From: Paucidesulfovibrio gracilis DSM 16080
Lineage (GTDB): Bacteria > Desulfobacterota > Desulfovibrionia > Desulfovibrionales > Desulfovibrionaceae
Assembly (NCBI RefSeq): GCF_900167125.1
Contig: NZ_FUYC01000002.1
Coordinates: forward strand, 248,001 to 312,000
Length of the DNA: 64,000 bases
Direction: 5' to 3'
Below, in pieces: positions 1 through 64,000 of the stretch (positions are counted from its first letter, which is position 1; each line of letters opens with the position of its first letter). The position numbers and the translations under genes are program-made. The notes beneath the pieces were generated by a model, which saw only the letters and a list, made by a program, of their open reading frames with translations, was not told where the DNA came from and made no database searches.

Positions 1-624
1 TTCGGCGGCGGATTCGGTGGCGGTGGATTCCAGCGTGAGGGATTCGGCGGACGGCAGAACTATCAGCGGCGTCCGCGTCGCGGATCCGATTCCGAAGCCA
101 CGTATGAAATCACGTTGGAAGAGGCCTACCGCGGCGGGGAAAAAACCATCACCCTCCAGGAGCAGGGCGCGCCTGGAACAGGCCAGAGCAAGACCCTGGA
201 GGTCAAATTGCCGCCGGGCGTCAAGGATGGGCAGCGCATCCGCCTGACTGGACAGGGCAACCCCGGATTCGGGGGCGGGCCTGCCGGTGATTTGTATTTG
301 AAGATCCGCATCATGCCGCACCACCTCTATAAAGTGTCGGACAACAACCTGGTGCTCGATTTGCCGTTGGCTCCCTGGGAAGCTGCTTTGGGATCCAAAG
401 TGCGGGTCCCCACCCTGGACGGGGCCGTGGAAATGAACATCCCGGCTGGCATTCGTTCCGGAAAGAAGTTGCGGGTGCGCGGGCGCGGTTTGGGCAGTGG
501 AGGCAAAAAGGGTGACCAGCTGGTACGGATTGTCATCGCCACCCCTTCCGATTTGACGGATCGGGAGCGTGAGTTGTGGCAGCAGCTGGCCGAGGAATCC
601 AGCTTCGAGCCGCGGCCCTATTGA
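1..624 (+). CDS. cbpA: DnaJ C-terminal domain protein (CbpA-type co-chaperone), 5' truncated
   Basis: Only the last 207 residues lie in the window; the J domain is upstream. The visible part starts in a Gly/Phe-rich linker (about residues 1-20), then goes straight into the two beta-barrel substrate-binding domains typical of DnaJ, including LPPGVKDGQRIRLTGQGNPG and a second GIRSGKKLRVRGRGLG repeat. There is no CxxCxGxG zinc finger, which places it with CbpA-type (class II) J proteins that stimulate DnaK in the cytoplasm. The next gene is a CbpM-like modulator, the known partner of CbpA, which supports the assignment. A plain class II DnaJ name would fit equally well. Confidence 0.85.
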   Translation, partial: FGGGFGGGGFQREGFGGRQNYQRRPRRGSDSEATYEITLEEAYRGGEKTITLQEQGAPGTGQSKTLEVKLPPGVKDGQRIRLTGQGNPGFGGGPAGDLYLKIRIMPHHLYKVSDNNLVLDLPLAPWEAALGSKVRVPTLDGAVEMNIPAGIRSGKKLRVRGRGLGSGGKKGDQLVRIVIATPSDLTDRERELWQQLAEESSFEPRPY

Positions 625-709
625 ACAGGAGCGGAAATAAAATGTTTCCGACTGCCCAACGGCACGTTTGGAAAACAACCCACCATTTTCAACCGGAAAG
701 GCGGAATCC

Positions 710-1045
710 ATGACTACCAAACGCCTCAAGGAAATATTGTGCAAGGTCGAGCGGCCCAACCTGCCCGAACGATCGGAGCTGGTGGCCTGGGCGCAGCTTG
801 TGGAGATAACCCGGGTGGAGCCGGCGCACGTGTCCGAATTGTTGGAGCTGGGCTGGATCAGCCCGGTGAAGACCCGGGCCGAGGAATATTTGTTCCGGCT
901 CCGCGACGTGTACCGTATCCAAAAGCTCATGCGCCTGTGCCGCGATCTGGACATTTCAGTGATGGGCGCGAGCATCGTGGTGGATTTGCTGGAACGCATC
1001 GAGCAGTTGGAGGACGAGCTGGAACGCACCAAGCGTTTGATTTGA
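710..1045 (+). CDS. cbpM: chaperone modulator CbpM (MerR-like)
   Basis: A 111-residue protein with a short MerR-like helix-turn-helix region (SELLELGWISPVKTR...YLFRLRDVYRIQKLMRLC) and a C-terminal coiled coil rich in Glu and Leu (VVDLLERIEQLEDELERTK). This is the architecture of CbpM, which binds the J domain of CbpA and inhibits its action on DnaK. I start at the ATG at 710, which has a purine-rich GGAAAGGCGG upstream. The ATG at 668 would add 14 residues without a good ribosome site. It lies 85 bp after the CbpA-type gene, so the two are probably cotranscribed. Confidence 0.75.
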   Translation: MTTKRLKEILCKVERPNLPERSELVAWAQLVEITRVEPAHVSELLELGWISPVKTRAEEYLFRLRDVYRIQKLMRLCRDLDISVMGASIVVDLLERIEQLEDELERTKRLI

Positions 1046-1074
1046 ATCCGACATTTGATCCTGGTCCGTGTGTT

Positions 1075-1100
1075 GCCCCGGCGGGTTTCGCAGCCGGGGC
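1075..1100 (+). terminator. GC-rich hairpin after cbpM, weak terminator candidate
   Basis: GCCCCGGC at 1075-1082 is the exact inverse of GCCGGGGC at 1093-1100, with a 10-nt loop. There is no T-run after it, so it may only be a stabilising or partial termination hairpin between cbpM and clpB. Confidence 0.3.
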
Positions 1101-1213
1101 GTTGCTGCGGCCGATTGTTCCCAACCCATCCCGCCTTTTTCGACCGTTACCACTGTTTTGAACATTTTCCACAGGCTCCCCTTGCCAGCGGGGAAAGCGT
1201 GTTTATCTCTTGC

Positions 1214-1242
1214 TTGACGAAGTCTGAATGAGAAATGACATT
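1214..1242 (+). promoter_or_regulatory. possible clpB promoter
   Basis: TTGACG (1214-1219) is followed after 17 bp by GACATT (1237-1242), about 80 bp before the clpB start. The -35 is good and the -10 is poor, so a heat-shock sigma factor or another promoter is possible. No CIRCE element (TTAGCACTC inverted repeat) is seen here. Confidence 0.25.
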
Positions 1243-1322
1243 GTCTTTCAACAACTTTACTTGTGGAAAACTTTTAGGACGGACCCGGGTGAATCGGTCG
1301 TCCACAGAGACAAGGAGGCGAA

Positions 1323-3926
1323 ATGGACCTCAATAAACTGACGCAAAAAACCCAGGAGGCCGTGTCCCAGGCCCAGGCGCTGGCCGTAAAGCGGGGGCAT
1401 CAGCAGATTGATGTGGAGCACCTGCTTTCTGCTTTGGTGAGCCAGGAAAAGGGGTTGGTTGCCCGCATTCTCAAAAAGGTGGATGTGGATGCCCACGCCT
1501 ATGCTCAGGCCGTGGACGAGGAAATCGGCAAATTGCCCAAAGTGTCCGGCCCGGGTGCCAGGCCCGACCAGATCGTGGTTACCCATCGGCTCAATTCCGT
1601 ACTCGTGCGGGCCGACGAATCCCGCCAGCGCATGCAGGATGAGTTCGTGAGCGTGGAGCATGTCTTCATGGCGATCTTGGATGAGCCGCCCAGCACGGGT
1701 GCCGGTCGGGTGAACAAACGTTTCAACATCAACCGGGACGCAGTGTACGCGGCTCTCACCAAGCTGCGTGGGAATCAGCGTGTGACCTCGGATAACCCCG
1801 AGGCCTCCTATGAGGCGCTGACCAAATATGGTCGCGACCTTGTAGAGGAGGCGCGTCAGGGCAAGCTGGATCCGGTCATTGGCCGCGATGCGGAAATCCG
1901 CCGGGCCATCCGTATTCTCTCCCGCCGTACCAAGAACAACCCCGTGCTCATCGGCGACGCGGGCGTGGGCAAAACCGCCATCGTGGAGGGATTGGCCCAG
2001 CGCATCGTCAAGCAGGATGTTCCCGAGGGACTCAAGGACAAGACCATTTTTGCCCTGGACATGGGCGCGTTGGTGGCGGGCGCAAAATATCGCGGCGAAT
2101 TCGAGGAGCGGCTCAAGGCCGTGCTCAAGGAGGTCCAGAATTCCGAAGGCCGCGTGATCATGTTCATCGACGAGATTCATACCATCGTGGGCGCGGGCAA
2201 GACCGAAGGGTCCATGGACGCGGGCAACCTGCTCAAACCCATGTTGGCGCGCGGGGAGCTGCACTGCATTGGTGCCACCACCACGGATGAATATCGGAAA
2301 TATATCGAGAAGGATCCCGCTCTGGAGCGCCGTTTTCAGACTGTTATGGTGGATCAGCCTAGCGTGGAGGACACCATCTCCATCCTGCGCGGACTGCGGG
2401 AACGCTTTGAGGTGCACCACGGCGTGCGCATTTCCGATGGGGCCGTAGTGGAAGCGGCCGTGCTTTCGGATCGTTATATCTCGGACCGGCAGCTTCCGGA
2501 TAAGGCCATTGACCTCATTGACGAGGCCGCGGCCTTGATCCGCACGGAGATCGACTCCCAGCCCGAAGACCTGGACCGCATTAACCGGCAGGTGTTGCAG
2601 CTGGAAATCGAACGTGAGGCCTTAAAGCGGGAAATGGACCAGTCTTCCCGCGATCGGCTGGAGAAGCTGGAGGCCGAACTTGGGGAACTGCGGTCCCGCC
2701 AGGGTGAGCTGCAATCCCAGTGGGAGCGGGAAAAAAGCTCCATCGAAGGGTTGCGGCGCGTCAAGGAGGAAATCGAGCAGGTCCGGCACCAGATCGAAGA
2801 GGCCGAGCGCGTGTTGGATTACAACCGGGCTGCGGAACTGCGCTACGGCAAGCTCAATAGTCTTGAAAAGCAGTTGGAGCAGGCCGACGCCTCCATGAGC
2901 GAGGAAGGCGGACCGCGTCTGGTCAAGGAGGAGGTGGGACCGGACGACGTGGCCGAGATCATCGCGCGTTGGACCGGTATCCCCGTATCCCGCCTGCTGG
3001 AAGGGGAGCGGGAAAAGCTGCTCCGGCTGGGCGATGTGCTGCACGAGCGTGTGGTGGGGCAGGATCAGGCCGTGACCGCGGTTTCCGAGGCCGTGCTTCG
3101 TGCCAGGGCCGGGTTGAAGGATCCGCGCCGCCCCATTGGGTCGTTCATTTTCCTCGGTCCCACGGGCGTGGGCAAGACCGAGCTTTGCAAGACCCTGGCC
3201 GAGGCGCTCTTTGACACGGAAGAGAACATGATCCGGATCGACATGTCCGAATATATGGAAAAACACACCGTGGCCCGGCTCATTGGCGCGCCTCCGGGCT
3301 ATGTGGGCTACGATGAAGGCGGCCAGCTCACCGAGGCCGTGCGGCGTAAACCGTATTCCGTGATCCTTTTTGATGAGATAGAGAAGGCCCACAACGACGT
3401 GTTCAACGTGTTGCTCCAGGTGCTGGATGATGGGCGGCTCACGGATTCCCACGGCCGGACCGTGGATTTCAAAAACACCATTGTGATCATGACCTCGAAT
3501 ATCGGCGCCCCCACCCTGCTGGAAGGGATCGACGCTGGAAGCGGCGGATTCAAACCCGGCGTGGAGGAAGAGGTCATGGGCGAGTTGCGACGGCATTTCC
3601 GGCCCGAATTCCTCAACCGTGTGGACGAAACCGTGATCTTTACGCCGTTGTCCACGCAACAACTCGGGACCATTGTGGAACTGTTGCTCAAGGGGCTGTC
3701 GCGGCGGCTGGAGGATCGTAAGATTACGCTGGATCTGACGGGCGAGGCCCGGCGGTTCATTGCCGAGTCTGCATACGATCCGATCTATGGAGCCAGACCG
3801 CTCAAACGGTACATCCAGGCGCATGTGGAAACGCCCCTGGCCAAGCTGCTCATCGGCGGGGAGTTGGCGGACGGCCAGACCGTGACCGTGGACGAACGCG
3901 ATGGGGAATTGGTTTTTACTTCCTGA
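1323..3926 (+). CDS. clpB: ATP-dependent disaggregase ClpB
   Basis: An 867-residue Hsp100 disaggregase, normal length for ClpB. It has the N-terminal Clp repeat domain (about 1-145), a first AAA+ module with Walker A GDAGVGKT (residues 211-218) and Walker B FIDEIH, and a long charged coiled-coil middle domain (about 400-525). The second AAA+ module has Walker A GPTGVGKT (612-619) and the sensor region [14 protein letters not shown]. The middle domain distinguishes it from ClpA/ClpC. It threads aggregated proteins through its pore and works with DnaK, whose gene lies 5 kb downstream. The ATG is preceded by an AAGGAGG site. A strong terminator follows, so it is probably a single-gene transcript or the end of a cbpA-cbpM-clpB unit. 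Confidence 0.97.
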
Positions 3927-3957
3927 TCCATCGGACCATGCACAACAATGAATACAG

Positions 3958-3984
3958 GGCCGGGAAACGCTTCCCGGCCTTTTT
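3958..3984 (+). terminator. intrinsic terminator after clpB
   Basis: A perfect 9-bp stem, GGCCGGGAA (3958-3966) with TTCCCGGCC (3971-3979), a 4-nt loop and then TTTTT (3980-3984). Confidence 0.9.
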
Positions 3985-4069
3985 CGTACCCTGCCCGATC
4001 AAGGCTGGTTTTTTGGGCGTTGGCCCGGTATGTTTCGTGGACGCGTGAAACGATACGCAAGGGGGATGC

Positions 4070-5383
4070 ATGTCACAGGAATCGGTTGGCGAGACAAATC
4101 CGGAGATTGCGGGGCAGCGTTCCGACGAAGAACACCCGTCCATGCACAGGGAATGTTTGAGCGCGATGGCAAGCGAGGACGCGCCGGAAGTTCTGGAAGC
4201 GCTCTACCGTTCGGATCGGTCCGGCTTTGTTTCGGTTTTGCCGCAGTTGCTGGCCGAGCGGCCCGGCGACGTGCTCTTGCGTGCCTGGAACGCCCGGCTC
4301 ACGCCTGAGGCGGGGATCACCATGGGCCACGTGGCCCTGGTCACGATCCTGGGGGTGCTGGCCGGGCTGTTCATCAAACTGCCGGGGCTGTTCGGCGGTG
4401 CGGAAACGGGCTTTTTTGCCGAAAGCTGGTTTTATCCCCGCAACCTCTCTCTGGGGCCGCTGGGCGCGGTGTTGCTCTACTTCTGGTTGCGTGGCGAGTG
4501 GAGGCGTCCCGCGTCCTGGATCGCGCCGGCATTATTGCTGGTGGTGGGGATTTTCTTGAATATGCTGCCCGATACGGAAGCCGATAGCTCCACGCTGGCT
4601 TTTTTGCACGGCCCGTTGCTGCTTTGGTGCGCGGCCGGCCTGGCCTTTGCCCAGGGCCGCTTCACCGTGTCCAGGCGGAAGGAATACATCCGTATCTTCG
4701 GGGAAATGGTGGTATTTTCCGGCCTGCTTTTTTTGGGCGGCGGAGTGCTTGTGCTGCTTACCTACGGGTTGTTCGAGCTGCTCAATGTTCCGGCCGAGTG
4801 GGTGTATGAATGGATGGCTCCCATGGGATGGAGCGCCATTCCCGTAGTAGCGGCCGCGGCCGTGCTGAATCGGGACAGGGACAGTCGGATTATGCCGATT
4901 TTGGCGCGTATCTTTGTTCCGCTGTTTCTTGTGGTTCTTATGGCCTATCTTGTGCGTATGGTCGCGCATCTCTCTGCGTTGTTTCAGGATCGCGAAGCCC
5001 TGTTGATCTACAACGTCCTGTTGATCACGGTGTTGGGGTTGGCCGTGTTTTCCATTGCCGGGCGGCAGGAAAAATCGGGACATGCCGGTTTTTTGGAATG
5101 GTTGCTGGCCGGGTTGATTGGGCTGACCGTGCTGCTGGATCTGGTGGGGCTGGCCGCCATCGGGCAACGTCTTTGGGATATGGGGATCACGCCCAACCGT
5201 ATGGCCGTGCTCGGAGCCAACCTGTTGATGTTCGGCAATTTGGCGTGGCTGCTGTCCGGCTATCTCCGGCTGCTGCGCGGACGATCGGATCATGCCGCCC
5301 TGGAACGTATTACGGCTCGCTGCCTGCCCCTGTATGCGGGCTGGACCGCTTTGGTGGCCTTCCTGTTTCCCCTGATTTGGTAG
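4070..5383 (+). CDS. polytopic membrane protein of unknown function (possibly DUF4153-like)
   Basis: A 437-residue protein with a soluble, acidic N-terminal stretch of about 80 residues and then roughly ten to eleven hydrophobic segments (for example VALVTILGVLAGLFIKL and LLVVGIFLNML). The C-terminal stretch GITPNRMAVLGANLLMFGNL resembles a region seen in DUF4153-type integral membrane proteins. That family link is from memory and unverified. No catalytic motif is recognised. The ATG at 4070 has a strong AAGGGGGATGC ribosome site. It stands alone between the clpB terminator and a hairpin at 5402, so context gives no hint of role. Confidence 0.65.
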   Translation: MSQESVGETNPEIAGQRSDEEHPSMHRECLSAMASEDAPEVLEALYRSDRSGFVSVLPQLLAERPGDVLLRAWNARLTPEAGITMGHVALVTILGVLAGLFIKLPGLFGGAETGFFAESWFYPRNLSLGPLGAVLLYFWLRGEWRRPASWIAPALLLVVGIFLNMLPDTEADSSTLAFLHGPLLLWCAAGLAFAQGRFTVSRRKEYIRIFGEMVVFSGLLFLGGGVLVLLTYGLFELLNVPAEWVYEWMAPMGWSAIPVVAAAAVLNRDRDSRIMPILARIFVPLFLVVLMAYLVRMVAHLSALFQDREALLIYNVLLITVLGLAVFSIAGRQEKSGHAGFLEWLLAGLIGLTVLLDLVGLAAIGQRLWDMGITPNRMAVLGANLLMFGNLAWLLSGYLRLLRGRSDHAALERITARCLPLYAGWTALVAFLFPLIW

Positions 5384-5401
5384 CGAACAGGCCGTCCGAA
5401 C

Positions 5402-5427
5402 GGCAACCCGTTGTTTGGGTTGCCCTT
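5402..5427 (+). terminator. terminator candidate after the 4070-5383 membrane gene
   Basis: GGCAACCC (5402-5409) and GGGTTGCC (5417-5424) form a perfect 8-bp stem with a 7-nt loop, followed by C and TTT. The T-run is short, so termination may be incomplete. Confidence 0.6.
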
Positions 5428-5541
5428 TGTTGGGGTTCCCCTTGACATGTATGCGTTTGGCCCGGCGTTGCAGTCTGCCGGACCAAACAAAACGGTCATC
5501 CCTCTGATGCGCGGGTCGGATCCAGCCCAGGAGAAGAAAGT

Positions 5542-6747
5542 ATGAGCGTCATAACAACTACGGACCTGGAGAATTACGCCGAGGTGTTGACCTGGGCGCT
5601 GCGCACATCCCGGGAGGAGAAGATTCGCAACGGCGACGCCGTGGTGATCCGTTTCGACTATCCGGCCATCCGCCTGGCTGAGGCGTTGTATTCCCGATTG
5701 GTGGACGAGCACCTCAATCCGGTTTTGCGCTTGTTGCCGACGCCGCTCATGGAAGGCGAACATTACCTGAACACCAGTTTCGGGCAGCTTGTCTATCAGG
5801 AACCGGGCGAACCGGAACTCTATTCGGCCTGTGCCGGAGTTATCAATATTTACGCTCCGTTGGAATTGACCCACTTGGCGGGTATTGATCCACGCACCAT
5901 TCAGGAGGGGCGTCGTGCCCGGTCCGGCGTGTTCGAAGTCATGGAGCGTCGTCGGCGCTCCGGTCGCCTGGGCTGGACTTCCTGCGTCTGGCCCAGTGAG
6001 GCGCTGTCCGTGGCTTCCGGGCTGGATATGGACGAATACGAACGGCAGTGGATGCGGGCCTGTTGGCTGAATATGCCCAGTCCTGCGGCGGAATGGCGCC
6101 GGTTGCGGCGTGAACTCGGCGAGATCGCGGCCTGGCTGGATTCCCTTGATATCCGCTCCCTGCATGTCGCGTCCGAAAGCGTGGATCTGCGCCTTTCCCC
6201 CGGGGATAATCGCCGCTTTTTGGCTGTGACCGGCGCCAACGTACCGAGCAACGAGATTTTTGTTTCGCCGGATTGCCGGAGTGTGGAAGGAGAATATTGG
6301 TCGGATCTGCCGTCCGTGGAAATGGGCCGCGTGGTGCTTGGAGCGCGCTTGTTTTTTGATGGGGGTGTGGCAGCTCGGGCCGAGGCGCGAACCAATATGC
6401 AGTTCTTGCAGCAGCGGCTCTACGCGGATGCAGGCGCCCGGATGGTGGGGGAGTTTTCCCTTACGGACAAACGATTTTCTCGGGTGGATCATTTTATGGC
6501 CCATACCATTCTGGATGAGAACCATGCCGGGGAGCAGGGCAGTTGCCACATTGCCCTTGGAGCCTCCATTCCTTCCACCTTTACCGGTCCGCAGGAGTTC
6601 TTGACACCGGAAATGCAGCGGATGCTCGGATTCAATATGTCCGGCATTCATTGGGATTTGGTGAATACCGAGTCCAAGTGCGTTACCGCTGTTCTTGCGG
6701 ACGGAAGCGAAAAAATCATCTACGAAGACGGGCAATTCGTCCGCTGA
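5542..6747 (+). CDS. M29-family metallo-aminopeptidase
   Basis: A 401-residue protein matching thermophilic aminopeptidases of MEROPS family M29 (AmpS/aminopeptidase T type), cytoplasmic dinuclear-metal exopeptidases. The family's metal and catalytic positions can be placed: E238 in NEIFVSPD, E304 in GEFSLTD, H321 in the HTILDENHAGEQ segment, and H370/D372 in HWDLV. There is no signal peptide. The start at 5542 follows CAGGAGAAG. The gene ends 164 bp before a bidirectional terminator shared with the convergent TM2 gene. The exact peptide specificity cannot be read from the sequence. Confidence 0.85.
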   Translation: MSVITTTDLENYAEVLTWALRTSREEKIRNGDAVVIRFDYPAIRLAEALYSRLVDEHLNPVLRLLPTPLMEGEHYLNTSFGQLVYQEPGEPELYSACAGVINIYAPLELTHLAGIDPRTIQEGRRARSGVFEVMERRRRSGRLGWTSCVWPSEALSVASGLDMDEYERQWMRACWLNMPSPAAEWRRLRRELGEIAAWLDSLDIRSLHVASESVDLRLSPGDNRRFLAVTGANVPSNEIFVSPDCRSVEGEYWSDLPSVEMGRVVLGARLFFDGGVAARAEARTNMQFLQQRLYADAGARMVGEFSLTDKRFSRVDHFMAHTILDENHAGEQGSCHIALGASIPSTFTGPQEFLTPEMQRMLGFNMSGIHWDLVNTESKCVTAVLADGSEKIIYEDGQFVR

Positions 6748-6910
6748 CAGATTGCCCGTAAAGGACGATACGCCCTGCCTCAAAGGGATGATTCCTAGCG
6801 TTGTGCCGTTGTGGTTGGAGCTGCGATTCTTTGCTCCCAGCCGTGCGGCCCAGGGGGCAGTCGGTTTTGTGATTCGTTCAATGCACTGTCGGAATTGTGC
6901 GGAGCAAAGG

Positions 6911-6945
6911 AAAAAGCGACGGAGGATGGTGCCTCCGCCGCTTTT
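6911..6945. terminator. bidirectional terminator between the M29 and TM2 genes
   Basis: GCGACGGAGG (6916-6925) pairs with CCTCCGCCGC (6932-6941) with one mismatch. The stem is flanked by AAAAA on the left and TTTT on the right, so it can stop transcription from both convergent genes. Confidence 0.85.
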
Positions 6946-6958
6946 GTTGTTTTGCGCG

Positions 6959-7792
6959 TTATTCCTGCACCAGGGCGTTGCCGTCGCAGTCGCGGTGAAC
7001 GTTTAGGATCGCCAGGACCACATCAAGCAGAACCCAGGCAAAGAAGCCGCCCAGGGTGAACAGCTTGAGGATGCCCAGCACACGGTGGCCGAGATAGAAA
7101 CGGTCCAGGCCGAAGAAGCCGCTGAACATGGCCAGCAGCAGGCAGATGCTCTGGTAGCGGCGTTCCGGAGCGGTGAGCGGGGTGCCGTGAATGTCTGTGC
7201 GGATTTTGCCAGTGATGGCTAGGTACAGGTCGAGGATTCCCCAGATGGTCACAACGAGGAACAGGGGCCAGAACAGAATTTCCGCCACTGCCGGCGGATT
7301 CCAGGGGTTGGAGTTGTACCATACGAAGACGAGGATATAGGCGACGAAGACGCCGATACGTGTAAAACAAAGGCGCTTGAATCCGATGTACAGGTAATGC
7401 AGGCCCAGTCCGGAAGCAAAGATGGTCAGGAAAAGAAAGGAGAAACGATCGCGCTTGTCGCTGTCACGCAATGCCGCGCCGTTGACGTCTTTGGGAGATC
7501 CGCCCACCAGCAGGAAAATGTCGATGAGCCACCATATCCCCAGCCCTCCAAAAGTGATTGCCTTAAGAATACCTGTTCCGATTTTGCCGAGGTAGAATCG
7601 ATCCAGCCCGGTCCAGCCAAGCAGTGTGCTGAGTACAATAGCAACGCTGTGAGAGCGTTTGGCGTTGCTGTCCTCTGATTCCTGTGCCGGTTTTTTGAAA
7701 GCTGAGAAGAGCCAGCTCCATTCATCGCCATAGCCCAATGGTGTCGTGCTGGATTTGTGTTCCGTGCTTTCCGTGGAGACCGCTTCTTGCAT
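6959..7792 (-). CDS. TM2-domain membrane protein with tandem TM2-like units
   Basis: A 277-residue protein starting at the ATG at 7792, which has a GGAGGGAATC ribosome site; the upstream in-frame start at 7822 lacks one. It contains repeated TM2-type units: paired hydrophobic segments with the signature GLDRFYLGKIGTGILK near residue 60 and again GLDRFYLGHRVLGILKL near residue 220. A more divergent copy (GLGLHYLYIGFKRL) lies between them. TM2 proteins are small inner-membrane proteins of poorly defined role, usually with one unit, so a three-unit arrangement is unusual. The N-terminal 40 residues are polar and probably cytoplasmic. No neighbour suggests a partner. Confidence 0.8.
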   Translation of the reverse strand: MQEAVSTESTEHKSSTTPLGYGDEWSWLFSAFKKPAQESEDSNAKRSHSVAIVLSTLLGWTGLDRFYLGKIGTGILKAITFGGLGIWWLIDIFLLVGGSPKDVNGAALRDSDKRDRFSFLFLTIFASGLGLHYLYIGFKRLCFTRIGVFVAYILVFVWYNSNPWNPPAVAEILFWPLFLVVTIWGILDLYLAITGKIRTDIHGTPLTAPERRYQSICLLLAMFSGFFGLDRFYLGHRVLGILKLFTLGGFFAWVLLDVVLAILNVHRDCDGNALVQE

Positions 7793-7928
7793 GATTCCCT
7801 CCAGTTTGTAATTAAAAAACAAGATATGATAAAATTATGTCACGAGGGAATCAATAGTATATTCACCATTGGTTCATTTTTTTACAGTGTGTTTTTGCTG
7901 GAATTGTGAGGTTTTTCCCTCCCGCCCG

Positions 7929-7956
7929 TTGACATCGCCAAGCCGGTGCTTATCCC
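7929..7956 (+). promoter_or_regulatory. putative promoter of grpE-dnaK
   Basis: A consensus -35 TTGACA (7929-7934) is followed after 16 bp by TATCCC (7951-7956), about 55 bp ahead of grpE. The CTTATCCCT context resembles heat-shock sigma -10 elements of some proteobacteria. No CIRCE repeat is present. Confidence 0.45.
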
Positions 7957-8010
7957 TAGATGCTGACGGGGCGCGACCCTGAATTTCATACGACCAAGGA
8001 TAAAACAACA

Positions 8011-8577
8011 ATGAGCGACGAGAAGATCAAGCAAGCCGCCGAGCAAGAGGCTCCTGAGGCCCAGGAAGCTCCCCAGGAGATCGACCTTTCCGAAGAGGAG
8101 CTGGAGGCGCTTTGCCGTGAACGGGTTTGCCCTGGGTGTAACGTCATGCAGGAGGCCGATGACCTCCGGCTGCGCGCCCTGGCCGACACGGAAAACGTCA
8201 AGAAGCGGCTCGCGCGGGAAACCGAAGAGTTGCGGAAGTACGCCGGGGAAAGTGTCCTGGCGGATCTTTTGCCCGTTCTCGACAACCTGGATCTGGCCTT
8301 GGAGCATGCCAAGGGCTTGGAAGCCTGCGCGGATTTCGTCACCGGCGTGGAAATGACCCGCAAGATTTTTCTGGACACGCTGGAACGGCATGGGCTTGCC
8401 CCGGTGCGCGGTGAGCAGGGCGGGGAGTTTGACCCGAACCTGCATGAGGCCGTGGGAATGGCCTGCCAGGAAGGGGTGCCCGACGGCTGCATCGCCCAGC
8501 AGGTGCAGCGGGGCTACTCGCTCAAGGGTCGGCTTCTGCGTCCCGCCAAGGTTATGGTCAACAAAACGGAAAGCTAG
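8011..8577 (+). CDS. grpE: nucleotide exchange factor GrpE
   Basis: A 188-residue GrpE, the ADP-release factor for DnaK. It has an acidic N-terminal tail, a long helical coiled coil (RLRALADTENVKKRLARETE) and the C-terminal beta domain with GEFDPNLHEAVG and the final RPAKVMV motif. I start at the ATG at 8011; AAGGA lies 10 nt upstream. An in-frame start at 7960 would add residues that do not look conserved. The N-terminal half carries CRERVCPGC, a cysteine cluster not typical of GrpE. The gene is 138 bp upstream of dnaK on the same strand. Confidence 0.95.
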   Translation: MSDEKIKQAAEQEAPEAQEAPQEIDLSEEELEALCRERVCPGCNVMQEADDLRLRALADTENVKKRLARETEELRKYAGESVLADLLPVLDNLDLALEHAKGLEACADFVTGVEMTRKIFLDTLERHGLAPVRGEQGGEFDPNLHEAVGMACQEGVPDGCIAQQVQRGYSLKGRLLRPAKVMVNKTES

Positions 8578-8715
8578 TCGCCGGAGAAAAGGGGCGGAAT
8601 CCGTCGGAGAATGGCGGCAGACCCTTTACAAAGTCGGTGGCGGACTTATTTGTGAATTGCCGTATTGAGCAAGATCAATGTATCTCCAGATTTTTTGCAA
8701 TGAGGAGGACGTATA

Positions 8716-10641
<1,926 letters not shown>

Positions 10642-10664
10642 CTTCGGTTACGAATTGAGACCAA

Positions 10665-10694
10665 AGGCCGTCGGGATAGTCCGGCGGCCTTTTT
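10665..10694 (+). terminator. intrinsic terminator after dnaK
   Basis: AGGCCGTCGG (10665-10674) pairs with CCGGCGGCCT (10681-10690) with one mismatch, and TTTTT follows (10690-10694). Confidence 0.9.
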
Positions 10695-10816
10695 CGTGCC
10701 TGCCGGAAAGCGCGGAACACGGTGGGCCGTGTGTCCCGGGCTTGCCTTGCGCGGCCAAGCAGTATAGCCTGTCCACGCCCGTTTTTCAGGGTTATGCAAT
10801 CCAACCGGAAGGACTC

Positions 10817-12811
10817 ATGAGCCAGATACGTACCTCCTTTTCCCTGTTGCCCGCCTTGCTGCTGTTGTGCAGCTTTCTGGCGTTGGCCACCGGCTGCCAG
10901 ACTGGAATGCAGCTCGGCGGTCGTTCCTTTGAGAGTGCGGAACAACTGCCCACGCCGCAACTTCAGGCCGAAGCAGACACCGCCTTTGCCGAGCAGCGAT
11001 GGGCCAGAAGCGAGTTTTATTATCAACGGCTGGCCGAGCGGAACGATCTGCCAGGAACCCAGCGTCCTGTGGTGCTCCGCAAGTTGGCGGACAGCGCCCT
11101 GCGTGCCGATCATCCCATGCAGGCCCGTTTTGCGCTGGAACAGTGGGCCGCCGCATCTCCGGATGCCGTGAATGATTGGCAATACAACGCCCTGCTTTTG
11201 GATGCCTACCGTGCCCTGGGCCAGGAAGAGCCGCTGGCCCAGCTCAAGGACCGCTTGCTGCACGATGAGAAGCTGCCCTGGGCCGTGCGCTATCGGGCCG
11301 GTGTGCGTCTGGGGTTGGGCTATGCCGCCGACGGACACGAAACCCGTGGGTTGGACATTCTTGCAGAGTTTTATGACCGTGCGCCCGGGCCGGACCAGCG
11401 TGCTTCCATGGAGCAGGCCACGTTTGAAGGGTTGCAAAGGCTGGCTGATATCGACCGCGCTTCCCGGGCCGTTGCACCGGCCAAGCGACTGGCCTACCCC
11501 GGGGCGCTGGTGTTGTTTGAGCAGGCCCGGCGTTCCGCCCGGCAAAATGCCGAGCAATGGGAACAATCCTGGAAGATTATGCGGGGCATTCTGGCCAATG
11601 CGAACTTGGCGGACAAGTTGTTCCTTGGCGACATCCTGCTGGCGCTGGAGCGCACCAATGGTCAACCTCGGACGGGCGTTGTTCTGCTTCTGCCCGTGAC
11701 CGGCAAGTACCAGGCCGTGGGGCGAAAGATCGTGCGCGGCGCAGGGGCTGCGCAATGGATGCTGGCCAACCAGGGTGTGGAATTGGATATCAAGGTCATC
11801 AACACGGATGCGCCCGATTGGTTGAAACGTCTTTCCGCGTTGCCGCCGCAGTACGCCGTGGTGGGAGGGCCGCTTCGGGTCTCCAGCTTTAAGACATTGG
11901 AGCAGAGCGGGGAGTTGAGCCGCCGGGCGGTGTTTGGCTTTCTGCCTTCCCTGGGGGATGTTGGAGAAGGCCAGCAGGCTTGGCGTTTTTTCCCTTCCCG
12001 CGAGGACGAGGTCCGCACCCTCGTGCGGCTGGCTTCGGAGCGTTTAGGGGTGAGCCGGTTCGGGGTGCTGTACCCGGAAGAGCCGTTCGGCACGGACATG
12101 GCCTCGATTTTCCGTCAGGTGACCTTGCAAACCGGAGGAACTATAGCTTCCCAGCGTTCCTACCCGCCGAAAACATCGCCAGACTGGGGAGAACGCATAG
12201 CGGAATTGTTGAAGGTTCCCGACAGCTTCGACAAGGAAGCTCCGCTGCCGCCGACGGATTTTCAGGCCGTGTTTCTCCCGGACGGCTGGTCCCAGGCACA
12301 GCTTTTGGTGCCGAATTTCTTTTTTTATGATGCCACGGACATGCTCTTTCTGGGCCCAAGTCTTTGGAGCAGCGCCCTGGAGCGCGTCAGCGACGTGGAA
12401 GAGACCTATTTCAAGCTGGCGGTTTGCCCTGGCGCCTGGAATCCGCAAAGCCCGGGGGCCGTCAAACTTCAGCAACTGCTTGATTCCGAGGGGCTTGGAC
12501 CTGCGGATATGTGGGTGGCCCTGGGGTACGACTGGCTCCGCATGTCTGCCGGACTGGGCGGGCTGCCGCAAGGCTGGACCCCGGCTCAGGTCACGGCGCG
12601 GTTGCAGCGTCTGAATATGGAATACAGCATGGCTCCCATGGGATGGGATGCGGACGGCATGGCCTTTCAGCAGCTCTATTTGTTCCGGCCCGGCGCTGAC
12701 GGTGGCGCGGTGCTGGTGGATCCCGAGCAGTTGGCCCAGCGTCTGGAGGCGGCCCGCGCCAAGCGCAAGCATCGCCAGATCCTTTGGGAGGAGAATCAGT
12801 CCGAACAATAA
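10817..12811 (+). CDS. LpoA-like penicillin-binding protein activator lipoprotein
   Basis: A 664-residue lipoprotein. The ATG at 10817 follows GGAAGGA and opens a lipoprotein signal peptide ending in the lipobox LATGC, so the mature protein is anchored at Cys-29 or so. The N-terminal half is helical and TPR-like. The C-terminal half, from about residue 290, resembles a type I periplasmic-binding fold (GVVLLLPVTGKYQAVGRKI, then RFGVLYPEEPFGTDMA). This two-domain layout matches LpoA/LppC, the outer-membrane activator of PBP1A in peptidoglycan synthesis. The family fit is by layout and motifs, and function in this lineage is inferred. A longer reading frame from 10655 exists but would bury the signal peptide. 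Confidence 0.75.
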   Translation: MSQIRTSFSLLPALLLLCSFLALATGCQTGMQLGGRSFESAEQLPTPQLQAEADTAFAEQRWARSEFYYQRLAERNDLPGTQRPVVLRKLADSALRADHPMQARFALEQWAAASPDAVNDWQYNALLLDAYRALGQEEPLAQLKDRLLHDEKLPWAVRYRAGVRLGLGYAADGHETRGLDILAEFYDRAPGPDQRASMEQATFEGLQRLADIDRASRAVAPAKRLAYPGALVLFEQARRSARQNAEQWEQSWKIMRGILANANLADKLFLGDILLALERTNGQPRTGVVLLLPVTGKYQAVGRKIVRGAGAAQWMLANQGVELDIKVINTDAPDWLKRLSALPPQYAVVGGPLRVSSFKTLEQSGELSRRAVFGFLPSLGDVGEGQQAWRFFPSREDEVRTLVRLASERLGVSRFGVLYPEEPFGTDMASIFRQVTLQTGGTIASQRSYPPKTSPDWGERIAELLKVPDSFDKEAPLPPTDFQAVFLPDGWSQAQLLVPNFFFYDATDMLFLGPSLWSSALERVSDVEETYFKLAVCPGAWNPQSPGAVKLQQLLDSEGLGPADMWVALGYDWLRMSAGLGGLPQGWTPAQVTARLQRLNMEYSMAPMGWDADGMAFQQLYLFRPGADGGAVLVDPEQLAQRLEAARAKRKHRQILWEENQSEQ

Positions 12812-12835
12812 TCGAATAGTAATGGTCCCGATGGT

Positions 12836-12850
12836 TTGCACATTGTGCAA
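12836..12850. promoter_or_regulatory. perfect 15-bp palindrome upstream of gatC
   Basis: TTGCACATTGTGCAA is a perfect inverted repeat around a central T, sitting 49 bp before the gatC start in the intergenic gap. It could be a dimeric repressor operator. It does not match the operators I know for Rex, HcpR or NtrC spacing. Confidence 0.4.
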
Positions 12851-12898
12851 GGCAATGACCGACCCTGAATCGCCCGGCGTGGGCAAGGAGATTGCTCG

Positions 12899-13183
12899 AT
12901 GCGGATCAGCCCGGAAGAAGTGGCTCGAGTGGCCCGTCTGGCCCGACTGGATTTGAGTGAGGAAAAGGTGGAATTGTTCGCCGGACAGCTCGGCGATATT
13001 CTTGATCATATGGATAAGCTCAGTGAAGTGGACACCGGGGATGTGGAGCCGCTCTATAGTCCGGTGGAGCACGTCAGCGTGCTCCGGCCCGATGTGGCGG
13101 CCAAGGAACATTCCCGCGAGGAAATTTTGTCCAATGCGCCGGAAACCGACGGCAATCACTTCATCGTGCCGCGTATCGTCTGA
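12899..13183 (+). CDS. gatC: Asp-tRNA(Asn)/Glu-tRNA(Gln) amidotransferase subunit C
   Basis: A 94-residue GatC with the family's opening [18 protein letters not shown] and closing region where ...VLRPD...[15 protein letters not shown] would meet GatA. GatCAB amidates misacylated Glu-tRNA(Gln) and Asp-tRNA(Asn). GatC bridges the A and B subunits. The ATG follows AAGGAG. gatA follows after 50 bp; gatB is not in this window and must be elsewhere. Confidence 0.95.
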
Positions 13184-13233
13184 TTCCGCTTTCTCCTCCC
13201 AGCACCTGCACCCTAATGGATTACGGAAAAACA

Positions 13234-14694
13234 ATGTCCGCACTGCATCAAAAGACTCTCAGCGAACTTCGCACCTTGTTGTTGGATCGGGAAGTCTCGG
13301 TCCGGGAACTTATGTCCGATTGCCTGAAACGGCTGGACGAGACGGAACCGGCTGTCCGCGCCCTTTTGGAGGTGCGGCGGGAAGAGGTTCTGGCCGAGGC
13401 CGAGGAAATGGACCGGCAGGGACCAAACCCCGCACAGCCGCTTTGGGGAATTCCCGTGGTGCTCAAGGATTTGCTCTGCGCGCGTGGGACCAAGACAACA
13501 TGCGGTTCCCGCATGTTGGAGGAGTTCGCCCCCGTATACGACGCCACAGCTGTGGAGCATCTGCGTCAGGCCGGTGCCGTGCTCCTGGCCAAGGCTAATA
13601 TGGACGAATTCGCCATGGGATCGTCCACGGAAAATTCCGCGTTTCAGCGTACGCGAAATCCCTGGAACACGGATTGTGTCCCGGGCGGTTCCTCGGGTGG
13701 TTCCGCAGCCACGGTCGCGGCCCGGCAATGTCCGGTTTCCCTGGGGACGGACACGGGTGGTTCCATCCGTTTGCCGGCTTCGTTTTGCGGGGTGGTGGGA
13801 TTGAAACCCACGTATGGCCGGGTTTCCCGGTTCGGCATGGTGGCGTATGGATCCTCGTTGGATCAGATCGGGCCGTTGACACGTAGCGTGGAGGATGCGG
13901 CGCGGGTGCTGGGCGTCATTGCCGGGCATGATCGCCGTGATTCCACTTCCGTGGATTGTCCGGTGCCGGATTATGTGGCGGCCCTGCAACAGCGGACGGA
14001 TTTGAAGGGATTGCGTATTGGTCTGCCCGAAGAGTATTGGCGCGAGGGGCTTTCCCCGGAAGTGGAGACGGCCTGTCGCGCTGCCGTGGAAACGCTGCGT
14101 GGGCTTGGTGCCGAAACTGTTCCGGTGCGTCTGTCCATGACGGAATATGCCATTGCCACCTATTATATTGTGGCCATGGCCGAGGCCAGTTCCAACTTGG
14201 CGCGGTTCGACGGCGTGCGCTACGGCCACCGCACTCGCGAGGCTTCGGAATTGATCGACATGTATACCCGGAGTCGTACCGAAGGGTTTGGCGATGAAGT
14301 GCAGCGCCGCATCATCATGGGTACGTATGTGCTTTCTTCCGGATATTATGATGCCTACTACCGCAAGGCCGCCCAGGTGCGCCGCCTGTTACGCGACGAC
14401 TTCCGGAAGGCGTTTGCTTCCTGTGATCTGCTGGCCGGACCGGTCTGTCCGAGCACGGCGTTTCGTGTGGGGGACAAGGCGGATCCGCTGCAAATGTACC
14501 TGATGGACATCTTTACCATTTCCGCCAACCTTGCCGGGCTTCCGGGCATGAGTCTGCCCGTTGGACTGGGGGAGACATCGAATTTGCCCGTGGGTTTGCA
14601 ACTCATGGGACCGGCCTTTAGCGAGGAAACCATGCTGGGCGCGGCCCATTGCCTGGAACAGGCCTTGCCGCCGCTGCCCGAACCGAATTGCTGA
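13234..14694 (+). CDS. gatA: Asp-tRNA(Asn)/Glu-tRNA(Gln) amidotransferase subunit A
   Basis: A 486-residue amidase-signature enzyme that hydrolyses glutamine and passes ammonia to GatB. The Ser-cisSer-Lys machinery is visible: Lys in [11 protein letters not shown], the GGSSGGSAA loop, and the nucleophile region [18 protein letters not shown]. These are GatA rather than general amidase features. I use the ATG at 13234. An in-frame ATG at 13216 lacks a ribosome site and adds six residues. It is translated with gatC from the same transcript. Confidence 0.95.
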
Positions 14695-14804
14695 ACCAAT
14701 GGGGAACGGGATTGACCGGAGTGCCACCGAATACGACGAATTTCCACGTGGATGTTCTTGGCTGGAGGCGCTCCGGTTTGTCGCGTCAAGCGTCGGACCT
14801 TTGG

Positions 14805-15350
14805 ATGCCTTCGTCGCATCGTTGTTTCAAGGTTGGAATTATTCTGGTTCTGTTTTGTCTTTGCCTGCCGCGTGTCCTCCACGCCGACGCCGGAGGGCCG
14901 CTGCTTACCGCCGTGTTCCTGGATCTCACGGTGTTTATCCTCGGGCAATGTTGGGCCGTGATTACGGAGTGGGGGTATCTGGCGGCCTGGCTAAGGAAGC
15001 GGAGCGGGCGGGATGGTGTCTCCATTGGTCGGGCCTTATGGTGGTCCCTGCTTCTGAATTGGACTTCGGCTCTCTTGGGCGCGCTGGTGCTTGGAGCTAT
15101 GCTGCCGCTTTTCCCCGATATGCTTATGGATCGACCGGACATGCCCGAAACGAGTCTGCATTGCTGGCTGACAGTGGGGTTTTTGGTGTCCTTTGTTGCA
15201 ACCGTGGCGGCGGAGCGCTATCTGCTCGGCCTGTTGGCCCGCAGGCTCGGGCTGGCATTGGAACGCGTCTGGCGGCATGTGGTGTGTTTTAACTTGATCA
15301 GTTACGCCGGGTTGGTCGGGCTGACGGTCTGGCTTTTATATTATTTGTAA
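14805..15350 (+). CDS. membrane protein of unknown function with signal peptide
   Basis: A protein of about 181 residues. From the ATG at 14805 it opens with a signal-peptide-like segment (VGIILVLFCLCLP, likely cut after VLHA), then shows about four further hydrophobic segments and ends in a TM helix (SYAGLVGLTVWLLYYL). I do not recognise a family or motif. The reading frame is open back to 14649, overlapping gatA, but earlier codons do not look like a conserved start. It sits between gatA and mnmA on the same strand. It may be a lineage-specific inner-membrane protein. Confidence 0.6.
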   Translation: MPSSHRCFKVGIILVLFCLCLPRVLHADAGGPLLTAVFLDLTVFILGQCWAVITEWGYLAAWLRKRSGRDGVSIGRALWWSLLLNWTSALLGALVLGAMLPLFPDMLMDRPDMPETSLHCWLTVGFLVSFVATVAAERYLLGLLARRLGLALERVWRHVVCFNLISYAGLVGLTVWLLYYL

Positions 15351-15441
15351 CCTGTTGCGGCACGTAATGTTGATCAGCCCCAAATCAGAAGTGCCGTGCG
15401 GGATGTGAAATCAATTTCATCGGCAAGAACCCGGGGGAGAT

Positions 15442-16521
15442 ATGCGCGTGGCAGTGGCCGTGAGCGGCGGGATGGACAGCTTATTGGCCATGGCCTTGCT
15501 TCGGGAGCAGGGGCATGCGGTCATGGCTGTGCATGGACTGTTTTTGCCCGATGCTTCCGAGGATGCTCCCGGGGTGCGGGCGTTGCGCAAAACCTGTCAG
15601 GATCTTGGCATTCCTCTGCATGTGCTGGACCTGCGCGAGTCGTTTCGAGCCTGCGTCACGGACGTTTTTCTCTCCGAATACCGGGCCGGGCGAACGCCCA
15701 ACCCCTGTGCGCTGTGTAATCCGCATATAAAATTCGGATCGTTGTGGGATGGCGCCGCACGGCTTGGCGCCGAAGCTTTGGCTACGGGACATTATGTCCG
15801 GTTGGATGAAAGCGGAGTGTACGGCGTCGGGCGGCTGCTGTTGCGTGGTGTGGATCCGGCCAAGGACCAAAGTTATTTTCTCGCACTGGTGGAGCCGGCG
15901 CGGTTGGAACGGGCCGTGTTCCCCCTCGGCGAAATGCGTAAGGCCGATGTCCCCGGTGAACTGGAACGTCGGGGACTGCGTCCGGTCCACTCCGGGGAGA
16001 GCCAGGAAATTTGTTTTATCCCGGACGATGACTACCGGGCCTGGCTAGCGGCCCGGGATGCTGATTTGCCCGGTCCCGGTCCCATGCTGGTTCTGGATTC
16101 CGGCAAAGAGCAGGAGGTGGGGCGGCACGGCGGCTTGTGGCGCTACACCCAGGGGCAACGCCGGGGCTTGGGCGTGGCCTGGAGTGAGCCGCTGTACGTT
16201 GTGCGCAAGGATTCAGTACGCAACGCCTTGATTTTAGGAACGCGCGAGCAGTTGTTGTGCCGTGGCTGTGTAACCGGACCTGCTACGATGGCAGTGCCGA
16301 TTGCCCAGTGGCCGGAAACGGTCTGGGTGCAGATGCGATATCGGCAGCGAGCCGAGGCCGCCCGGGTGACTGCCTTGCACACGGGCTTGCGTATCGAGTT
16401 GTTCCGGTCCGGCGAACGCCCGGCTCCCGGGCAGGTGGCCGTAGTGTATGATGCAGCCGGGCGCGTGCTGGGTGCGGGCAATATCCTCCGCAGTCTTGAG
16501 AATGCGGAACCGGCGGCGTGA
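15442..16521 (+). CDS. mnmA: tRNA-specific 2-thiouridylase MnmA
   Basis: A 359-residue enzyme that thiolates U34 of Glu, Gln and Lys tRNAs. The ATP pyrophosphatase loop VAVSGGMDS starts at residue 4. The two catalytic cysteines are present: one in NPCALCNPHIKFG near residue 93 and one in GESQEICFIPD near residue 190. The conserved RYTQGQRRGLG segment is also there. A GGGGGAGAT ribosome site precedes the ATG. The gene converges with the TPR lipoprotein gene, with only 9 bp between stops. Confidence 0.96.
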   Translation: MRVAVAVSGGMDSLLAMALLREQGHAVMAVHGLFLPDASEDAPGVRALRKTCQDLGIPLHVLDLRESFRACVTDVFLSEYRAGRTPNPCALCNPHIKFGSLWDGAARLGAEALATGHYVRLDESGVYGVGRLLLRGVDPAKDQSYFLALVEPARLERAVFPLGEMRKADVPGELERRGLRPVHSGESQEICFIPDDDYRAWLAARDADLPGPGPMLVLDSGKEQEVGRHGGLWRYTQGQRRGLGVAWSEPLYVVRKDSVRNALILGTREQLLCRGCVTGPATMAVPIAQWPETVWVQMRYRQRAEAARVTALHTGLRIELFRSGERPAPGQVAVVYDAAGRVLGAGNILRSLENAEPAA

Positions 16522-16530
16522 GGGCGAGCA

Positions 16531-17052
16531 TCAGTCGTCAAGATCGAAAAAGGATGTGTCGTCCTCGTGTCGTTGCGCGAGCCGCCCCTCGCGGTAAGCC
16601 GTTTCCATGCGTGTCAGCGTTTCCTCGACCGTCAGCCCGCGAACCGATGCTCGTGTCGCGGCCAAGCGTATGGTTTGGCCCAACTTTTCCGCTCCGGGAG
16701 GGCGAAAATCCATGAGTCGCGCCAACACAAGTTGTGGATCGTCCTTGCCAAGGCCCGTGAGCAACAGATAAAAGCGGGCCTCCGCGTTGTCCGGAACGCT
16801 GTCGGGCAGGGCGGCCAGGGCTTCCTGCAGGCGGGTTGACGCCTTGCCGTATTCCCCGGCGTGGAGTAGAGCCTTGCCCAATTGCAGGCGAATGCGGGCC
16901 GAATCCGGGTCATTTTGCAACGCTTGGCGATACAGTGCCACGGCTTCCTGCGCATTGCCGCGAGACAGGGCCATGGACCCCCGAACTTGCGGTGTGCAGG
17001 CCGTGACAACGATGAGACAGAAGAAAAAGGGAAGCAATGGAAGCCGAAGCAT
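16531..17052 (-). CDS. small TPR lipoprotein of unknown function
   Basis: A 173-residue predicted lipoprotein: a hydrophobic signal (LPLLPFFFCLIVV) ending in the lipobox VTAC near residue 19. It is followed by two or three tetratricopeptide-like helices (GNAQEAVALYRQALQNDPDS and GEYGKASTRLQEALAALPDS). The C-terminus is acidic (EDDTSFFDLDD). TPR lipoproteins usually scaffold envelope complexes; nothing more specific can be read. It is divergent from mtaB and convergent with mnmA, so it is probably transcribed alone. Confidence 0.75.
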   Translation of the reverse strand: MLRLPLLPFFFCLIVVTACTPQVRGSMALSRGNAQEAVALYRQALQNDPDSARIRLQLGKALLHAGEYGKASTRLQEALAALPDSVPDNAEARFYLLLTGLGKDDPQLVLARLMDFRPPGAEKLGQTIRLAATRASVRGLTVEETLTRMETAYREGRLAQRHEDDTSFFDLDD

Positions 17053-17214
17053 GGCAGTCTCCAGAATGCAGGGTTACCAAAAAGCCGACCCTATGCTATC
17101 ATGCATGGAATACAAAGCAAATCCTGATCGGGAAGCGCCCGGCGGAAGACTGGGCCGGTGGCCGGTCGGACTGCGGGCGGCAGATCGGAATGATACGAAT
17201 TTGGACAATATAAT

Positions 17215-18552
17215 ATGAAGCGATCATTGGATATTGATTTCAACTGTGCCGGTGAAGACGTTCCCTTGTCGCAGTGTGGGGAGGGCCGGTTATATACGAC
17301 CACGCTGGGCTGCAAGATCAATCAGTACGAAACCCAGGCCATTGTGGAGGCATGGGAGGCGGAAGGCTGGAGCCGGGCCGAAACACCCGGGGAGGCGGAC
17401 GCCGTACTGGTGAACTCCTGCGCCGTCACAGCCAAGGCCGTGGCGGATTTGCGGAAGGCCGTCCGACGGCTGCATCGGGAGAACCCGGAGGCCCGCATTG
17501 TGATCACCGGCTGCGCCGCCCAGGTCATGGCCAAGGAGTTGTCGGAGCTGCCCGGGGTGGCCCGGGTGGTACCTCAGGAGCGCAAGGCTGAATTGCTTCG
17601 GCCGCATACGGATCGTTTTTCCGTGACGGACTATCCACGTGCCAGACCGGTGGTCATGGTACAGGATGGCTGTTCTCATGGCTGCACGTATTGCATTGTG
17701 CCGCTCACACGCGGACCTTCGCGAAGTCGGCCCGTGGAGTGGATTTTGGACGAGGCCGAAGCCCTGCTGGAGCGCGGGTTTCAGGAGTTGATCCTCAGCG
17801 GCGTGAATTTGCGCCAATTCGGGCGGGATTTGCCTCCGGATTCGTCCGGCCGGACTCCGGACTTCTGGGATTTGCTGCAACTATTGGAGCAACGTCTGGA
17901 GCGGTTTGCAGGCCGGGCCAGATTGCGCCTCTCCTCGGTGGAGCCAGGGCAGCTTGGCGAGAAGGCTTTGGACGTTTTGGGCGGATCACGGCTCATTGCC
18001 CCGCATTTGCACCTTTCGTTGCAGGCGGGCGATCCCGAGGTGTTGCGCCGCATGGGGCGGGGCCACTACCGTCCCGAACAGGCCGAAGCGTTTTTGCAGC
18101 GTTTAAAGCAGTACTGGCCGCTCTTTGGCCTTGGGGCGGATTTGCTTACCGGGTTTCCAGGGGAGACGAGGGAGCAATTCGAAAATACGCTGGCTTTTTG
18201 TGAGCGGCTGCCGCTGACCTACGCTCACGTTTTTCCATACTCCCCGCGTCCCGGAACCGCGGCCGCTTCTATGGAGGACAAGGTACCCTCGTCGGAGAAA
18301 AAGGAACGGGCCGCGCTGCTGCGTGAATTGGCGGAACGCAAGCGTGCCGAATTTCTGGAGCGGATTTGTCTGCTGGATCGGGTCGACGTTCTTGTGCAGG
18401 ATGATCAGGGCCACGGGGTCTGCCAGTATTATGCGTCTTGTCGTGTGCAGGGCGAAGCCTGCGACGAGGGTGGCGCGGAGCGGACTCGTCGTCTGGTTGC
18501 CGGCCGTCCCGTGGGGCTGGAGCGGAACATCGTGCTGGTCCGACCGACATAG
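17215..18552 (+). CDS. mtaB: tRNA t6A37 methylthiotransferase MtaB
   Basis: A 445-residue radical-SAM methylthiotransferase. Three N-terminal cysteines for the auxiliary 4Fe-4S cluster appear in TLGCKINQYE, NSCAVT and TGCAAQ. The radical-SAM CxxxCxxC is in QDGCSHGCTYCIVPLTRG at about residues 155-170. The TLGCKINQYE form and the overall length point to MtaB (ms2t6A on ANN-decoding tRNAs) rather than MiaB or RimO. The ribosome site is weak (GGA at -10). It is transcribed away from the TPR lipoprotein gene, leaving 162 bp for divergent promoters. Confidence 0.92.
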   Translation: MKRSLDIDFNCAGEDVPLSQCGEGRLYTTTLGCKINQYETQAIVEAWEAEGWSRAETPGEADAVLVNSCAVTAKAVADLRKAVRRLHRENPEARIVITGCAAQVMAKELSELPGVARVVPQERKAELLRPHTDRFSVTDYPRARPVVMVQDGCSHGCTYCIVPLTRGPSRSRPVEWILDEAEALLERGFQELILSGVNLRQFGRDLPPDSSGRTPDFWDLLQLLEQRLERFAGRARLRLSSVEPGQLGEKALDVLGGSRLIAPHLHLSLQAGDPEVLRRMGRGHYRPEQAEAFLQRLKQYWPLFGLGADLLTGFPGETREQFENTLAFCERLPLTYAHVFPYSPRPGTAAASMEDKVPSSEKKERAALLRELAERKRAEFLERICLLDRVDVLVQDDQGHGVCQYYASCRVQGEACDEGGAERTRRLVAGRPVGLERNIVLVRPT

Positions 18553-18640
18553 GATTTGTTTTTTTATATTATATTTCGATCTATTAAAAGTTGCTGTTTA
18601 GAATGAAACGATGGACGCCCCAAGGCGTCGAGGAGTGGAT

Positions 18641-19522
18641 ATGCCCGTAAGCATGACCGGATACGGCCGTAGTGAAGGCGATGGGGAAGGATTCCGATTC
18701 GTCTGGGAACTTCGCAGTGTGAATGGACGTTTTTTGGACGTGAAATGGCGGTTGCCGCCGGCCATGCGCTGCATGGAGCAGGAGTGGGAAAAAACACTGC
18801 GCTCCGTGGGTTCCCGTGGCCGTGTCGAAGCCATGCTGAACCTGGAGGTGGCTTCGCCGGAATTGTTGGGCATGCGCCTGAACACGGCCCAGGCCCGGGC
18901 CATGATCGAGCAGGTGCAGACGCTGGCCGAGGGGTATGGCGAAACCTTTGCTCCCGATTTTAATCGTTTTTTGAGTATTCAATCCCTGTGGCGTGAAAAC
19001 AGCGCTGAACCGGATCCCGCCCTGGTGGAGCAGGTGGGGCGCGGTCTTGCCGCCTGCGTGGACGACTGGCAGCGCAGCCGCCGGGCCGAGGGTGAGGCCA
19101 TGGTGGTGGACCTTCGGGAACGGTTGACCACGTTGCAATCCCTCGCCGAAGGCATAGCTGCGCGTGTTCCCGTGGTGCTGGCGGATAAGCGCGAGGCGCT
19201 GCTCAAGCGGGTGCGGGAGATGTTGGAGGCTGCGGAGGCCAGTTTCAACGAGGATCGCATGCTGCAGGAAACCGTGATCCTCACGGACCGTTTGGACGTA
19301 TCCGAAGAATTGACCCGGCTTGCGGAGCATTTGCGCCGCATGGACGAAGTGCTCGGCCGTGACGGTGATGTGGGCAAACGCATGGACTTTTTGGTCCAGG
19401 AGACGTTTCGCGAGATCAATACGTGCGGCAACAAGGCGCAGGACAGCGAGGTCAGCCGCATGACCGTTGATTTTAAGGCAGAACTGGAAAAATGCCGTGA
19501 ACAGGTGCAAAACATCGAGTAG
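18641..19522 (+). CDS. YicC/YloC family protein (endoribonuclease-type)
   Basis: A 293-residue YicC family protein. It opens MPVSMTGYGRSEGDG, the family hallmark, and ends with KRMDFLVQETFREINTCGNKAQD and a helical tail. E. coli YicC is reported to have RNase activity and to affect small RNA stability; that role is carried over from the family. The ATG at 18641 has GAGGAG upstream; an ATG at 18611 is less likely. A GACGCC/GGCGTC hairpin (18614-18629) lies just ahead of the ribosome site. It leads a compact run: yicC, remA, gmk, pyrF, TPR, HDOD, recJ. Confidence 0.9.
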   Translation: MPVSMTGYGRSEGDGEGFRFVWELRSVNGRFLDVKWRLPPAMRCMEQEWEKTLRSVGSRGRVEAMLNLEVASPELLGMRLNTAQARAMIEQVQTLAEGYGETFAPDFNRFLSIQSLWRENSAEPDPALVEQVGRGLAACVDDWQRSRRAEGEAMVVDLRERLTTLQSLAEGIAARVPVVLADKREALLKRVREMLEAAEASFNEDRMLQETVILTDRLDVSEELTRLAEHLRRMDEVLGRDGDVGKRMDFLVQETFREINTCGNKAQDSEVSRMTVDFKAELEKCREQVQNIE

Positions 19523-19533
19523 GTTGAATTTTC

Positions 19534-19806
19534 ATGCAGCAAAGAGCGCCCAAACCGAGATTGTTGAACATCGGGTTCGGAAACTATGTGGTTTCCAGCC
19601 GCGTGATCAGCATTCTGACGCCGACATCATCGCCCATGCGTCGCCTGCGGGAGGACGCACGACAGGAGGGGCGGCTCATTGACGCCACCCAGGGACGCAA
19701 AACGCGGTCCATTGTGGTTACGGATTCGAACCATGTGATCCTTTCCGCTATTCAGGCCGATACCATCAGTCAACGATTCACCGCAGAGGAAGCAGGCAAT
19801 GAGTGA
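19534..19806 (+). CDS. remA: RemA/DUF370 family regulator
   Basis: A 90-residue DUF370 protein: [19 protein letters not shown] at the start and [19 protein letters not shown] in the second half are family signatures. In Bacillus subtilis RemA is a ring-forming DNA-binding activator of biofilm and osmoprotection genes; the role in a Gram-negative is inferred. It starts 12 bp after yicC and overlaps gmk by 8 bp. The order yicC-remA-gmk mirrors the Firmicute yloC-remA-gmk order. Confidence 0.9.
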
Positions 19807-20491
19807 GCAACCAACAAGCGGAGGGCATACCGCCGCAGGGAAGGAGGAACGGACCGCTGCGTCCAGCAGGAGACAGGGCGTCGTATTGGTTCTCTGCGCC
19901 CCGTCCGGCACGGGGAAAAGCACCTTGGTTCAGCGCCTGGTCCGGGACTTTCCGAGTTTTTCCTTTTCCATTTCCTGCACCACCAGGGAACCGCGTGGAC
20001 AGGAACGGGACGGGGTGGATTACTATTTTTTGACCAAGGAGCAGTTCCTGGAACGCCGGGAGCGTGGCGAGTTCGCGGAGTGGGCCGAGGTGCACGGCAA
20101 CTATTACGGAACCCCACTGGCGCCCGTGCGGGAAATAGTGGACCGGGGCGGGGACGTGCTTTTTGACATCGACGTGCAAGGGGCTATGCAGCTGCGCGAA
20201 AGCTTTCCGGACGGGCGGTACGTGTTTCTCTTTCCGCCGTCGCGGGACGAGCTGCAAAAGCGCCTGCGCGGACGGGGAACCGATTCCGAAGAGGCCATGG
20301 CGCGTCGGCTCGCCAATGCGGTGCGCGAAATGGAAGCCGCACCGCAATTTGATCACTGGATCGTGAACCGTGATCTGGACCGCGCCTATGACGAGTTGCG
20401 GGCTGTTTATTTGGCCGGGTGCAGCCGTCCTGGGCAACAACCGGGCCTGTTGCGCGAGGTGTTGGATACGTTCGCAGGGGAGGATGCATGA
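19799..20491 (+). CDS. gmk: guanylate kinase
   Basis: A 230-residue GMP kinase (GMP + ATP to GDP + ADP). The P-loop APSGTGKST is at about residues 35-43. [19 protein letters not shown] is the GMP-binding segment and [11 protein letters not shown] the conserved Walker-B-like segment. An extra polar N-terminal arm of about 25 residues precedes the kinase fold. That may be real or reflect a too-early start; the reading frame has no other obvious ATG until the fold. It overlaps remA upstream and shares an ATGA stop/start with pyrF. Confidence 0.95.
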
Positions 20492-21204
20492 GCCTGCTGG
20501 TGGTGGCGCTTGACGCGCCGGATCGTGAAGCGGCCCTGGAATTGGCCCGCCCGCTGTGCGGTGTTGTCCCCTGGGTCAAGGTGGGCTTGGAGCTGTTTTC
20601 GGCTCAGGGACCGGACGTGGTGTCCGACCTGAAAAAAATGGGATTTAAGGTTTTTCTGGACCTCAAGTTTTTCGACATCCCCAATACCGTGCGCGGCGCA
20701 GTGCGGAGTGCGGGGTATTGCGGCGCGGACATGTGCAACATCCATGTGCTCGGCGGGGAGCGCATGGCCGAGGCAGCCGTGCTCGGTCGGGACGAGTCCG
20801 CCGGTGACATGCTTCTCTTCGGCGTCACCTTGCTCACCAGTATGACCGAGGCGGATTTCCCCGTGGATGCACAGGGAATTTCAGCACCGGAAATGGCGCT
20901 TCGTCTTGCAGTAAAGGCCAAAGCGTACTATCTCAATGGTGTGGTCTGTTCCGGACTGGAAGTCGCGAACATCAAGGCCGCCACGGCAGGGGAGCTGCTC
21001 TGCCTCACCCCGGGCATTCGTCCCGACGGTGCGGCGCATGGGGACCAGCGGCGCGTGGTTACGCCTGCGGAGGCGGTGCGGGCCGGATCGGATTATCTTG
21101 TGGTGGGCCGGCCGATCACCGGATCGGAGCATCCCGCACTGGCGGCTCAGGCCATACAGAATGAAATGAACCGGGCCATGGAGGAACGACGAGGAGTCAA
21201 ATGA
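20488..21204 (+). CDS. pyrF: orotidine 5'-phosphate decarboxylase
   Basis: A 238-residue PyrF, the last step of UMP synthesis. The signature LDLKFFDIPNTV with its catalytic Lys-Asp pair lies near residue 60, and the C-terminal phosphate loop VVGRPITGSEHP is intact. The ATG at 20488 overlaps the gmk stop as ATGA, and its own stop overlaps the next start as ATGA, so the three genes are translationally coupled. Pairing gmk with pyrF puts purine and pyrimidine nucleotide steps in one transcript. Confidence 0.96.
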   Translation: MSLLVVALDAPDREAALELARPLCGVVPWVKVGLELFSAQGPDVVSDLKKMGFKVFLDLKFFDIPNTVRGAVRSAGYCGADMCNIHVLGGERMAEAAVLGRDESAGDMLLFGVTLLTSMTEADFPVDAQGISAPEMALRLAVKAKAYYLNGVVCSGLEVANIKAATAGELLCLTPGIRPDGAAHGDQRRVVTPAEAVRAGSDYLVVGRPITGSEHPALAAQAIQNEMNRAMEERRGVK

Positions 21205-22103
21205 GCGAACATGAGTCCCGCTCTCCGGAGCAGCCAACTGATCGCGACAAGGTGGAAGGTCTTGGGCGCGACAGGATCAAGGGGGTCTTTTCCACACAGA
21301 CCGTGGAAAAGGTCGGCACGGGAACCACGCAGCGCAAATCCATTCAAAAGACCTATTGGTACTGTGAGGAAGCCCAAAAAGGCGTGGTGCAGGTTCAGCC
21401 GCTGAATAAAAATTATGTTCCTTCCGGTCCCAAGCGGGATGTACCCGTTGACGAAATTATCGCCAAGTTTAATCCCGAGCCGGAATTTTATGTCCAGACC
21501 GTGTATCCGAAGATGCAGGAACTGGAAAAGACCATTCAGCGCGGCGAGGATCATCGTGAAGCCGGGCGTGCGTATTCCGCTGAACTGGAGTTCAAGGAAG
21601 CCACCAATGTGGATGAGGAGAACGTGCGGGCCAACTTTGGTCTTGGTCTGACCTATTTGGATCGTGGCGACGCGGTCAAGGCCAATGATATCTTTGAGCG
21701 GCTTGTGAACCTGGATGCTGCCTTTTCACAGGAGCATAAGCACCTTTTCAATGATTTCGGCATAAATCTGCGCAAGAATAAGATGCTGGATCAGGCCTTG
21801 GAATATTATCGCCGGGCCGAGCAGTTGGAGACCCGCGACGAGAACCTGATGCACAACATGGCGAGGGTTTTCTTTGAAATGGGCGAACTGGAGCGTTGTG
21901 TGGAATATCTCAAACGCGCCCTGGAGTTGCAGCCCGATATGGAAGAGGCGACCAAGTTCCTTGAGTATTTGAAAAAACACGGCTACCTTACCGTGGCCGA
22001 AGACGGTACGGAAACGTTGAACGACAATCCTGACGGGATCGCCTCCGGCCAGGGCAAGGCATCCGGCGCAACAGTTGATGTGGATGGGGGGGTACAGTTC
22101 TGA
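21201..22103 (+). CDS. TPR-repeat protein of unknown function
   Basis: A 300-residue soluble protein. The N-terminal part (about 1-85) has conserved-looking IKGVFSTQTVEKVGTGTT and YWYCEEAQKGVVQVQPLN but no known domain. Residues about 105-265 form three to four TPR units (ENVRANFGLGLTYLDRGDAV, MLDQALEYYRRAEQLE, MGELERCVEYLKRALELQPD). It is coupled to pyrF by an ATGA overlap and to the HDOD gene by a TGATG overlap. A scaffold or signalling partner of the HDOD protein is a reasonable guess from coupling alone. Confidence 0.75.
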   Translation: MSEHESRSPEQPTDRDKVEGLGRDRIKGVFSTQTVEKVGTGTTQRKSIQKTYWYCEEAQKGVVQVQPLNKNYVPSGPKRDVPVDEIIAKFNPEPEFYVQTVYPKMQELEKTIQRGEDHREAGRAYSAELEFKEATNVDEENVRANFGLGLTYLDRGDAVKANDIFERLVNLDAAFSQEHKHLFNDFGINLRKNKMLDQALEYYRRAEQLETRDENLMHNMARVFFEMGELERCVEYLKRALELQPDMEEATKFLEYLKKHGYLTVAEDGTETLNDNPDGIASGQGKASGATVDVDGGVQF

Positions 22104-22972
22104 TGCACAGTGAGCACGCCCAGCGGTTTTTGGTGGAGCTGCCCGATATTCGGCATGATTTGCCGTTTTCCCCCGGGCTGATGCATAAGCTTTTTGCCCA
22201 GACAGGGGAAAATTCCCTGGCGTCCCTGGATGAGGTGGGACAGACCATCTCCAAGGACCAGGGACTCACCGCCAAGATCCTGGCCGTGGCCAACTCCGCG
22301 TTTTACGGGTTGCAGGCCCGCGTGAGCACGGTGCAGCGCGCCGCATCCATGCTCGGTATGGCTGAGATCCGCAATATCGTGGTGGCCTTTGGTGTGCGCG
22401 CCTTGACGCGAAAATTCCCGCTGCCCAAAGAGTTCGACCTGCTGGACTATTGGAAGCATCAGTTCTGTGTGGCGTCCATTGCCAAGGAATTGGGACGGCG
22501 AGCCGGAACCACCAGCACGGATAATCTCTTTACGGCCGGACTGCTGCACGATTTAGGCAAGCTCATCACAGCCCTTTATCGTCGTGACGATTGGACGGCC
22601 ATTTTGGCGCTGGCCCGGGAAAAGGAGATGCCTTTTTATAAGGCCGAAGAAGAGCATTGGGGGCTGGATCACGGCGTCATCGGTTCCTTGGTGCTCAAGT
22701 CCTGGGATTTCCCGGCGGAATTGTTTGAACCCGTGAACTGGCATCACTCACCGCGTTTGGCCGGGGTGTTCAGCGGCGACGCCGCCATGATCGGCATGGC
22801 CGATGCCATTGCCCACCGCATCTTTGACGGCGTGGCCACGGATCCCGAGGCTGAAGAGCACATCACCAAGACCTGCGAACGCTTTGGTCTGGATCCGCAG
22901 GAGATTCTCTCCCAGGCTGGGGAGCTGCTGTCCGAAGAGTCCATTGATCGCGTGGTCCATCTGCTGACCTGA
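22103..22972 (+). CDS. HDOD domain protein
   Basis: A 289-residue HDOD protein: DLPFSPGLMHKLF..., DQGLTAKILAVANSAFYG and VSTVQRAASMLGMAEIRNIV are the canonical HDOD segments. LFTAGLLHDLGKLI follows in the middle, where the HD-like motif retains His-Asp. HDOD proteins act in signalling, often with response regulators or cyclic-di-GMP systems; most have no proven enzyme activity. It is translationally coupled to the upstream TPR gene and 12 bp ahead of recJ. Confidence 0.88.
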   Translation: MHSEHAQRFLVELPDIRHDLPFSPGLMHKLFAQTGENSLASLDEVGQTISKDQGLTAKILAVANSAFYGLQARVSTVQRAASMLGMAEIRNIVVAFGVRALTRKFPLPKEFDLLDYWKHQFCVASIAKELGRRAGTTSTDNLFTAGLLHDLGKLITALYRRDDWTAILALAREKEMPFYKAEEEHWGLDHGVIGSLVLKSWDFPAELFEPVNWHHSPRLAGVFSGDAAMIGMADAIAHRIFDGVATDPEAEEHITKTCERFGLDPQEILSQAGELLSEESIDRVVHLLT

Positions 22973-22984
22973 TCTGGAGTTATC

Positions 22985-24700
22985 TTGCCACATATCTGGA
23001 AGTTTCGTGACCAGAGCGAAACCCCGGCTTCCGCGGAGCATTGGGCTGCGGAGTTGGGCGTTTCCCCATTGATTGTAGAGATTCTGGCCAGCCGGGGGCT
23101 TTCCTCCCTTGCGGACATGGATCGTTTCCTGAGTCCGGGATTGCGGCATTTGGCCGCGCCCGGGAGCATTCCCGGTCTGGACGAGGCCGCACGCATCCTG
23201 GCGGAAGGCTTGGCCCAGGGGCGGCCTTTTGCGGTTTGGGGGGATTATGACGTGGACGGCGTTACCTCCACGGCCTTGGTGCGGACGTTCATGCAGGCTC
23301 ACGGTGTGGACGTAACCCATGTTTTGCCCAATCGGCTGGAGCATGGCTACGGCCTGAATGTTTCCGGCGTGGAAGACCTGGCCCAACGCGGTATCCGGCT
23401 GCTGCTGACTGTGGATTGCGGCATAACCGATCATGCGGCCATTGCCCGGGCCAGGGAACTGGGCATGACCGTGGTGGTATCCGACCATCATTTGCCCGGG
23501 GAGACGCTGCCCCCGGCCCATGCGGTGTGCGATCCTCGTCTGGCCGAAGAAGGCGCGGATTGCCCGTGCGCGGATCTGGCCGGTGTGGGCGTGGCCTTCA
23601 TGCTCATGGCCGCTTTGAACAAATTGTTGCCCGATACCGTGGACATTCGTCCATTGTTGGATTTCGTGGCCCTGGGGACTGTGGCGGACGTGGTGCCGCT
23701 GCGTGGGCAAAACCGTGTGTTGGTCAAGAATGGATTGCTTTTGATCAAGGAAGCCCGGCGGCCCGGTATTGCGGCTCTCAAGGAAGTGAGCGGGTATGAC
23801 CGTTTTGCGGAGCTTGGTGCCGGACAGATCGGGTTTGGGCTGGCCCCGCGCATCAATGCGGCCGGTCGGCTGGGTGATCCGGAAACCGCCTTGGCCTTGT
23901 TGCTTGCGCCGGACGTGGCCACGGCCCGTCCTTTGGCGGAAAAGCTGGATGGTATGAACGCGGAACGTCGTGCCGAGGAGGAAAGGATTCTGGCCGAGGC
24001 CTTGGATCAGGCTCGGGAGCAAAGGGAACGCCATCCTCATCGTCGGGGACTGGTGCTCATGGCGCCCCATTGGCATCCCGGCGTGATCGGTATCGTGGCT
24101 TCCCGAGTGGTGGAACGGCATTATTGCCCTACCTTGCTGCTTTGCCAGGAAGATGCGTTGCTCAAGGGATCGGGCCGGAGTATTTCCGAATTTGATCTGC
24201 ATCAGGGGCTGACCCGATGTGCGGACTTGTTGGCTGGTTACGGCGGGCACCGTCAGGCCGCCGGGTTGTCCATGGACCCGGATCAGCTGGAAACGCTTCG
24301 GGAACGTTTTCACGAGGCCGTGGTTGAGCAGGTGGGACCGGATCCCTTGACGCCCACGCTTCGGGTGGACAGTGAGATTCCCCTTGCGGGTGTGGATTTT
24401 AATCTGCTTAAGAATCTGGAGTTGCTTCAGCCGTTCGGTATGGGCAACCCCGAGCCGGTATTCGCCACCCCGCCGGTGCAGGTGCGTGAGCACCGGGTTT
24501 TCGGCAAAAAGCATTTGCGGTTGACCCTGGCGGACACCACGAGCCGGGCTGTGCTTCCGGCCAAGGCATGGCGTATGGCCGATCAATTTGTCCACGATCT
24601 GCGCGGTCATACCATGCGGTTTGCGTTTACGCCCAAAATCGACCGCTATAGCGGAGTTCCCAAAATTGAATTGAATATCAAGGATTGGCAGCAGGATTGA
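22985..24700 (+). CDS. recJ: single-stranded-DNA-specific exonuclease RecJ
   Basis: A 571-residue RecJ, a 5'-3' ssDNA exonuclease of recombination and mismatch repair. The DHH phosphoesterase motifs are visible: WGDYDVDGVTSTAL, LLTVDCGITDH, VVVSDHHLPGE and FVALGTVADVVPL. The DHHA1 region follows with SGRSISEFDLH and GGHRQAAG, then a C-terminal OB fold. The start is a TTG at 22985 with GGAG seven bases upstream; no ATG fits. It closes the yicC-to-recJ run and is followed by a terminator. Confidence 0.95.
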   Translation: MPHIWKFRDQSETPASAEHWAAELGVSPLIVEILASRGLSSLADMDRFLSPGLRHLAAPGSIPGLDEAARILAEGLAQGRPFAVWGDYDVDGVTSTALVRTFMQAHGVDVTHVLPNRLEHGYGLNVSGVEDLAQRGIRLLLTVDCGITDHAAIARARELGMTVVVSDHHLPGETLPPAHAVCDPRLAEEGADCPCADLAGVGVAFMLMAALNKLLPDTVDIRPLLDFVALGTVADVVPLRGQNRVLVKNGLLLIKEARRPGIAALKEVSGYDRFAELGAGQIGFGLAPRINAAGRLGDPETALALLLAPDVATARPLAEKLDGMNAERRAEEERILAEALDQAREQRERHPHRRGLVLMAPHWHPGVIGIVASRVVERHYCPTLLLCQEDALLKGSGRSISEFDLHQGLTRCADLLAGYGGHRQAAGLSMDPDQLETLRERFHEAVVEQVGPDPLTPTLRVDSEIPLAGVDFNLLKNLELLQPFGMGNPEPVFATPPVQVREHRVFGKKHLRLTLADTTSRAVLPAKAWRMADQFVHDLRGHTMRFAFTPKIDRYSGVPKIELNIKDWQQD

Positions 24701-24740
24701 TGCTGGCCCTGAAACGGTCCCTATTTGTGCGCATGGCAAA

Positions 24741-24774
24741 CAAAACGCCCGGCATCGTGATGTCGGGCGTTTTG
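24741..24774. terminator. bidirectional terminator between recJ and the Rsm22-like gene
   Basis: CAAAACGCCCG (24741-24751) and CGGGCGTTTTG (24764-24774) form a long perfect outer stem, with CATC/GATG pairing inside. The flanking A and T runs suit both convergent transcripts. Confidence 0.85.
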
Positions 24775-24792
24775 GGTATATTGCCGGGATGA

Positions 24793-26166
24793 TCAGCTCT
24801 TTCTTTTTTTCCCGGGATGCTCGCTGTTGCGCGCTGACGGGCGTGATCCGCCGTGGCCTTTTTTCCGGTATTGTTCCCCGGAACCGGGGCGAGAGTCCGG
24901 CTTGCTGTTCCCGGATCGTTGGCCGGGACCGCCTTTCTTTTGTGTCCGGTCTGGAGAACCGGAAGAGGAACGCGCTTTATTCCCGTCTTTTGCCTTGTTG
25001 CCCCGGGGAGGGGGCGTAGCGGACCCCGAGAATTGCACGGGAAGAATCAATGCACCGGATTTTTCATCCCGCTGCGGTTCGTTCGGCCAGGTGGGGCGCA
25101 GCAGATCGCCGGGCCACCCGCAACGGCTTTGCTGTGCGGCCTGAAGAAGAACCAATCCGCGTTCCGAGCAGGCGTATTGCCCTGCCCCATTTTCCAACGG
25201 GAATGTGCCGGAAATGGCCCGCACCAAGTGTTCGTGGGCGGCGGATTCACGAGTGAACAGGAGAAAGCTGAGGCTGGTGTCGCTTTTGGGCAGCCGGGCG
25301 CGGCGGGAAAGGTTGTGCAGCCATTCTGGGGCCGAGTCCGCAGGCAGACGAAAATGGCACCAGGGGGCATTGCCCGTGCCCGGCATGGGGCAGTCTTCCA
25401 CATGCGGGCAGGGGGCCAGTGGGGCCATGCCCTGGTTCAGACACTCCGAACGCAGATGGTGGAGAATGGTGCCCGAGCGCCGGGTTCCCGGCTCCACGAT
25501 CAGCAGTCGTCCAGATTCCTTCATATTTTTACGCAGCATGTTTACGGCATTTTCCGCCTGGGCAGGCATATTGCCGCCCGGTCCCCATGTCAGCTCGTTC
25601 AAGGTATTGGCGGCCACGAGCAGGTCGGCCCGGCCGCGTACATTGGTGTGCAGCGGACCTTTGACCAGGTCCAGGTGCCAGGCCAGTTTGTCCTGAGCCA
25701 TGGCCGTGAGCAGAGCCAAGCCGTCGCGCATGATGCCGGGGGTGCGGTCGATGCAGACAAAGCGTAGCTTTCGTTCCCGCAGCTCCGGGAGCGCGATCCA
25801 CATGGCCAGGGGGACGGTGAGCGGTCCTGCGCCAAGGTCCGCCACGGTGCTTCCCTGGGCGGGGTCCAGACCTTGTCCTGCGCCGCGCAGTCCCTGAAAC
25901 AGCCGGACCAGCCTGTACAGGTTCCAGGGGAGAAAATAGCGGAGATAGGCCGCTCGTGTGGCCGGATGGCCCATGTAGTCCTTGCTCATATCGGCTCGTT
26001 CGTCCGTGAGCATGCGGGAAAGATCGCGAATGCCGTATATTAAGGAGTCCCGATGTTTGCCGCGCAGGGGATGGGTCTTGTTCAGCAGACGGGCGAAGAC
26101 ATCGAGCAGGGACGCGGCTTGCTGGTCCGGTGTCGGAAAAAGGGTGGAAAGATGCTCAACGGACAT
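24793..26166 (-). CDS. Rsm22-like SAM-dependent methyltransferase with Fe-S cysteines
   Basis: A 457-residue protein. The start ATG at 26166 lies inside the 3' end of the upstream gene (11-bp overlap). A Rossmann methyltransferase core shows VADLGAGPLTVPLAMW near residue 110, then DLLVAANTLNELTW and GRLLIVEPGTRRSG. A downstream cysteine set CPHVEDCP ... WCHF matches the Rsm22/METTL17 family, whose members are reported to carry a 4Fe-4S cluster and act on the small ribosomal subunit. The last 90 residues are a low-complexity Lys/Arg/Gly/Ser tail that looks RNA-binding. Substrate is unproven. Confidence 0.75.
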   Translation of the reverse strand: MSVEHLSTLFPTPDQQAASLLDVFARLLNKTHPLRGKHRDSLIYGIRDLSRMLTDERADMSKDYMGHPATRAAYLRYFLPWNLYRLVRLFQGLRGAGQGLDPAQGSTVADLGAGPLTVPLAMWIALPELRERKLRFVCIDRTPGIMRDGLALLTAMAQDKLAWHLDLVKGPLHTNVRGRADLLVAANTLNELTWGPGGNMPAQAENAVNMLRKNMKESGRLLIVEPGTRRSGTILHHLRSECLNQGMAPLAPCPHVEDCPMPGTGNAPWCHFRLPADSAPEWLHNLSRRARLPKSDTSLSFLLFTRESAAHEHLVRAISGTFPLENGAGQYACSERGLVLLQAAQQSRCGWPGDLLRPTWPNEPQRDEKSGALILPVQFSGSATPPPRGNKAKDGNKARSSSGSPDRTQKKGGPGQRSGNSKPDSRPGSGEQYRKKGHGGSRPSARNSEHPGKKRKS

Positions 26167-27712
26167 GGTCGAAAACCATCCTTTGCATGAATTGTTGTCC
26201 AAGTTCGGGATCAGCGGCCAGATCCACCAGTGTGGGGTGGGGCAGGGCTTCCAGCGCGGAACGAGTTTCCGGGGACTGGAGCAGGAGCCGCGCCCCGCGC
26301 AACGATGTGTTGCCCTGGGAGCGGATTTTTTCAGCCGCCCCGGTGGGGACGAATCCCAGGGTTTCCAAGTCGCCCGGCGCCACATGTTCGCCCATGGCGC
26401 CCGCCAGATGAATTGCCTTGAGTCGGCTTGATTGTAGCCCGGCCTCCTTGAGCAGGCGGGAAAAGGCCAGGTTGAAGGCGGCCTTGACTTTGAGCATTTC
26501 CTCAATGTCCGAACCGGGCAGGTGAAGGCCGTCCGGGAGTTGGAATACGGGTTCCCCCTGGAGGGTGTCCAGGCTTTTTCGCAGAATGTGTTGCAACGGT
26601 GGAGCTGCCGGATCGGCCTGGGGCGTGAACAGGCCTTCGGTCGTGAGCAGTCCGTTGCGTCGGAGCAGGGCGGCCAGGGAAAGGTGTCCTGTGCCGGTGA
26701 TGCCTGGAATGCCTTGTCTGCGGGATTCGAAATACGTTGGCGTTACGCCTCGTGGCGTGAGTGTAAAGCCGGTGACCGCACCCGGACCGGCGGTGCGGCC
26801 GTGGCGAAGTCCGACCCCTTCAAGGGCTGGTCCCATGGGAACGCTGGCACAGAGCGCCTCCCTGGGGGAAAGGGCGAGGATGAATTCACCGTTGGTACCC
26901 AGGTCGGCCAGCAGGAACGGATAGTCGGGTTGGGCATTGGGAGCGAGGACCAGGGCGGCCAGCCCGGCGGAAAGGTCGGCCCCCACGAATGGGGCGTATA
27001 CCGGTGGGATATAGGCGGGGGGCAGGGCAGGATCCAATTCTTCCCACATTCCTCCGGAAAGCGGGGAGCGGTACGGGGCGGCCATCAGCCCGGAAGGGTC
27101 GCGGCCCAGCAGCAGGGCCAGCATGGCAGGGTTTGCGGCCACGCAAAGTTCTTCCAGCGGGGTATTCAGAAGCGCGGCCAAATGTTTCAGCTGCCCGAGC
27201 GCCAGTTCCCGCAGTTCCCGTCCGCCGTCAGGGGTCTGGGTGAAGGCCAAGCGGGCCATGATTTCGCCGCCGAGACCGATCTGGGCATTGAGTTCGGATC
27301 CGGATGCGGTTTCCTCACCGTTTTGCAGTGCGGACCAGTGCAGGCTGGTGGTGCCGAAATCAACGGCCAGACGGATCGGGACGTTAGGTCGCGGTTGCCC
27401 CTGCATGCGTGGGGCTGCGCCACGGGGAGATGGCGGTAGCTCGATGCGTGCGGGCGCCGCGGGATGCAGGCAAGCCAGCCGCCAGCCGTTGTCCACGTCT
27501 TTTTTCCCCAACCGCTGCTTTTCTTCGCGTCGCGGGGGTGGCGCATCCGCAAGAAAACGCACCCGGCACAGGCCGCACTTGCCCAGTCCGGAGCAGAGCG
27601 GGGTGTCGTTCCACAAGCCCAGGAGAAAGATGGCCTGGGCCAGGGTCTGCCCCTGGGAAGGCCGGGCTGTGCGTATGGTGCCGTCCGGCAGGCGGATGCT
27701 GATGGCGTCCAT
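26156..27712 (-). CDS. RACo-like 2Fe-2S/ASKHA protein (corrinoid activation type)
   Basis: A 518-residue two-part protein. The first 90 residues are a plant-type ferredoxin domain with cysteines in CSGLGKCGLCRVRF and RLACLH. From about residue 115 comes an ASKHA ATPase fold: RLAVDFGTTSLHW, LLADLGTNGEFIL, and IHLAGAMGEHVAPGDLETLGFVP near the end. This is the layout of RACo/RamA proteins (DUF4445), which use ATP and a low-potential electron to reactivate Co(II) corrinoid proteins. AAGGAACCCC precedes the ATG. No corrinoid methyltransferase is in the window, so the target is unknown; the next gene upstream is the cobalt chelatase cbiK. Confidence 0.82.
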   Translation of the reverse strand: MDAISIRLPDGTIRTARPSQGQTLAQAIFLLGLWNDTPLCSGLGKCGLCRVRFLADAPPPRREEKQRLGKKDVDNGWRLACLHPAAPARIELPPSPRGAAPRMQGQPRPNVPIRLAVDFGTTSLHWSALQNGEETASGSELNAQIGLGGEIMARLAFTQTPDGGRELRELALGQLKHLAALLNTPLEELCVAANPAMLALLLGRDPSGLMAAPYRSPLSGGMWEELDPALPPAYIPPVYAPFVGADLSAGLAALVLAPNAQPDYPFLLADLGTNGEFILALSPREALCASVPMGPALEGVGLRHGRTAGPGAVTGFTLTPRGVTPTYFESRRQGIPGITGTGHLSLAALLRRNGLLTTEGLFTPQADPAAPPLQHILRKSLDTLQGEPVFQLPDGLHLPGSDIEEMLKVKAAFNLAFSRLLKEAGLQSSRLKAIHLAGAMGEHVAPGDLETLGFVPTGAAEKIRSQGNTSLRGARLLLQSPETRSALEALPHPTLVDLAADPELGQQFMQRMVFDHVR

Positions 27713-27834
27713 GGGGTTCCTTGGCGGTGAGAGGTCGGAGTGTTGCGCGGTCCACAGGATTTGTTCCTTCTGTAGCGCGTGGGCAAGGGCGTGTAAACGG
27801 AGATTGGCAAAACCGCTGCGCCGGGAGGAGATAA

Positions 27835-28626
27835 TCAGTGGTGGAGCAGTCGCTGCACCGCATCGTCCAGATGACGCAACCAGATGTTGGAAAGTTGCGG
27901 ATGCTCGGCGGCTCCTTTGAGCACGACGTTACATTCCACCCCAGCAGCCTGGAGCAGGCTTTCCCAGGATTCCGGCCGATCCCCGGCCAGGTCGCGGTTG
28001 GCGTGCCAGCCCGCGCCGAAGAGCAGGGGCAACAGCGTGGCGTTGGTCACCTGCTTGCTGGTCAGGGTGTCGCGGATGCCCGAGATTTCCGGTCCGTCGA
28101 TGGGAGCGACGAAAACCAATGGATCACGCAATTGAACCTGATCGTTCAAGGCGGTGTAGTATTCACTGCCGGCGTGCCGACTGCCGTGTCCCATGAACAG
28201 GGTTGCGGCGTTTTTGGGGGTGTGCTCCCGGGCGATGTTCAGCAAGGCCTCGGCAACACGGACGACGCCGTGTTCTCCGGCAAGCAGGGGAAACCCCACT
28301 TCAATGCGGTGAAAGTCTTCGCTGTGAACACTGCGTTCATTGGCCAGGGCGAGCAGATCGTGAAATTCCCGGCCAGGGATGATGTGCAAGGATTGGGCGG
28401 CCACATCGCGGATGCCTTGCTCTGCCAGCATGTCCAAGCATTGGGCAGGGCTGGGAGCCGGTTCGCCCTTGGCGGCCAGTTTCTCGCGGACATGCTGGGA
28501 GGTGTAGGCCACATGGCAGGGAACATCGGGATATTTTTCACGCACCATGGTCTGGAGGTGTGCGACGGCATCTTGGGCCTCGGGCTTGCGCGAACCGTAG
28601 GCGGCGAGGAGGATGGCGTAGTTCAT
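27835..28626 (-). CDS. cbiK: sirohydrochlorin cobaltochelatase CbiK
   Basis: A 263-residue class II chelatase that inserts cobalt into sirohydrochlorin in the anaerobic B12 pathway. It starts MNYAILLAAYGSRKP, carries SLHIIPGREFHDLL and LFMGHGSRHAGSEYY with the metal-binding histidines, and FGAGWHANRDLAGD near the end. There is no signal peptide, so it is the cytoplasmic form; sulfate reducers also have periplasmic versions. The ATG at 28626 has GGGAG upstream; an in-frame start at 28671 is less likely. It lies 122 bp upstream of the RACo-like gene on the same strand. No cobalamin riboswitch is seen upstream. Confidence 0.92.
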   Translation of the reverse strand: MNYAILLAAYGSRKPEAQDAVAHLQTMVREKYPDVPCHVAYTSQHVREKLAAKGEPAPSPAQCLDMLAEQGIRDVAAQSLHIIPGREFHDLLALANERSVHSEDFHRIEVGFPLLAGEHGVVRVAEALLNIAREHTPKNAATLFMGHGSRHAGSEYYTALNDQVQLRDPLVFVAPIDGPEISGIRDTLTSKQVTNATLLPLLFGAGWHANRDLAGDRPESWESLLQAAGVECNVVLKGAAEHPQLSNIWLRHLDDAVQRLLHH

Positions 28627-28803
28627 GCGGGACAGCTCCCAGAGTCTGAGGTTGAGCGGGACCGGTTCCACGGACCGTACCTGCGCGGTCGTAAACGCAG
28701 CGCGGCGGCGGTGGCTTTGACCTACCGCTGTCGGTCAAGGCTGGACAGGGGGGGCGACATTCCAAAGGGCCGTCGGGGATGGCCGGATTTCTCCGGTGTC
28801 TGG

Positions 28804-30462
28804 TCAGGCGGTAGGCTCTTCCGCGCAAAAGGAACGGACCAGGGCTTCCACATCCACGACCAGAGCATCGGATTCGCCCATCATGCCGTACCCGAGGATG
28901 GGCAGGGAAAAGATTTCGCCCACGGGCAGGGTGAACTTGGTGATGACCACCTGCTGCTGACGCAACACTTCGTCCACGAGAATGGCGGTCCGTAGTTCGC
29001 CCACGCGAACAACCACGGCCTGTGCCCGGCTCATGTCACTGATATCCGTTTCGATGTCAAGATAATCACCCAGGCGGAGCAGGGTGTGGACATGGCCTCG
29101 CACGTCCACGGTTTGCCGTCCGTCCGGCAGGTCCACCACTTCTTGCGGTCGGGGAACGTAGATTTCCACGACGTCCTGGCTCGGAATGATGAACTGATCC
29201 TGGCCGAGGCGACAGACCAGCGCCTCCACGATGCCTTCGTTGGCGGATCGGGAGAGCGGAATTTCCAGGGTAAAGGTTGATCCATGGCCCGGAGTGCTGT
29301 GGATGTCGATTTCACCGTCCAGGGTGTTGCGGATTACGTTGATGACCGCATCCATGCCCACGCCGCGCCCGGATACGTCCGTGACTTCGGCGGCGGTGCT
29401 GAATCCCGATTCCAGAATCAGGCGGAAGATATCACGTTCTTCCAGCTCCGCATCCGGTTCCACGATGCCCTTTTCCACGGCTTTGGTCAGAATGCGATCC
29501 GGGTCCAGGCCGTGGCCGTCGTCCTTGATTTCGATGTAGGCGTTTTCCCCCCGCCGCGAGGCGGAAAGGCGGACGGAACCGGCGGCAGGTTTGCCTGCGG
29601 CTTTTCGCTCTTCGGGCATTTCCAGCCCGTGGTCCACGGCATTTCGCAGCAGGTGGACCAGAGGTTCGTTGAGGCTTTCCACAATGGTCTTGTCCAGCGC
29701 CAGGGAGTCCCCCTGAATATCGAAGCTGAGTTTTTTCCCCATCTTTTGCGCCAAGCTGTTCACGAGGCGGTGCATGGGGACGAAAATCTGTTTGAGCGGC
29801 ACCAAGCGTACCGCGTTGACCTCGGTCTGCAGGTTGGTGATGATCAGGTCCAGCTCGCGCAGACTGCTTGCGGCCTGCTGGGTGCCGGCACCGCCCGCCT
29901 GGGAAATGACCGCGTAGGTGACCATGAGTTTGCCTACCAGCTCGATGATGTTGTCCAGCCGTTCCGTATCCACACGGATGGAGGAAATACTCGAGGCCTT
30001 GATGGCCTGGTTCGTTTGCTGCTGGGCGTGTTCGGATTCGTCGTTGGGCGGCGTAGGGGCTTTGGTTCCGGAGGAGGCCGAAGCCTGTTTGTCGTCTTCG
30101 GAGGCATCGGAGGGGGGGGAATCATCCCTATCCGGCTCCTGCGGGGCTGTTTCCTGTCTGGGCGGCGTGTCCACCGGGGCGGGGGCGTTCATGACGCCTT
30201 CTTCCAAAAGACCAGCCATGGCAAAGAGCAGTTTCTTGTACCCTTCACAAATGGTCAGCATGGCTGTGACGATGTCCGGGCTTACCGGAGTGATGCCGTC
30301 GGTAAGCATATCCATGAGCGCGATGACCTGCGAGGAGGGCAGTTTTACATGGCTTAACCCCATGGTGTTGAGCACGTCCCTGATGCCCTGCCCCTTGGCC
30401 TGCTCCATGGTCAGGATTTCCCGCTCGAATCCTTCAATGCAATTACGGATGCTGTTGATCAT
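28804..30462 (-). CDS. CheA-type histidine kinase lacking the phospho-accepting His
   Basis: A 552-residue CheA-like kinase. Residues 1-90 resemble only the later helices of a P1 domain and contain no HxxKG motif. A Pro/Glu/Asp-rich linker follows (about 95-155). Then come the dimerisation helices (SIRVDTERLDNIIELVGKLM), an HATPase domain with N box NEPLVHLLRNAVDHGLE and G boxes DDGHGLD and GRGVGMD, and a CheW-like regulatory domain. The upstream gene overlaps by ATGA and encodes a full Hpt domain, so the phospho-His is supplied in trans. No che receptors or CheW genes are nearby, which suggests a dedicated non-canonical relay. Confidence 0.85.
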   Translation of the reverse strand: MINSIRNCIEGFEREILTMEQAKGQGIRDVLNTMGLSHVKLPSSQVIALMDMLTDGITPVSPDIVTAMLTICEGYKKLLFAMAGLLEEGVMNAPAPVDTPPRQETAPQEPDRDDSPPSDASEDDKQASASSGTKAPTPPNDESEHAQQQTNQAIKASSISSIRVDTERLDNIIELVGKLMVTYAVISQAGGAGTQQAASSLRELDLIITNLQTEVNAVRLVPLKQIFVPMHRLVNSLAQKMGKKLSFDIQGDSLALDKTIVESLNEPLVHLLRNAVDHGLEMPEERKAAGKPAAGSVRLSASRRGENAYIEIKDDGHGLDPDRILTKAVEKGIVEPDAELEERDIFRLILESGFSTAAEVTDVSGRGVGMDAVINVIRNTLDGEIDIHSTPGHGSTFTLEIPLSRSANEGIVEALVCRLGQDQFIIPSQDVVEIYVPRPQEVVDLPDGRQTVDVRGHVHTLLRLGDYLDIETDISDMSRAQAVVVRVGELRTAILVDEVLRQQQVVITKFTLPVGEIFSLPILGYGMMGESDALVVDVEALVRSFCAEEPTA

Positions 30463-31205
30463 TTTGACTCCGCCTCGGCCCGGCGTTCCTGGTACATTTC
30501 CAAATTGGGACAACTGTCGAAGTAGCGGTCAAATCCCCAGGAGTGGAACGTGGATCGGCAGGAACCGCGCATGCCCACCACGGTGAGCTGCAATCGCGCC
30601 GCGTGTGCCGTCATGTCATGCCAGACCGAAGAGCCGATGGTCCGAACGTCCGTAACATCAAGCACGGCTTCGTCGCCGTCCGCTATCTCGCGCAACTGTT
30701 CATCCAGGGCCGCCCGGTGTTCTTCCAGGTGCAGCCGAGGACAGGTGATGCGCACGACCTGGAAGCCATCGAGCCTGACAAGGGAAATGCAGTCGGCCAT
30801 GGGCGTCAGCGTTTCTTTTTCCCCGGCCGTGGCACTGGAGAGCAACTGGAGAATTTCGTCGGCTTCGGATTGGTTCAGCTCCCCATCGGTCTGAATTTGT
30901 TCCAAAACCTGAAAAATGGCGGTGACCCCTCGGCCTGCCAGGCCCAGATTCTTTTCACTGGAGGGGATGTCCCCGGCTTGAAGCGCCTTGAGAAAATCCT
31001 CAACTTTGTGGGTGAAGGTGGAAGCGGGTTCGAATCCGGCCATGAAGCCGGTAACGCCTTTGATGGTGTGAATGGGGCGCGCGAGAATTTCCAGAGCCTG
31101 GGACATGTCGCCCGATTCGAGCATTTCCAGGCCTTCAATCACCTGCGGATAGTATTTGTCGTTTACTTCCGCGAAAAATTCTTCGACCATGGGATCAATG
31201 GACAT
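30459..31205 (-). CDS. Hpt-STAS fusion phosphotransfer protein
   Basis: A 248-residue protein. The N-terminal 120 residues are an Hpt domain with the phospho-acceptor motif PIHTIKGVTGFMAG (His near residue 46). Residues about 140-240 look like a STAS/anti-sigma-antagonist fold: AVLDVTDVRTIGSSVWHDMT places a Ser pair where STAS domains are phosphorylated. It is preceded by GGAG and is translationally coupled to the P1-less CheA downstream. The likely job is to take phosphate from that kinase and hand it to the REC protein, with the STAS part giving output or partner binding. The STAS call is by pattern only. Confidence 0.72.
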   Translation of the reverse strand: MSIDPMVEEFFAEVNDKYYPQVIEGLEMLESGDMSQALEILARPIHTIKGVTGFMAGFEPASTFTHKVEDFLKALQAGDIPSSEKNLGLAGRGVTAIFQVLEQIQTDGELNQSEADEILQLLSSATAGEKETLTPMADCISLVRLDGFQVVRITCPRLHLEEHRAALDEQLREIADGDEAVLDVTDVRTIGSSVWHDMTAHAARLQLTVVGMRGSCRSTFHSWGFDRYFDSCPNLEMYQERRAEAESK

Positions 31206-31217
31206 GGGAAGGCTCCG

Positions 31218-31613
31218 CTATTTTGCCAATAGTCCGAGTTTCTCCAGCTCGCCGAACAGCTTGTCCTTGTCCACGGGTTTCACGATGTAGCCCGATGCCT
31301 CGCCGTCATGGAAGGAGCGGATAACTGTTTTGGGGTCGTCCAGGGCCGTGGTCATGATGACCTTGACCGGCCTTTGCACACCCAAATCCCGTTCCAGATC
31401 GCGGATTTGTTCCAGGGCTTCCATGCCGTCCACTTCCGGCATCATGATATCCATGAGAATCAGTTCATAGGGTTTGCCTTCCTTGTGTGCCAGCCGAAAG
31501 GCATCCAAGGCCTCCTGCCCGTTGACCACGACCTCGACATCAAAGGCGGTGGTTAAGAAGGATCGGAGAACCTTGCGACTCAGAAATTCATCTTCGACGA
31601 TAAGCGCTCGCAT
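31218..31613 (-). CDS. single-domain response regulator (CheY-like)
   Basis: A 131-residue receiver domain and nothing else. The acidic pocket is ALIVEDEFLSRK, the phospho-acceptor Asp lies in ELILMDIMMPEVDG (about residue 60), and the conserved Lys is in SGYIVKPVDKDKL. The ATG at 31613 has GAGG upstream; the reading frame extends to 31712 but without support. It lies 12 bp ahead of the Hpt-STAS gene, so the three genes form one operon: receiver, Hpt-STAS, kinase. Confidence 0.9.
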   Translation of the reverse strand: MRALIVEDEFLSRKVLRSFLTTAFDVEVVVNGQEALDAFRLAHKEGKPYELILMDIMMPEVDGMEALEQIRDLERDLGVQRPVKVIMTTALDDPKTVIRSFHDGEASGYIVKPVDKDKLFGELEKLGLLAK

Positions 31614-31751
31614 GCCGTCCTCACATTCAAGTTGAAAAAGTAGGATTGACCCATCGTTTTTCAGAATAGCAGAACCACTGGAAAACACAAAGGGGAAAAT
31701 GGGTTCGGGCATCTGCTTGCGCCCGGGGGCAGAATCGGGTAGCTAGCCGCC

Positions 31752-32342
31752 ATGCCCAAAGAGATTACCCCGCGTCGACGGGAGCGGATTCGCTCCATTC
31801 TTCGCCGTCGGCAAAAAGACCTGACCCTGGTTATGGATAACATTTGGGATCCCCACAATGTTTCCGCTGTGTTGCGGAGTTGCGACGCTTTCGGATTGTT
31901 GGGGGTGCATTTGTATTACACCACGGCCCAATGGCCGGATCTGGGGAAGAAGTCCTCGGCCTCGGCGCTCAAGTGGGTGGACCGCACCCGGCATGAGGAC
32001 GGGCCGGCCATGATCCGGGGCTTGCGCGAGCAGGGATACCAGATTGTCCGGACTGGGTTTTCCGAAACAGCTCGCGAGCCTTCCGAGTACGATCTGACGC
32101 GGCCCACCGCCATCATTTTGTCCAATGAACATCGCGGAACAGCCCCGGAACTGGTGGAGCTTGTTCCCGATGAAATTTATATTCCCATGCAGGGGATGAT
32201 CCAGAGCTTTAACGTGTCCGTTGCCGCGGCCTTGATGCTTTACGAGGCCTACACCCAACGTGAGGCCCAGGGCATGTACGACGTGCCGAGCCTGACCGAA
32301 GCGGAACTGGCGGAATATGAGGAGCGTTGGGCAACGCGCTGA
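31752..32342 (+). CDS. TrmH/SpoU family tRNA 2'-O-methyltransferase
   Basis: A 196-residue SPOUT methyltransferase. The three family motifs are clear: VMDNIWDPHNVSAVLRSCDAFG, AIILSNEHRG, and IPMQGMIQSFNVSVAAALMLYEAY, which together form the SAM-binding trefoil knot. The N-terminal RRRERIRSILRRRQ and the motif style are closest to TrmH (Gm18 of tRNA). It is divergent from the receiver gene and followed by a strong terminator, so it is transcribed alone. Confidence 0.88.
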   Translation: MPKEITPRRRERIRSILRRRQKDLTLVMDNIWDPHNVSAVLRSCDAFGLLGVHLYYTTAQWPDLGKKSSASALKWVDRTRHEDGPAMIRGLREQGYQIVRTGFSETAREPSEYDLTRPTAIILSNEHRGTAPELVELVPDEIYIPMQGMIQSFNVSVAAALMLYEAYTQREAQGMYDVPSLTEAELAEYEERWATR

Positions 32343-32366
32343 GTATCGGAACGGAACTGATGCGAT

Positions 32367-32401
32367 ATCCCCGTCACAAATCAATGTGGCGGGGATTTTT
32401 T
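32367..32401 (+). terminator. intrinsic terminator after the TrmH-type gene
   Basis: ATCCCCGTCACA (32367-32378) pairs with TGTGGCGGGGAT (32385-32396) with one mismatch and a 6-nt loop, followed by a T-run to 32401. Confidence 0.9.
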
Positions 32402-32460
32402 GCGTGCAACGGCGCGGAGCATGGCTGACGTAAGCCGCGCCAATATTCTGGGCTAGACCG

Positions 32461-34362
32461 TTATTTTTTTTGATGCACGAAAGCCAGGGCCGCCAGAGGA
32501 GGCAGCGTCAGGCGCAGACAGGGACCGCCGTTGTCGGTGCGCGCCGCGGCGTGGCCCCCGTTGCCCAGGTTGGAACCGCCGTAATGTGATGAATCCGTGT
32601 TTAGTGCTTCGTACCAGCGGCCCTCCAGAGGGCAGGGAACCGCATACGCGTGCCGCGGAACGGGCGTGAAGTTGAAGACCCAGAGTACGGGCGGCGCGTC
32701 CGGTGCCTTGCGTAAAAAGCTGATCACCGAGGCGTTGTGATCCGTGAGATCCAGCCATTGGAACCCGGCCCATTCATTGTCCCGGATGTACATGGCGGGC
32801 TGCGTGCGCAAGAGGTTATTCAGGTCGCCCACCAACCGCGAAATGCCCCGGTGCCGGGGAAAGTCCAGCAGTCCCCAGTCCAGTTCCCGTCCGGAACACC
32901 ATTCGGACCATTGCCCGAATTCCCCTCCCATAAAAAGCAGCTTTTTACCTGGGTGCGCCCATTGATAAGCCAACAAAAGACGCAAATTGGCGAATTTTTG
33001 CCAGTCGTCGCCGGGCATCTTCGCGAGCAGCGCGCCTTTGCCGTGGACCACCTCGTCGTGGGAGAGGGGCAGCAAAAAGTTTTCGCTAAAGGCGTAGAGC
33101 ATGGAGAACGTGAGGTTTTGATGATGGTGTGAGCGGTGGATGGGTTCTTTTTGAAAATAGTTGAGTGTATCGTTCATCCAGCCCATGTTCCACTTGAACG
33201 TGAAGCCCAGGCCGCCGGTGTAAACCGGGCGCGACACGCCGGGCCAGGAAGTGGATTCCTCGGCAATGACGCAGGCTCCGGGATAATGGGCGTGAACCAC
33301 GGTGTTCAGGCGGCGCAAAAAGGCGATGGCTTCAAGATTTTCGTTGCCGCCGTATTGGTTCGGCACCCATTCCCCGTCTTTCCGGGAGTAGTCCCGGTAG
33401 AGCATGGAGGCCACGGCATCAATACGCAGTCCGTCGATATGAAATTCTTTAAGCCAGTAGAGGGCGTTGGCCAACAGGAAATTGGCTGTTTCGTAGCGGC
33501 CCAGGTTGAAGATGTAGGTACCCCAGTCTGGGTGTTCCCCCAGGCGCGGGTCTTGGTGCTCATAGAGGGCTGTGCCGTCAAAACGTCCCAAGCTCCATTC
33601 ATCTTTTGGGAAATGTGCCGGAACCCAATCCAGGATGACGCCCAGGCCAGCCTGGTGGCAGCGGTCGATAAGTGTGCGGAACTGGTCGGGCGAGCCGAAC
33701 CGCGAAGAGGGCGCAAAATAGTGCGAGGTCTGGTACCCCCAGGATTCGTCCAGGGGGTGCTCGGCCAGGGGCAAAAATTCTAGATGCGTGAAGCCGAGAT
33801 CCCGGGCATAGGGAATCAGTTCGTCGGCCAGTTCGTCATAAGTGGGGAAACGGCCGTCCGGGCGACGCCAGGATCCGGCGTGCACCTCATAGATGGAAAC
33901 CGGCTGCTCCAGCGGTAGGCCGAGCTGACGGCGTGACTCCATCCATTCCTCGTCGTTCCACTGGTAGCCGCACAGGGAGCTGGTGACGGCGGCGTTGCCC
34001 GGTCGGGATTCCGCGGCCAGGGCACAGGGGTCGGTCTTGAACACGGTCTTGCCGTTTTGTTGGCGAACCGCGAATTTGTAGGAGCGGTCGCGTTCCATTT
34101 CAGGTAGGAATGCAGCCCAGATTCCCGAGGAGCCGACCGGAAACAGCGGGTGCTGCTCCGGTGTCCAGTCGTTGAACGCGCCGATGACGCTGACGGCTTG
34201 GGCGTTGGGAGCCCAGACAGCGAAACGGTATCCGGGCGTGCCGTCTTCATGGGTATGCGGATGCGCACCCAGGATGCGGTAGAGATCCCAGTGTTCCCCC
34301 CTGGCGAAGAGATCAAGGTCAAAGGGGGCGATGAAGACCGGTCTGGTAGTGTCCTGGGGCAT
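32461..34362 (-). CDS. glgB: 1,4-alpha-glucan branching enzyme GlgB
   Basis: A 633-residue GH13 branching enzyme that makes alpha-1,6 branches in glycogen. The N-terminal CBM48 region carries GYRFAVWAPNAQAVSVIGAFNDW. Catalytic-barrel landmarks include VILDWVPAHFP, the nucleophile region GLRIDAVASMLYRDYSR, the acid/base region VIAEESTSWPGVSRP, and LPLSHDEVVHGKGALL. The ATG at 34362 has a clean GAGGTACA site. It ends the minus-strand run NUDIX, glgA, CBM48, glgB. Confidence 0.96.
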   Translation of the reverse strand: MPQDTTRPVFIAPFDLDLFARGEHWDLYRILGAHPHTHEDGTPGYRFAVWAPNAQAVSVIGAFNDWTPEQHPLFPVGSSGIWAAFLPEMERDRSYKFAVRQQNGKTVFKTDPCALAAESRPGNAAVTSSLCGYQWNDEEWMESRRQLGLPLEQPVSIYEVHAGSWRRPDGRFPTYDELADELIPYARDLGFTHLEFLPLAEHPLDESWGYQTSHYFAPSSRFGSPDQFRTLIDRCHQAGLGVILDWVPAHFPKDEWSLGRFDGTALYEHQDPRLGEHPDWGTYIFNLGRYETANFLLANALYWLKEFHIDGLRIDAVASMLYRDYSRKDGEWVPNQYGGNENLEAIAFLRRLNTVVHAHYPGACVIAEESTSWPGVSRPVYTGGLGFTFKWNMGWMNDTLNYFQKEPIHRSHHHQNLTFSMLYAFSENFLLPLSHDEVVHGKGALLAKMPGDDWQKFANLRLLLAYQWAHPGKKLLFMGGEFGQWSEWCSGRELDWGLLDFPRHRGISRLVGDLNNLLRTQPAMYIRDNEWAGFQWLDLTDHNASVISFLRKAPDAPPVLWVFNFTPVPRHAYAVPCPLEGRWYEALNTDSSHYGGSNLGNGGHAAARTDNGGPCLRLTLPPLAALAFVHQKK

Positions 34363-34456
34363 TGTACCTCGTTGAAAATTTGGGTTTCCACGGCGCTGTG
34401 GCGGCCGGATGACAGAAAACAACGTGTTTGGTCGGCGTATGTCGTGCGGTGGGCGG

Positions 34457-34765
34457 TCAGGTGCTCACCACGCAGTTGTCCCCGCCAGCAAAGGCGCTAT
34501 ATTCGTATCGGTCGGCCTTGGTGTCGTTGAGCCAGACCCCGCTGTCCGTGAGGTAGCGGTAGTGATAGTCCCGGCCCACGTCCAGATCCACGGTGATGGA
34601 AAAGGAGCCATCCTTGAGTTGCTTCATGGGCAGATTCTGGGTGTTCCACTTGTTGAATTCACCCACAAGAAAGAGATGTTTGGCTCCCTGGGTGGCGGAT
34701 TTGGGCACCTTGAAGCCCACTTTGCACACGGGCTTGCTCTTAAGATATTTTTTGGTCAGAGGCAT
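34457..34765 (-). CDS. free-standing glycogen-binding (CBM48-like) protein
   Basis: A 102-residue protein that is essentially one early-set/CBM48 beta-sandwich: [13 protein letters not shown], then [42 protein letters not shown]. The pattern matches the AMPK-beta-type glycogen-binding module. It overlaps the 3' end of glgA by 26 bp and has GGAGGAAACCACC ahead of its ATG, so translation is coupled to glgA. It probably binds the growing glycogen chain and may tether the synthase or branching enzyme. Confidence 0.8.
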
Positions 34766-36317
34766 TGGTGGTTTCCTCCTTGGGGTTAGGGCGCTGCCGT
34801 ATATTTATTTTTTCCTCGCGGTGTCGGGGCTTGGGGGCAGGCGCGGCTCCCGCGGGATGCAGTAGTTCGTTGTAGAGCGCCAGATACTGCCGCGCCGCGT
34901 GTTTCCAGGTGAACGCCTGTCGCATACCGCGATCCACGATTTGATGCCAGGCCTTCTTGTCCCGCCAGAGCGTGGTGGCCGTGTTAACGGCCTGGAGGAG
35001 AAGCTCCGCCTTGGGCTGGGCAAAGGTGAATCCCGTGGCGGCCGCGTCCGGGTACGGGGTAATCGTGTCGATCAATCCGCCCACGGCCGTGGCCACGGGC
35101 GGCGTACCGAAGCGCAGGGCGTACATTTGCGTCAGACCGCATGGTTCGTAGCGCGAGGGCATGAGAAAAATATCGGAACCGGCGTGGATGCGGTGGGCGA
35201 GATCTTCGGAATAGCCGATGGCTCCGCCGAGACGGCCCGGATACTGTTCCACCATCTCCTGAAGCCGGGCCTCGTATTCGAGGTTGCCTTCACCGAGCAC
35301 GATGACTCCCACTTCCTGTTCCATGAGCTGTGGCAGGATGTCGAAGAGCAGGTCGATTCCCTTTTGTTTGCGCAACCGGCCGATGAAGCTGAGTACGGGC
35401 CGGTCCTCCAGTTGATCGGCCATGTAGAATTCACGTAGCAGCATGCGCTTGCAGGTTTTTTTCCCTTCAACACATTTTTTGTCGTACACGCAGGGCAGGT
35501 ACTGGTCGTTGCCGGGATCCCAAACTCCGTAGTCCGCACCGTTGAGGATGCCGTGAATGCGTTCTTTTCTGGCCTGGAGAATACCCTCCAGTCCGCAGCC
35601 AAAGGTCGGGGAGAGGATTTCACGCGCATAGGCCGGGCTGACGGTGGTGATGGCGTCGGCATAGGCGATGCCGCCTTTGAGAAGATTCAGGTCACCGTAG
35701 AATTCCACGCCGTCCATGTGCCATGCTTGCTGCGGCAGGCCGCAATTTTTGAATAGCCGAGAAGAAAAACGGCCCTGGAAGGCCAGGTTGTGAATGGTCA
35801 TGACCGTGCGCGTGTTTTTCCAAAACGGATCAACAGGACGCAGAAAGTGCAGGAAAACCGGGGCCAGGGCGCTTTGCCAGTCATGGGCGTGTATGATGTC
35901 GGGCGCGTGGTCGAACTGACGGCACCAGGAGAGAGCCGCCCGTACGAAGAAGGTAAAGCGTTCGCAATTATCGAAATAATCGCCTTCGTAGGTATTGTAG
36001 TAGGCCCGGCGATCGAAATATTCGCCCCGGGAAACGAAGTAGATCTTCACTCCCTGGTATTCGGTGCGGTAAATCTCCGCAGTGACCGGCTCCCAGGGAT
36101 ACCCCACCGGGCAGTCGGACTTCACCAGTCGGATTTCATGCCCGGCGCTGCTTAATCGGCCATAGAATGGCGTGATTACGGAGATGTCGGCGTGCTCCCG
36201 TCGCAGGGCCGGGGGCAAGGCTCCCATAACGTCGCCCAATCCTCCGCTTTTGGAAAAGGGATAGATTTCCGAGGTCAGTAAAACAACTCGTGGGCGGCGG
36301 GAACTCTTGTCAGTCAT
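34740..36317 (-). CDS. glgA: glycogen synthase GlgA
   Basis: A 525-residue GT5 synthase that extends alpha-1,4-glucan from ADP-glucose. The nucleotide-sugar loop is [14 protein letters not shown] near residue 20. [22 protein letters not shown] and the C-terminal [21 protein letters not shown] catalytic segment are intact. The ATG at 36317 has GGAG seven bases upstream and overlaps the NUDIX stop by 8 bp. The C-terminal tail (about 30 residues, [19 protein letters not shown]) is basic and probably disordered; its last codons overlap the CBM48 gene. Confidence 0.95.
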
Positions 36318-36786
36318 GGAAAGGCTCCGGGCTGCGAATGGGACCGGGGAGCTGGCGGCGGAGGTCCGCCAGGATGCGGGCATGGTCGAAGGCGAGTTCC
36401 GGCAGGTCGTGCAGCGGCCAGGCGCGGGCCTGGGCAGCGTCGTCACCCGCCTGGAGTCGCTCGGGAGCTTCGGCCAGGGCGGTGTAGACCACGCTCATGG
36501 TGTGGTGCCGCGGGTCGCGGTCCGGGTCGGAGTACACCCCCACCAGTCCGAGGAGTGTCACATCCAATCCTGTTTCCTCGCGGGCCTCGCGCACGGCCGC
36601 GTGTTCGGCACTTTCGCCATAGTCCACAAATCCGCCGGGCAAGGCCCATCCATGGGGCGGGTTGGCCCGCTCCACAAGTACAACCTGATTCTCAGGCAGC
36701 AGGATAACCACGTCAACCGTGGGGAAAGGATTGCGGTAGGTGGTCACGTCCCCTCCGCAGTGGGGGCAGGAAAGCGTTCGAATCAT
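36310..36786 (-). CDS. NUDIX hydrolase with zinc-ribbon head
   Basis: A 158-residue protein with an N-terminal CPHCGG half of a possible zinc ribbon, followed by a NUDIX box [24 protein letters not shown] (the positions of all GX5EX7REUXEEXGU residues are kept). I start at the ATG at 36786, with GGGAG five bases upstream; 36855 is possible but unsupported. Such proteins hydrolyse nucleoside diphosphate derivatives. As the first gene of the glycogen operon, with an 8-bp overlap into glgA, it could act on ADP-sugars, but this is only inferred from position. Confidence 0.85.
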
Positions 36787-36925
36787 GGGAACTCCCGCGA
36801 TGGGCCTGTCTTCGAATATGGGCCAAGTGGGTTTGCCGTGTCGCGAGTCCTTCATAGCATATTGCCGTGGTCTGACAACCGATTGATTTGGTATTTTTAT
36901 TCATTGCGGGAGGTGTTCAGGCACG

Positions 36926-36957
36926 AAAAAGGCTCCTCAGGAGGTTCCCGGGAGCCT
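36926..36957 (-). terminator. minus-strand terminator candidate
   Basis: On the minus strand AGGCTCC and GGAGCCT (36951-36957 and 36930-36936) form a 7-bp stem with a 14-nt loop and then TTTTT. It would end transcripts coming from the kinase gene at 37476 before the NUDIX operon. Confidence 0.6.
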
Positions 36958-37475
36958 GTTTCGGACGTTTGTGTCTACAAAGAAGGAAGAAGGATACTTT
37001 CTATCTAGCATGTGGCGTGCCAAATGTTGCGGGTATGGAAAAGTTTTTTATGTTGTTTTATTTCAGCATGTTGCTGCTTGTCTGGCGTACGGGACTGCAA
37101 GAGGGAGGCAGCAGGCGAAGCAAAATTTTTGAACCCAGGCTTTGGTGCTGGGGATCATAATGCCGGTCATTTTCAATTTATCTACTCGATATCACGGAAG
37201 AAACAAATTGTTGAACCCGGTGTGGTGGCTGAGTATAAAAAATTGTATCCTGGAAGCGTGGTGTGCTGAACAAAGGGTGCGGAAGACCAAAAACCAACAT
37301 GTCGTGGCCATTACGTGAAATTGCCTCCCGGTTTTCCGGGTGCGCCATTGTCCAGGCGGCACCGTTCATGCCTGCGGGATCCGTTGAAGAAAAAGGGGCG
37401 GTGGCGTGATGCCCTGACGGGGTGGCAGAGCGAAATGGATTACAGCTCCGCGCCGTGCAAAGGGCGGGGATGTGG
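36958..37475. other. 518 bp with no supported gene
   Basis: The stretch is more AT-rich than its surroundings, notably around 37020-37070 and 37150-37250. Short reading frames here (for example 37033 onward, beginning MEKFFMLFYFSMLLLVWR) lack ribosome sites or family resemblance. A CCCGG/CCGGG hairpin with a TTTT loop sits at 37327-37340. I see no tRNA or known structured RNA; a small RNA or a decayed gene is possible. Confidence 0.4.
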
Positions 37476-38930
37476 TCAGCAGTTCGGTTCCACGGGAAGG
37501 CAGACCGTAAAACAGGCTCCCTGGCCGGGTTCGCTTTGCACCTGGACCTTGCCTCGATGCGCTTCCACGATTTTCTTTACAATGGCCAGGCCCAGCCCTG
37601 TGCTGACTTCGCCTGCGGTGGGGCGGTTGCTGAGTTTTTGGAAAGAGAGGAACAGTTTGTCCTTTTCTTTCGGCGGGATGCCTGGACCCTGGTCTTGCAC
37701 GGAGAAGCAGATGCCGCTGTCGAGTCCCCAAAGGCGGACCGTGACCGTGGAGTTGCCGGACGAAAATTTGATGGCGTTGGTAAGCAGGTTGTCGATGACC
37801 TGGCCGATGCGCCGCCGATCCACCATGGCCTCTACGGATTCGTCCAGGTCGGTCTCAATGCGGATGTTTTTTTCATCTGCCACGAGTCTGGCGATATCCA
37901 CACGTTCCTCCGCCAGGGTGGCCAGGTCTTCGGGGCGGCAGATCAATTCCAGCCGACCGCTTTCAATCACGGAAATGTCCAGCAGATCACTGACCAGGGC
38001 ATTCATTTGCCATCCGGATATCTGGATGTATTCCAGCATCTTTCGTTGGTTTTCGTCCAAGGCTTTCTGGGCTGTCTGCAAGAGGATGGTGGCGAAGCCG
38101 TTGACCGCGTTGATGGGATTGCGCAGGTCGTGAGCCGCCATGCCGAGGAGGCGGTTTTTGAGTTCGTCCAGTTCGCGCAGTCGGCGTTGGCGTTCCATGG
38201 AGTCCACCAGCTGAAACATGCGGGCCTGGAGTTCTTCTCGTTCAAAGGGCTTGCGGAGAAAGTCATTGGCGCCGTTTTTGATGAAACGGACGGACAAGGG
38301 TTCCTTGTCAAAGGAGGATACGCCGATGACCCCAAGATCCTTGAGTTCCTGGCGGGCACGGATTTTGACGGTCAGTTCCACGCCGTCCATGCCTTCCAGT
38401 TCGTAATCAACCAACGCCAAAAGGTAATCAGGATCTTTTTCAAGGATTTCCAGCGCCTCTTCTCCCGATTCCGCCTCCGTGACGTCCAGCAGATGCAGGG
38501 AAAGAAGATTACCGAGGTAGCGGCGCATGGAGCGGGAATCGTCCACGACAAGCGCCTTGTGTCCTTGAATGCGGTGCAATCTGCCGATGGCGGCCACAAG
38601 GTTGTCCACGGCGTGGCGGTTTTTCACCACATAGTCGGTGACGTTTTTGGCCAGGATTCGCTTGCGTGTTTCCGGGGAGACATCCGAGGTGAAGACGAGG
38701 CAGGGCAGATCATGTTCCAATACAGCGTCCACCACGGAGCCGTCCGGCGAGTCGGGCAGACCCAGATCCGCCACGGCAAGAAACCAGCCGCCGCGGGCCA
38801 GGGCTTCGCGTCCCTCGGCCAACGTTCCCACGGCGTGGGCGTTGAAGCAAAGATCACGCTCAATACGGCGCACCAATTCCGCCTGGGCGGAGCGACTGTC
38901 CTCAATGATCAAAATGTTTGGAACCGACAT
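37476..38930 (-). CDS. REC-REC-histidine kinase (sensorless hybrid)
   Basis: A 484-residue soluble protein with an unusual order. Two receiver domains come first (about 5-115, phospho-site VADLGLPDS; about 125-240, phospho-site ALVDYELEGMDG). A HisKA domain follows with GMAAHDLRNPINAVNGF near residue 275, and then an HATPase domain with N box NLLTNAIKFSS and G boxes QDQGPGIPP and STGLGLAIVKKIVEAH. No membrane or PAS sensor is present, so input probably comes by phosphotransfer to the receivers. I use the ATG at 38930; a GTG at 38939 is also plausible. The nearest transcribed neighbour is tsaC upstream. Confidence 0.88.
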   Translation of the reverse strand: MSVPNILIIEDSRSAQAELVRRIERDLCFNAHAVGTLAEGREALARGGWFLAVADLGLPDSPDGSVVDAVLEHDLPCLVFTSDVSPETRKRILAKNVTDYVVKNRHAVDNLVAAIGRLHRIQGHKALVVDDSRSMRRYLGNLLSLHLLDVTEAESGEEALEILEKDPDYLLALVDYELEGMDGVELTVKIRARQELKDLGVIGVSSFDKEPLSVRFIKNGANDFLRKPFEREELQARMFQLVDSMERQRRLRELDELKNRLLGMAAHDLRNPINAVNGFATILLQTAQKALDENQRKMLEYIQISGWQMNALVSDLLDISVIESGRLELICRPEDLATLAEERVDIARLVADEKNIRIETDLDESVEAMVDRRRIGQVIDNLLTNAIKFSSGNSTVTVRLWGLDSGICFSVQDQGPGIPPKEKDKLFLSFQKLSNRPTAGEVSTGLGLAIVKKIVEAHRGKVQVQSEPGQGACFTVCLPVEPNC

Positions 38931-39023
38931 GATCCTCACCAGTCCTCAAGGGAAAAAGATGAGGTAGCTTGCCAGATAGCCCAGGGGCAGTAAAGCAATT
39001 TATCCCGGTTCCAAAGAGTGACT

Positions 39024-39629
39024 TTATTCAGAAATTACTGAAAAGCCAAGCTTTTTAATCTCACCAATGGAAATGGCTCCGGGCCGTACTATCTGAACAC
39101 GTCCTTTGCCCAGGGGGTGAACCAGGGTGGAGGGAGCGCCGCCCGGAGGAAACGGCGCTTCAAGCAGGGCCGCGTCGGTCTTGGCCAGCAGGTCTGGATC
39201 CAGGTCGCGAGGATTGCCCACGGGACTCTCCCCGCTGAAATTGGCGCTGGTGGCCACCAGGGGGGCGTCCAGATCTCGACAGATTTGCGCGGCCAAGGGG
39301 TGCGGCGTGGAACGGACCGACACCAGTCCCCGGTCGTCACGAATCGGACGCGGAACCGCGGGCAGGGCCGGGACCAGGATGGAGAGCGGGCCGGGCCAGA
39401 ACGCTTCTGCCAAGGCGCGGACGGTTCCGGAAATCGTTTCCGTTACCAGTTCGAGCATGGAAGTATCGCCGACAATGAGCGGCAACGGCTTGGACTCCGG
39501 GCGTCCTTTGATGGCGGCCACGCGGAGCGCCGCGTCGCGCAAAAAGCCGTGACACCCGAGGGCGTAGAGGGTTTCCGTTGGATAAACCACTACGCCGCCT
39601 TCAGAAAGTATTTGTTGGATGGTCTGCAT
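39024..39629 (-). CDS. tsaC: L-threonylcarbamoyladenylate synthase (Sua5/YrdC family)
   Basis: A 201-residue YrdC-fold enzyme that makes threonylcarbamoyl-AMP for tRNA t6A37. The start GGVVVYPTETLYALGC, the nucleotide region AIKGRPESKPLPLIV, WPGPLSILVP, and LVATSANFSGE are the family landmarks. The length is close to TsaC rather than the two-domain Sua5. An AAGG site precedes the ATG. MtaB, which modifies t6A further, is encoded at 17215 in the same window. Confidence 0.92.
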   Translation of the reverse strand: MQTIQQILSEGGVVVYPTETLYALGCHGFLRDAALRVAAIKGRPESKPLPLIVGDTSMLELVTETISGTVRALAEAFWPGPLSILVPALPAVPRPIRDDRGLVSVRSTPHPLAAQICRDLDAPLVATSANFSGESPVGNPRDLDPDLLAKTDAALLEAPFPPGGAPSTLVHPLGKGRVQIVRPGAISIGEIKKLGFSVISE

Positions 39630-39714
39630 GTGCGCCTTGTAGCAAAAAACAGCGGCGGGGTCAGCGACTTTTCAAGGAAAAGGAAATGGCGTAGGAATCC
39701 AGGCAGGAGGGACC

Positions 39715-41379
39715 ATGGTCGCCATGTTTTCGTCACATGATCCGGCGTTTGGGCAAGATGCGTTGCGCCTGTTGCGCAGTGCGGCCCCCACATGGCCGTT
39801 GGGCATTGAGGAGGATCGGACCGCTCTTTCGCTGGGCAGCGGCATGGCGCGCATGGCCCGCGATAACGCCCCAGCCCTTTGGGATCCGGCTCGGAGACTC
39901 TTGTTTTGGAATTGGCAGCGGCGGCCTTTGCATCGTGACGCGCTGGACGATCTGCTCCAGGCCGGTGGGGACGGTTCCCTTCCCATGCCCCGGCTGTTGC
40001 GACGGCTTCAGACCGCACTGCATCGTCCGCTGGATCCGGCTCCCCTGCTTGAGGCCATGGAGCTGGGAGAACAAGCCCTGGTGCTCAAACATCTGCTGCG
40101 TTTTGTACGCTGTCCGGGCGACGGATTGTTCTGGCTGGCGCAATGTTGGGATTGGCTGCTGCGGCTTGGGCGTGAGGATCTGCCGCCCTCCCTACTGGAC
40201 GCCGTGGCCGTGGAGGAGGATTCGGCTCCTGTGCTCCAGGGGCTGCGTGCTCAATGGGCCGTGCTGTATCGGCCTGCGGAAGAAGCCCTGGCCCATGTGC
40301 AAAAAATGGATCCGGCCTTGTGGTCGCCCTGGCGGGAGTATCTTGAAGCCGAGCTGTATTCGCGCCTGGGCCGTCAGGTCGAGGCGGTGCGCACTTTGGG
40401 CCGGGTCTGGCGGGCCATGCCCTGGCATCCCAATATCATCCTGAAGCTGTCGGGCTGGGTGCAGCCTGTGGAGAACCCGGAACCAGCTGATCTGGTGGAT
40501 GCCTGTGTGCTGGTCTACTCCTGGAACAAAGCGGACTTGTTGGAGCAGACCTTGCGAAGCGTGGCCGCGTCCCAGTTGCAGGGTGCCCGGGTTGTGGTGC
40601 TGGACAATGGGTCCAACGACCGGACCCCCGAGGTGGTGGCGCGTTGTTCTGCTCTGTTCCCGCCCGGGCGGTTCACGGATGTGCGGCTGCCTGTGAACGT
40701 GGGCGCTCCGGCCGCCCGCAATTGGATGCTTTCCTTGCCCGAGGTGCGGGAATCCCGGATGGCGGCGTTCCTGGATGACGACGTTATTTTGCCTTCGGAT
40801 TGGTTGGTCCGGCTGACAGCGGCCATGGAGCGGCATGACGCGGATGTGGTTGGGTGCCGCATTGTTTCCGCCTCACCCCCCCCGGCCGTTCAGTCCGCGG
40901 ATTACCATTTGCTGGAACCCGGGCGCGGAGGGCGGACTTTTCAAGAATGCGAGGACAATGTCGTGGTGTTTGAAAACAGCGGCAACGCCCTTGACTTCGG
41001 GCTGTACGACTATTGCCGTCCTGCGGTGTCCGTTTCGGGCTGCTGTCATTTGCTCCGGCTGCGTGGGGTGGAGCAGGTCGGTGATTTCGACATCCGCTTT
41101 TCCCCCACACAATTTGATGATCTGGAGCGCGACCTGCGCGTCAATCTTGCGGGCTTGCGGGTCGTGTATGACGGGGGGCTGGTGGTGCGCCATGTGCAGC
41201 ATTCCAGCCTGGCCAAGGCGCAAAGCCTTTCCTCGGCCGCTCATATTTTCGGCAACCGTATGAAGCTGGAAGGCAAATACAGGCGAGCCGAAATAATGGA
41301 ATTGGCTCAAAAGCATACCGCACTCCTGTGGGACGATCTTCTGGCCCGGCGTGCGGCCCTGGTGCGGGGACTGCCCTGA
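39715..41379 (+). CDS. family 2 glycosyltransferase with a long N-terminal extension
   Basis: A 554-residue protein. Residues about 260-500 form a GT-A glycosyltransferase: ACVLVYSWNKADLLEQTL, VVVLDNGSNDRTPEVVA, then the metal-binding MAAFLDDDVILPSDW. The first 255 residues are helical, rich in Leu and Trp, and possibly TPR-like (AEEALAHVQKMDPALWSPW), with no known domain. No TM segment is seen. A GGAGG site precedes the ATG. It diverges from tsaC and lies 96 bp before pdxA. The sugar and acceptor are unknown; cell-surface glycan or protein glycosylation are both possible. Confidence 0.8.
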   Translation: MVAMFSSHDPAFGQDALRLLRSAAPTWPLGIEEDRTALSLGSGMARMARDNAPALWDPARRLLFWNWQRRPLHRDALDDLLQAGGDGSLPMPRLLRRLQTALHRPLDPAPLLEAMELGEQALVLKHLLRFVRCPGDGLFWLAQCWDWLLRLGREDLPPSLLDAVAVEEDSAPVLQGLRAQWAVLYRPAEEALAHVQKMDPALWSPWREYLEAELYSRLGRQVEAVRTLGRVWRAMPWHPNIILKLSGWVQPVENPEPADLVDACVLVYSWNKADLLEQTLRSVAASQLQGARVVVLDNGSNDRTPEVVARCSALFPPGRFTDVRLPVNVGAPAARNWMLSLPEVRESRMAAFLDDDVILPSDWLVRLTAAMERHDADVVGCRIVSASPPPAVQSADYHLLEPGRGGRTFQECEDNVVVFENSGNALDFGLYDYCRPAVSVSGCCHLLRLRGVEQVGDFDIRFSPTQFDDLERDLRVNLAGLRVVYDGGLVVRHVQHSSLAKAQSLSSAAHIFGNRMKLEGKYRRAEIMELAQKHTALLWDDLLARRAALVRGLP

Positions 41380-41475
41380 ACCACCCCTCTCTTTTCGGTA
41401 CGGCATTTTCTTGAACCGAGTGGTACCCCACTCCTGCCAATCCTCAACTTCGCATTTGCGTAAAGGCATTCCACC

Positions 41476-42474
41476 ATGCAGACCATACTCGTTACGTTGG
41501 GCGATCCGGGCGGACTCGGCCCGGAACTGTTGGCCCGTATTGTTTCGGAACGACAGGATTTCGACGATGCGTTCCGATATCTCTTTTTCGGTCCGGAAGC
41601 CGCGCTGAAGGCACATTGGTCCGGCAGACAACCGTTTTGGTCCAGGTTGGACGACCCGGAACAGATACGCCATGCCCCTGCGGGAATATATTTATTTGAG
41701 CCGCCGGAGTTGACGGATGCGGCCTGCCCTTTGGGACAGCCGTCGGTGTCGGGCGGGTATTGCGCCGGGGTGAGCCTGGAATGGGCCGTGCGGCTGTTGG
41801 ACGATGCCGTGGGGCAGGGACTGTGCACCTGCCCATTGAACAAGGCCATGCTTCAGGAGGCAGGGTTCGATTTTCCGGGGCATACGGAATTTTTGGCGGA
41901 GCGTTTGGGCGTAGGGCGCGACAATGTTTGCATGCATCTGGGCGGACCGGCATTGCGGGTGAGCCTGGTGACCACTCATCCCCCGTTGCGGCGTGTGGCT
42001 GATTTGATCACCCCGGAGCGGGTGTTGCGTTGTCTGGAACTCACGCGGGAACACTTGCAGCGACTGGGCGTGGATGGTCCCATTGCCGTGTGCGGTCTGA
42101 ATCCTCATGCCGGAGAGTCCGGCAAGATCGGCAGTGAAGAGACGGACATTCTGGAACCGACCCTGGTAGCGGCACGGGAGCGAGGATTTGATGTCGCCGG
42201 ACCGTTGCCCGCAGACACGGTGTTTCATTTCGCGGTGCAGGGGCAGTATGCCGCGGTACTGGCCATGTATCACGACCAGGGGTTGGCTCCGCTTAAGTTG
42301 TGGCATTTTTCGGATGCGGTGAACGTGACCCTTGGGCTGCCGTATCCGCGCACCTCGCCGGACCACGGCACCGGGTATGACATCACGGGAACTGGCCGGG
42401 CCGGGTTGGAAAGCATGGCTGCGGCCCTGGACATGGTCAAGCGTCTGGTGCGGGCGAGTCGTCCCAAGGCATAG
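41476..42474 (+). CDS. pdxA: 4-hydroxythreonine-4-phosphate dehydrogenase
   Basis: A 332-residue NAD-dependent PdxA of the DXP-dependent vitamin B6 route. LVTLGDPGGLGPELLAR opens the protein. CPLNKAMLQEAGFDFPGHTE, CGLNPHAGESGKIGSEE and MYHDQGLAPLKLWHF hold the substrate and metal-binding histidines, and PRTSPDHGTGYDITG closes the site. A 16-bp palindrome GAGTGGTACCCCACTC (41418-41433) lies 42 bp upstream. Confidence 0.94.
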   Translation: MQTILVTLGDPGGLGPELLARIVSERQDFDDAFRYLFFGPEAALKAHWSGRQPFWSRLDDPEQIRHAPAGIYLFEPPELTDAACPLGQPSVSGGYCAGVSLEWAVRLLDDAVGQGLCTCPLNKAMLQEAGFDFPGHTEFLAERLGVGRDNVCMHLGGPALRVSLVTTHPPLRRVADLITPERVLRCLELTREHLQRLGVDGPIAVCGLNPHAGESGKIGSEETDILEPTLVAARERGFDVAGPLPADTVFHFAVQGQYAAVLAMYHDQGLAPLKLWHFSDAVNVTLGLPYPRTSPDHGTGYDITGTGRAGLESMAAALDMVKRLVRASRPKA

Positions 42475-42495
42475 GACGCTGCCGGGGGAGTGGTG

Positions 42496-43710
42496 TCACG
42501 CGCCGAGCGCGAATCGGGCGGCGGCGTTTCCGGCCCGGCGGCCAAAGACCTGGGTGGCCGTGACCATGGCCCCGCCCAGGCGGTTGGCGCCGTGCATGCC
42601 TGTGGTGCATTCCCCGCACGCAAACAGTCCGGGCAGGGGCGCATTGTTCAGGTCATGGACTTCACCGTGCGAACCGATCACGGCCCCGCCGTTGCCCGAG
42701 TGAACAAATAGGGCGACCTGCTCCCACGGATTGCGGTCCACCTTGACTCGAACCACGCCTTTTTCATTCGCCTGGGCCTGGAGCCATTGGTCCATGCCGT
42801 AGTCGTGAACCAATTCGCCTTGATGTGGAACCGGTCCCCAGGCGGCGGGGCAGTGTCCTGACCGGGCGTCCGCCAGGGAGAGCACTTTGGCCGACGGGGC
42901 GACTTCGCGTCCGTCCGGCGTCATGGCCACAGCAAGGGGACCGGCGATTTCCGCAGGGGATCGGAATTGTCGTGTTTCCACATTGAGCCAGAAATATTGC
43001 AGGAAATCCGTGTTGTTGAGTTGCGCTCCAGCAGCTTGCAGCAGTTCCCAACCCTGTCCGGTACTGCCCGGTCCGGCCATGTGGCGCGGGTGTCGGGCCG
43101 CAGGACCACCCAAAGCCACTACCACGGCGCGCGCCCGATATTCCATGGAAGCATCCTGCATGGCATGAGCTTTGGTGCCTACGCCTGCCTTGCGCAACAC
43201 GGCGCCGCGTGCCACCCCGTTGTCCATCAGCAGGGATACGGTCTCCAGTCCGGTGAGCAGATCCACGCCAAGGGTGGATACAGTCTCGCAAAGCCGTTGG
43301 TAGGCGTGGGGCAGATCGTAGAGGATCGCGGCCCGGGCGTGGGGGCTGAAGCAGGCGGTGCGACGAAGCAGCTTGCCCGTTGCCTCACGCTGAAAACGAA
43401 GCCCCAGGGAATCCAGGTCCAGAAAGCGGGATTCAGCTTCCTGAACCAGGATTTCCGCCAAAGGGCGGGAGATATGTCCAGGTTCAGCCAAGGAGAGGAT
43501 CTCCTGGAAAAATTGATCGCGTTCCCGATCCGTTTGGGGGAGCTGCATGCCCAATTGTCCGTTGGCGTTGGCAAAGGAGGATCCGGAGGGAACGGGACGC
43601 AGAGTCGCCAGGCTGACGCGAAGCTTGGGAGCGCTTTGGGCTGCGGCCCAGGCTGCGCGAAGACCGGCCAGCCCGCCGCCGAGAATCAGAATATCCGTGT
43701 TGTGTGGCAT
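42496..43710 (-). CDS. FAD-dependent oxidoreductase (fumarate reductase/NadB superfamily)
   Basis: A 404-residue flavoprotein. The dinucleotide loop DILILGGGLAGLRAAWA opens it, SGSSFANANGQLG resembles the NadB/FrdA substrate segment, and GLFACGECTTGMHGANRLGGAM is the C-terminal FAD signature of the superfamily. At 404 residues it is clearly shorter than L-aspartate oxidase (about 530) and lacks the C-terminal helical domain. The substrate cannot be named. It converges with pdxA (22 bp between stops). Confidence 0.8.
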   Translation of the reverse strand: MPHNTDILILGGGLAGLRAAWAAAQSAPKLRVSLATLRPVPSGSSFANANGQLGMQLPQTDRERDQFFQEILSLAEPGHISRPLAEILVQEAESRFLDLDSLGLRFQREATGKLLRRTACFSPHARAAILYDLPHAYQRLCETVSTLGVDLLTGLETVSLLMDNGVARGAVLRKAGVGTKAHAMQDASMEYRARAVVVALGGPAARHPRHMAGPGSTGQGWELLQAAGAQLNNTDFLQYFWLNVETRQFRSPAEIAGPLAVAMTPDGREVAPSAKVLSLADARSGHCPAAWGPVPHQGELVHDYGMDQWLQAQANEKGVVRVKVDRNPWEQVALFVHSGNGGAVIGSHGEVHDLNNAPLPGLFACGECTTGMHGANRLGGAMVTATQVFGRRAGNAAARFALGA

Positions 43711-43820
43711 GGCCGCACGGTACGGGAAAAGCCGGGCGTGGAAAAGGGGCGCAAGCGGGGAAAAAAAGGACGAGGCGAAAGATCTCGTCGGAAAGGTGAT
43801 CCAGCTGGAATATCTAAGAA

Positions 43821-43867
43821 AGGTTCCATTCGTTGCACTGGTTTTCGCGGTACATCGAATGGAACCT
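43821..43867 (-). terminator. 12-bp perfect inverted repeat, likely minus-strand terminator
   Basis: AGGTTCCATTCG (43821-43832) is exactly inverted at 43856-43867 around a 23-nt loop. Read on the minus strand the stem is followed by TTTCTT, fitting a terminator after the TPR gene at 43963. The loop is long for a terminator, so a regulatory or mobile-element remnant is also possible. Confidence 0.5.
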
Positions 43868-43962
43868 GTTGTGGCTGATTGTCGGGGCGGCCGTCTTTGT
43901 TTTTAGGGAGAGACGGTCTGTCTTTCGGCTGACGCATGCCCGGCTTGTGGTCGGGATTCAGG

Positions 43963-44760
43963 TCAGATTTTTTTCATGGCGTAGGCGCGCATTTTTTCCG
44001 CTTCTTTGAAATCCGGGTTGATTTCCAGGGCTTTTCCCGCGGCGTCGCGCATGCGGTCCCACTTTTTCCAGTCGAAATAGAGGCGTCCGAGATTGAAGTA
44101 GAGATACTCGTCGTCGTGGGTGTGCTCCAGAGCCTTGAGAAAGTATTGTTCCGACGTGTCGAACTGCTTCAGCTTACGCAGCACAATGGCGATGCGGTTG
44201 TAGAGGTACACTGCCTGGGGGTCGGTTTCCAGTGCGTGTTCCAGCATGCTCAGGGCGTCGTCGTACTGCGATGCCTTGAGATAGCGGTCCGCAATGTCAG
44301 CCTTGAGTTCCGTGTCGGTTTTGTGGGTGCGCACCAGCTTGCCGAAGGTGTCGCGCGCCTGGTCAAAGGCTTTTTGGTCCAGTTGGACCTGCCCTTTGGC
44401 CAATTCGGTTTTTTTGTGTTCTTCCTGGCTGGCCAGCTCGTTTTGCACGGTTTCCGTGACGTGGTTCTGCAATTCGGCAAGCAGATCCTGCATGGCCTTG
44501 TACAGCTCTTTTTCCTGGCCCGGTTTATACGGGATCACCAGTGGATAGAGTTGCCGGAGCTGTTTATCCTGATTCAGGGAATAGACAGCCTGGTCGATGA
44601 GCTTGGCGAATTCGTCCCGTTCGTTCTTCATCAGGGGGTTGCGCAGGATGGTGGCGAGAGCCTGCGTCAAGGCATTGGCAGCCGCCATGGGCTTTCCTTG
44701 CTTGAGCAGACTGTTCACTTCCGAGAGTCGCTTGCGGGCTTTGATGAGTTCGACGGACAT
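43963..44760 (-). CDS. TPR-repeat protein of unknown function
   Basis: A 265-residue soluble protein. The N-terminal half is helical and charged (ERDEFAKLIDQAVYSLNQD; AELQNHVTETVQNELASQ). The C-terminal half has three TPR units (YDDALSMLEHALETDPQAVY, FDTSEQYFLKALEHTHDDEY, WDRMRDAAGKALEINPDFK). It starts at an ATG with AGGAGCACC upstream and follows carA after 23 bp, so it is the last gene of the minus-strand operon. Nothing indicates a partner. Confidence 0.78.
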   Translation of the reverse strand: MSVELIKARKRLSEVNSLLKQGKPMAAANALTQALATILRNPLMKNERDEFAKLIDQAVYSLNQDKQLRQLYPLVIPYKPGQEKELYKAMQDLLAELQNHVTETVQNELASQEEHKKTELAKGQVQLDQKAFDQARDTFGKLVRTHKTDTELKADIADRYLKASQYDDALSMLEHALETDPQAVYLYNRIAIVLRKLKQFDTSEQYFLKALEHTHDDEYLYFNLGRLYFDWKKWDRMRDAAGKALEINPDFKEAEKMRAYAMKKI

Positions 44761-44783
44761 GGTGCTCCTGTTGTTGGGGAAAA

Positions 44784-45905
44784 TTACTTGCCGCTTTCCC
44801 GCCGGACCATCTCGCGGAAACGTGCGAAAAAGTAGCCGCTGTCATGCGGTCCCGGGGCCGCCTCCGGATGGAACTGGATGGCGATGACGGGCTTGTCCCG
44901 GTGTGCAAAACCTTCCAGGGTATCGTCGTTCAGATTCCGGTGGGTCATTTTAAGATGATTCAGGCCGGAGATGTCAACGCAAAAGCCGTGGTTCTGGGAA
45001 GAAATCTCGATTTTTTCCGTTTCCAGGTCCATGACCGGGTGGTTGCAGCCGTGGTGGCCGAAGGGCAGTTTGAAGGTGGTGCCGCCTAAAGCCAGGCCCA
45101 GAATCTGGTGGCCCAGGCAGATGCCGCCCACCGGGGTATCTTCGCAGAGGTCGCGGGTGGCCTCCACTGCGCCGGTGACCACGGCCGGGTCGCCGGGACC
45201 GTTGGAGAGGAATACGGCGTCGGGCTTCAGGGCGCGAACGTCGTCCGCAGCAAAGCCGGAAGGAACCGTGAGCTGCACAAACCCTTGATCGGCCAGCAGG
45301 CGGTGGATGTTCCATTTGATGCCGAAATCGTAGACCACCAGCCGGGGACCGCCATCAGGCCATTGAAAGTCGTTCAGGTTGACGGTCTCGGGACCATTTT
45401 CGGTCCAGAGGTAGGGCTGGTCCGTGGAAACGCGGTCCGCGAGGTTTTGTCCCTGCATGAGGGGAATATTCCGGGCCTGTTCCACCAGGGCGGCGGTGTC
45501 GTCCACCTGCGTGGAAATGACCCCGCGCATGGCGCCGTGCAGCCGCAGATGCCGGGTCAGGGCGCGGGTGTCCACGCCTTCGATGCCGGCCACGCCCGCT
45601 TCGGCGAGGTATTCGGGCAAGGGACGCGTCGAACGCCAGTTGCTGGGCAGCTTGCAGCACTCCTTGACGATAAATCCGGCCACCTGAATACGGTCGGATT
45701 CCACGTCTTCGGGGTTCACGCCGTAGTTGCCGATGAGCGGGTAGGTCATGCAGACCATTTGCCCGGCGTAGGAGGGGTCGGTCAGCACCTCCTGGTATCC
45801 GGTCATGCCGGTGTTGAAGATCACTTCGCCGTTGGCCTTGATGGGGCCGGTGAAGGATTCACCCGGGAAGAGAGTGCCGTCTTCGAGGGCCAGAATTGCT
45901 TTCAT
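44784..45905 (-). CDS. carA: carbamoyl-phosphate synthase small subunit
   Basis: A 373-residue glutaminase subunit feeding ammonia to CarB for arginine and pyrimidine synthesis. The N-terminal domain begins [18 protein letters not shown] and has [17 protein letters not shown]. The class I amidotransferase triad is in [16 protein letters not shown] (Cys) and [14 protein letters not shown] (His, Glu). The start overlaps the kdsB stop as ATGA and has GGGAG upstream. carB is not in the window. Confidence 0.96.
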
Positions 45906-46645
45906 GCTTGCTCCCTGAGGATGTTCGTCACTTCGGTCAGATCCGCCTCGCGGTCCACGCCGTGACAGCGGTGTTGCGTCAGGCTGACCCTGATGGGGAT
46001 GCCGTTTTCCAGAAACCGGAGTTGTTCGAGGCGTTCGCGTCGTTCCAGACGCCCTTGGGGCAGGGCGGCGAAGGTCCGCAGCGCCTCCATACGGAATCCA
46101 TAAAGGCCGATGTGCAACAGGTGGTCTTCACCCGTCCCGTTGCGGTCGAAGGGAATGACCGCTCTTGAAAAATAAAGCGCGTTGCCGCTGGAGGCAAGGG
46201 CCACCTTGACCCTGTCCGGAGAGGCGGCCTGTTCCGGGGATATTCGTGCGGCCAGCGTGGTCACCCGAACATGCGGGTCATGGAACGGGGCCAGCAGTTC
46301 CGAAAGCATGGCGGGTTCCAGACAGGGTTCGTCACCCTGGATGTTCACCACGACGGAATCTGGTTCGGCCTGGAGTTGTTCCGCGGCCTCCAAAACACGA
46401 TCCGTGCCGCTGGCGTGGTCCGCTCGGGTCATGATTACGGGGACGCCGGCTTCGCGGGCCGCGCGGCGGATGCGTTCGTCATCCGTGGCCAGGACGACCC
46501 GGGCCATCTCCGGGCAGGCTCGCGCGCGTTCAAAAACGTGTTGAAACATGGGCTTGCCCAGGATTTCCACCAGGGGTTTGCCCGGAAAACGGGAAGACGC
46601 GTACCGCGCCGGAATGATGCCGTAGCATTTGGGAAAATCGTTCAT
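45902..46645 (-). CDS. kdsB: CMP-KDO synthetase (3-deoxy-manno-octulosonate cytidylyltransferase)
   Basis: A 247-residue enzyme that activates KDO with CTP for lipopolysaccharide. [22 protein letters not shown] is the nucleotide-binding start, [19 protein letters not shown] the second family motif, and [13 protein letters not shown] holds the metal-binding Asp. It directly follows waaA, the KDO transferase gene, on the minus strand (17-bp gap), joining supply and use of CMP-KDO, and is coupled to carA. Confidence 0.96.
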
Positions 46646-46662
46646 GGTTCGGCTCGGGCTTC

Positions 46663-47952
46663 CTATCCTCTTTTCAGGGAATGGGCAATACAGCGGCAGG
46701 CGGTTTCGCAGCCGCCGCGTCGTTTCGATATATACTCCTGGAAGCGTGCGCCGACCACGTCTTTATCCTGCGGGGCTGCCAGATGTTCCAGCAGCAGGGC
46801 CAGCACACCCGCGGCGTCCTGGGCTGTGCGCAACAGGCCGCTGTCCACGATGCCCTGTCCCACCCACTGGAAATTGTCCCAATGCGGACCCATAACGGGA
46901 ATGACGCCGCAGGCCAGAGGTTCCAGAAAATTTTGTCCTCCAAGGGGGGCCAGACTGCCGCCCACAAACGCCGCAGTAGCCGGTACAAAGGCCGCTCCCA
47001 GTTCACCCATGCGGTCGGCCAGCAGAACCGTACCCGGGGAAATTGGGCCGGAGCCGGTCTTGGAGCGGAGCACCCAGGGGATTTTTGCATCCGTAAGCCG
47101 TTTGGTCCAGGGTTCCACGCGGTGCAGGTGGCGGGGGAACAGGCCGATGACCACGTCTGGCCGTGCCGAACGCAGACCGCGAATCAGGGTTTCCACCGCG
47201 GATTCTTCCTGCTCGCGCACCGAAGCCAGCACCACGAAGGGCGCTTCGGCTGGAAGCAGAGGCACCAGGGGATTGTCGGCAGTTTGTGCGCCTGTTGCGT
47301 GGCCGGGGATGCGGTCGAATTTGATGTTCTGCATGCAGTCCACATGCCCGTGTCCATAGAGCGCGGAAAACCGCGCTGCGTCCGCTTGGGACATGGCCAG
47401 GATCCGTTTGGGCGCCAGGGACCGGAACAGGGATGGCCACTTCATGTAACCGCGCAGGCTCTTTTCGCTCATGCGGCCGTTCACCATCAGCAGTTCCGAG
47501 CCGCAGTCCCTGCATGCCGCCATGAATCCGGGCCACATTTCCGATTCCAGGAGCACCACGGTGCGGGGGCGCACCCGCTGCAGCGCCTTGCGTACGATGC
47601 GCGGCCGGTCCATGGGGAAATAGGCCGTGGCAAGTTGCAGATCGGGCCGTTGCGAACGCCGTCGCGTGGTCAGTGCGTCCAGCTGTTCCATTCCTTCTTT
47701 GGTGTTGGTGGTCAGCAGCACGCTGAGGGGCCGTTCCCACGGGGAGCGCAGATGCCGGAGCAGTTCGGCGGCAAGAAAGACTTCTCCGACGCTGGCTGCC
47801 TGAATCCAGAGGTCGCACGGGCCGGGGTAGGCAGCCTGAAGGATACGCTGCTCCCAGCCGTGGCGCAGTCGCCGATTGCGACGCAGCAGCGGCAGGGCGG
47901 CCCCCCAGGCCAGATCGTACAGCCGCAGCAGGCTGGTCTGAAGCATGGCCAT
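46663..47952 (-). CDS. waaA: KDO transferase WaaA
   Basis: A 429-residue GT30 enzyme that moves KDO from CMP-KDO to lipid A precursor at the inner membrane. An N-terminal amphipathic/hydrophobic anchor ([17 protein letters not shown]) is followed by [16 protein letters not shown] with the catalytic Glu, then [15 protein letters not shown], and [17 protein letters not shown] near the C-terminus. I start at the ATG at 47952; a second ATG at 47946 is equally possible. The long frame to 48135 is overlap with ddl. The N-terminal stop/start spacing to ddl is 2 bp. Confidence 0.93.
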
Positions 47953-47954
47953 AT

Positions 47955-48857
47955 TCAGTTGTGCTCCATGCCCAGCCGGATGAGTTCCGCGATCAGGGCG
48001 TTGAAATCCAGCCCCGTGACCTTGGCGGATCGGGGGAGCAGGCTGGTGGAGGTCATGCCGGGCAGGGTGTTGACCTCCAGAAGATAGGGAACGCCCTCCT
48101 GCACCATGAAGTCGGCCCGGGAGTAGCCCCGGCAACCGAGAATCCGGTGGGCCTCCAGGGAGATGTGCTGGACCTCGCGAACCAGTTCCTCGTCCACGGG
48201 CGCGGGGCAGATTTCATCCGCGCCGTCCTGGTCATATTTGTTTTGGTAGTCAAAGTAGGCGGAACCGTGCTTTGGCCGGATGAGGATGAGGGGCTGGGGT
48301 GTTTCACCGAGGATGCCGCAAGTGACCTCCACGCCGGGAACCGCAGCTTCCACAAGCGCTTCTTCGCCCAGGGCGTGGACTTTTTCCAAAGCCGGGGGCA
48401 GGTCCACTTCGCGTTCCACCAGGGACATGCCCAGGCTGGAGCCGCCCATATTGGGTTTGACGAAAACAGGATAGCGCAGTTGCAGCGGTGTGCCGGTTCC
48501 GGGCCGGGGAATCAGCTCCCAATCCGGGGTGCGGAGATCCGCCTCCCGGAAGAGCGCCTTGGACGCGGCCTTATTCAGCGCCAGAAAGGAGGCCGCCGGG
48601 CCGGAGCCTTGATAAGGACATCCCGCGCTTTCCAACACGGCCTGCACCAATCCGTCCTCGCCCGGGGCGCCGTGCAGGGCGAGGAAGGCGAAATCGTTTT
48701 CTCTGGCCAGCCGCACCAACGTGCCGAAGCCGTCCAGAAGATCCAGGAAGGTTACGTCATGGCCCAATTCGTCCAGGGCCGTGCCGATATTGCGGGCCGA
48801 AGCCAGGGAGACGTCACGCTCCGTGGACCAGCCGCCCGCTATCAAAAGTACTTTCAC
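47955..48857 (-). CDS. ddl: D-alanine--D-alanine ligase
   Basis: A 300-residue ATP-grasp ligase making D-Ala-D-Ala for peptidoglycan. It opens KVLLIAGGWSTERDVSLAS, has FLALHGAPGEDGLVQAVLE, the ATP-binding YPVFVKPNMGGSSLGMS, and the C-terminal metal-binding YLLEVNTLPGMTSTSL. Its start lies inside the 3' end of the HD gene (44-bp overlap), implying coupled translation. It is the second gene of HD-ddl-waaA-kdsB-carA-TPR. Confidence 0.95.
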   Translation of the reverse strand: MKVLLIAGGWSTERDVSLASARNIGTALDELGHDVTFLDLLDGFGTLVRLARENDFAFLALHGAPGEDGLVQAVLESAGCPYQGSGPAASFLALNKAASKALFREADLRTPDWELIPRPGTGTPLQLRYPVFVKPNMGGSSLGMSLVEREVDLPPALEKVHALGEEALVEAAVPGVEVTCGILGETPQPLILIRPKHGSAYFDYQNKYDQDGADEICPAPVDEELVREVQHISLEAHRILGCRGYSRADFMVQEGVPYLLEVNTLPGMTSTSLLPRSAKVTGLDFNALIAELIRLGMEHN

Positions 48858-49446
48858 GAATGTTCACCTTGAGGGTTGTGCCGAAAAGTTGCTCCATCTC
48901 CATGGCCTGCTGATGGGTGTGGGCGATCCTGTCCCGAATGATCTGGGTTTTTCCGTAGCGGGTGATCAGGTCGTCAAAGCGGGCGTCCAGGGAGACGATC
49001 CGGTCGTGGGCCACCCGTTTATCGCCGTAGATTACAGCCAGGGGCAACAGGTCGCGGGGGAGCTGCATGCTGAACGGCCAGAATACATGGTGCATGACGC
49101 CCTGGGCAAGACTCGGGTTGCCGGTAGCGTCCATGACCCAGGACGCTCCCAGTTGGCTGTGGTTGCCGCCGTGATGGATGGTGTAGACCTTGGCGATATC
49201 GTGCAGCAGGGCCGAGGCGCGCACAGCGTCCACATCGACGTTCAGTCCCACGTCGCGGGCGAGCAGGGCCAGGTGTTCGGCGATGCGGGCCACCTGGGTG
49301 CAGTGGGCGCGGATGTGGTCCGGCATGGCGTGCCGGTCCCAGATGCGGACGCATTCTTCCCTGGAGGGAACCCGGCCGGTCAGACCTTTCGGCGGTCTGG
49401 GCGGATTTTTCAGGGGGGGCAGATACGATTGGAGCGGATTCTTCAT
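48814..49446 (-). CDS. HD-domain phosphohydrolase
   Basis: A 210-residue soluble HD-superfamily protein. The metal ligands are in DHIRAHCTQVARIA (His), ASALLHDIAKVYT (His-Asp), and later HHGGNHSQLGASWV and MHHVFWPF. The layout resembles small HDIG hydrolases acting on nucleotides; no substrate can be deduced. It leads the envelope operon and overlaps ddl by 44 bp. No clear ribosome site precedes the ATG at 49446, so a shorter start is possible. Confidence 0.8.
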   Translation of the reverse strand: MKNPLQSYLPPLKNPPRPPKGLTGRVPSREECVRIWDRHAMPDHIRAHCTQVARIAEHLALLARDVGLNVDVDAVRASALLHDIAKVYTIHHGGNHSQLGASWVMDATGNPSLAQGVMHHVFWPFSMQLPRDLLPLAVIYGDKRVAHDRIVSLDARFDDLITRYGKTQIIRDRIAHTHQQAMEMEQLFGTTLKVNIRESTFDSGRLVHGA

Positions 49447-49579
49447 GGCGTTTCGCTGCGAAGTTGGATTGGACGATATGTCCGTATCCCAAAAGAGTAT
49501 CAGCAGGCGGGGGAAAAGGCAAAGCCGGAGTTGGAGGGATATTCCCAGTAGGAGAGTTCCCGGCTTGGGCCATTTTTTC

Positions 49580-49608
49580 CTTGATCAAATCTCCCCCGGG
49601 ATTTAATA
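49580..49608 (+). promoter_or_regulatory. possible dsrC promoter
   Basis: CTTGAT (49580-49585) and TTAATA (49603-49608) are 17 bp apart, about 100 bp before dsrC. TTGATCAA at 49581-49588 is an 8-bp palindrome in the -35 zone. The match is weak. Confidence 0.3.
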
Positions 49609-49621
49609 GTCGGCAACTGAC

Positions 49622-49660
49622 CGTGGGCGGAAGGCCCACGACCCGCCCCGGGAAGGGCGG
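49622..49660 (+). promoter_or_regulatory. two-hairpin 5' leader of dsrC
   Basis: CGTGGGC (49622-49628) pairs with GCCCACG (49634-49640), leaving the loop GGAAG. Next, CCGCCC (49643-49648) pairs with GGGCGG (49655-49660), again exposing GGAA. Both lie ahead of a strong GAGGAGGT ribosome site. They may protect an abundant mRNA or bind a GGA-type RNA-binding protein such as CsrA. Confidence 0.5.
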
Positions 49661-49705
49661 AAGTGAGAATCTGATTTCCCACAACTCATTGAGGAGGTAC
49701 AAGGA

Positions 49706-50023
49706 ATGGCTACTGTTGAGTTCAACGGCAAATCCTTTGAAGTGGATGAGGACGGTTTCCTGCTGAGCTTTGACGGCTGGAATCCCGAATGGGTCGAGTT
49801 CGTCAAGGAGCAGGAAGGCATCGCCGAGATCACCGACGACCACCAGAAGGTCATCGAGTTCCTGCAGGACTACTACAAGAAGAACGGCATCGCCCCGATG
49901 GTCCGCATTCTTTCCAAGGTCACCGGCTTCAAGCTGAAGCAGATCTACGAACTGTTCCCGTCCGGACCCGGCAAGGGAGCCTGTAAGATGGCTGGCCTGC
50001 CCAAGCCCACCGGCTGCGTGTAA
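49706..50023 (+). CDS. dsrC: sulfur carrier DsrC
   Basis: A 105-residue DsrC, the small protein that accepts sulfur from dissimilatory sulfite reductase and passes a trisulfide to the membrane DsrMKJOP complex. The start VEFNGKSFEVDEDGFL, the helical core FLQDYYKKNGIAPMVR, and the flexible C-terminal arm with Cys-93 and Cys-104 (10 residues between them) are all intact. The double cysteine separates true DsrC from TusE. A GAGGAGGT ribosome site, a structured leader and a very strong terminator fit a highly expressed single-gene unit, as usual in sulfate reducers. Confidence 0.97.
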   Translation: MATVEFNGKSFEVDEDGFLLSFDGWNPEWVEFVKEQEGIAEITDDHQKVIEFLQDYYKKNGIAPMVRILSKVTGFKLKQIYELFPSGPGKGACKMAGLPKPTGCV

Positions 50024-50044
50024 TCACGCTTTTTATCGGGTATT

Positions 50045-50076
50045 AGGGCGGAAGCTGCGGCTTCCGCCCTTTTTTT
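50045..50076 (+). terminator. strong intrinsic terminator after dsrC
   Basis: AGGGCGGAAG (50045-50054) and CTTCCGCCCT (50061-50070) form a perfect 10-bp stem with a 6-nt loop, followed by seven T (50070-50076). Confidence 0.95.
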
Positions 50077-50184
50077 GCGTCGCCGGACCATGTCCCGGCG
50101 TGGATAGGGTTTGCCTCGCACGGCTCAAAGGGGTATGAAGGTCCGCACTTTCCTTATCGCGGTCTTTCAACGTGGAGTATTGCC

Positions 50185-51279
50185 TTGAGCCTCAAACTGC
50201 TTGACGAATTTCACGATCCGAAACTGTGCCGCGGCCTGCTCGACAGGCTGCATTCCCTTGTGGACCGGGAGTTCCGTTTCATGGAGGTGTGCGGGACGCA
50301 CACCGTGGCTATTTTCCAAAGCGGGTTGCGTTCGCTCCTGCCGGAGCAGGTGGTCCACCTCTCCGGGCCGGGATGCCCGGTTTGCGTGACGCACGAGTCC
50401 GAAGTCAACGCGTTCATCGACCTGGCCGAGCGGGATGACGTGGTGGTGGCCACTTTTGGCGACCTCATGCGTGTTCCGGGCAGCCGGGGGCGAAGCCTGA
50501 AGAAAGCCCAGGCCGACGGCGCCAGGGTGGAGGTGGTCTACTCGCCGCCCGATGCCCTGAAGCTTGCCGCAGACAATCCGGACAAAACCGTGGTCTTTCT
50601 TGGAGTCGGTTTCGAGACCACGGCCCCCACCGTTGCCGGAACCCTGCTCATGGCCCGGGAACAGGGCTTGACCAACTTCAGGGTTCTTTCCTTCCACAAA
50701 CTGGTTCCCCCGGCACTGGGGGCGCTTATGGCCGACCCCGAAGTGCGCATCGACGCCTTCATCATGCCCGGCCACGTTTCCGCCATCATCGGCGTGGAAC
50801 CGTATCGTGCGGTGGCCGATCAGTTTGGCAAGTCCTCGGCCGTTACCGGGTTCGAGCCGGCGGACATCCTCGGTTCGCTGGTCTATTTGGTGGAGCGTTG
50901 GAAAGAAGGAAAACCCGCGGCCGCCAACCTTTATCCCCGCGTCGTCCGGGATGGGGGCAATGCCAAGGCCCGGGCCGTCATGGATCAGGTTTTTCAAACA
51001 ACGGACGCGCTCTGGCGCGGTCTGGGCATGATTCCGAATTCCGGCCTGGAACTGCGGCCCGAATTCGAACAGTTCGATGCCAAAAAATGGTTCGGTCTGG
51101 AGATTGAGGAATGTCCGGCCCTGCCCGGCTGTCGCTGCGGCGACGTGCTCAAGGGCAAATTGCGTCCTGATCAGTGTCCCCTGTTCAAAAAAGCCTGCAC
51201 ACCGGCCAACCCTGTCGGTCCCTGCATGGTTTCCACCGAAGGCTCCTGCGCCGCCTACTTCAAATACAGCATGGATTAA
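50185..51279 (+). CDS. hypD: hydrogenase maturation factor HypD
   Basis: A 364-residue iron-sulfur scaffold on which the Fe(CN)2CO unit of [NiFe] hydrogenase is built. Conserved cysteine motifs are present: MEVCGTHTVAIF near residue 35, GPGCPVCVT near residue 70, and the C-terminal cluster region with CRCGDVLKG, CPLFKKAC and GPCMVSTEGSCAAYFKY. The start is a TTG at 50185 with GGAG eight bases upstream. hypE follows after 5 bp. hypA, hypB, hypC and hypF are not in this window. Confidence 0.95.
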   Translation: MSLKLLDEFHDPKLCRGLLDRLHSLVDREFRFMEVCGTHTVAIFQSGLRSLLPEQVVHLSGPGCPVCVTHESEVNAFIDLAERDDVVVATFGDLMRVPGSRGRSLKKAQADGARVEVVYSPPDALKLAADNPDKTVVFLGVGFETTAPTVAGTLLMAREQGLTNFRVLSFHKLVPPALGALMADPEVRIDAFIMPGHVSAIIGVEPYRAVADQFGKSSAVTGFEPADILGSLVYLVERWKEGKPAAANLYPRVVRDGGNAKARAVMDQVFQTTDALWRGLGMIPNSGLELRPEFEQFDAKKWFGLEIEECPALPGCRCGDVLKGKLRPDQCPLFKKACTPANPVGPCMVSTEGSCAAYFKYSMD

Positions 51280-51284
51280 GCACG

Positions 51285-52289
51285 ATGAGTGACAAGGTTC
51301 TTCTTGATTACGGCAGTGGCGGACGCGCCTCGCAGCGTCTGGTTTCGGAACTTTTTCTCAAGCACTTCGACAATCCCGAGTTGGATCGCCTCAATGACGC
51401 GGCCTGCCTGAACCTTCAGGGTCCGGTGGCCATGAGCACGGATTCCTTTACCGTGGATCCCATTTTCTTCCCCGGCGGAGATATCGGGCAGCTCGCCGTC
51501 CATGGCACGGTCAACGATGTGGCCATGCTCGGCGCGGAACCGCAGTATCTCACCTGCGGGTATATTATTGAAGAAGGTCTGCCCATGGCCGACCTGGAAC
51601 GGGTGGTGGCCTCCATGGGCCAGGCCGCCCGGCATGCCGGAGTCTACATCGTCACGGGCGACACCAAGGTGGTACCCCGCGGCACCGTGGACAAGATTTT
51701 CATCAACACCACAGGGGTTGGGCGTATCGTGGCCGACCCCATGCCCAGTGGCGAACGGGCCGCTCCCGGCGATGCGGTTCTGCTCTCCGGCACCATGGGC
51801 GACCACGGATTGACCATTCTCGGCACCCGGGAAGGGCTGTCGTTCGAGGCAAAGGTACAAAGCGACTGCGCCTCCCTCAACCATTTGTTGCTCAAACTGG
51901 TGCGCGAACTGCCCGATGTGCATGTCTTGCGCGATCCGACCCGGGGCGGACTGGCCACGACCCTGAACGAAATTGCGATCAGCTCCAAGGCCGGGATGGA
52001 AATCGAAGAGACGGCCATTCCAGTGCGGCCGGAAGTGGCGGGCGGATGTTCGGTTCTGGGACTTGATCCGCTGTATCTGGCCAACGAGGGCAAGTTCATC
52101 TGTATCGTGCCTGAGAAAGACGCGGAAAAAGCGTTGGAAATTATGCGCGCGGATGCGCTTGGCCACGACGCCTGCCGCATTGGTTCCGTTACCGCCGAGA
52201 ACCCCGGGAAGGTGTCCCTGGTGACGCCCCTGGGAGGCAAGCGGTTGCTGAACATGCTCGAAGGAGAGCAATTGCCGCGGATCTGTTGA
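51285..52289 (+). CDS. hypE: hydrogenase maturation factor HypE
   Basis: A 334-residue PurM-like ATPase that dehydrates a C-terminal thiocarboxamide to thiocyanate, supplying the cyanide ligands. VLLDYGSGGRASQRLV opens it, MSTDSFTVDPIFFPGGDIG and GVYIVTGDTKVV form the ATP site, and the chain ends in the required PRIC with Cys as last residue. The ATG at 51285 lies just past the hypD stop; the frame is open further upstream (51174) within hypD. A terminator follows. Confidence 0.96.
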   Translation: MSDKVLLDYGSGGRASQRLVSELFLKHFDNPELDRLNDAACLNLQGPVAMSTDSFTVDPIFFPGGDIGQLAVHGTVNDVAMLGAEPQYLTCGYIIEEGLPMADLERVVASMGQAARHAGVYIVTGDTKVVPRGTVDKIFINTTGVGRIVADPMPSGERAAPGDAVLLSGTMGDHGLTILGTREGLSFEAKVQSDCASLNHLLLKLVRELPDVHVLRDPTRGGLATTLNEIAISSKAGMEIEETAIPVRPEVAGGCSVLGLDPLYLANEGKFICIVPEKDAEKALEIMRADALGHDACRIGSVTAENPGKVSLVTPLGGKRLLNMLEGEQLPRIC

Positions 52290-52328
52290 CCGATACGGGC
52301 GAGTCCCAACTCGGCCTGGCGCATGCAA

Positions 52329-52363
52329 AAACGCCCGCACCGGAAGAACCGATGCGGGCGTTT
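52329..52363. terminator. bidirectional terminator between hypE and the YbjN gene
   Basis: AAACGCCCGCA (52329-52339) and TGCGGGCGTTT (52353-52363) form a perfect 11-bp outer stem with CGG/CCG pairing inside. It suits both converging genes. Confidence 0.88.
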
Positions 52364-52383
52364 GGCGTTGGATGGTGGCGCGG

Positions 52384-52866
52384 TTACCAGTTGATATGCT
52401 GAGCGAACTGCTGCAGCACGATCTTCCAGGTGCTGGCCAGGTTGCGAATGTGCTGTTCCGTGACGCCGCCGGTGACCAGGGCGTCCATCTCAACGCGGCT
52501 GTCGCCGTTGTTGTTGCGGTAGGCGCGGCCAAAGCGCTTGGTGGTGTTCCATTCGTTGATGGACTCGGCGCTGGGATTGTTGGTCTGGGTGAAGCCGCTG
52601 TAGAACTGGATGGCTTCGCAAACGTCGTTGGTGCAGTTATAGAAATAGACCTGGAAGTTGAGACCGTCTTCACTGGAATTGATCAGGGGATCCCCTGCGT
52701 CATCCCGGGTCAGTTCCGTGGAAAAGCCCATGTTGTTCAGGATGCGCTGCATCTCAGGACCGGAGATGCCGTCGTACATGGACTGCGCAAAGCAGTTGCC
52801 GGAAAACAGGCCCAGGCACAAGGCGAGAGCAAGCATGATGGTGAAGTGGGTTTTGACCTGTCGCAT
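52384..52866 (-). CDS. secreted YbjN-domain protein
   Basis: A 160-residue exported protein. The ATG at 52866 has GAGGAGGAACAA upstream and opens a signal peptide (FTIMLALALCLGLFSG, likely cut after NCFA). The mature part resembles a YbjN domain: EMQRILNNMGFSTELTRDDAGD, FQVYFYNCTNDVCEAIQFYSGF, and SRVEMDALVTGGVTEQHI. YbjN proteins are small alpha/beta proteins of unclear role. The two cysteines in CTNDVC could form a disulfide in the periplasm. Confidence 0.7.
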   Translation of the reverse strand: MRQVKTHFTIMLALALCLGLFSGNCFAQSMYDGISGPEMQRILNNMGFSTELTRDDAGDPLINSSEDGLNFQVYFYNCTNDVCEAIQFYSGFTQTNNPSAESINEWNTTKRFGRAYRNNNGDSRVEMDALVTGGVTEQHIRNLASTWKIVLQQFAQHINW

Positions 52867-52989
52867 TTGTTCCTCCTCAAAAATAAAACAGTATTCCAGT
52901 GTTGCTTCTACCAGTTCGCGCACGGTAAGCGAGGGATCGGCATTGGTCAAGATGCGACTGGGAGAACAGGCATGGTGCGGTAAACATTA

Positions 52990-53017
52990 TTGTACTTTTG
53001 TTCCGTAATTCTATCCC
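52990..53017 (+). promoter_or_regulatory. candidate promoter for the poly-Phe leader and symporter operon
   Basis: TTGTAC (52990-52995), a 16-bp gap, then TATCCC (53012-53017). The -10 is the same as the one proposed ahead of grpE. A second -35-like TTGACG lies at 53053. The strong rightward terminator at 53203 requires some rightward promoter here, because the gene to the left runs the other way. Confidence 0.35.
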
Positions 53018-53081
53018 GTTCGGCATGCTTTTTCTCGGCGCAAAAAAGTGGCTTGACGGCGTGTCGGAAGGGATGTAAACA

Positions 53082-53177
53082 GTGTTCATGTCAGACTACA
53101 TCCTTGGCCTTGGTGCCTTTTTCTTTTTCTTCTTTTTCTTTTTTATCCTCGCTCGCGGCAAGGAGGGGACGGTCTGA
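53082..53177 (+). CDS. 31-codon poly-phenylalanine leader peptide or mini membrane peptide
   Basis: A GTG at 53082 with GGAAGGGA eight bases upstream (or an ATG at 53088) opens a frame ending at TGA 53175-53177. It encodes a Tyr-Ile-Leu-Gly-Leu-Gly-Ala stretch, then nine Phe codons in a row (53118-53144; five TTT and four TTC), then ILARGKEGTV. The next feature is a strong terminator 25 nt after the stop, and the symporter operon follows. This matches the plan of an amino-acid attenuator leader such as pheL. A single-helix membrane peptide with a Phe-rich core is the main alternative. Confidence 0.5.
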   Translation: MFMSDYILGLGAFFFFFFFFFILARGKEGTV

Positions 53178-53202
53178 CGCACTGACAACGACAATGACTG
53201 AA

Positions 53203-53242
53203 ACCGGGGCCGCGGGCGCAAGCTGGCGGTCCCGGTTTTTTT
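53203..53242 (+). terminator. strong intrinsic terminator ahead of the symporter operon (attenuator candidate)
   Basis: ACCGGGGCCGC (53203-53213) pairs along 11 positions, one of them G-U, with GCGGTCCCGGT (53226-53236), followed by seven T (53236-53242). Its left arm overlaps GCCGCGGG (53209-53216), which could instead pair with CTCGCGGC (53152-53159) in the leader frame as an antiterminator. Confidence 0.85.
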
Positions 53243-53288
53243 ATGGCCGCACAGCTGGTTCAGGCTCCTCAACAGAGGGGGAAAGCGG

Positions 53289-53519
53289 ATGATGCTGGGA
53301 CTCGGAAGCGTGGAAATAGCACTGGCCTTCTGGCTGGTAATTCTCTGCGCGGCAGTGTGTGTGGTGTATGGGGCGTTGCATTGGAATCATGGAGACGAAT
53401 GCGATGCCGTGGATCCGGAGCGGAAAGCACAGAGCGGGGCAGACCAGGAGGCGTTGTCGGCGGGGCATGCCGTGGATGCTTCTTCCGCCGCTGGTTGCTG
53501 TGAGGAGGCTGCCTCATGA
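53289..53519 (+). CDS. small membrane accessory protein of the symporter
   Basis: A 76-residue protein with one N-terminal TM helix (IALAFWLVILCAAVCVVYGAL), then a polar, acidic, Ala- and Cys-containing tail (GCCEEAAS at the end). GAGGGGG precedes the ATG. It overlaps the symporter start as ATGA, so the two are translated together. Short one-helix proteins starting MLGLGS... are common ahead of such symporters and are thought to be accessory subunits. The long hydrophilic tail here is less usual. Confidence 0.7.
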   Translation: MMLGLGSVEIALAFWLVILCAAVCVVYGALHWNHGDECDAVDPERKAQSGADQEALSAGHAVDASSAAGCCEEAAS

Positions 53520-55114
53520 TTACCAAGATTCTCGTCTGCGTCGTATATTTTTCCGTGGTGTTTTATCTGGGATACAAAGGCTGGAAAACAACCCGCGAGG
53601 CCTCGGACTATATGCTGGCCGGGCGGCGGATGCATCCGTTCGTCATGGCCATGAGTTACGGTGCCACCTTTATTTCCACATCCGCTATCATCGGATTCGG
53701 CGGGGCCGCCGGGCTGTTTGGATTTTCCCTGCTCTGGCTTACCGTGGCCAACGTCTTCATCGGCGTGTTTCTGGCCATGACGGTGTTTGGCAAGCGCACC
53801 CGCCGCATGGGGCTTTGTTTGAACTGCCACACCTTCCCGGAATTGTTGGGCCGACGGTATGATTCCTCCTTCATTCAGGGATTTTCCGGGCTGATCATCT
53901 TTTTGTTTATCCCTGTGTATGCCGCGGCAGTGCTTATCGGCATTTCCCGTATGCTCGAGGTCTCGTTGAATATCCCCTATGATTGGGCCTTGGTGGGCAT
54001 GACGCTTATCCTGGCGCTTTACGTCGTCACGGGCGGGCTTAAAGCCGTCATGTACACGGATGCGTTTCAGGGAACCATCATGCTGGTCATGATGGCGGTG
54101 CTTTTGATCTTTACCTATACAGCTCTGGGAGGCGTCACCCAGGCGCACCAAACCCTGACGGACATGGCCGCCATGATGCCGGAAAAGCTCCAAAAGGGTG
54201 GCATGATCGGCTGGACCCAGGGAGCGCAGTTCGGCTCTCCGCTTTGGCTGGTCATCTATACCACGATCATTTACGGAGTCGGCATCGGTGTGCTTGCCCA
54301 GCCGCAACTGGCCGTGCGGTTCATGACCGTTCGCAGCGACAAGCAGCTCAACCGGGCCGTGCTCTTCGGCGGAATTTTCATCCCAATGATGACCGGGGTG
54401 GCCTTTATCGTGGGCGCGTTGTCCAATGCCGTGTTCACGGCGCGGGGCGGGGAGCTGTCCATCGTGGAGGCGGGCGGCAACATGGACAAGATCATCCCTG
54501 CCTATATTGAGCAGGTCATGCCGGATTGGTTTGCGGGGTTATTCCTGCTCGGCATGTTCGCGGCGGCCATGTCCACGCTGAGTTCCCAATACCATGTGGG
54601 GGGGACATCCTTGGGACGTGACGTCATCGAACACGGCTTGTTCCGGCGCAATGTGGGTACGGCCCGGGCCTCGCGCATCGGGGTGAGCGTGACCATTCTC
54701 GCCACGCTGGTCTGGGCCTGGGTGCTGCCCGGGTCCGTCATTGCCAGGGCCACAGCCTTTTTCTTCGGTCTGTGTGCGGCGTCGTTCCTGCCGATCTATT
54801 TGTTGGGGCTGTATTGGAAGGGCATGACAAAGGCCGGAGCCAAGGTCGCTATGCTGGGCGGATTCGGTGTTTCCATGCTCTGGCTTTTGTTCGTGCATGA
54901 AAAGGAAGCCGCGGCCATCGGGTTGTGTCGGTGGCTGACGGGGCAGTCCACCCTGGCGGCCTGGGCTGAACCCGGTTCCTGGGTCTGGCTGTTGCAGTGG
55001 GTGGATCCGAATGTCGTGGCCCTGCCGGTCGGTTTCTTGCTGGCCGTGGCAGTGAGCCTGGGAACGCAACCGTTGCGAACGGAACATTTGCAACGGTGCT
55101 GGGCAAACTTCTGA
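53516..55114 (+). CDS. sodium/solute symporter (SSS family)
   Basis: A 532-residue membrane protein with about 13 TM helices. Family signatures include ASDYMLAGRRMHPFVMAMSYGATFIS near residue 30, GGLKAVMYTDAFQGTIMLV near residue 180, and the region LFLLGMFAAAMSTLSSQYHVGGTSL that lines the sodium site. It should import an organic solute with sodium; the substrate (acetate, proline, pantothenate, other) cannot be read from the sequence. If the poly-Phe leader upstream is a real attenuator, an aromatic amino acid or a related compound becomes a candidate. Confidence 0.88.
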   Translation: MITKILVCVVYFSVVFYLGYKGWKTTREASDYMLAGRRMHPFVMAMSYGATFISTSAIIGFGGAAGLFGFSLLWLTVANVFIGVFLAMTVFGKRTRRMGLCLNCHTFPELLGRRYDSSFIQGFSGLIIFLFIPVYAAAVLIGISRMLEVSLNIPYDWALVGMTLILALYVVTGGLKAVMYTDAFQGTIMLVMMAVLLIFTYTALGGVTQAHQTLTDMAAMMPEKLQKGGMIGWTQGAQFGSPLWLVIYTTIIYGVGIGVLAQPQLAVRFMTVRSDKQLNRAVLFGGIFIPMMTGVAFIVGALSNAVFTARGGELSIVEAGGNMDKIIPAYIEQVMPDWFAGLFLLGMFAAAMSTLSSQYHVGGTSLGRDVIEHGLFRRNVGTARASRIGVSVTILATLVWAWVLPGSVIARATAFFFGLCAASFLPIYLLGLYWKGMTKAGAKVAMLGGFGVSMLWLLFVHEKEAAAIGLCRWLTGQSTLAAWAEPGSWVWLLQWVDPNVVALPVGFLLAVAVSLGTQPLRTEHLQRCWANF

Positions 55115-55160
55115 TTCGTTGGTCCCATTCGGCGTGTGACGGCTTGCGGGCCGTCACGCG

Positions 55161-56165
55161 TCAGTCGGGAATCACATCGGCCGGATCAAAACCCAATGGG
55201 TCGGCGGGCTGCATTTCCCGGATGCGGGAAGCGGCGGACTCCAGCGCCTCCCAGGTCTCGCAGCTGATCAGTTCGTTGCGCAGGGAGCGGATATCACGCA
55301 GCCCTTTGGCATAGCGGGGAATGAACGAGCGAAGTTTGCGGAAGGAGCGGTCCGACCCGTCGAATTCTCGGGTATATTGAATGTGCATCCGGACGATGCG
55401 GGCCAGGTGTTCGCCGTCCCGTGGGGGCGATTCCTCCCCGCGCATGAGGGCATGGAAGCGTTCAAAAATAGCGGGGTCGAACATGGCTCCGCGGGCAAAC
55501 ATGACCGCGTCGATGCCGGTCTCCCGCAGGCAGCGCACTCCGGCCTCGGCGGTGTAGAGGTCGCCGGAGCCTACGATGGGGATGGAGACCGCCTGTTTCA
55601 CTTCGGCTAGACGGGACCAGTCCGCCTGGCCGGAAAAGAGCTGCTTGCCATAGCGCGGATGCAGAGTGAGCCAGGCCACTCCGATATCTTCCAGTCGTTT
55701 GGCCACATCCAGAAAGGTGTCCACACCTTTTTCCCAGCCGAGTCGGGTTTTCACGCCGACAGCTCCAGGTCCGGCCTTGTTGACCATGATCTCCGCGATG
55801 GCGTAGAGTCGGTCCGGATTCTCCAGCAACCTGGATCCGGAACCGGATTTGGTAACTTTTCGGACGGGGCATCCTGCGTTGAGGTCAAAAAAACGAAAGC
55901 CCATCTCCAGCGTTTTGTCCATGGCTTGGTGGTAGGAATCCGGATCCGCTCCAAAAAGTTGCACCACCAAGGGAGCATCCTCGGGGTGGGTGTTCAGCAA
56001 ACTGGATGTGCCGCGATTGAAATAACAAAGGCCTTTGGCGGAGACCATCTCCGTATTGGTCACACCGGCGCCGTGAGCGCGGCAGAGCATGCGGAAGGGC
56101 AGGTCGCTGTAACCTGCAAGCGGCGCGAGCCAGGGGATTTCCGGGCGAATGGGCAGGGTGTTCAT
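55161..56165 (-). CDS. tRNA-dihydrouridine synthase
   Basis: A 334-residue flavin enzyme of the Dus family that reduces uridines in the tRNA D-loop. PWLAPLAGYSDLPFRMLCR opens the TIM barrel; the catalytic Cys is in FFDLNAGCPVRKVTKSGSGSRLL, followed by VKTRLGWEK and IPIVGSGDLYTAE, then a C-terminal helical domain. It looks closest to DusB, but I would not fix the subclass. I use the ATG at 56165; the frame is open to 56369 but that part is compositionally unlike coding sequence. It diverges from the tRNA-tuf operon. Confidence 0.9.
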   Translation of the reverse strand: MNTLPIRPEIPWLAPLAGYSDLPFRMLCRAHGAGVTNTEMVSAKGLCYFNRGTSSLLNTHPEDAPLVVQLFGADPDSYHQAMDKTLEMGFRFFDLNAGCPVRKVTKSGSGSRLLENPDRLYAIAEIMVNKAGPGAVGVKTRLGWEKGVDTFLDVAKRLEDIGVAWLTLHPRYGKQLFSGQADWSRLAEVKQAVSIPIVGSGDLYTAEAGVRCLRETGIDAVMFARGAMFDPAIFERFHALMRGEESPPRDGEHLARIVRMHIQYTREFDGSDRSFRKLRSFIPRYAKGLRDIRSLRNELISCETWEALESAASRIREMQPADPLGFDPADVIPD

Positions 56166-56329
56166 AGTGGAAATGCAAATAGGCACCTGGTGTCTTGGTG
56201 TCAATAAAAAGAAGTTTTTTTGCGGAAAAGGCCAAAAAATGCTGGACAAAGGTTTTTGAAGCTGGCAATAGCCTGGGCCGCAACCAAATGCACCGCATTT
56301 TTGGGCCGCAAAAAGGGGCAAAAAAGTGC

Positions 56330-56358
56330 TTGCATAATTGCCGAGGGGCGAGTAAGTT
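56330..56358 (+). promoter_or_regulatory. putative promoter of the tRNA-tuf operon
   Basis: TTGCAT (56330-56335), 17 bp, TAAGTT (56353-56358), placing a start about 10 bp before the first tRNA. GGGGCGAG around the spacer gives a GC-rich discriminator-like setting. Confidence 0.45.
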
Positions 56359-56373
56359 CCCTCGTTCACGCTG

Positions 56374-56449
56374 GCTGGCGTAGCTCAATTGGTAGAGCAG
56401 CTGATTTGTAATCAGCAGGTTGCGGGTTCAAGTCCCATCGCCAGCTCCA
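56374..56449 (+). tRNA. tRNA-Thr (TGT)
   Basis: Acceptor GCTGGCG/CGCCAGC, anticodon stem GCTGA/TCAGC with loop TTTGTAA, so anticodon TGT. The T-arm GGGTTCAAGTCCC is present and the CCA end is encoded. Confidence 0.95.
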
Positions 56450-56458
56450 GTCAGCAAT

Positions 56459-56544
56459 GGTGGGGTTCCCGAGTGGCCAAAGGGAACAGACTGTAAATCT
56501 GTCGGCAATCGCCTTCGGAGGTTCAAATCCTCCCCCCACCACCA
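56459..56544 (+). tRNA. tRNA-Tyr (GTA)
   Basis: Acceptor GGTGGGG/CCCCACC, anticodon stem ACAGA/TCTGT with loop CTGTAAA, so anticodon GTA. It has the long variable arm expected of tRNA-Tyr and an encoded CCA. Confidence 0.95.
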
Positions 56545-56597
56545 CTTTGAATAAACGCTGTAGGAGGCGGGATTCCGCCGGTGACTACGGATGACAA

Positions 56598-56674
56598 GCG
56601 GGAATAGCTCAATTGGCTAGAGCATCAGCCTTCCAAGCTGAGGGTTGCGGGTTCGAGTCCCGTTTCCCGCTCCA
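56598..56674 (+). tRNA. tRNA-Gly (TCC)
   Basis: Acceptor GCGGGAA/TTCCCGC, anticodon stem TCAGC/GCTGA with loop CTTCCAA, so anticodon TCC. The CCA end is encoded. Confidence 0.95.
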
Positions 56675-56715
56675 GTCAACACACCCGCCGTTCCACCTTC
56701 CACAGCATGGCATAT

Positions 56716-56791
56716 GCCCACGTAGCTCAGCAGGTAGAGCACATCCTTGGTAAGGATGAGGTCACCGGTTCAAGTCCGGTCGTGGGCTCCA
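56716..56791 (+). tRNA. tRNA-Thr (GGT)
   Basis: Acceptor GCCCACG/CGTGGGC, anticodon stem CATCC/GGATG with loop TTGGTAA, so anticodon GGT. The CCA end is encoded. It is 61 bp ahead of tuf with no terminator between them. Confidence 0.95.
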
Positions 56792-56852
56792 TGTCTTATT
56801 ATATCGCATTCAACCAAAAAATGCTGACCAGAACTTTATAGGGGGATTTGAA

Positions 56853-58046
56853 ATGGGTAAGGCCAAGTTTGAGCGGAGCAAGCCGCACGTCAACGTTGGT
56901 ACCATCGGTCACATCGACCACGGAAAAACCACTCTGACCGCCGCCATCACCAAGTTGGCGAACATGGCCGGCCAGGGCGAATACGTCGCCTTCGACGAGA
57001 TCGATAAGGCTCCCGAAGAGAAAGAGCGCGGCATCACCATCGCCACCGCCCACGTCGAGTATGAGACGGAAAATCGTCACTACGCTCACGTGGACTGCCC
57101 CGGTCACGCCGACTACATCAAGAATATGATCACTGGTGCCGCCCAGATGGACGGAGCTATCCTCGTCTGCGCCGCCACCGACGGTCCCATGCCCCAGACT
57201 CGTGAGCACATCCTGCTCGGTCGTCAGGTTGGCGTGCCCGCCATGGTCGTGTTCCTGAACAAGTGCGACATGGTGGACGACGAAGAGCTGCTGGAGCTGG
57301 TCGAGTTGGAAGTGCGCGAGCTGCTTTCCAAGTACGAGTTCCCCGGCGACGACATTCCTGTCATCAAGGGTTCCGCCCTGAAGGCTCTTGAGGCCGACAG
57401 CGTGGACGATGAAGCCGCCAAGCCCATCTTTGAGCTGCTGGCCGCTTGCGACAGCTACATCCCTGAGCCTGAGCGCGACATCGACAAGCCCTTCCTGATG
57501 CCCATCGAGGACGTGTTCTCCATCTCCGGTCGCGGTACCGTTGTTACCGGTCGTGTGGAGCGCGGCATCATCACCGTTGGTGACGAAGTCGAAATTATCG
57601 GCATCAAGGATACCGCCAAGACCACCTGCACGGGCGTGGAAATGTTCCGCAAGGTGCTGGACCAGGGTCAGGCTGGCGACAACGTCGGTGTGCTGGTTCG
57701 CGGTGTGAAGCGCGACGATGTCGAGCGCGGTCAGGTTCTGGCCAAGCCCGGTTCCATCACCCCGCACACCAAGTTCAAGGCCCAGGTCTACGTCCTGTCC
57801 AAGGATGAAGGCGGCCGTCATACCCCGTTCTTCTCCGGCTACCGTCCGCAGTTCTACTTCCGCACCACGGACGTCACCGGCGTCGTGACCCTGGAAGAGG
57901 GTGTCGAGATGGTTATGCCTGGCGACAACGCTGTGTTCAACGTCGAGCTGATCGCCCCCATCGCCATGGAGACCGGTCTTCGCTTCGCCATCCGTGAAGG
58001 CGGCCGCACTGTCGGCGCCGGCGCGGTGAGCGAAATCGTGGAGTAA
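56853..58046 (+). CDS. tuf: elongation factor Tu
   Basis: A 397-residue EF-Tu that delivers aminoacyl-tRNA to the ribosome. GTPase motifs are G1 GHIDHGKT (near residue 19), the switch [21 protein letters not shown], and NKCD. Strong preferred-codon use (GGT, GTC, AAG) marks high expression. AGGGGGATTTGAA precedes the ATG. It is read through from the four tRNAs upstream and continues into rpmG. Confidence 0.98.
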
Positions 58047-58050
58047 GACA

Positions 58051-58200
58051 ATGCGCGTCAACATTCAGTTGCAGTGCACGGAGTGCAAGCGTAAGAACTA
58101 CGCTACCTCCAAGAACAAGAAGAATACTACTGGACGTCTGGAAGTGAAGAAGTATTGTCCCTGGGACAAGAAACACACTGTCCACAAGGAATCCAAGTAG
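58051..58200 (+). CDS. rpmG: 50S ribosomal protein L33
   Basis: A 49-residue L33 beginning [19 protein letters not shown], 4 bp after the tuf stop. The first zinc pair CTEC is present, but the second pair has only one cysteine ([11 protein letters not shown], where the fuller C+ form has CPxC). So three of four ligands remain. Confidence 0.95.
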
Positions 58201-58210
58201 TTTCGAACGC

Positions 58211-58287
58211 AGGGGTGTAACTCTAACGGCTAGAGTGCCGGTCTCCAAAACCGGAAGTTGGGGGTTCGAATCCCTCCACCCCTGCCA
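58211..58287 (+). tRNA. tRNA-Trp (CCA)
   Basis: Acceptor AGGGGTG/CACCCCT, anticodon stem CCGGT/ACCGG with loop CTCCAAA, so anticodon CCA. The 3' CCA is encoded. It lies between rpmG and secE as in many bacteria. Confidence 0.95.
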
Positions 58288-58307
58288 TTTTTTATAGGAC
58301 GGTCCGA

Positions 58308-58565
58308 ATGGCCAGAAGGAAAAGTAAGGACTCCGGCGGCCAGCAGGCCCAGAAGGCCTCCCCGGCAAGCCTGGGAGCCAAGATCTCACAGCTGAAGGAA
58401 TTCTTCGAAGAATCCAAAGTCGAGATCAAAAAAGTCGTCTGGCCCAGCCGGAAGGAAACTGTTGCCACCAGCATCGCCGTCGTGGTTTTCACGGTGGTGG
58501 TCGCCCTGTTTCTGGGGGTTGTCGACTTTGGGCTGTCTCAGCTCATCAGCGTCATCCTGTCCTAA
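58308..58565 (+). CDS. secE: preprotein translocase subunit SecE
   Basis: An 85-residue SecE, a core part of the SecYEG channel. A charged N-terminal arm (about 1-25) leads to the amphipathic segment FEESKVEIKKVVWPSRKET, the family signature, and one TM helix (TSIAVVVFTVVVALFLGVV). It uses AGGACGG as ribosome site and is 25 bp before nusG. Confidence 0.96.
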   Translation: MARRKSKDSGGQQAQKASPASLGAKISQLKEFFEESKVEIKKVVWPSRKETVATSIAVVVFTVVVALFLGVVDFGLSQLISVILS

Positions 58566-58590
58566 CCGCAACGCGTAAGGACACCGGACT

Positions 58591-59154
58591 ATGAGTCAAC
58601 TAGAGCTTACAGGCGGCAGCTCTCACAAGGCCCGTTGGTACATTCTGCACACCTACTCGGGATTCGAGCAGCGGGTTGAGCAGACCATCAAGGAAATGAT
58701 GCGTACCGGCCAGGATGACGGCCTCATCGAGGAAGTCATCATGCCCACGGAAAAAGTCGTGGAAATGGTCAAGGGCGAGAAGCGGACCACTACGCGCAAG
58801 TTTTATCCCGGTTATGTCATGATCAAGATGGTCATGACGGATGATTCCTGGCACCTCATCCAGGACATTCCCAAGGTGACCGGGTTTGTCGGCGGCAAAA
58901 ATCGCCCCACGCCCATGCGCGACAGTGAGGCGCAGCATATTCTGAATATGATGGAGAGCCGCCAGGAAAAGCCGCGTCCAAAATTCAACTTTGGCCGTGG
59001 AGACGAAGTCCGCGTCATCGACGGACCCTTCTCCGGGTTCAACGGAGTGGTGGAAGACGTCAACTACGACAAGGGCAAGCTCCGGGTCAATGTCTCCATC
59101 TTCGGTCGCCAGACCCCCGTCGAGCTGGATTTTGTCCAGGTGGACAAAGGCTGA
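58591..59154 (+). CDS. nusG: transcription antitermination factor NusG
   Basis: A 187-residue NusG that rides on RNA polymerase and links it to ribosomes or Rho. NGN domain: RWYILHTYSGFEQRVEQTI and the FYPGYVMIKMVMTDDSWHLI segment. C-terminal KOW domain: GDEVRVIDGPFSGFNGVVED. Its place after secE is the standard order. Confidence 0.97.
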   Translation: MSQLELTGGSSHKARWYILHTYSGFEQRVEQTIKEMMRTGQDDGLIEEVIMPTEKVVEMVKGEKRTTTRKFYPGYVMIKMVMTDDSWHLIQDIPKVTGFVGGKNRPTPMRDSEAQHILNMMESRQEKPRPKFNFGRGDEVRVIDGPFSGFNGVVEDVNYDKGKLRVNVSIFGRQTPVELDFVQVDKG

Positions 59155-59198
59155 GCAGGCCGGACCCTACGTCTAAAAGGCACCGCAAGGATTGAAAA

Positions 59199-59624
59199 AT
59201 GGCCAAGAAAGTCATCGGTAAAATCAAGCTGCAGATCGCCGCAGGCGCTGCCAATCCGTCGCCGCCCGTCGGCCCGGCTCTTGGTCAGCACGGCGTGAAC
59301 ATCATGGAGTTCTGCAAGGCCTTCAACGCCAAAACGCAGGACCAGAAGGGGATGATCATTCCCGTGATCATCGAGGTCTACGCGGACCGGTCGTTCTCCT
59401 TCATCACCAAGACCCCGCCCGCTTCGGTGTTGTTGCTCAAGGCCGCCAAACTGGACGGCGGCAGCGGCGAGCCCAACAAGGTGAAGGTCGGCAAGGTGAC
59501 CCGCGCCCAGGTGCGGGAAATCGCCGAACTGAAAATGCCCGACCTGACCGCCGCGGACATCGACGCAGCCATGCGCAGTGTCGAGGGAACCGCCCGCAGC
59601 ATGGGCATCGAAGTCAAAGGTTAG
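59199..59624 (+). CDS. rplK: 50S ribosomal protein L11
   Basis: A 141-residue L11: [20 protein letters not shown] at the start, [18 protein letters not shown], and the C-terminal rRNA-binding domain. AAGGA precedes the ATG. It forms the GTPase-associated stalk base with L10/L12. Confidence 0.98.
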
Positions 59625-59639
59625 TTGGAGAATCGAACC

Positions 59640-60347
59640 ATGCCGAAACACGGAAAGAAATACAGAAACGCCGTCGAAGGCCGCGACAATGTCGAGCGCG
59701 TCTCGGTGGAAGAAGGTGTCAAGCTGGCTATTGAAGCCTCCTACGCCTCTTTCGACGAAACCGTGGACGTGGCCATTAACCTCGGTGTCGACCCCAAGTA
59801 TTCCGACCAGATGGTGCGCGGAGCCGTCACCCTGCCCAATGGGCTGGGCAAGGACGTGCGCGTGGCCGCCTTCTGTAAGGGGGATAAGGAGTCTGAAGCC
59901 AAGGAAGCGGGTGCCGATGTGGTCGGTGGCGAAGACTTGGTGGAAAAGATCCAGGGTGGATGGCTCGAATTCGATAAGGCTGTCGCTACCCCGGATATGA
60001 TGGCTCAGGTCGGTAAGATTGGTCGCATCCTCGGTCCCCGTGGCCTGATGCCCAACGCCAAGACCGGTACCGTCACCTTTGACATCGGCAACGCCGTCAA
60101 GGAACTCAAGGCCGGTAAGGTCGAGTTCAAGGTGGACAAGGCCGGTGTGCTGCACGCTCCCATCGGAAAGGTTTCCTTTGGCGCGGAAAAGCTTTGCGAA
60201 AACCTCAAAGCCCTGCTGGATACCGTTAATCGGCTCAAGCCCTCTTCCAGCAAGGGAACCTATATGCGGAACCTCGCTGTGGCCACCACCATGGGGCCGG
60301 GCGTGAAGGTGGACGTGTCCACTGTCCGCAAGTTCCTTGGAGCCTAA
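59640..60347 (+). CDS. rplA: 50S ribosomal protein L1
   Basis: A 235-residue L1 beginning [16 protein letters not shown], with the signature [18 protein letters not shown]. It binds 23S rRNA at the L1 stalk and in many bacteria represses its own L11-L1 mRNA. The ATG at 59640 has GGAG upstream; a TTG at 59625 is less likely. Confidence 0.97.
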
Positions 60348-60369
60348 CCCTCTCCATCTATGGGACAAC

Positions 60370-60397
60370 CCCGCCTGGATTGCTTCCGGGCGGGTTT
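60370..60397 (+). terminator. hairpin between rplA and rplJ, partial terminator candidate
   Basis: CCCGCC (60370-60375) pairs with GGCGGG (60389-60394) with GGA/TCC inside, then TTTA. The short T-run suggests attenuation more than full stop. Confidence 0.5.
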
Positions 60398-60426
60398 AGA
60401 TATACAACAAGGAAGGCGAGTCAAAG

Positions 60427-60463
60427 ACAGCAGGTGGAGCAAAGCTCCTTAATCATCCTGCCG
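60427..60463 (+). promoter_or_regulatory. ribosomal protein L10 leader
   Basis: GCAGG at 60429-60433 and CCTGC at 60457-60461 close a structure with inner stem GGAGC/GCTCC and the conserved TTAATCATCCTGCCGAGAC tract, about 50 nt before rplJ. This matches the L10 leader, where L10-L12 binds to repress rplJL. Confidence 0.75.
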
Positions 60464-60510
60464 AGACGAGATCTAGACTTGCTTTCCGGGCCAACCGACG
60501 AGGAGTATCG

Positions 60511-61032
60511 ATGAACAGGCAAGAAAAAGCCCAAGTTATTGAGCAGCTTTCTGGGAAGGCTTCTCGGGCGAGCATTGCCGTCGTCACCGGTTTCGCCGGC
60601 ATTTCTGTTGAGCAGAGCACCGCTCTGCGTAAGCAGCTGCGCGAATCCGGGGTCGATTTCCAGGTCGTCAAGAACACCCTGGCCCGGTTAGCTCTCAAGG
60701 ATACCGAACACGGGGTCCTCTGTGAGCATTTCAAGGATAACTGCGCCGTTGCCCTCGGGTACGAAGATCCCGTTCCCCTGGCTAAGGCGCTGGCTGAGTT
60801 TGCCAAGACGAACAAAAAGTTCGAGGTAAAATTCGGCTCCCTTGAAGGGCGCTTTCTTGACGAGAACGACTTGAAGGAACTCGCCAAGCTGCCTGGCAAG
60901 CCTGAACTGCTTGCCTCGGCTCTCGGCACCATGAACGCTGTGCCGACCAACTTTGTGGGTCTGTTCGCGAACCTGCTTCGCAACACCCTCTACGCCTTGA
61001 ATGCCATCAAGGAACAGAAAGAAGCGGCCTAG
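60511..61032 (+). CDS. rplJ: 50S ribosomal protein L10
   Basis: A 173-residue L10: [16 protein letters not shown], then [20 protein letters not shown] and [10 protein letters not shown]. Its C-terminal helix holds the L7/L12 dimers. GAGGAG precedes the ATG and the L10 leader lies upstream. Confidence 0.97.
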
Positions 61033-61085
61033 CACAGGTCCATGCTCACAACCACATAAGGTTACCCCCTAGGAGGACAACGAAA

Positions 61086-61472
61086 ATGGCTGATATCACC
61101 AAAGACCAGGTTGTCGATTTCATCGCCAACATGACCGTTCTGGAGCTTTCCGAGTTCATCAAAGAGCTGGAAGAGAAGTTCGGCGTTTCCGCCGCCGCCC
61201 CCGTGGCCGCTGTTGCTGCCGCCCCCGCTGCCGGTGACGGTGGCGCTGCTGAAGAAGAGAAGACCGAGTTCGACGTCATTCTCACCGGCGCTGGCGACAA
61301 CAAGATCGGCACCATCAAGGCTGTGCGCGCCATCACCGGTCTGGGCCTGAAAGAGGCCAAGGCTCTCGTTGATGAGGCTCCGAAGCCCATCAAGGAAGGC
61401 GTGTCCAAGGACGAGGCCGAAGAGGCCAAGAAGCAGCTCGAGGAAGCGGGCGCCGGCGTTGAAGTCAAGTAA
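61086..61472 (+). CDS. rplL: 50S ribosomal protein L7/L12
   Basis: A 128-residue stalk protein: N-terminal dimer domain ([20 protein letters not shown]), Ala/Pro hinge (about residues 35-55), and factor-binding C-domain with [19 protein letters not shown]. An AGGAGGACAAC ribosome site fits its multi-copy need. Confidence 0.98.
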
Positions 61473-61492
61473 CTAGCATTTTATAACAGCCG

Positions 61493-61529
61493 AAGAGCGC
61501 AATCCCCAAAGGGGAGTTGCGCTCTTTGC
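61493..61529 (+). terminator. hairpin between rplL and rpoB (attenuator or processing site)
   Basis: AAGAGCGCAA (61493-61502) and TTGCGCTCTT (61517-61526) form a perfect 10-bp stem with CCCC/GGGG inside; only TTT follows. Since rpoB is 156 bp further on, partial termination or RNase III processing as in other bacteria is likely. Confidence 0.65.
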
Positions 61530-61682
61530 GCTGTATCAGTATAGAATATTTTAGCGTTCCAATTTTTACCATCCGCATTTCCCGTAAACGCCGGCTCCCC
61601 GCCGGCTTTGGCCCCACTGGGGGCGCTGGAGCTGCGCAAGGCAGTCCGTACCTAAACGCCAAACGTATCGCACGAGGGTACA

Positions 61683-64000
61683 ATGGTTCAGCTTACAAAA
61701 CAGTTCGGAGAAATCGTCAACGCCCTGCCCATCCCCCACCTGCTGGAACTTCAGGTGGATTCCTACAAGCGGTTTCTTCAGGAGGATGTGCCTCCGGCCA
61801 GCAGGGAGGACATCGGCCTCGAAGGGGTGTTCCGCTCGGTTTTCCCCATCGAGGATTTCAACAAAACGGCCAGCCTTGAGTACGTCAGTTATGAGATTGG
61901 TGAGCCGAAATACGATCAGGCGGAATGCATTTCCAAAGGCCTGACCTACGAAACCACTATCCGCATCAAGGTGCGGCTCGTGGTCTATGATGTTGATGAG
62001 GAGTCCGAAGCCCGGACCATTCGCGACATCAAAGAGCAGGACATCTATTTCGGCACCATCCCGTTGATGACCGAGAAGGGAACCTTCATCATCAACGGCA
62101 CCGAACGTGTCATCGTCAACCAGTTGCAGCGCTCGCCCGGCATCATTTTCGAACACGACTCCGGCAAGACCCATTCCAGCCGCACCGTGCTCTACTCCTG
62201 TCGTGTGATCCCCATGCGCGGTTCCTGGCTGGATTTCGACTTTGATCACAAGGATATCCTGTACGTCCGCATCGACCGCCGTCGGAAAATGCCCGCCACC
62301 ATCCTGCTCAAGGCTATGGGCATGACCCGGCAGGACATCCTCGACTACTTCTACGAGTCCGAACGGTACGTTATTGAGGACGGCAAGATGTTCCGGGAGA
62401 TCGTACCCGACCACTTCCGCAAGGAAGAGGCGTTTGTGGATCTCGAGTTGCCGGACGGTAAGGTGGTTGCCAAGGCCAATTCCGCCGTCACCAAAGGTGC
62501 CTGGCGACGTCTTGCACGCGCCGGGGTGGAGCGCATCGAGGTTTCCCCGGATTCCGTGGCCGGACTGTTCCTGGCTCGCGATCTGGTGGACGCCAACGGT
62601 GAGGTGCTCGCCGAGGCTGCTGAAGAGGTTACCGGCGCTTTGCTGGAGCAGATTTTGGAAAGCGGCGACGTCAAGGAGCTGCCCATCCTCTGGACCAGCG
62701 GTATGGATGTCTCTTCGTCCATGCGCGAGACCCTCATGTTGGACAAAACCACCGACATGGAGACCGCGCAGATCGAGATTTACCGCCGTCTGCGCCCCAG
62801 TTCCCCTCCCACGGCCGAGATCGCGTCCACGTTCTTCGAGAACCTGTTCCGCAATCCCGACTACTACGACCTTTCCAGCGTGGGCCGATACAAGCTTAAT
62901 GCCCGGCTTGGCCTGGATCAGGCCTTGGACAAGCGGACTCTCACCAACGAGGATATTCTGACCGCGGTGAAGGTGCTCTGCAAGCTCAAGGACTCCCATG
63001 GTCCCGCCGACGACATCGACCACTTGGGCAACCGTCGCGTACGCCCGGTGGGTGAGCTGGTGGAAAACCAGTACCGCATCGGACTGGTGCGCATGGAACG
63101 GGCCATCAAGGAGCGCATGAGCCTCCAGGAAGTGGCCACGCTCATGCCGCACGATCTGATCAACCCCAAGCCCGTGGCCGCGGTGCTCAAGGAGTTCTAC
63201 GGAACCTCCCAGCTTTCGCAGTTTATGGATCAGACCAACCCGCTCTCGGAAGTGACGCATAAGCGCCGCCTTTCCGCGCTCGGTCCTGGCGGTCTGACCC
63301 GTGAGCGCGCCGGGTTTGAAGTCCGCGACGTGCACACCTCGCATTATGGCCGGATTTGTCCCATTGAAACGCCGGAAGGACCAAACATCGGTCTGATCGT
63401 GTCGTTGACCACGTATGCCAAGGTCAACGATTACGGTTTCATCGAAACTCCGTTCCGCGTGGTTAAGGACAACCGGATCACGGACGACATCATGTATGTG
63501 GACGCCACGCAGGAAGCGGGCGAGGTGGTGGCTCAGGCCAACGCTCCCATGCAGGATGGTTCGTTCATCAATGATATGGTCACCTCCCGTATCCATGGAG
63601 ACGTTACCATGGTGCCGCGTGAGGAAGTGACCCTCATGGACATCAGCCCGAGCCAGATCGTTTCCATCTCGGCCGCGCTGATTCCGTTCCTGGAGCACGA
63701 TGACGCCAACCGCGCTCTCATGGGATCCAACATGCAGCGCCAGGCCGTACCGCTGCTCCGTGCGGAAAAGCCCCTGGTGGGTACGGGCATGGAGGCCGCT
63801 GTTGCGCAGGATTCCGGGGCGTGTCTGCTGGCCGAGGAAGACGGCATCGTCCACTATGTGGATGCCGAACGGATCGTCATGTCCTATGAGAATGGCATCT
63901 CTCCGCAGACCGGCGGCGTAAAAAGCTATGAATTGCTCAAGTGGCACAAGTCCAACCAGAACTCCTGCTTTGGCCAGCGCGCCCGCGTGAACGTGGGGCA
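61683..64000 (+). CDS. rpoB: RNA polymerase beta subunit, 3' truncated by window end
   Basis: The first 772 codons of RpoB; the rest is beyond the window. The ATG at 61683 follows GAGGGTACA. Landmarks are the N-terminal [39 protein letters not shown], and the rifampicin pocket [20 protein letters not shown] from residue 509 with [19 protein letters not shown]. The usual resistance positions (Asp, His, Ser) are the sensitive-type residues. [17 protein letters not shown] follows. Confidence 0.97.

Follow-up and report, generated by a model that had tools for sequence, protein, structure and literature searches.

The question raised by this locus is whether an operon for an SSS-family sodium/solute symporter is controlled by the supply of phenylalanine through its own leader RNA. 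The locus lies in a window of 64,000 nt on contig NZ_FUYC01000002.1 of Paucidesulfovibrio gracilis DSM 16080 (genome 3.18 Mb). A preliminary description had reported nine Phe codons, a stop and a terminator ahead of the operon, and all are present (53118–53144, 53175–53177 and 53201–53242). On the sequence evidence set out below, the site is very probably a transcription attenuator, mediated by the ribosome, that senses how far tRNA-Phe is charged. This reading is firm for the sensing and the target and weak for the off state. The original idea of a Phe attenuator for a symporter operon thus stands with its leader, Phe codons, terminator and antiterminator, but loses its GTG start and a proposed stem between the Phe tract and a purine run.

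The leader in P. gracilis

The features of the locus are as follows.

53053–53081, plus strand: predicted promoter (TTGACG at 53053–53058, 17-nt spacer, TAAACA at 53076–53081)
53088–53177, plus strand: leader peptide frame MSDYILGLGAFFFFFFFFFILARGKEGTV, ATG at 53088, stop TGA at 53175–53177, predicted leaderless
53118–53144, plus strand: sensor of nine Phe codons, read from the sequence
53150–53159, plus strand: arm 2, the antiterminator left arm, within the leader frame; pairs with arm 3
53201–53242, plus strand: intrinsic terminator formed by arms 3 and 4; seven T at 53236–53242
53209–53218, plus strand: arm-2-binding portion of arm 3, shared with the terminator left arm
53289–53519, plus strand: symporter small accessory protein NF045580, 76 aa (48.7 bits, cut-off 35)
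53516–55114, plus strand: SSS-family sodium/solute symporter, 532 aa (TIGR00813, 194.3 bits, cut-off 184)

The first gene of the operon is therefore the NF045580 accessory micropeptide, which precedes the symporter. The terminator is predicted to form 13 bp, one G.G mismatch and 3 further bp (−32.5 kcal/mol), and none of 200 shuffles equalled the fold of 53060–53250. An alternative pairing of the left terminator arm with the leader, proposed in the preliminary description, was recovered in slightly longer form as 10 bp between 53150–53159 and 53209–53218. The further stem suggested between the Phe tract and the purine run is absent from the predicted fold, where the region around arm 2 pairs with sequence 5′ of the Phe run. 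Rfam gave no family at gathering score over the leader (best sub-threshold E 0.068); at that score, the whole 64-kb stretch yields five tRNAs and nothing else.

The leader had been thought to start at GTG 53082. We set this codon aside: the −10-like element ends at 53081, and ATG 53088 fits better and is probably the start codon. GTG 53082 would remain untranscribed, because the promoter spacing predicts that transcription starts at ATG 53088. The same spacing recurs among relatives. The best TTGACA-like hexamer, counted where at least five of six positions match, lies 35–40 nt 5′ of the leader ATG in 96 of 98 distinct upstream stretches, and 35–38 nt in 92; such hexamers occupy 23 of the 4312 other positions of these stretches. 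The exceptions are L065, where the first-listed best hexamer is elsewhere, and L012, which has none. An SD-like motif was found in 10 of 98 leaders. From the promoter spacing, we predict that the leader mRNA is leaderless, with its 5′ end at the ATG. A generic promoter scan did not list the P. gracilis leader promoter at 53053–53081.

Conservation of the leader and its two pairings

We searched the order Desulfovibrionales for the symporter and found it in 71 of 348 genomes at E 1e-150 or better. A Phe-rich leader with a terminator precedes at least one symporter copy in 58 of the 71, no leader was recognised in 11, and two were not judgeable because the contig or the match ends; this split was assigned by hand and totalled by script. 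The 58 include L015 (a Phe/Tyr leader), L037 and L048, which lie outside both the alignment and the set of 101 modelled leaders described below. Fifty-nine symporter leaders were drawn from 90 upstream entries, with the frame at L063 discarded as spurious and L027 (no upstream DNA) and L018 (same contig as L004) excluded. Removal of three identical leaders gave alignment A1, of 56.

The preliminary description would have been undermined by relatives that keep the terminator and lose the Phe run or the frame. The opposite was seen: frame, Phe run and terminator are all kept in the genus, whose two other genomes carry the leaders MKSATARHNSFSFFFFFIFIHACGLAEAV and MKTTQLGHNFFSFFFFFIFTLACGLEGTV with the terminator retained, and across the order the same check gave the 58 of 71 genomes above. 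The closest named relative by symporter is a Desulfovibrio sp. genome (90% identity). Many symporter leaders resemble PheL, an example being MNTNQNRFSFFFFFSFRFFRSACGLGVCV. Where symporters occur in tandem, the leader stands before the first copy only in seven genomes (G022, G221, G223 and G225–G228) and before each copy in G222. A scan of five named loci outside this group, in genera further away (L022, L025, L026, L028 and L029, from two Dethiosulfatarculus, Desulfocarbo, Desulfarculus and one unclassified bacterium), found no Phe leader.

All 59 symporter leaders have a segment near the end of the sensor run that pairs with the terminator left arm. The location of this antiterminator arm 5′ of the leader stop, flagged at the outset as odd geometry, thus recurs across the leader family. 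In P. gracilis, the terminator is more stable than the arm 2–arm 3 pairing by 7.6 kcal/mol; in other leaders, the pairing is about equal to the terminator or stronger. Comparison of relatives in the 56-leader alignment favours both pairings. For the antiterminator, 89.9% of cells in A1 are paired, against 34–42% when the pairing is slid by 1–3 columns, and both-sided changes occur at 5 of 13 pairs. Three of five measures are clear in the shuffle control (0, 3 and 0 of 500), and two are unclear, namely further pair types (197 of 500) and the covariation score (43 of 500). For the terminator, the corresponding figures are 86.4% paired and both-sided changes at 9 of 14 pairs.

One alignment position bears on both structures. 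Column 181 makes no standard pair inside the terminator in 30 of 56 leaders and pairs with arm 2 in 54 of 56 (52 U–A, one U–G and one C–G). The C–G pair is that of P. gracilis, C53154 with G53214, which is compensatory for U–A; in the P. gracilis terminator, G53214 lies opposite G53225 and is unpaired. Since column 181 pairs with arm 2 and often not within the terminator, the alignment suggests selection for a match between arm 3 and the leader, including where the terminator does not benefit. Counter-examples are L010 and L075, which have a mismatch in the antiterminator core at the column 181 site. At 97 of 101 sites, no more than 5 of 100 shuffled leader tails equalled the observed duplex, and at the other four more than 5 did; for the P. 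gracilis duplex, the number was 3 of 100. On prediction and comparison, the conserved antiterminator pairing would exclude the terminator.

A proposed kinetic model for attenuation

We modelled the position of the ribosome on 101 leaders (95 distinct frames), comprising the 59 symporter leaders and 42 aromatic-pathway leaders. In the model, transcription had reached the terminator loop, and RNA could pair from 15 nt beyond the first base of the P site onwards. In 101 of 101 leaders, there is at least one sensor codon at which a waiting ribosome is predicted to allow an arm 2–arm 3 helix of roughly 8 expected pairs or more. For P. gracilis, the expected number of pairs is 11 at each of the first eight Phe codons and 8 at the ninth, compared with 7.3 without a ribosome. 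With the ribosome at the stop codon, the value is zero by construction, as arm 2 lies upstream and RNA behind the ribosome is left out. When the upstream RNA was left free to pair, the helix fell below half of its stalled value at the stop in 16 of 101 leaders, and the P. gracilis leader showed no such fall. The share of arm-2 bases under a ribosome at the stop has a median of 40% and is nil in 16 of 101 leaders. At equilibrium, the full-length RNA prefers the terminator even when the ribosome is stalled (0.97 for P. gracilis, mean above 0.5 in 92 of 101 leaders), so antitermination and read-through must be kinetic.

We propose the following scheme. Transcription would begin at or adjacent to the leader ATG, as the promoter spacing suggests, and a ribosome would load straight onto the 5′ end. 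When phenylalanine is short, the ribosome would stall in the Phe run and leave the downstream arm 2 free to pair with arm 3 before arm 4 is made; this helix would let the polymerase read into the accessory-protein and symporter genes. With ample phenylalanine, the ribosome would continue across arm 2 in the direction of the stop during synthesis of arms 3 and 4. Arm 2 would then be unwound, covered in part or left behind by the ribosome, and the terminator could form, ending transcription at about 53242. Comparison among relatives supports the predicted frame, the sensor codons, the terminator, the arm 2–arm 3 pairing and the promoter spacing. We infer the stalling, the termination in cells, the start site and, most of all, how the Phe-replete state works.

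The nearest known counterpart is the pheL-type leader of enterobacterial pheA, the classical phenylalanine attenuator. The symporter leader shares with it a leader peptide with a run of Phe codons and alternative antiterminator and terminator pairings. In contrast to pheL, it controls a transporter operon, has a predicted leaderless start and carries its antiterminator arm inside the leader frame, whereas the arm of the E. coli pheL type lies 3′ of the leader stop. Among the papers listed by our literature search, whose coverage excludes most subscription papers, none describes a Phe attenuator before a symporter. A precedent for an attenuator RNA that begins at the leader ATG comes from Sinorhizobium meliloti trpL, whose attenuator RNA, according to PMC7298713, starts with the trpL ATG and may act as a leaderless mRNA; it differs in its Trp codons and its trpE(G) target. 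The present leaders are candidates for studying leaderless translation that is tied to attenuation.

A shared scaffold and the cargo of the transporter

A covariance model built from the 56 symporter leaders gave three strong matches in the P. gracilis genome (E 2.5e-19, 3.1e-11 and 1.7e-10; the next was 0.54). These are the symporter leader and two others, MTTRIRTNFFFVFFFFTAFRGLGVTL and MNSHKDLGVFASFYFWYWFTRVSGHGRVVA, each of which stands before its own ADH-synthase gene. The ADH synthase behind MNSHKDLGVFASFYFWYWFTRVSGHGRVVA is followed by a 3-dehydroquinate synthase II-like frame that is truncated where the locus ends (348 bits, cut-off 508). The two additional sites are as follows.

G000:C7, 5144–5283 (L100): scaffold attenuator before ADH synthase of the alternative aromatic pathway
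G000:C1, 272845–273000, minus strand (L101): scaffold attenuator before ADH synthase of the alternative aromatic pathway

One of the two has a Phe-only sensor and the other a Phe/Tyr/Trp sensor. Scaffold copies in a single genome thus differ in their sensor codons and offer a natural series for studying how specificity depends on the sensor codons. Across the order, 315 of 348 genomes contain a match (E 0.01 or better) to the model, which describes a scaffold without an Rfam match. From these, we inspected the symporter sites and 40 others, hand-picked and spread over genera. Every one of these 40 has an F/W/Y-rich leader and an ADH-synthase homologue in the locus. The sensor codons follow the controlled target: the runs of the 59 symporter leaders contain 440 F, 15 Y and no W, and those of the ADH-synthase leaders 213 F, 82 Y and 36 W, the latter being a mixture of Phe-only and Phe/Tyr/Trp leaders.

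The biosynthetic side of this distribution is not new in kind, because an attenuator predicted ahead of a Desulfovibrio vulgaris aromatic supraoperon (aroA'-aroB'-pheA-aroF-tyrA-trp) is already in print, listed as putative in the gene table of PMC1173090 (Table 7). As far as that entry goes, it has the same kind of target as the ADH-synthase scaffold, and it probably belongs to the same RNA family; the passages of PMC1173090 that we consulted mention neither a symporter nor Phe-only sensing.

The control of the symporter bears on what it carries, and is most simply read as that of an importer of phenylalanine or of a phenylalanine precursor. If the attenuator reading holds, RNA control links the SSS symporter and its small accessory protein to phenylalanine and makes a direct assay possible. 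We tentatively extend this to a broader picture, to which we give slightly less than an even chance: the SSS subunit and the NF045580 micropeptide may form a dedicated phenylalanine importer in many Desulfovibrionales, within a small RNA-only aromatic regulon. Copies of one leaderless scaffold would have come to stand ahead of both synthesis and uptake genes, and a change of sensor codons (to Phe only or to Phe/Tyr/Trp) would determine what each copy senses. In the off state, the antiterminator arm would lie behind or under the terminating ribosome and not 3′ of the stop.

The cargo could well be something other than phenylalanine, and we give this alternative substantial weight, albeit short of an even chance. 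It keeps the attenuation mechanism and changes the substrate, to an aryl acid or intermediate that is converted to phenylalanine, or to an unrelated solute useful under phenylalanine shortage. The symporter falls far under the cut-offs of families with known substrates (PutP, 183.7 against 515.5; PanF, 180 against 328), and the nearest solved chains are sugar and vitamin transporters, which is in keeping with a different cargo, although all are too distant to name a substrate. The SSS family also includes phenylacetate carriers. Six neighbouring frames at five symporter loci gave no metabolic hint (two DusB-like under the cut-off, one ABC-permease-like and three without a family). Against a cargo other than phenylalanine, the Phe-specific sensing of the symporter leaders fits phenylalanine itself most simply.

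Two further explanations would do away with attenuation altogether. The short frame might encode a functional small membrane protein with a Phe-rich transmembrane helix, the terminator ending its own transcript; the P. gracilis peptide, taken alone, does look like one transmembrane segment with R and K behind it, and the gene after the leader is a recognised micropeptide. We regard this as improbable, since the Phe run of relatives is broken by residues that include R, S, G and N, the peptide varies elsewhere, the leader tail is constrained to pair with arm 3, and the same scaffold has F/W/Y leaders before biosynthesis genes. That an ordinary terminator merely follows a T-rich frame by chance is scarcely credible: a generic terminator scan around the locus did find sites at about chance level (6, against 4.3 in shuffles), but the frame, Phe codons, pairing and promoter spacing all recur in relatives and already contradict this explanation.

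The scaffold extends beyond the Desulfovibrionales. Among 395 genomes sampled from the phylum, 41 match the model at 1e-5 or better, and 25 of the 41 belong to other orders. Inspection by eye of 15 regions in 14 of the outside-order genomes gave 13 aromatic-rich leaders, one Leu-rich leader and one that is neither; the downstream genes at these sites were likewise named by eye. The leader that is neither (L185, G389:C68) has two Trp and one Phe and stands before an apparent membrane protein. The Leu-rich leader (L197, G647:C38) has a similar scaffold and precedes a 2-isopropylmalate synthase-like gene. At two sites (L188 in G399 and L192 in G619), Phe/Tyr leaders stand before a metallo-beta-lactamase-fold hydrolase-like gene, an unexpected target for an aromatic attenuator.
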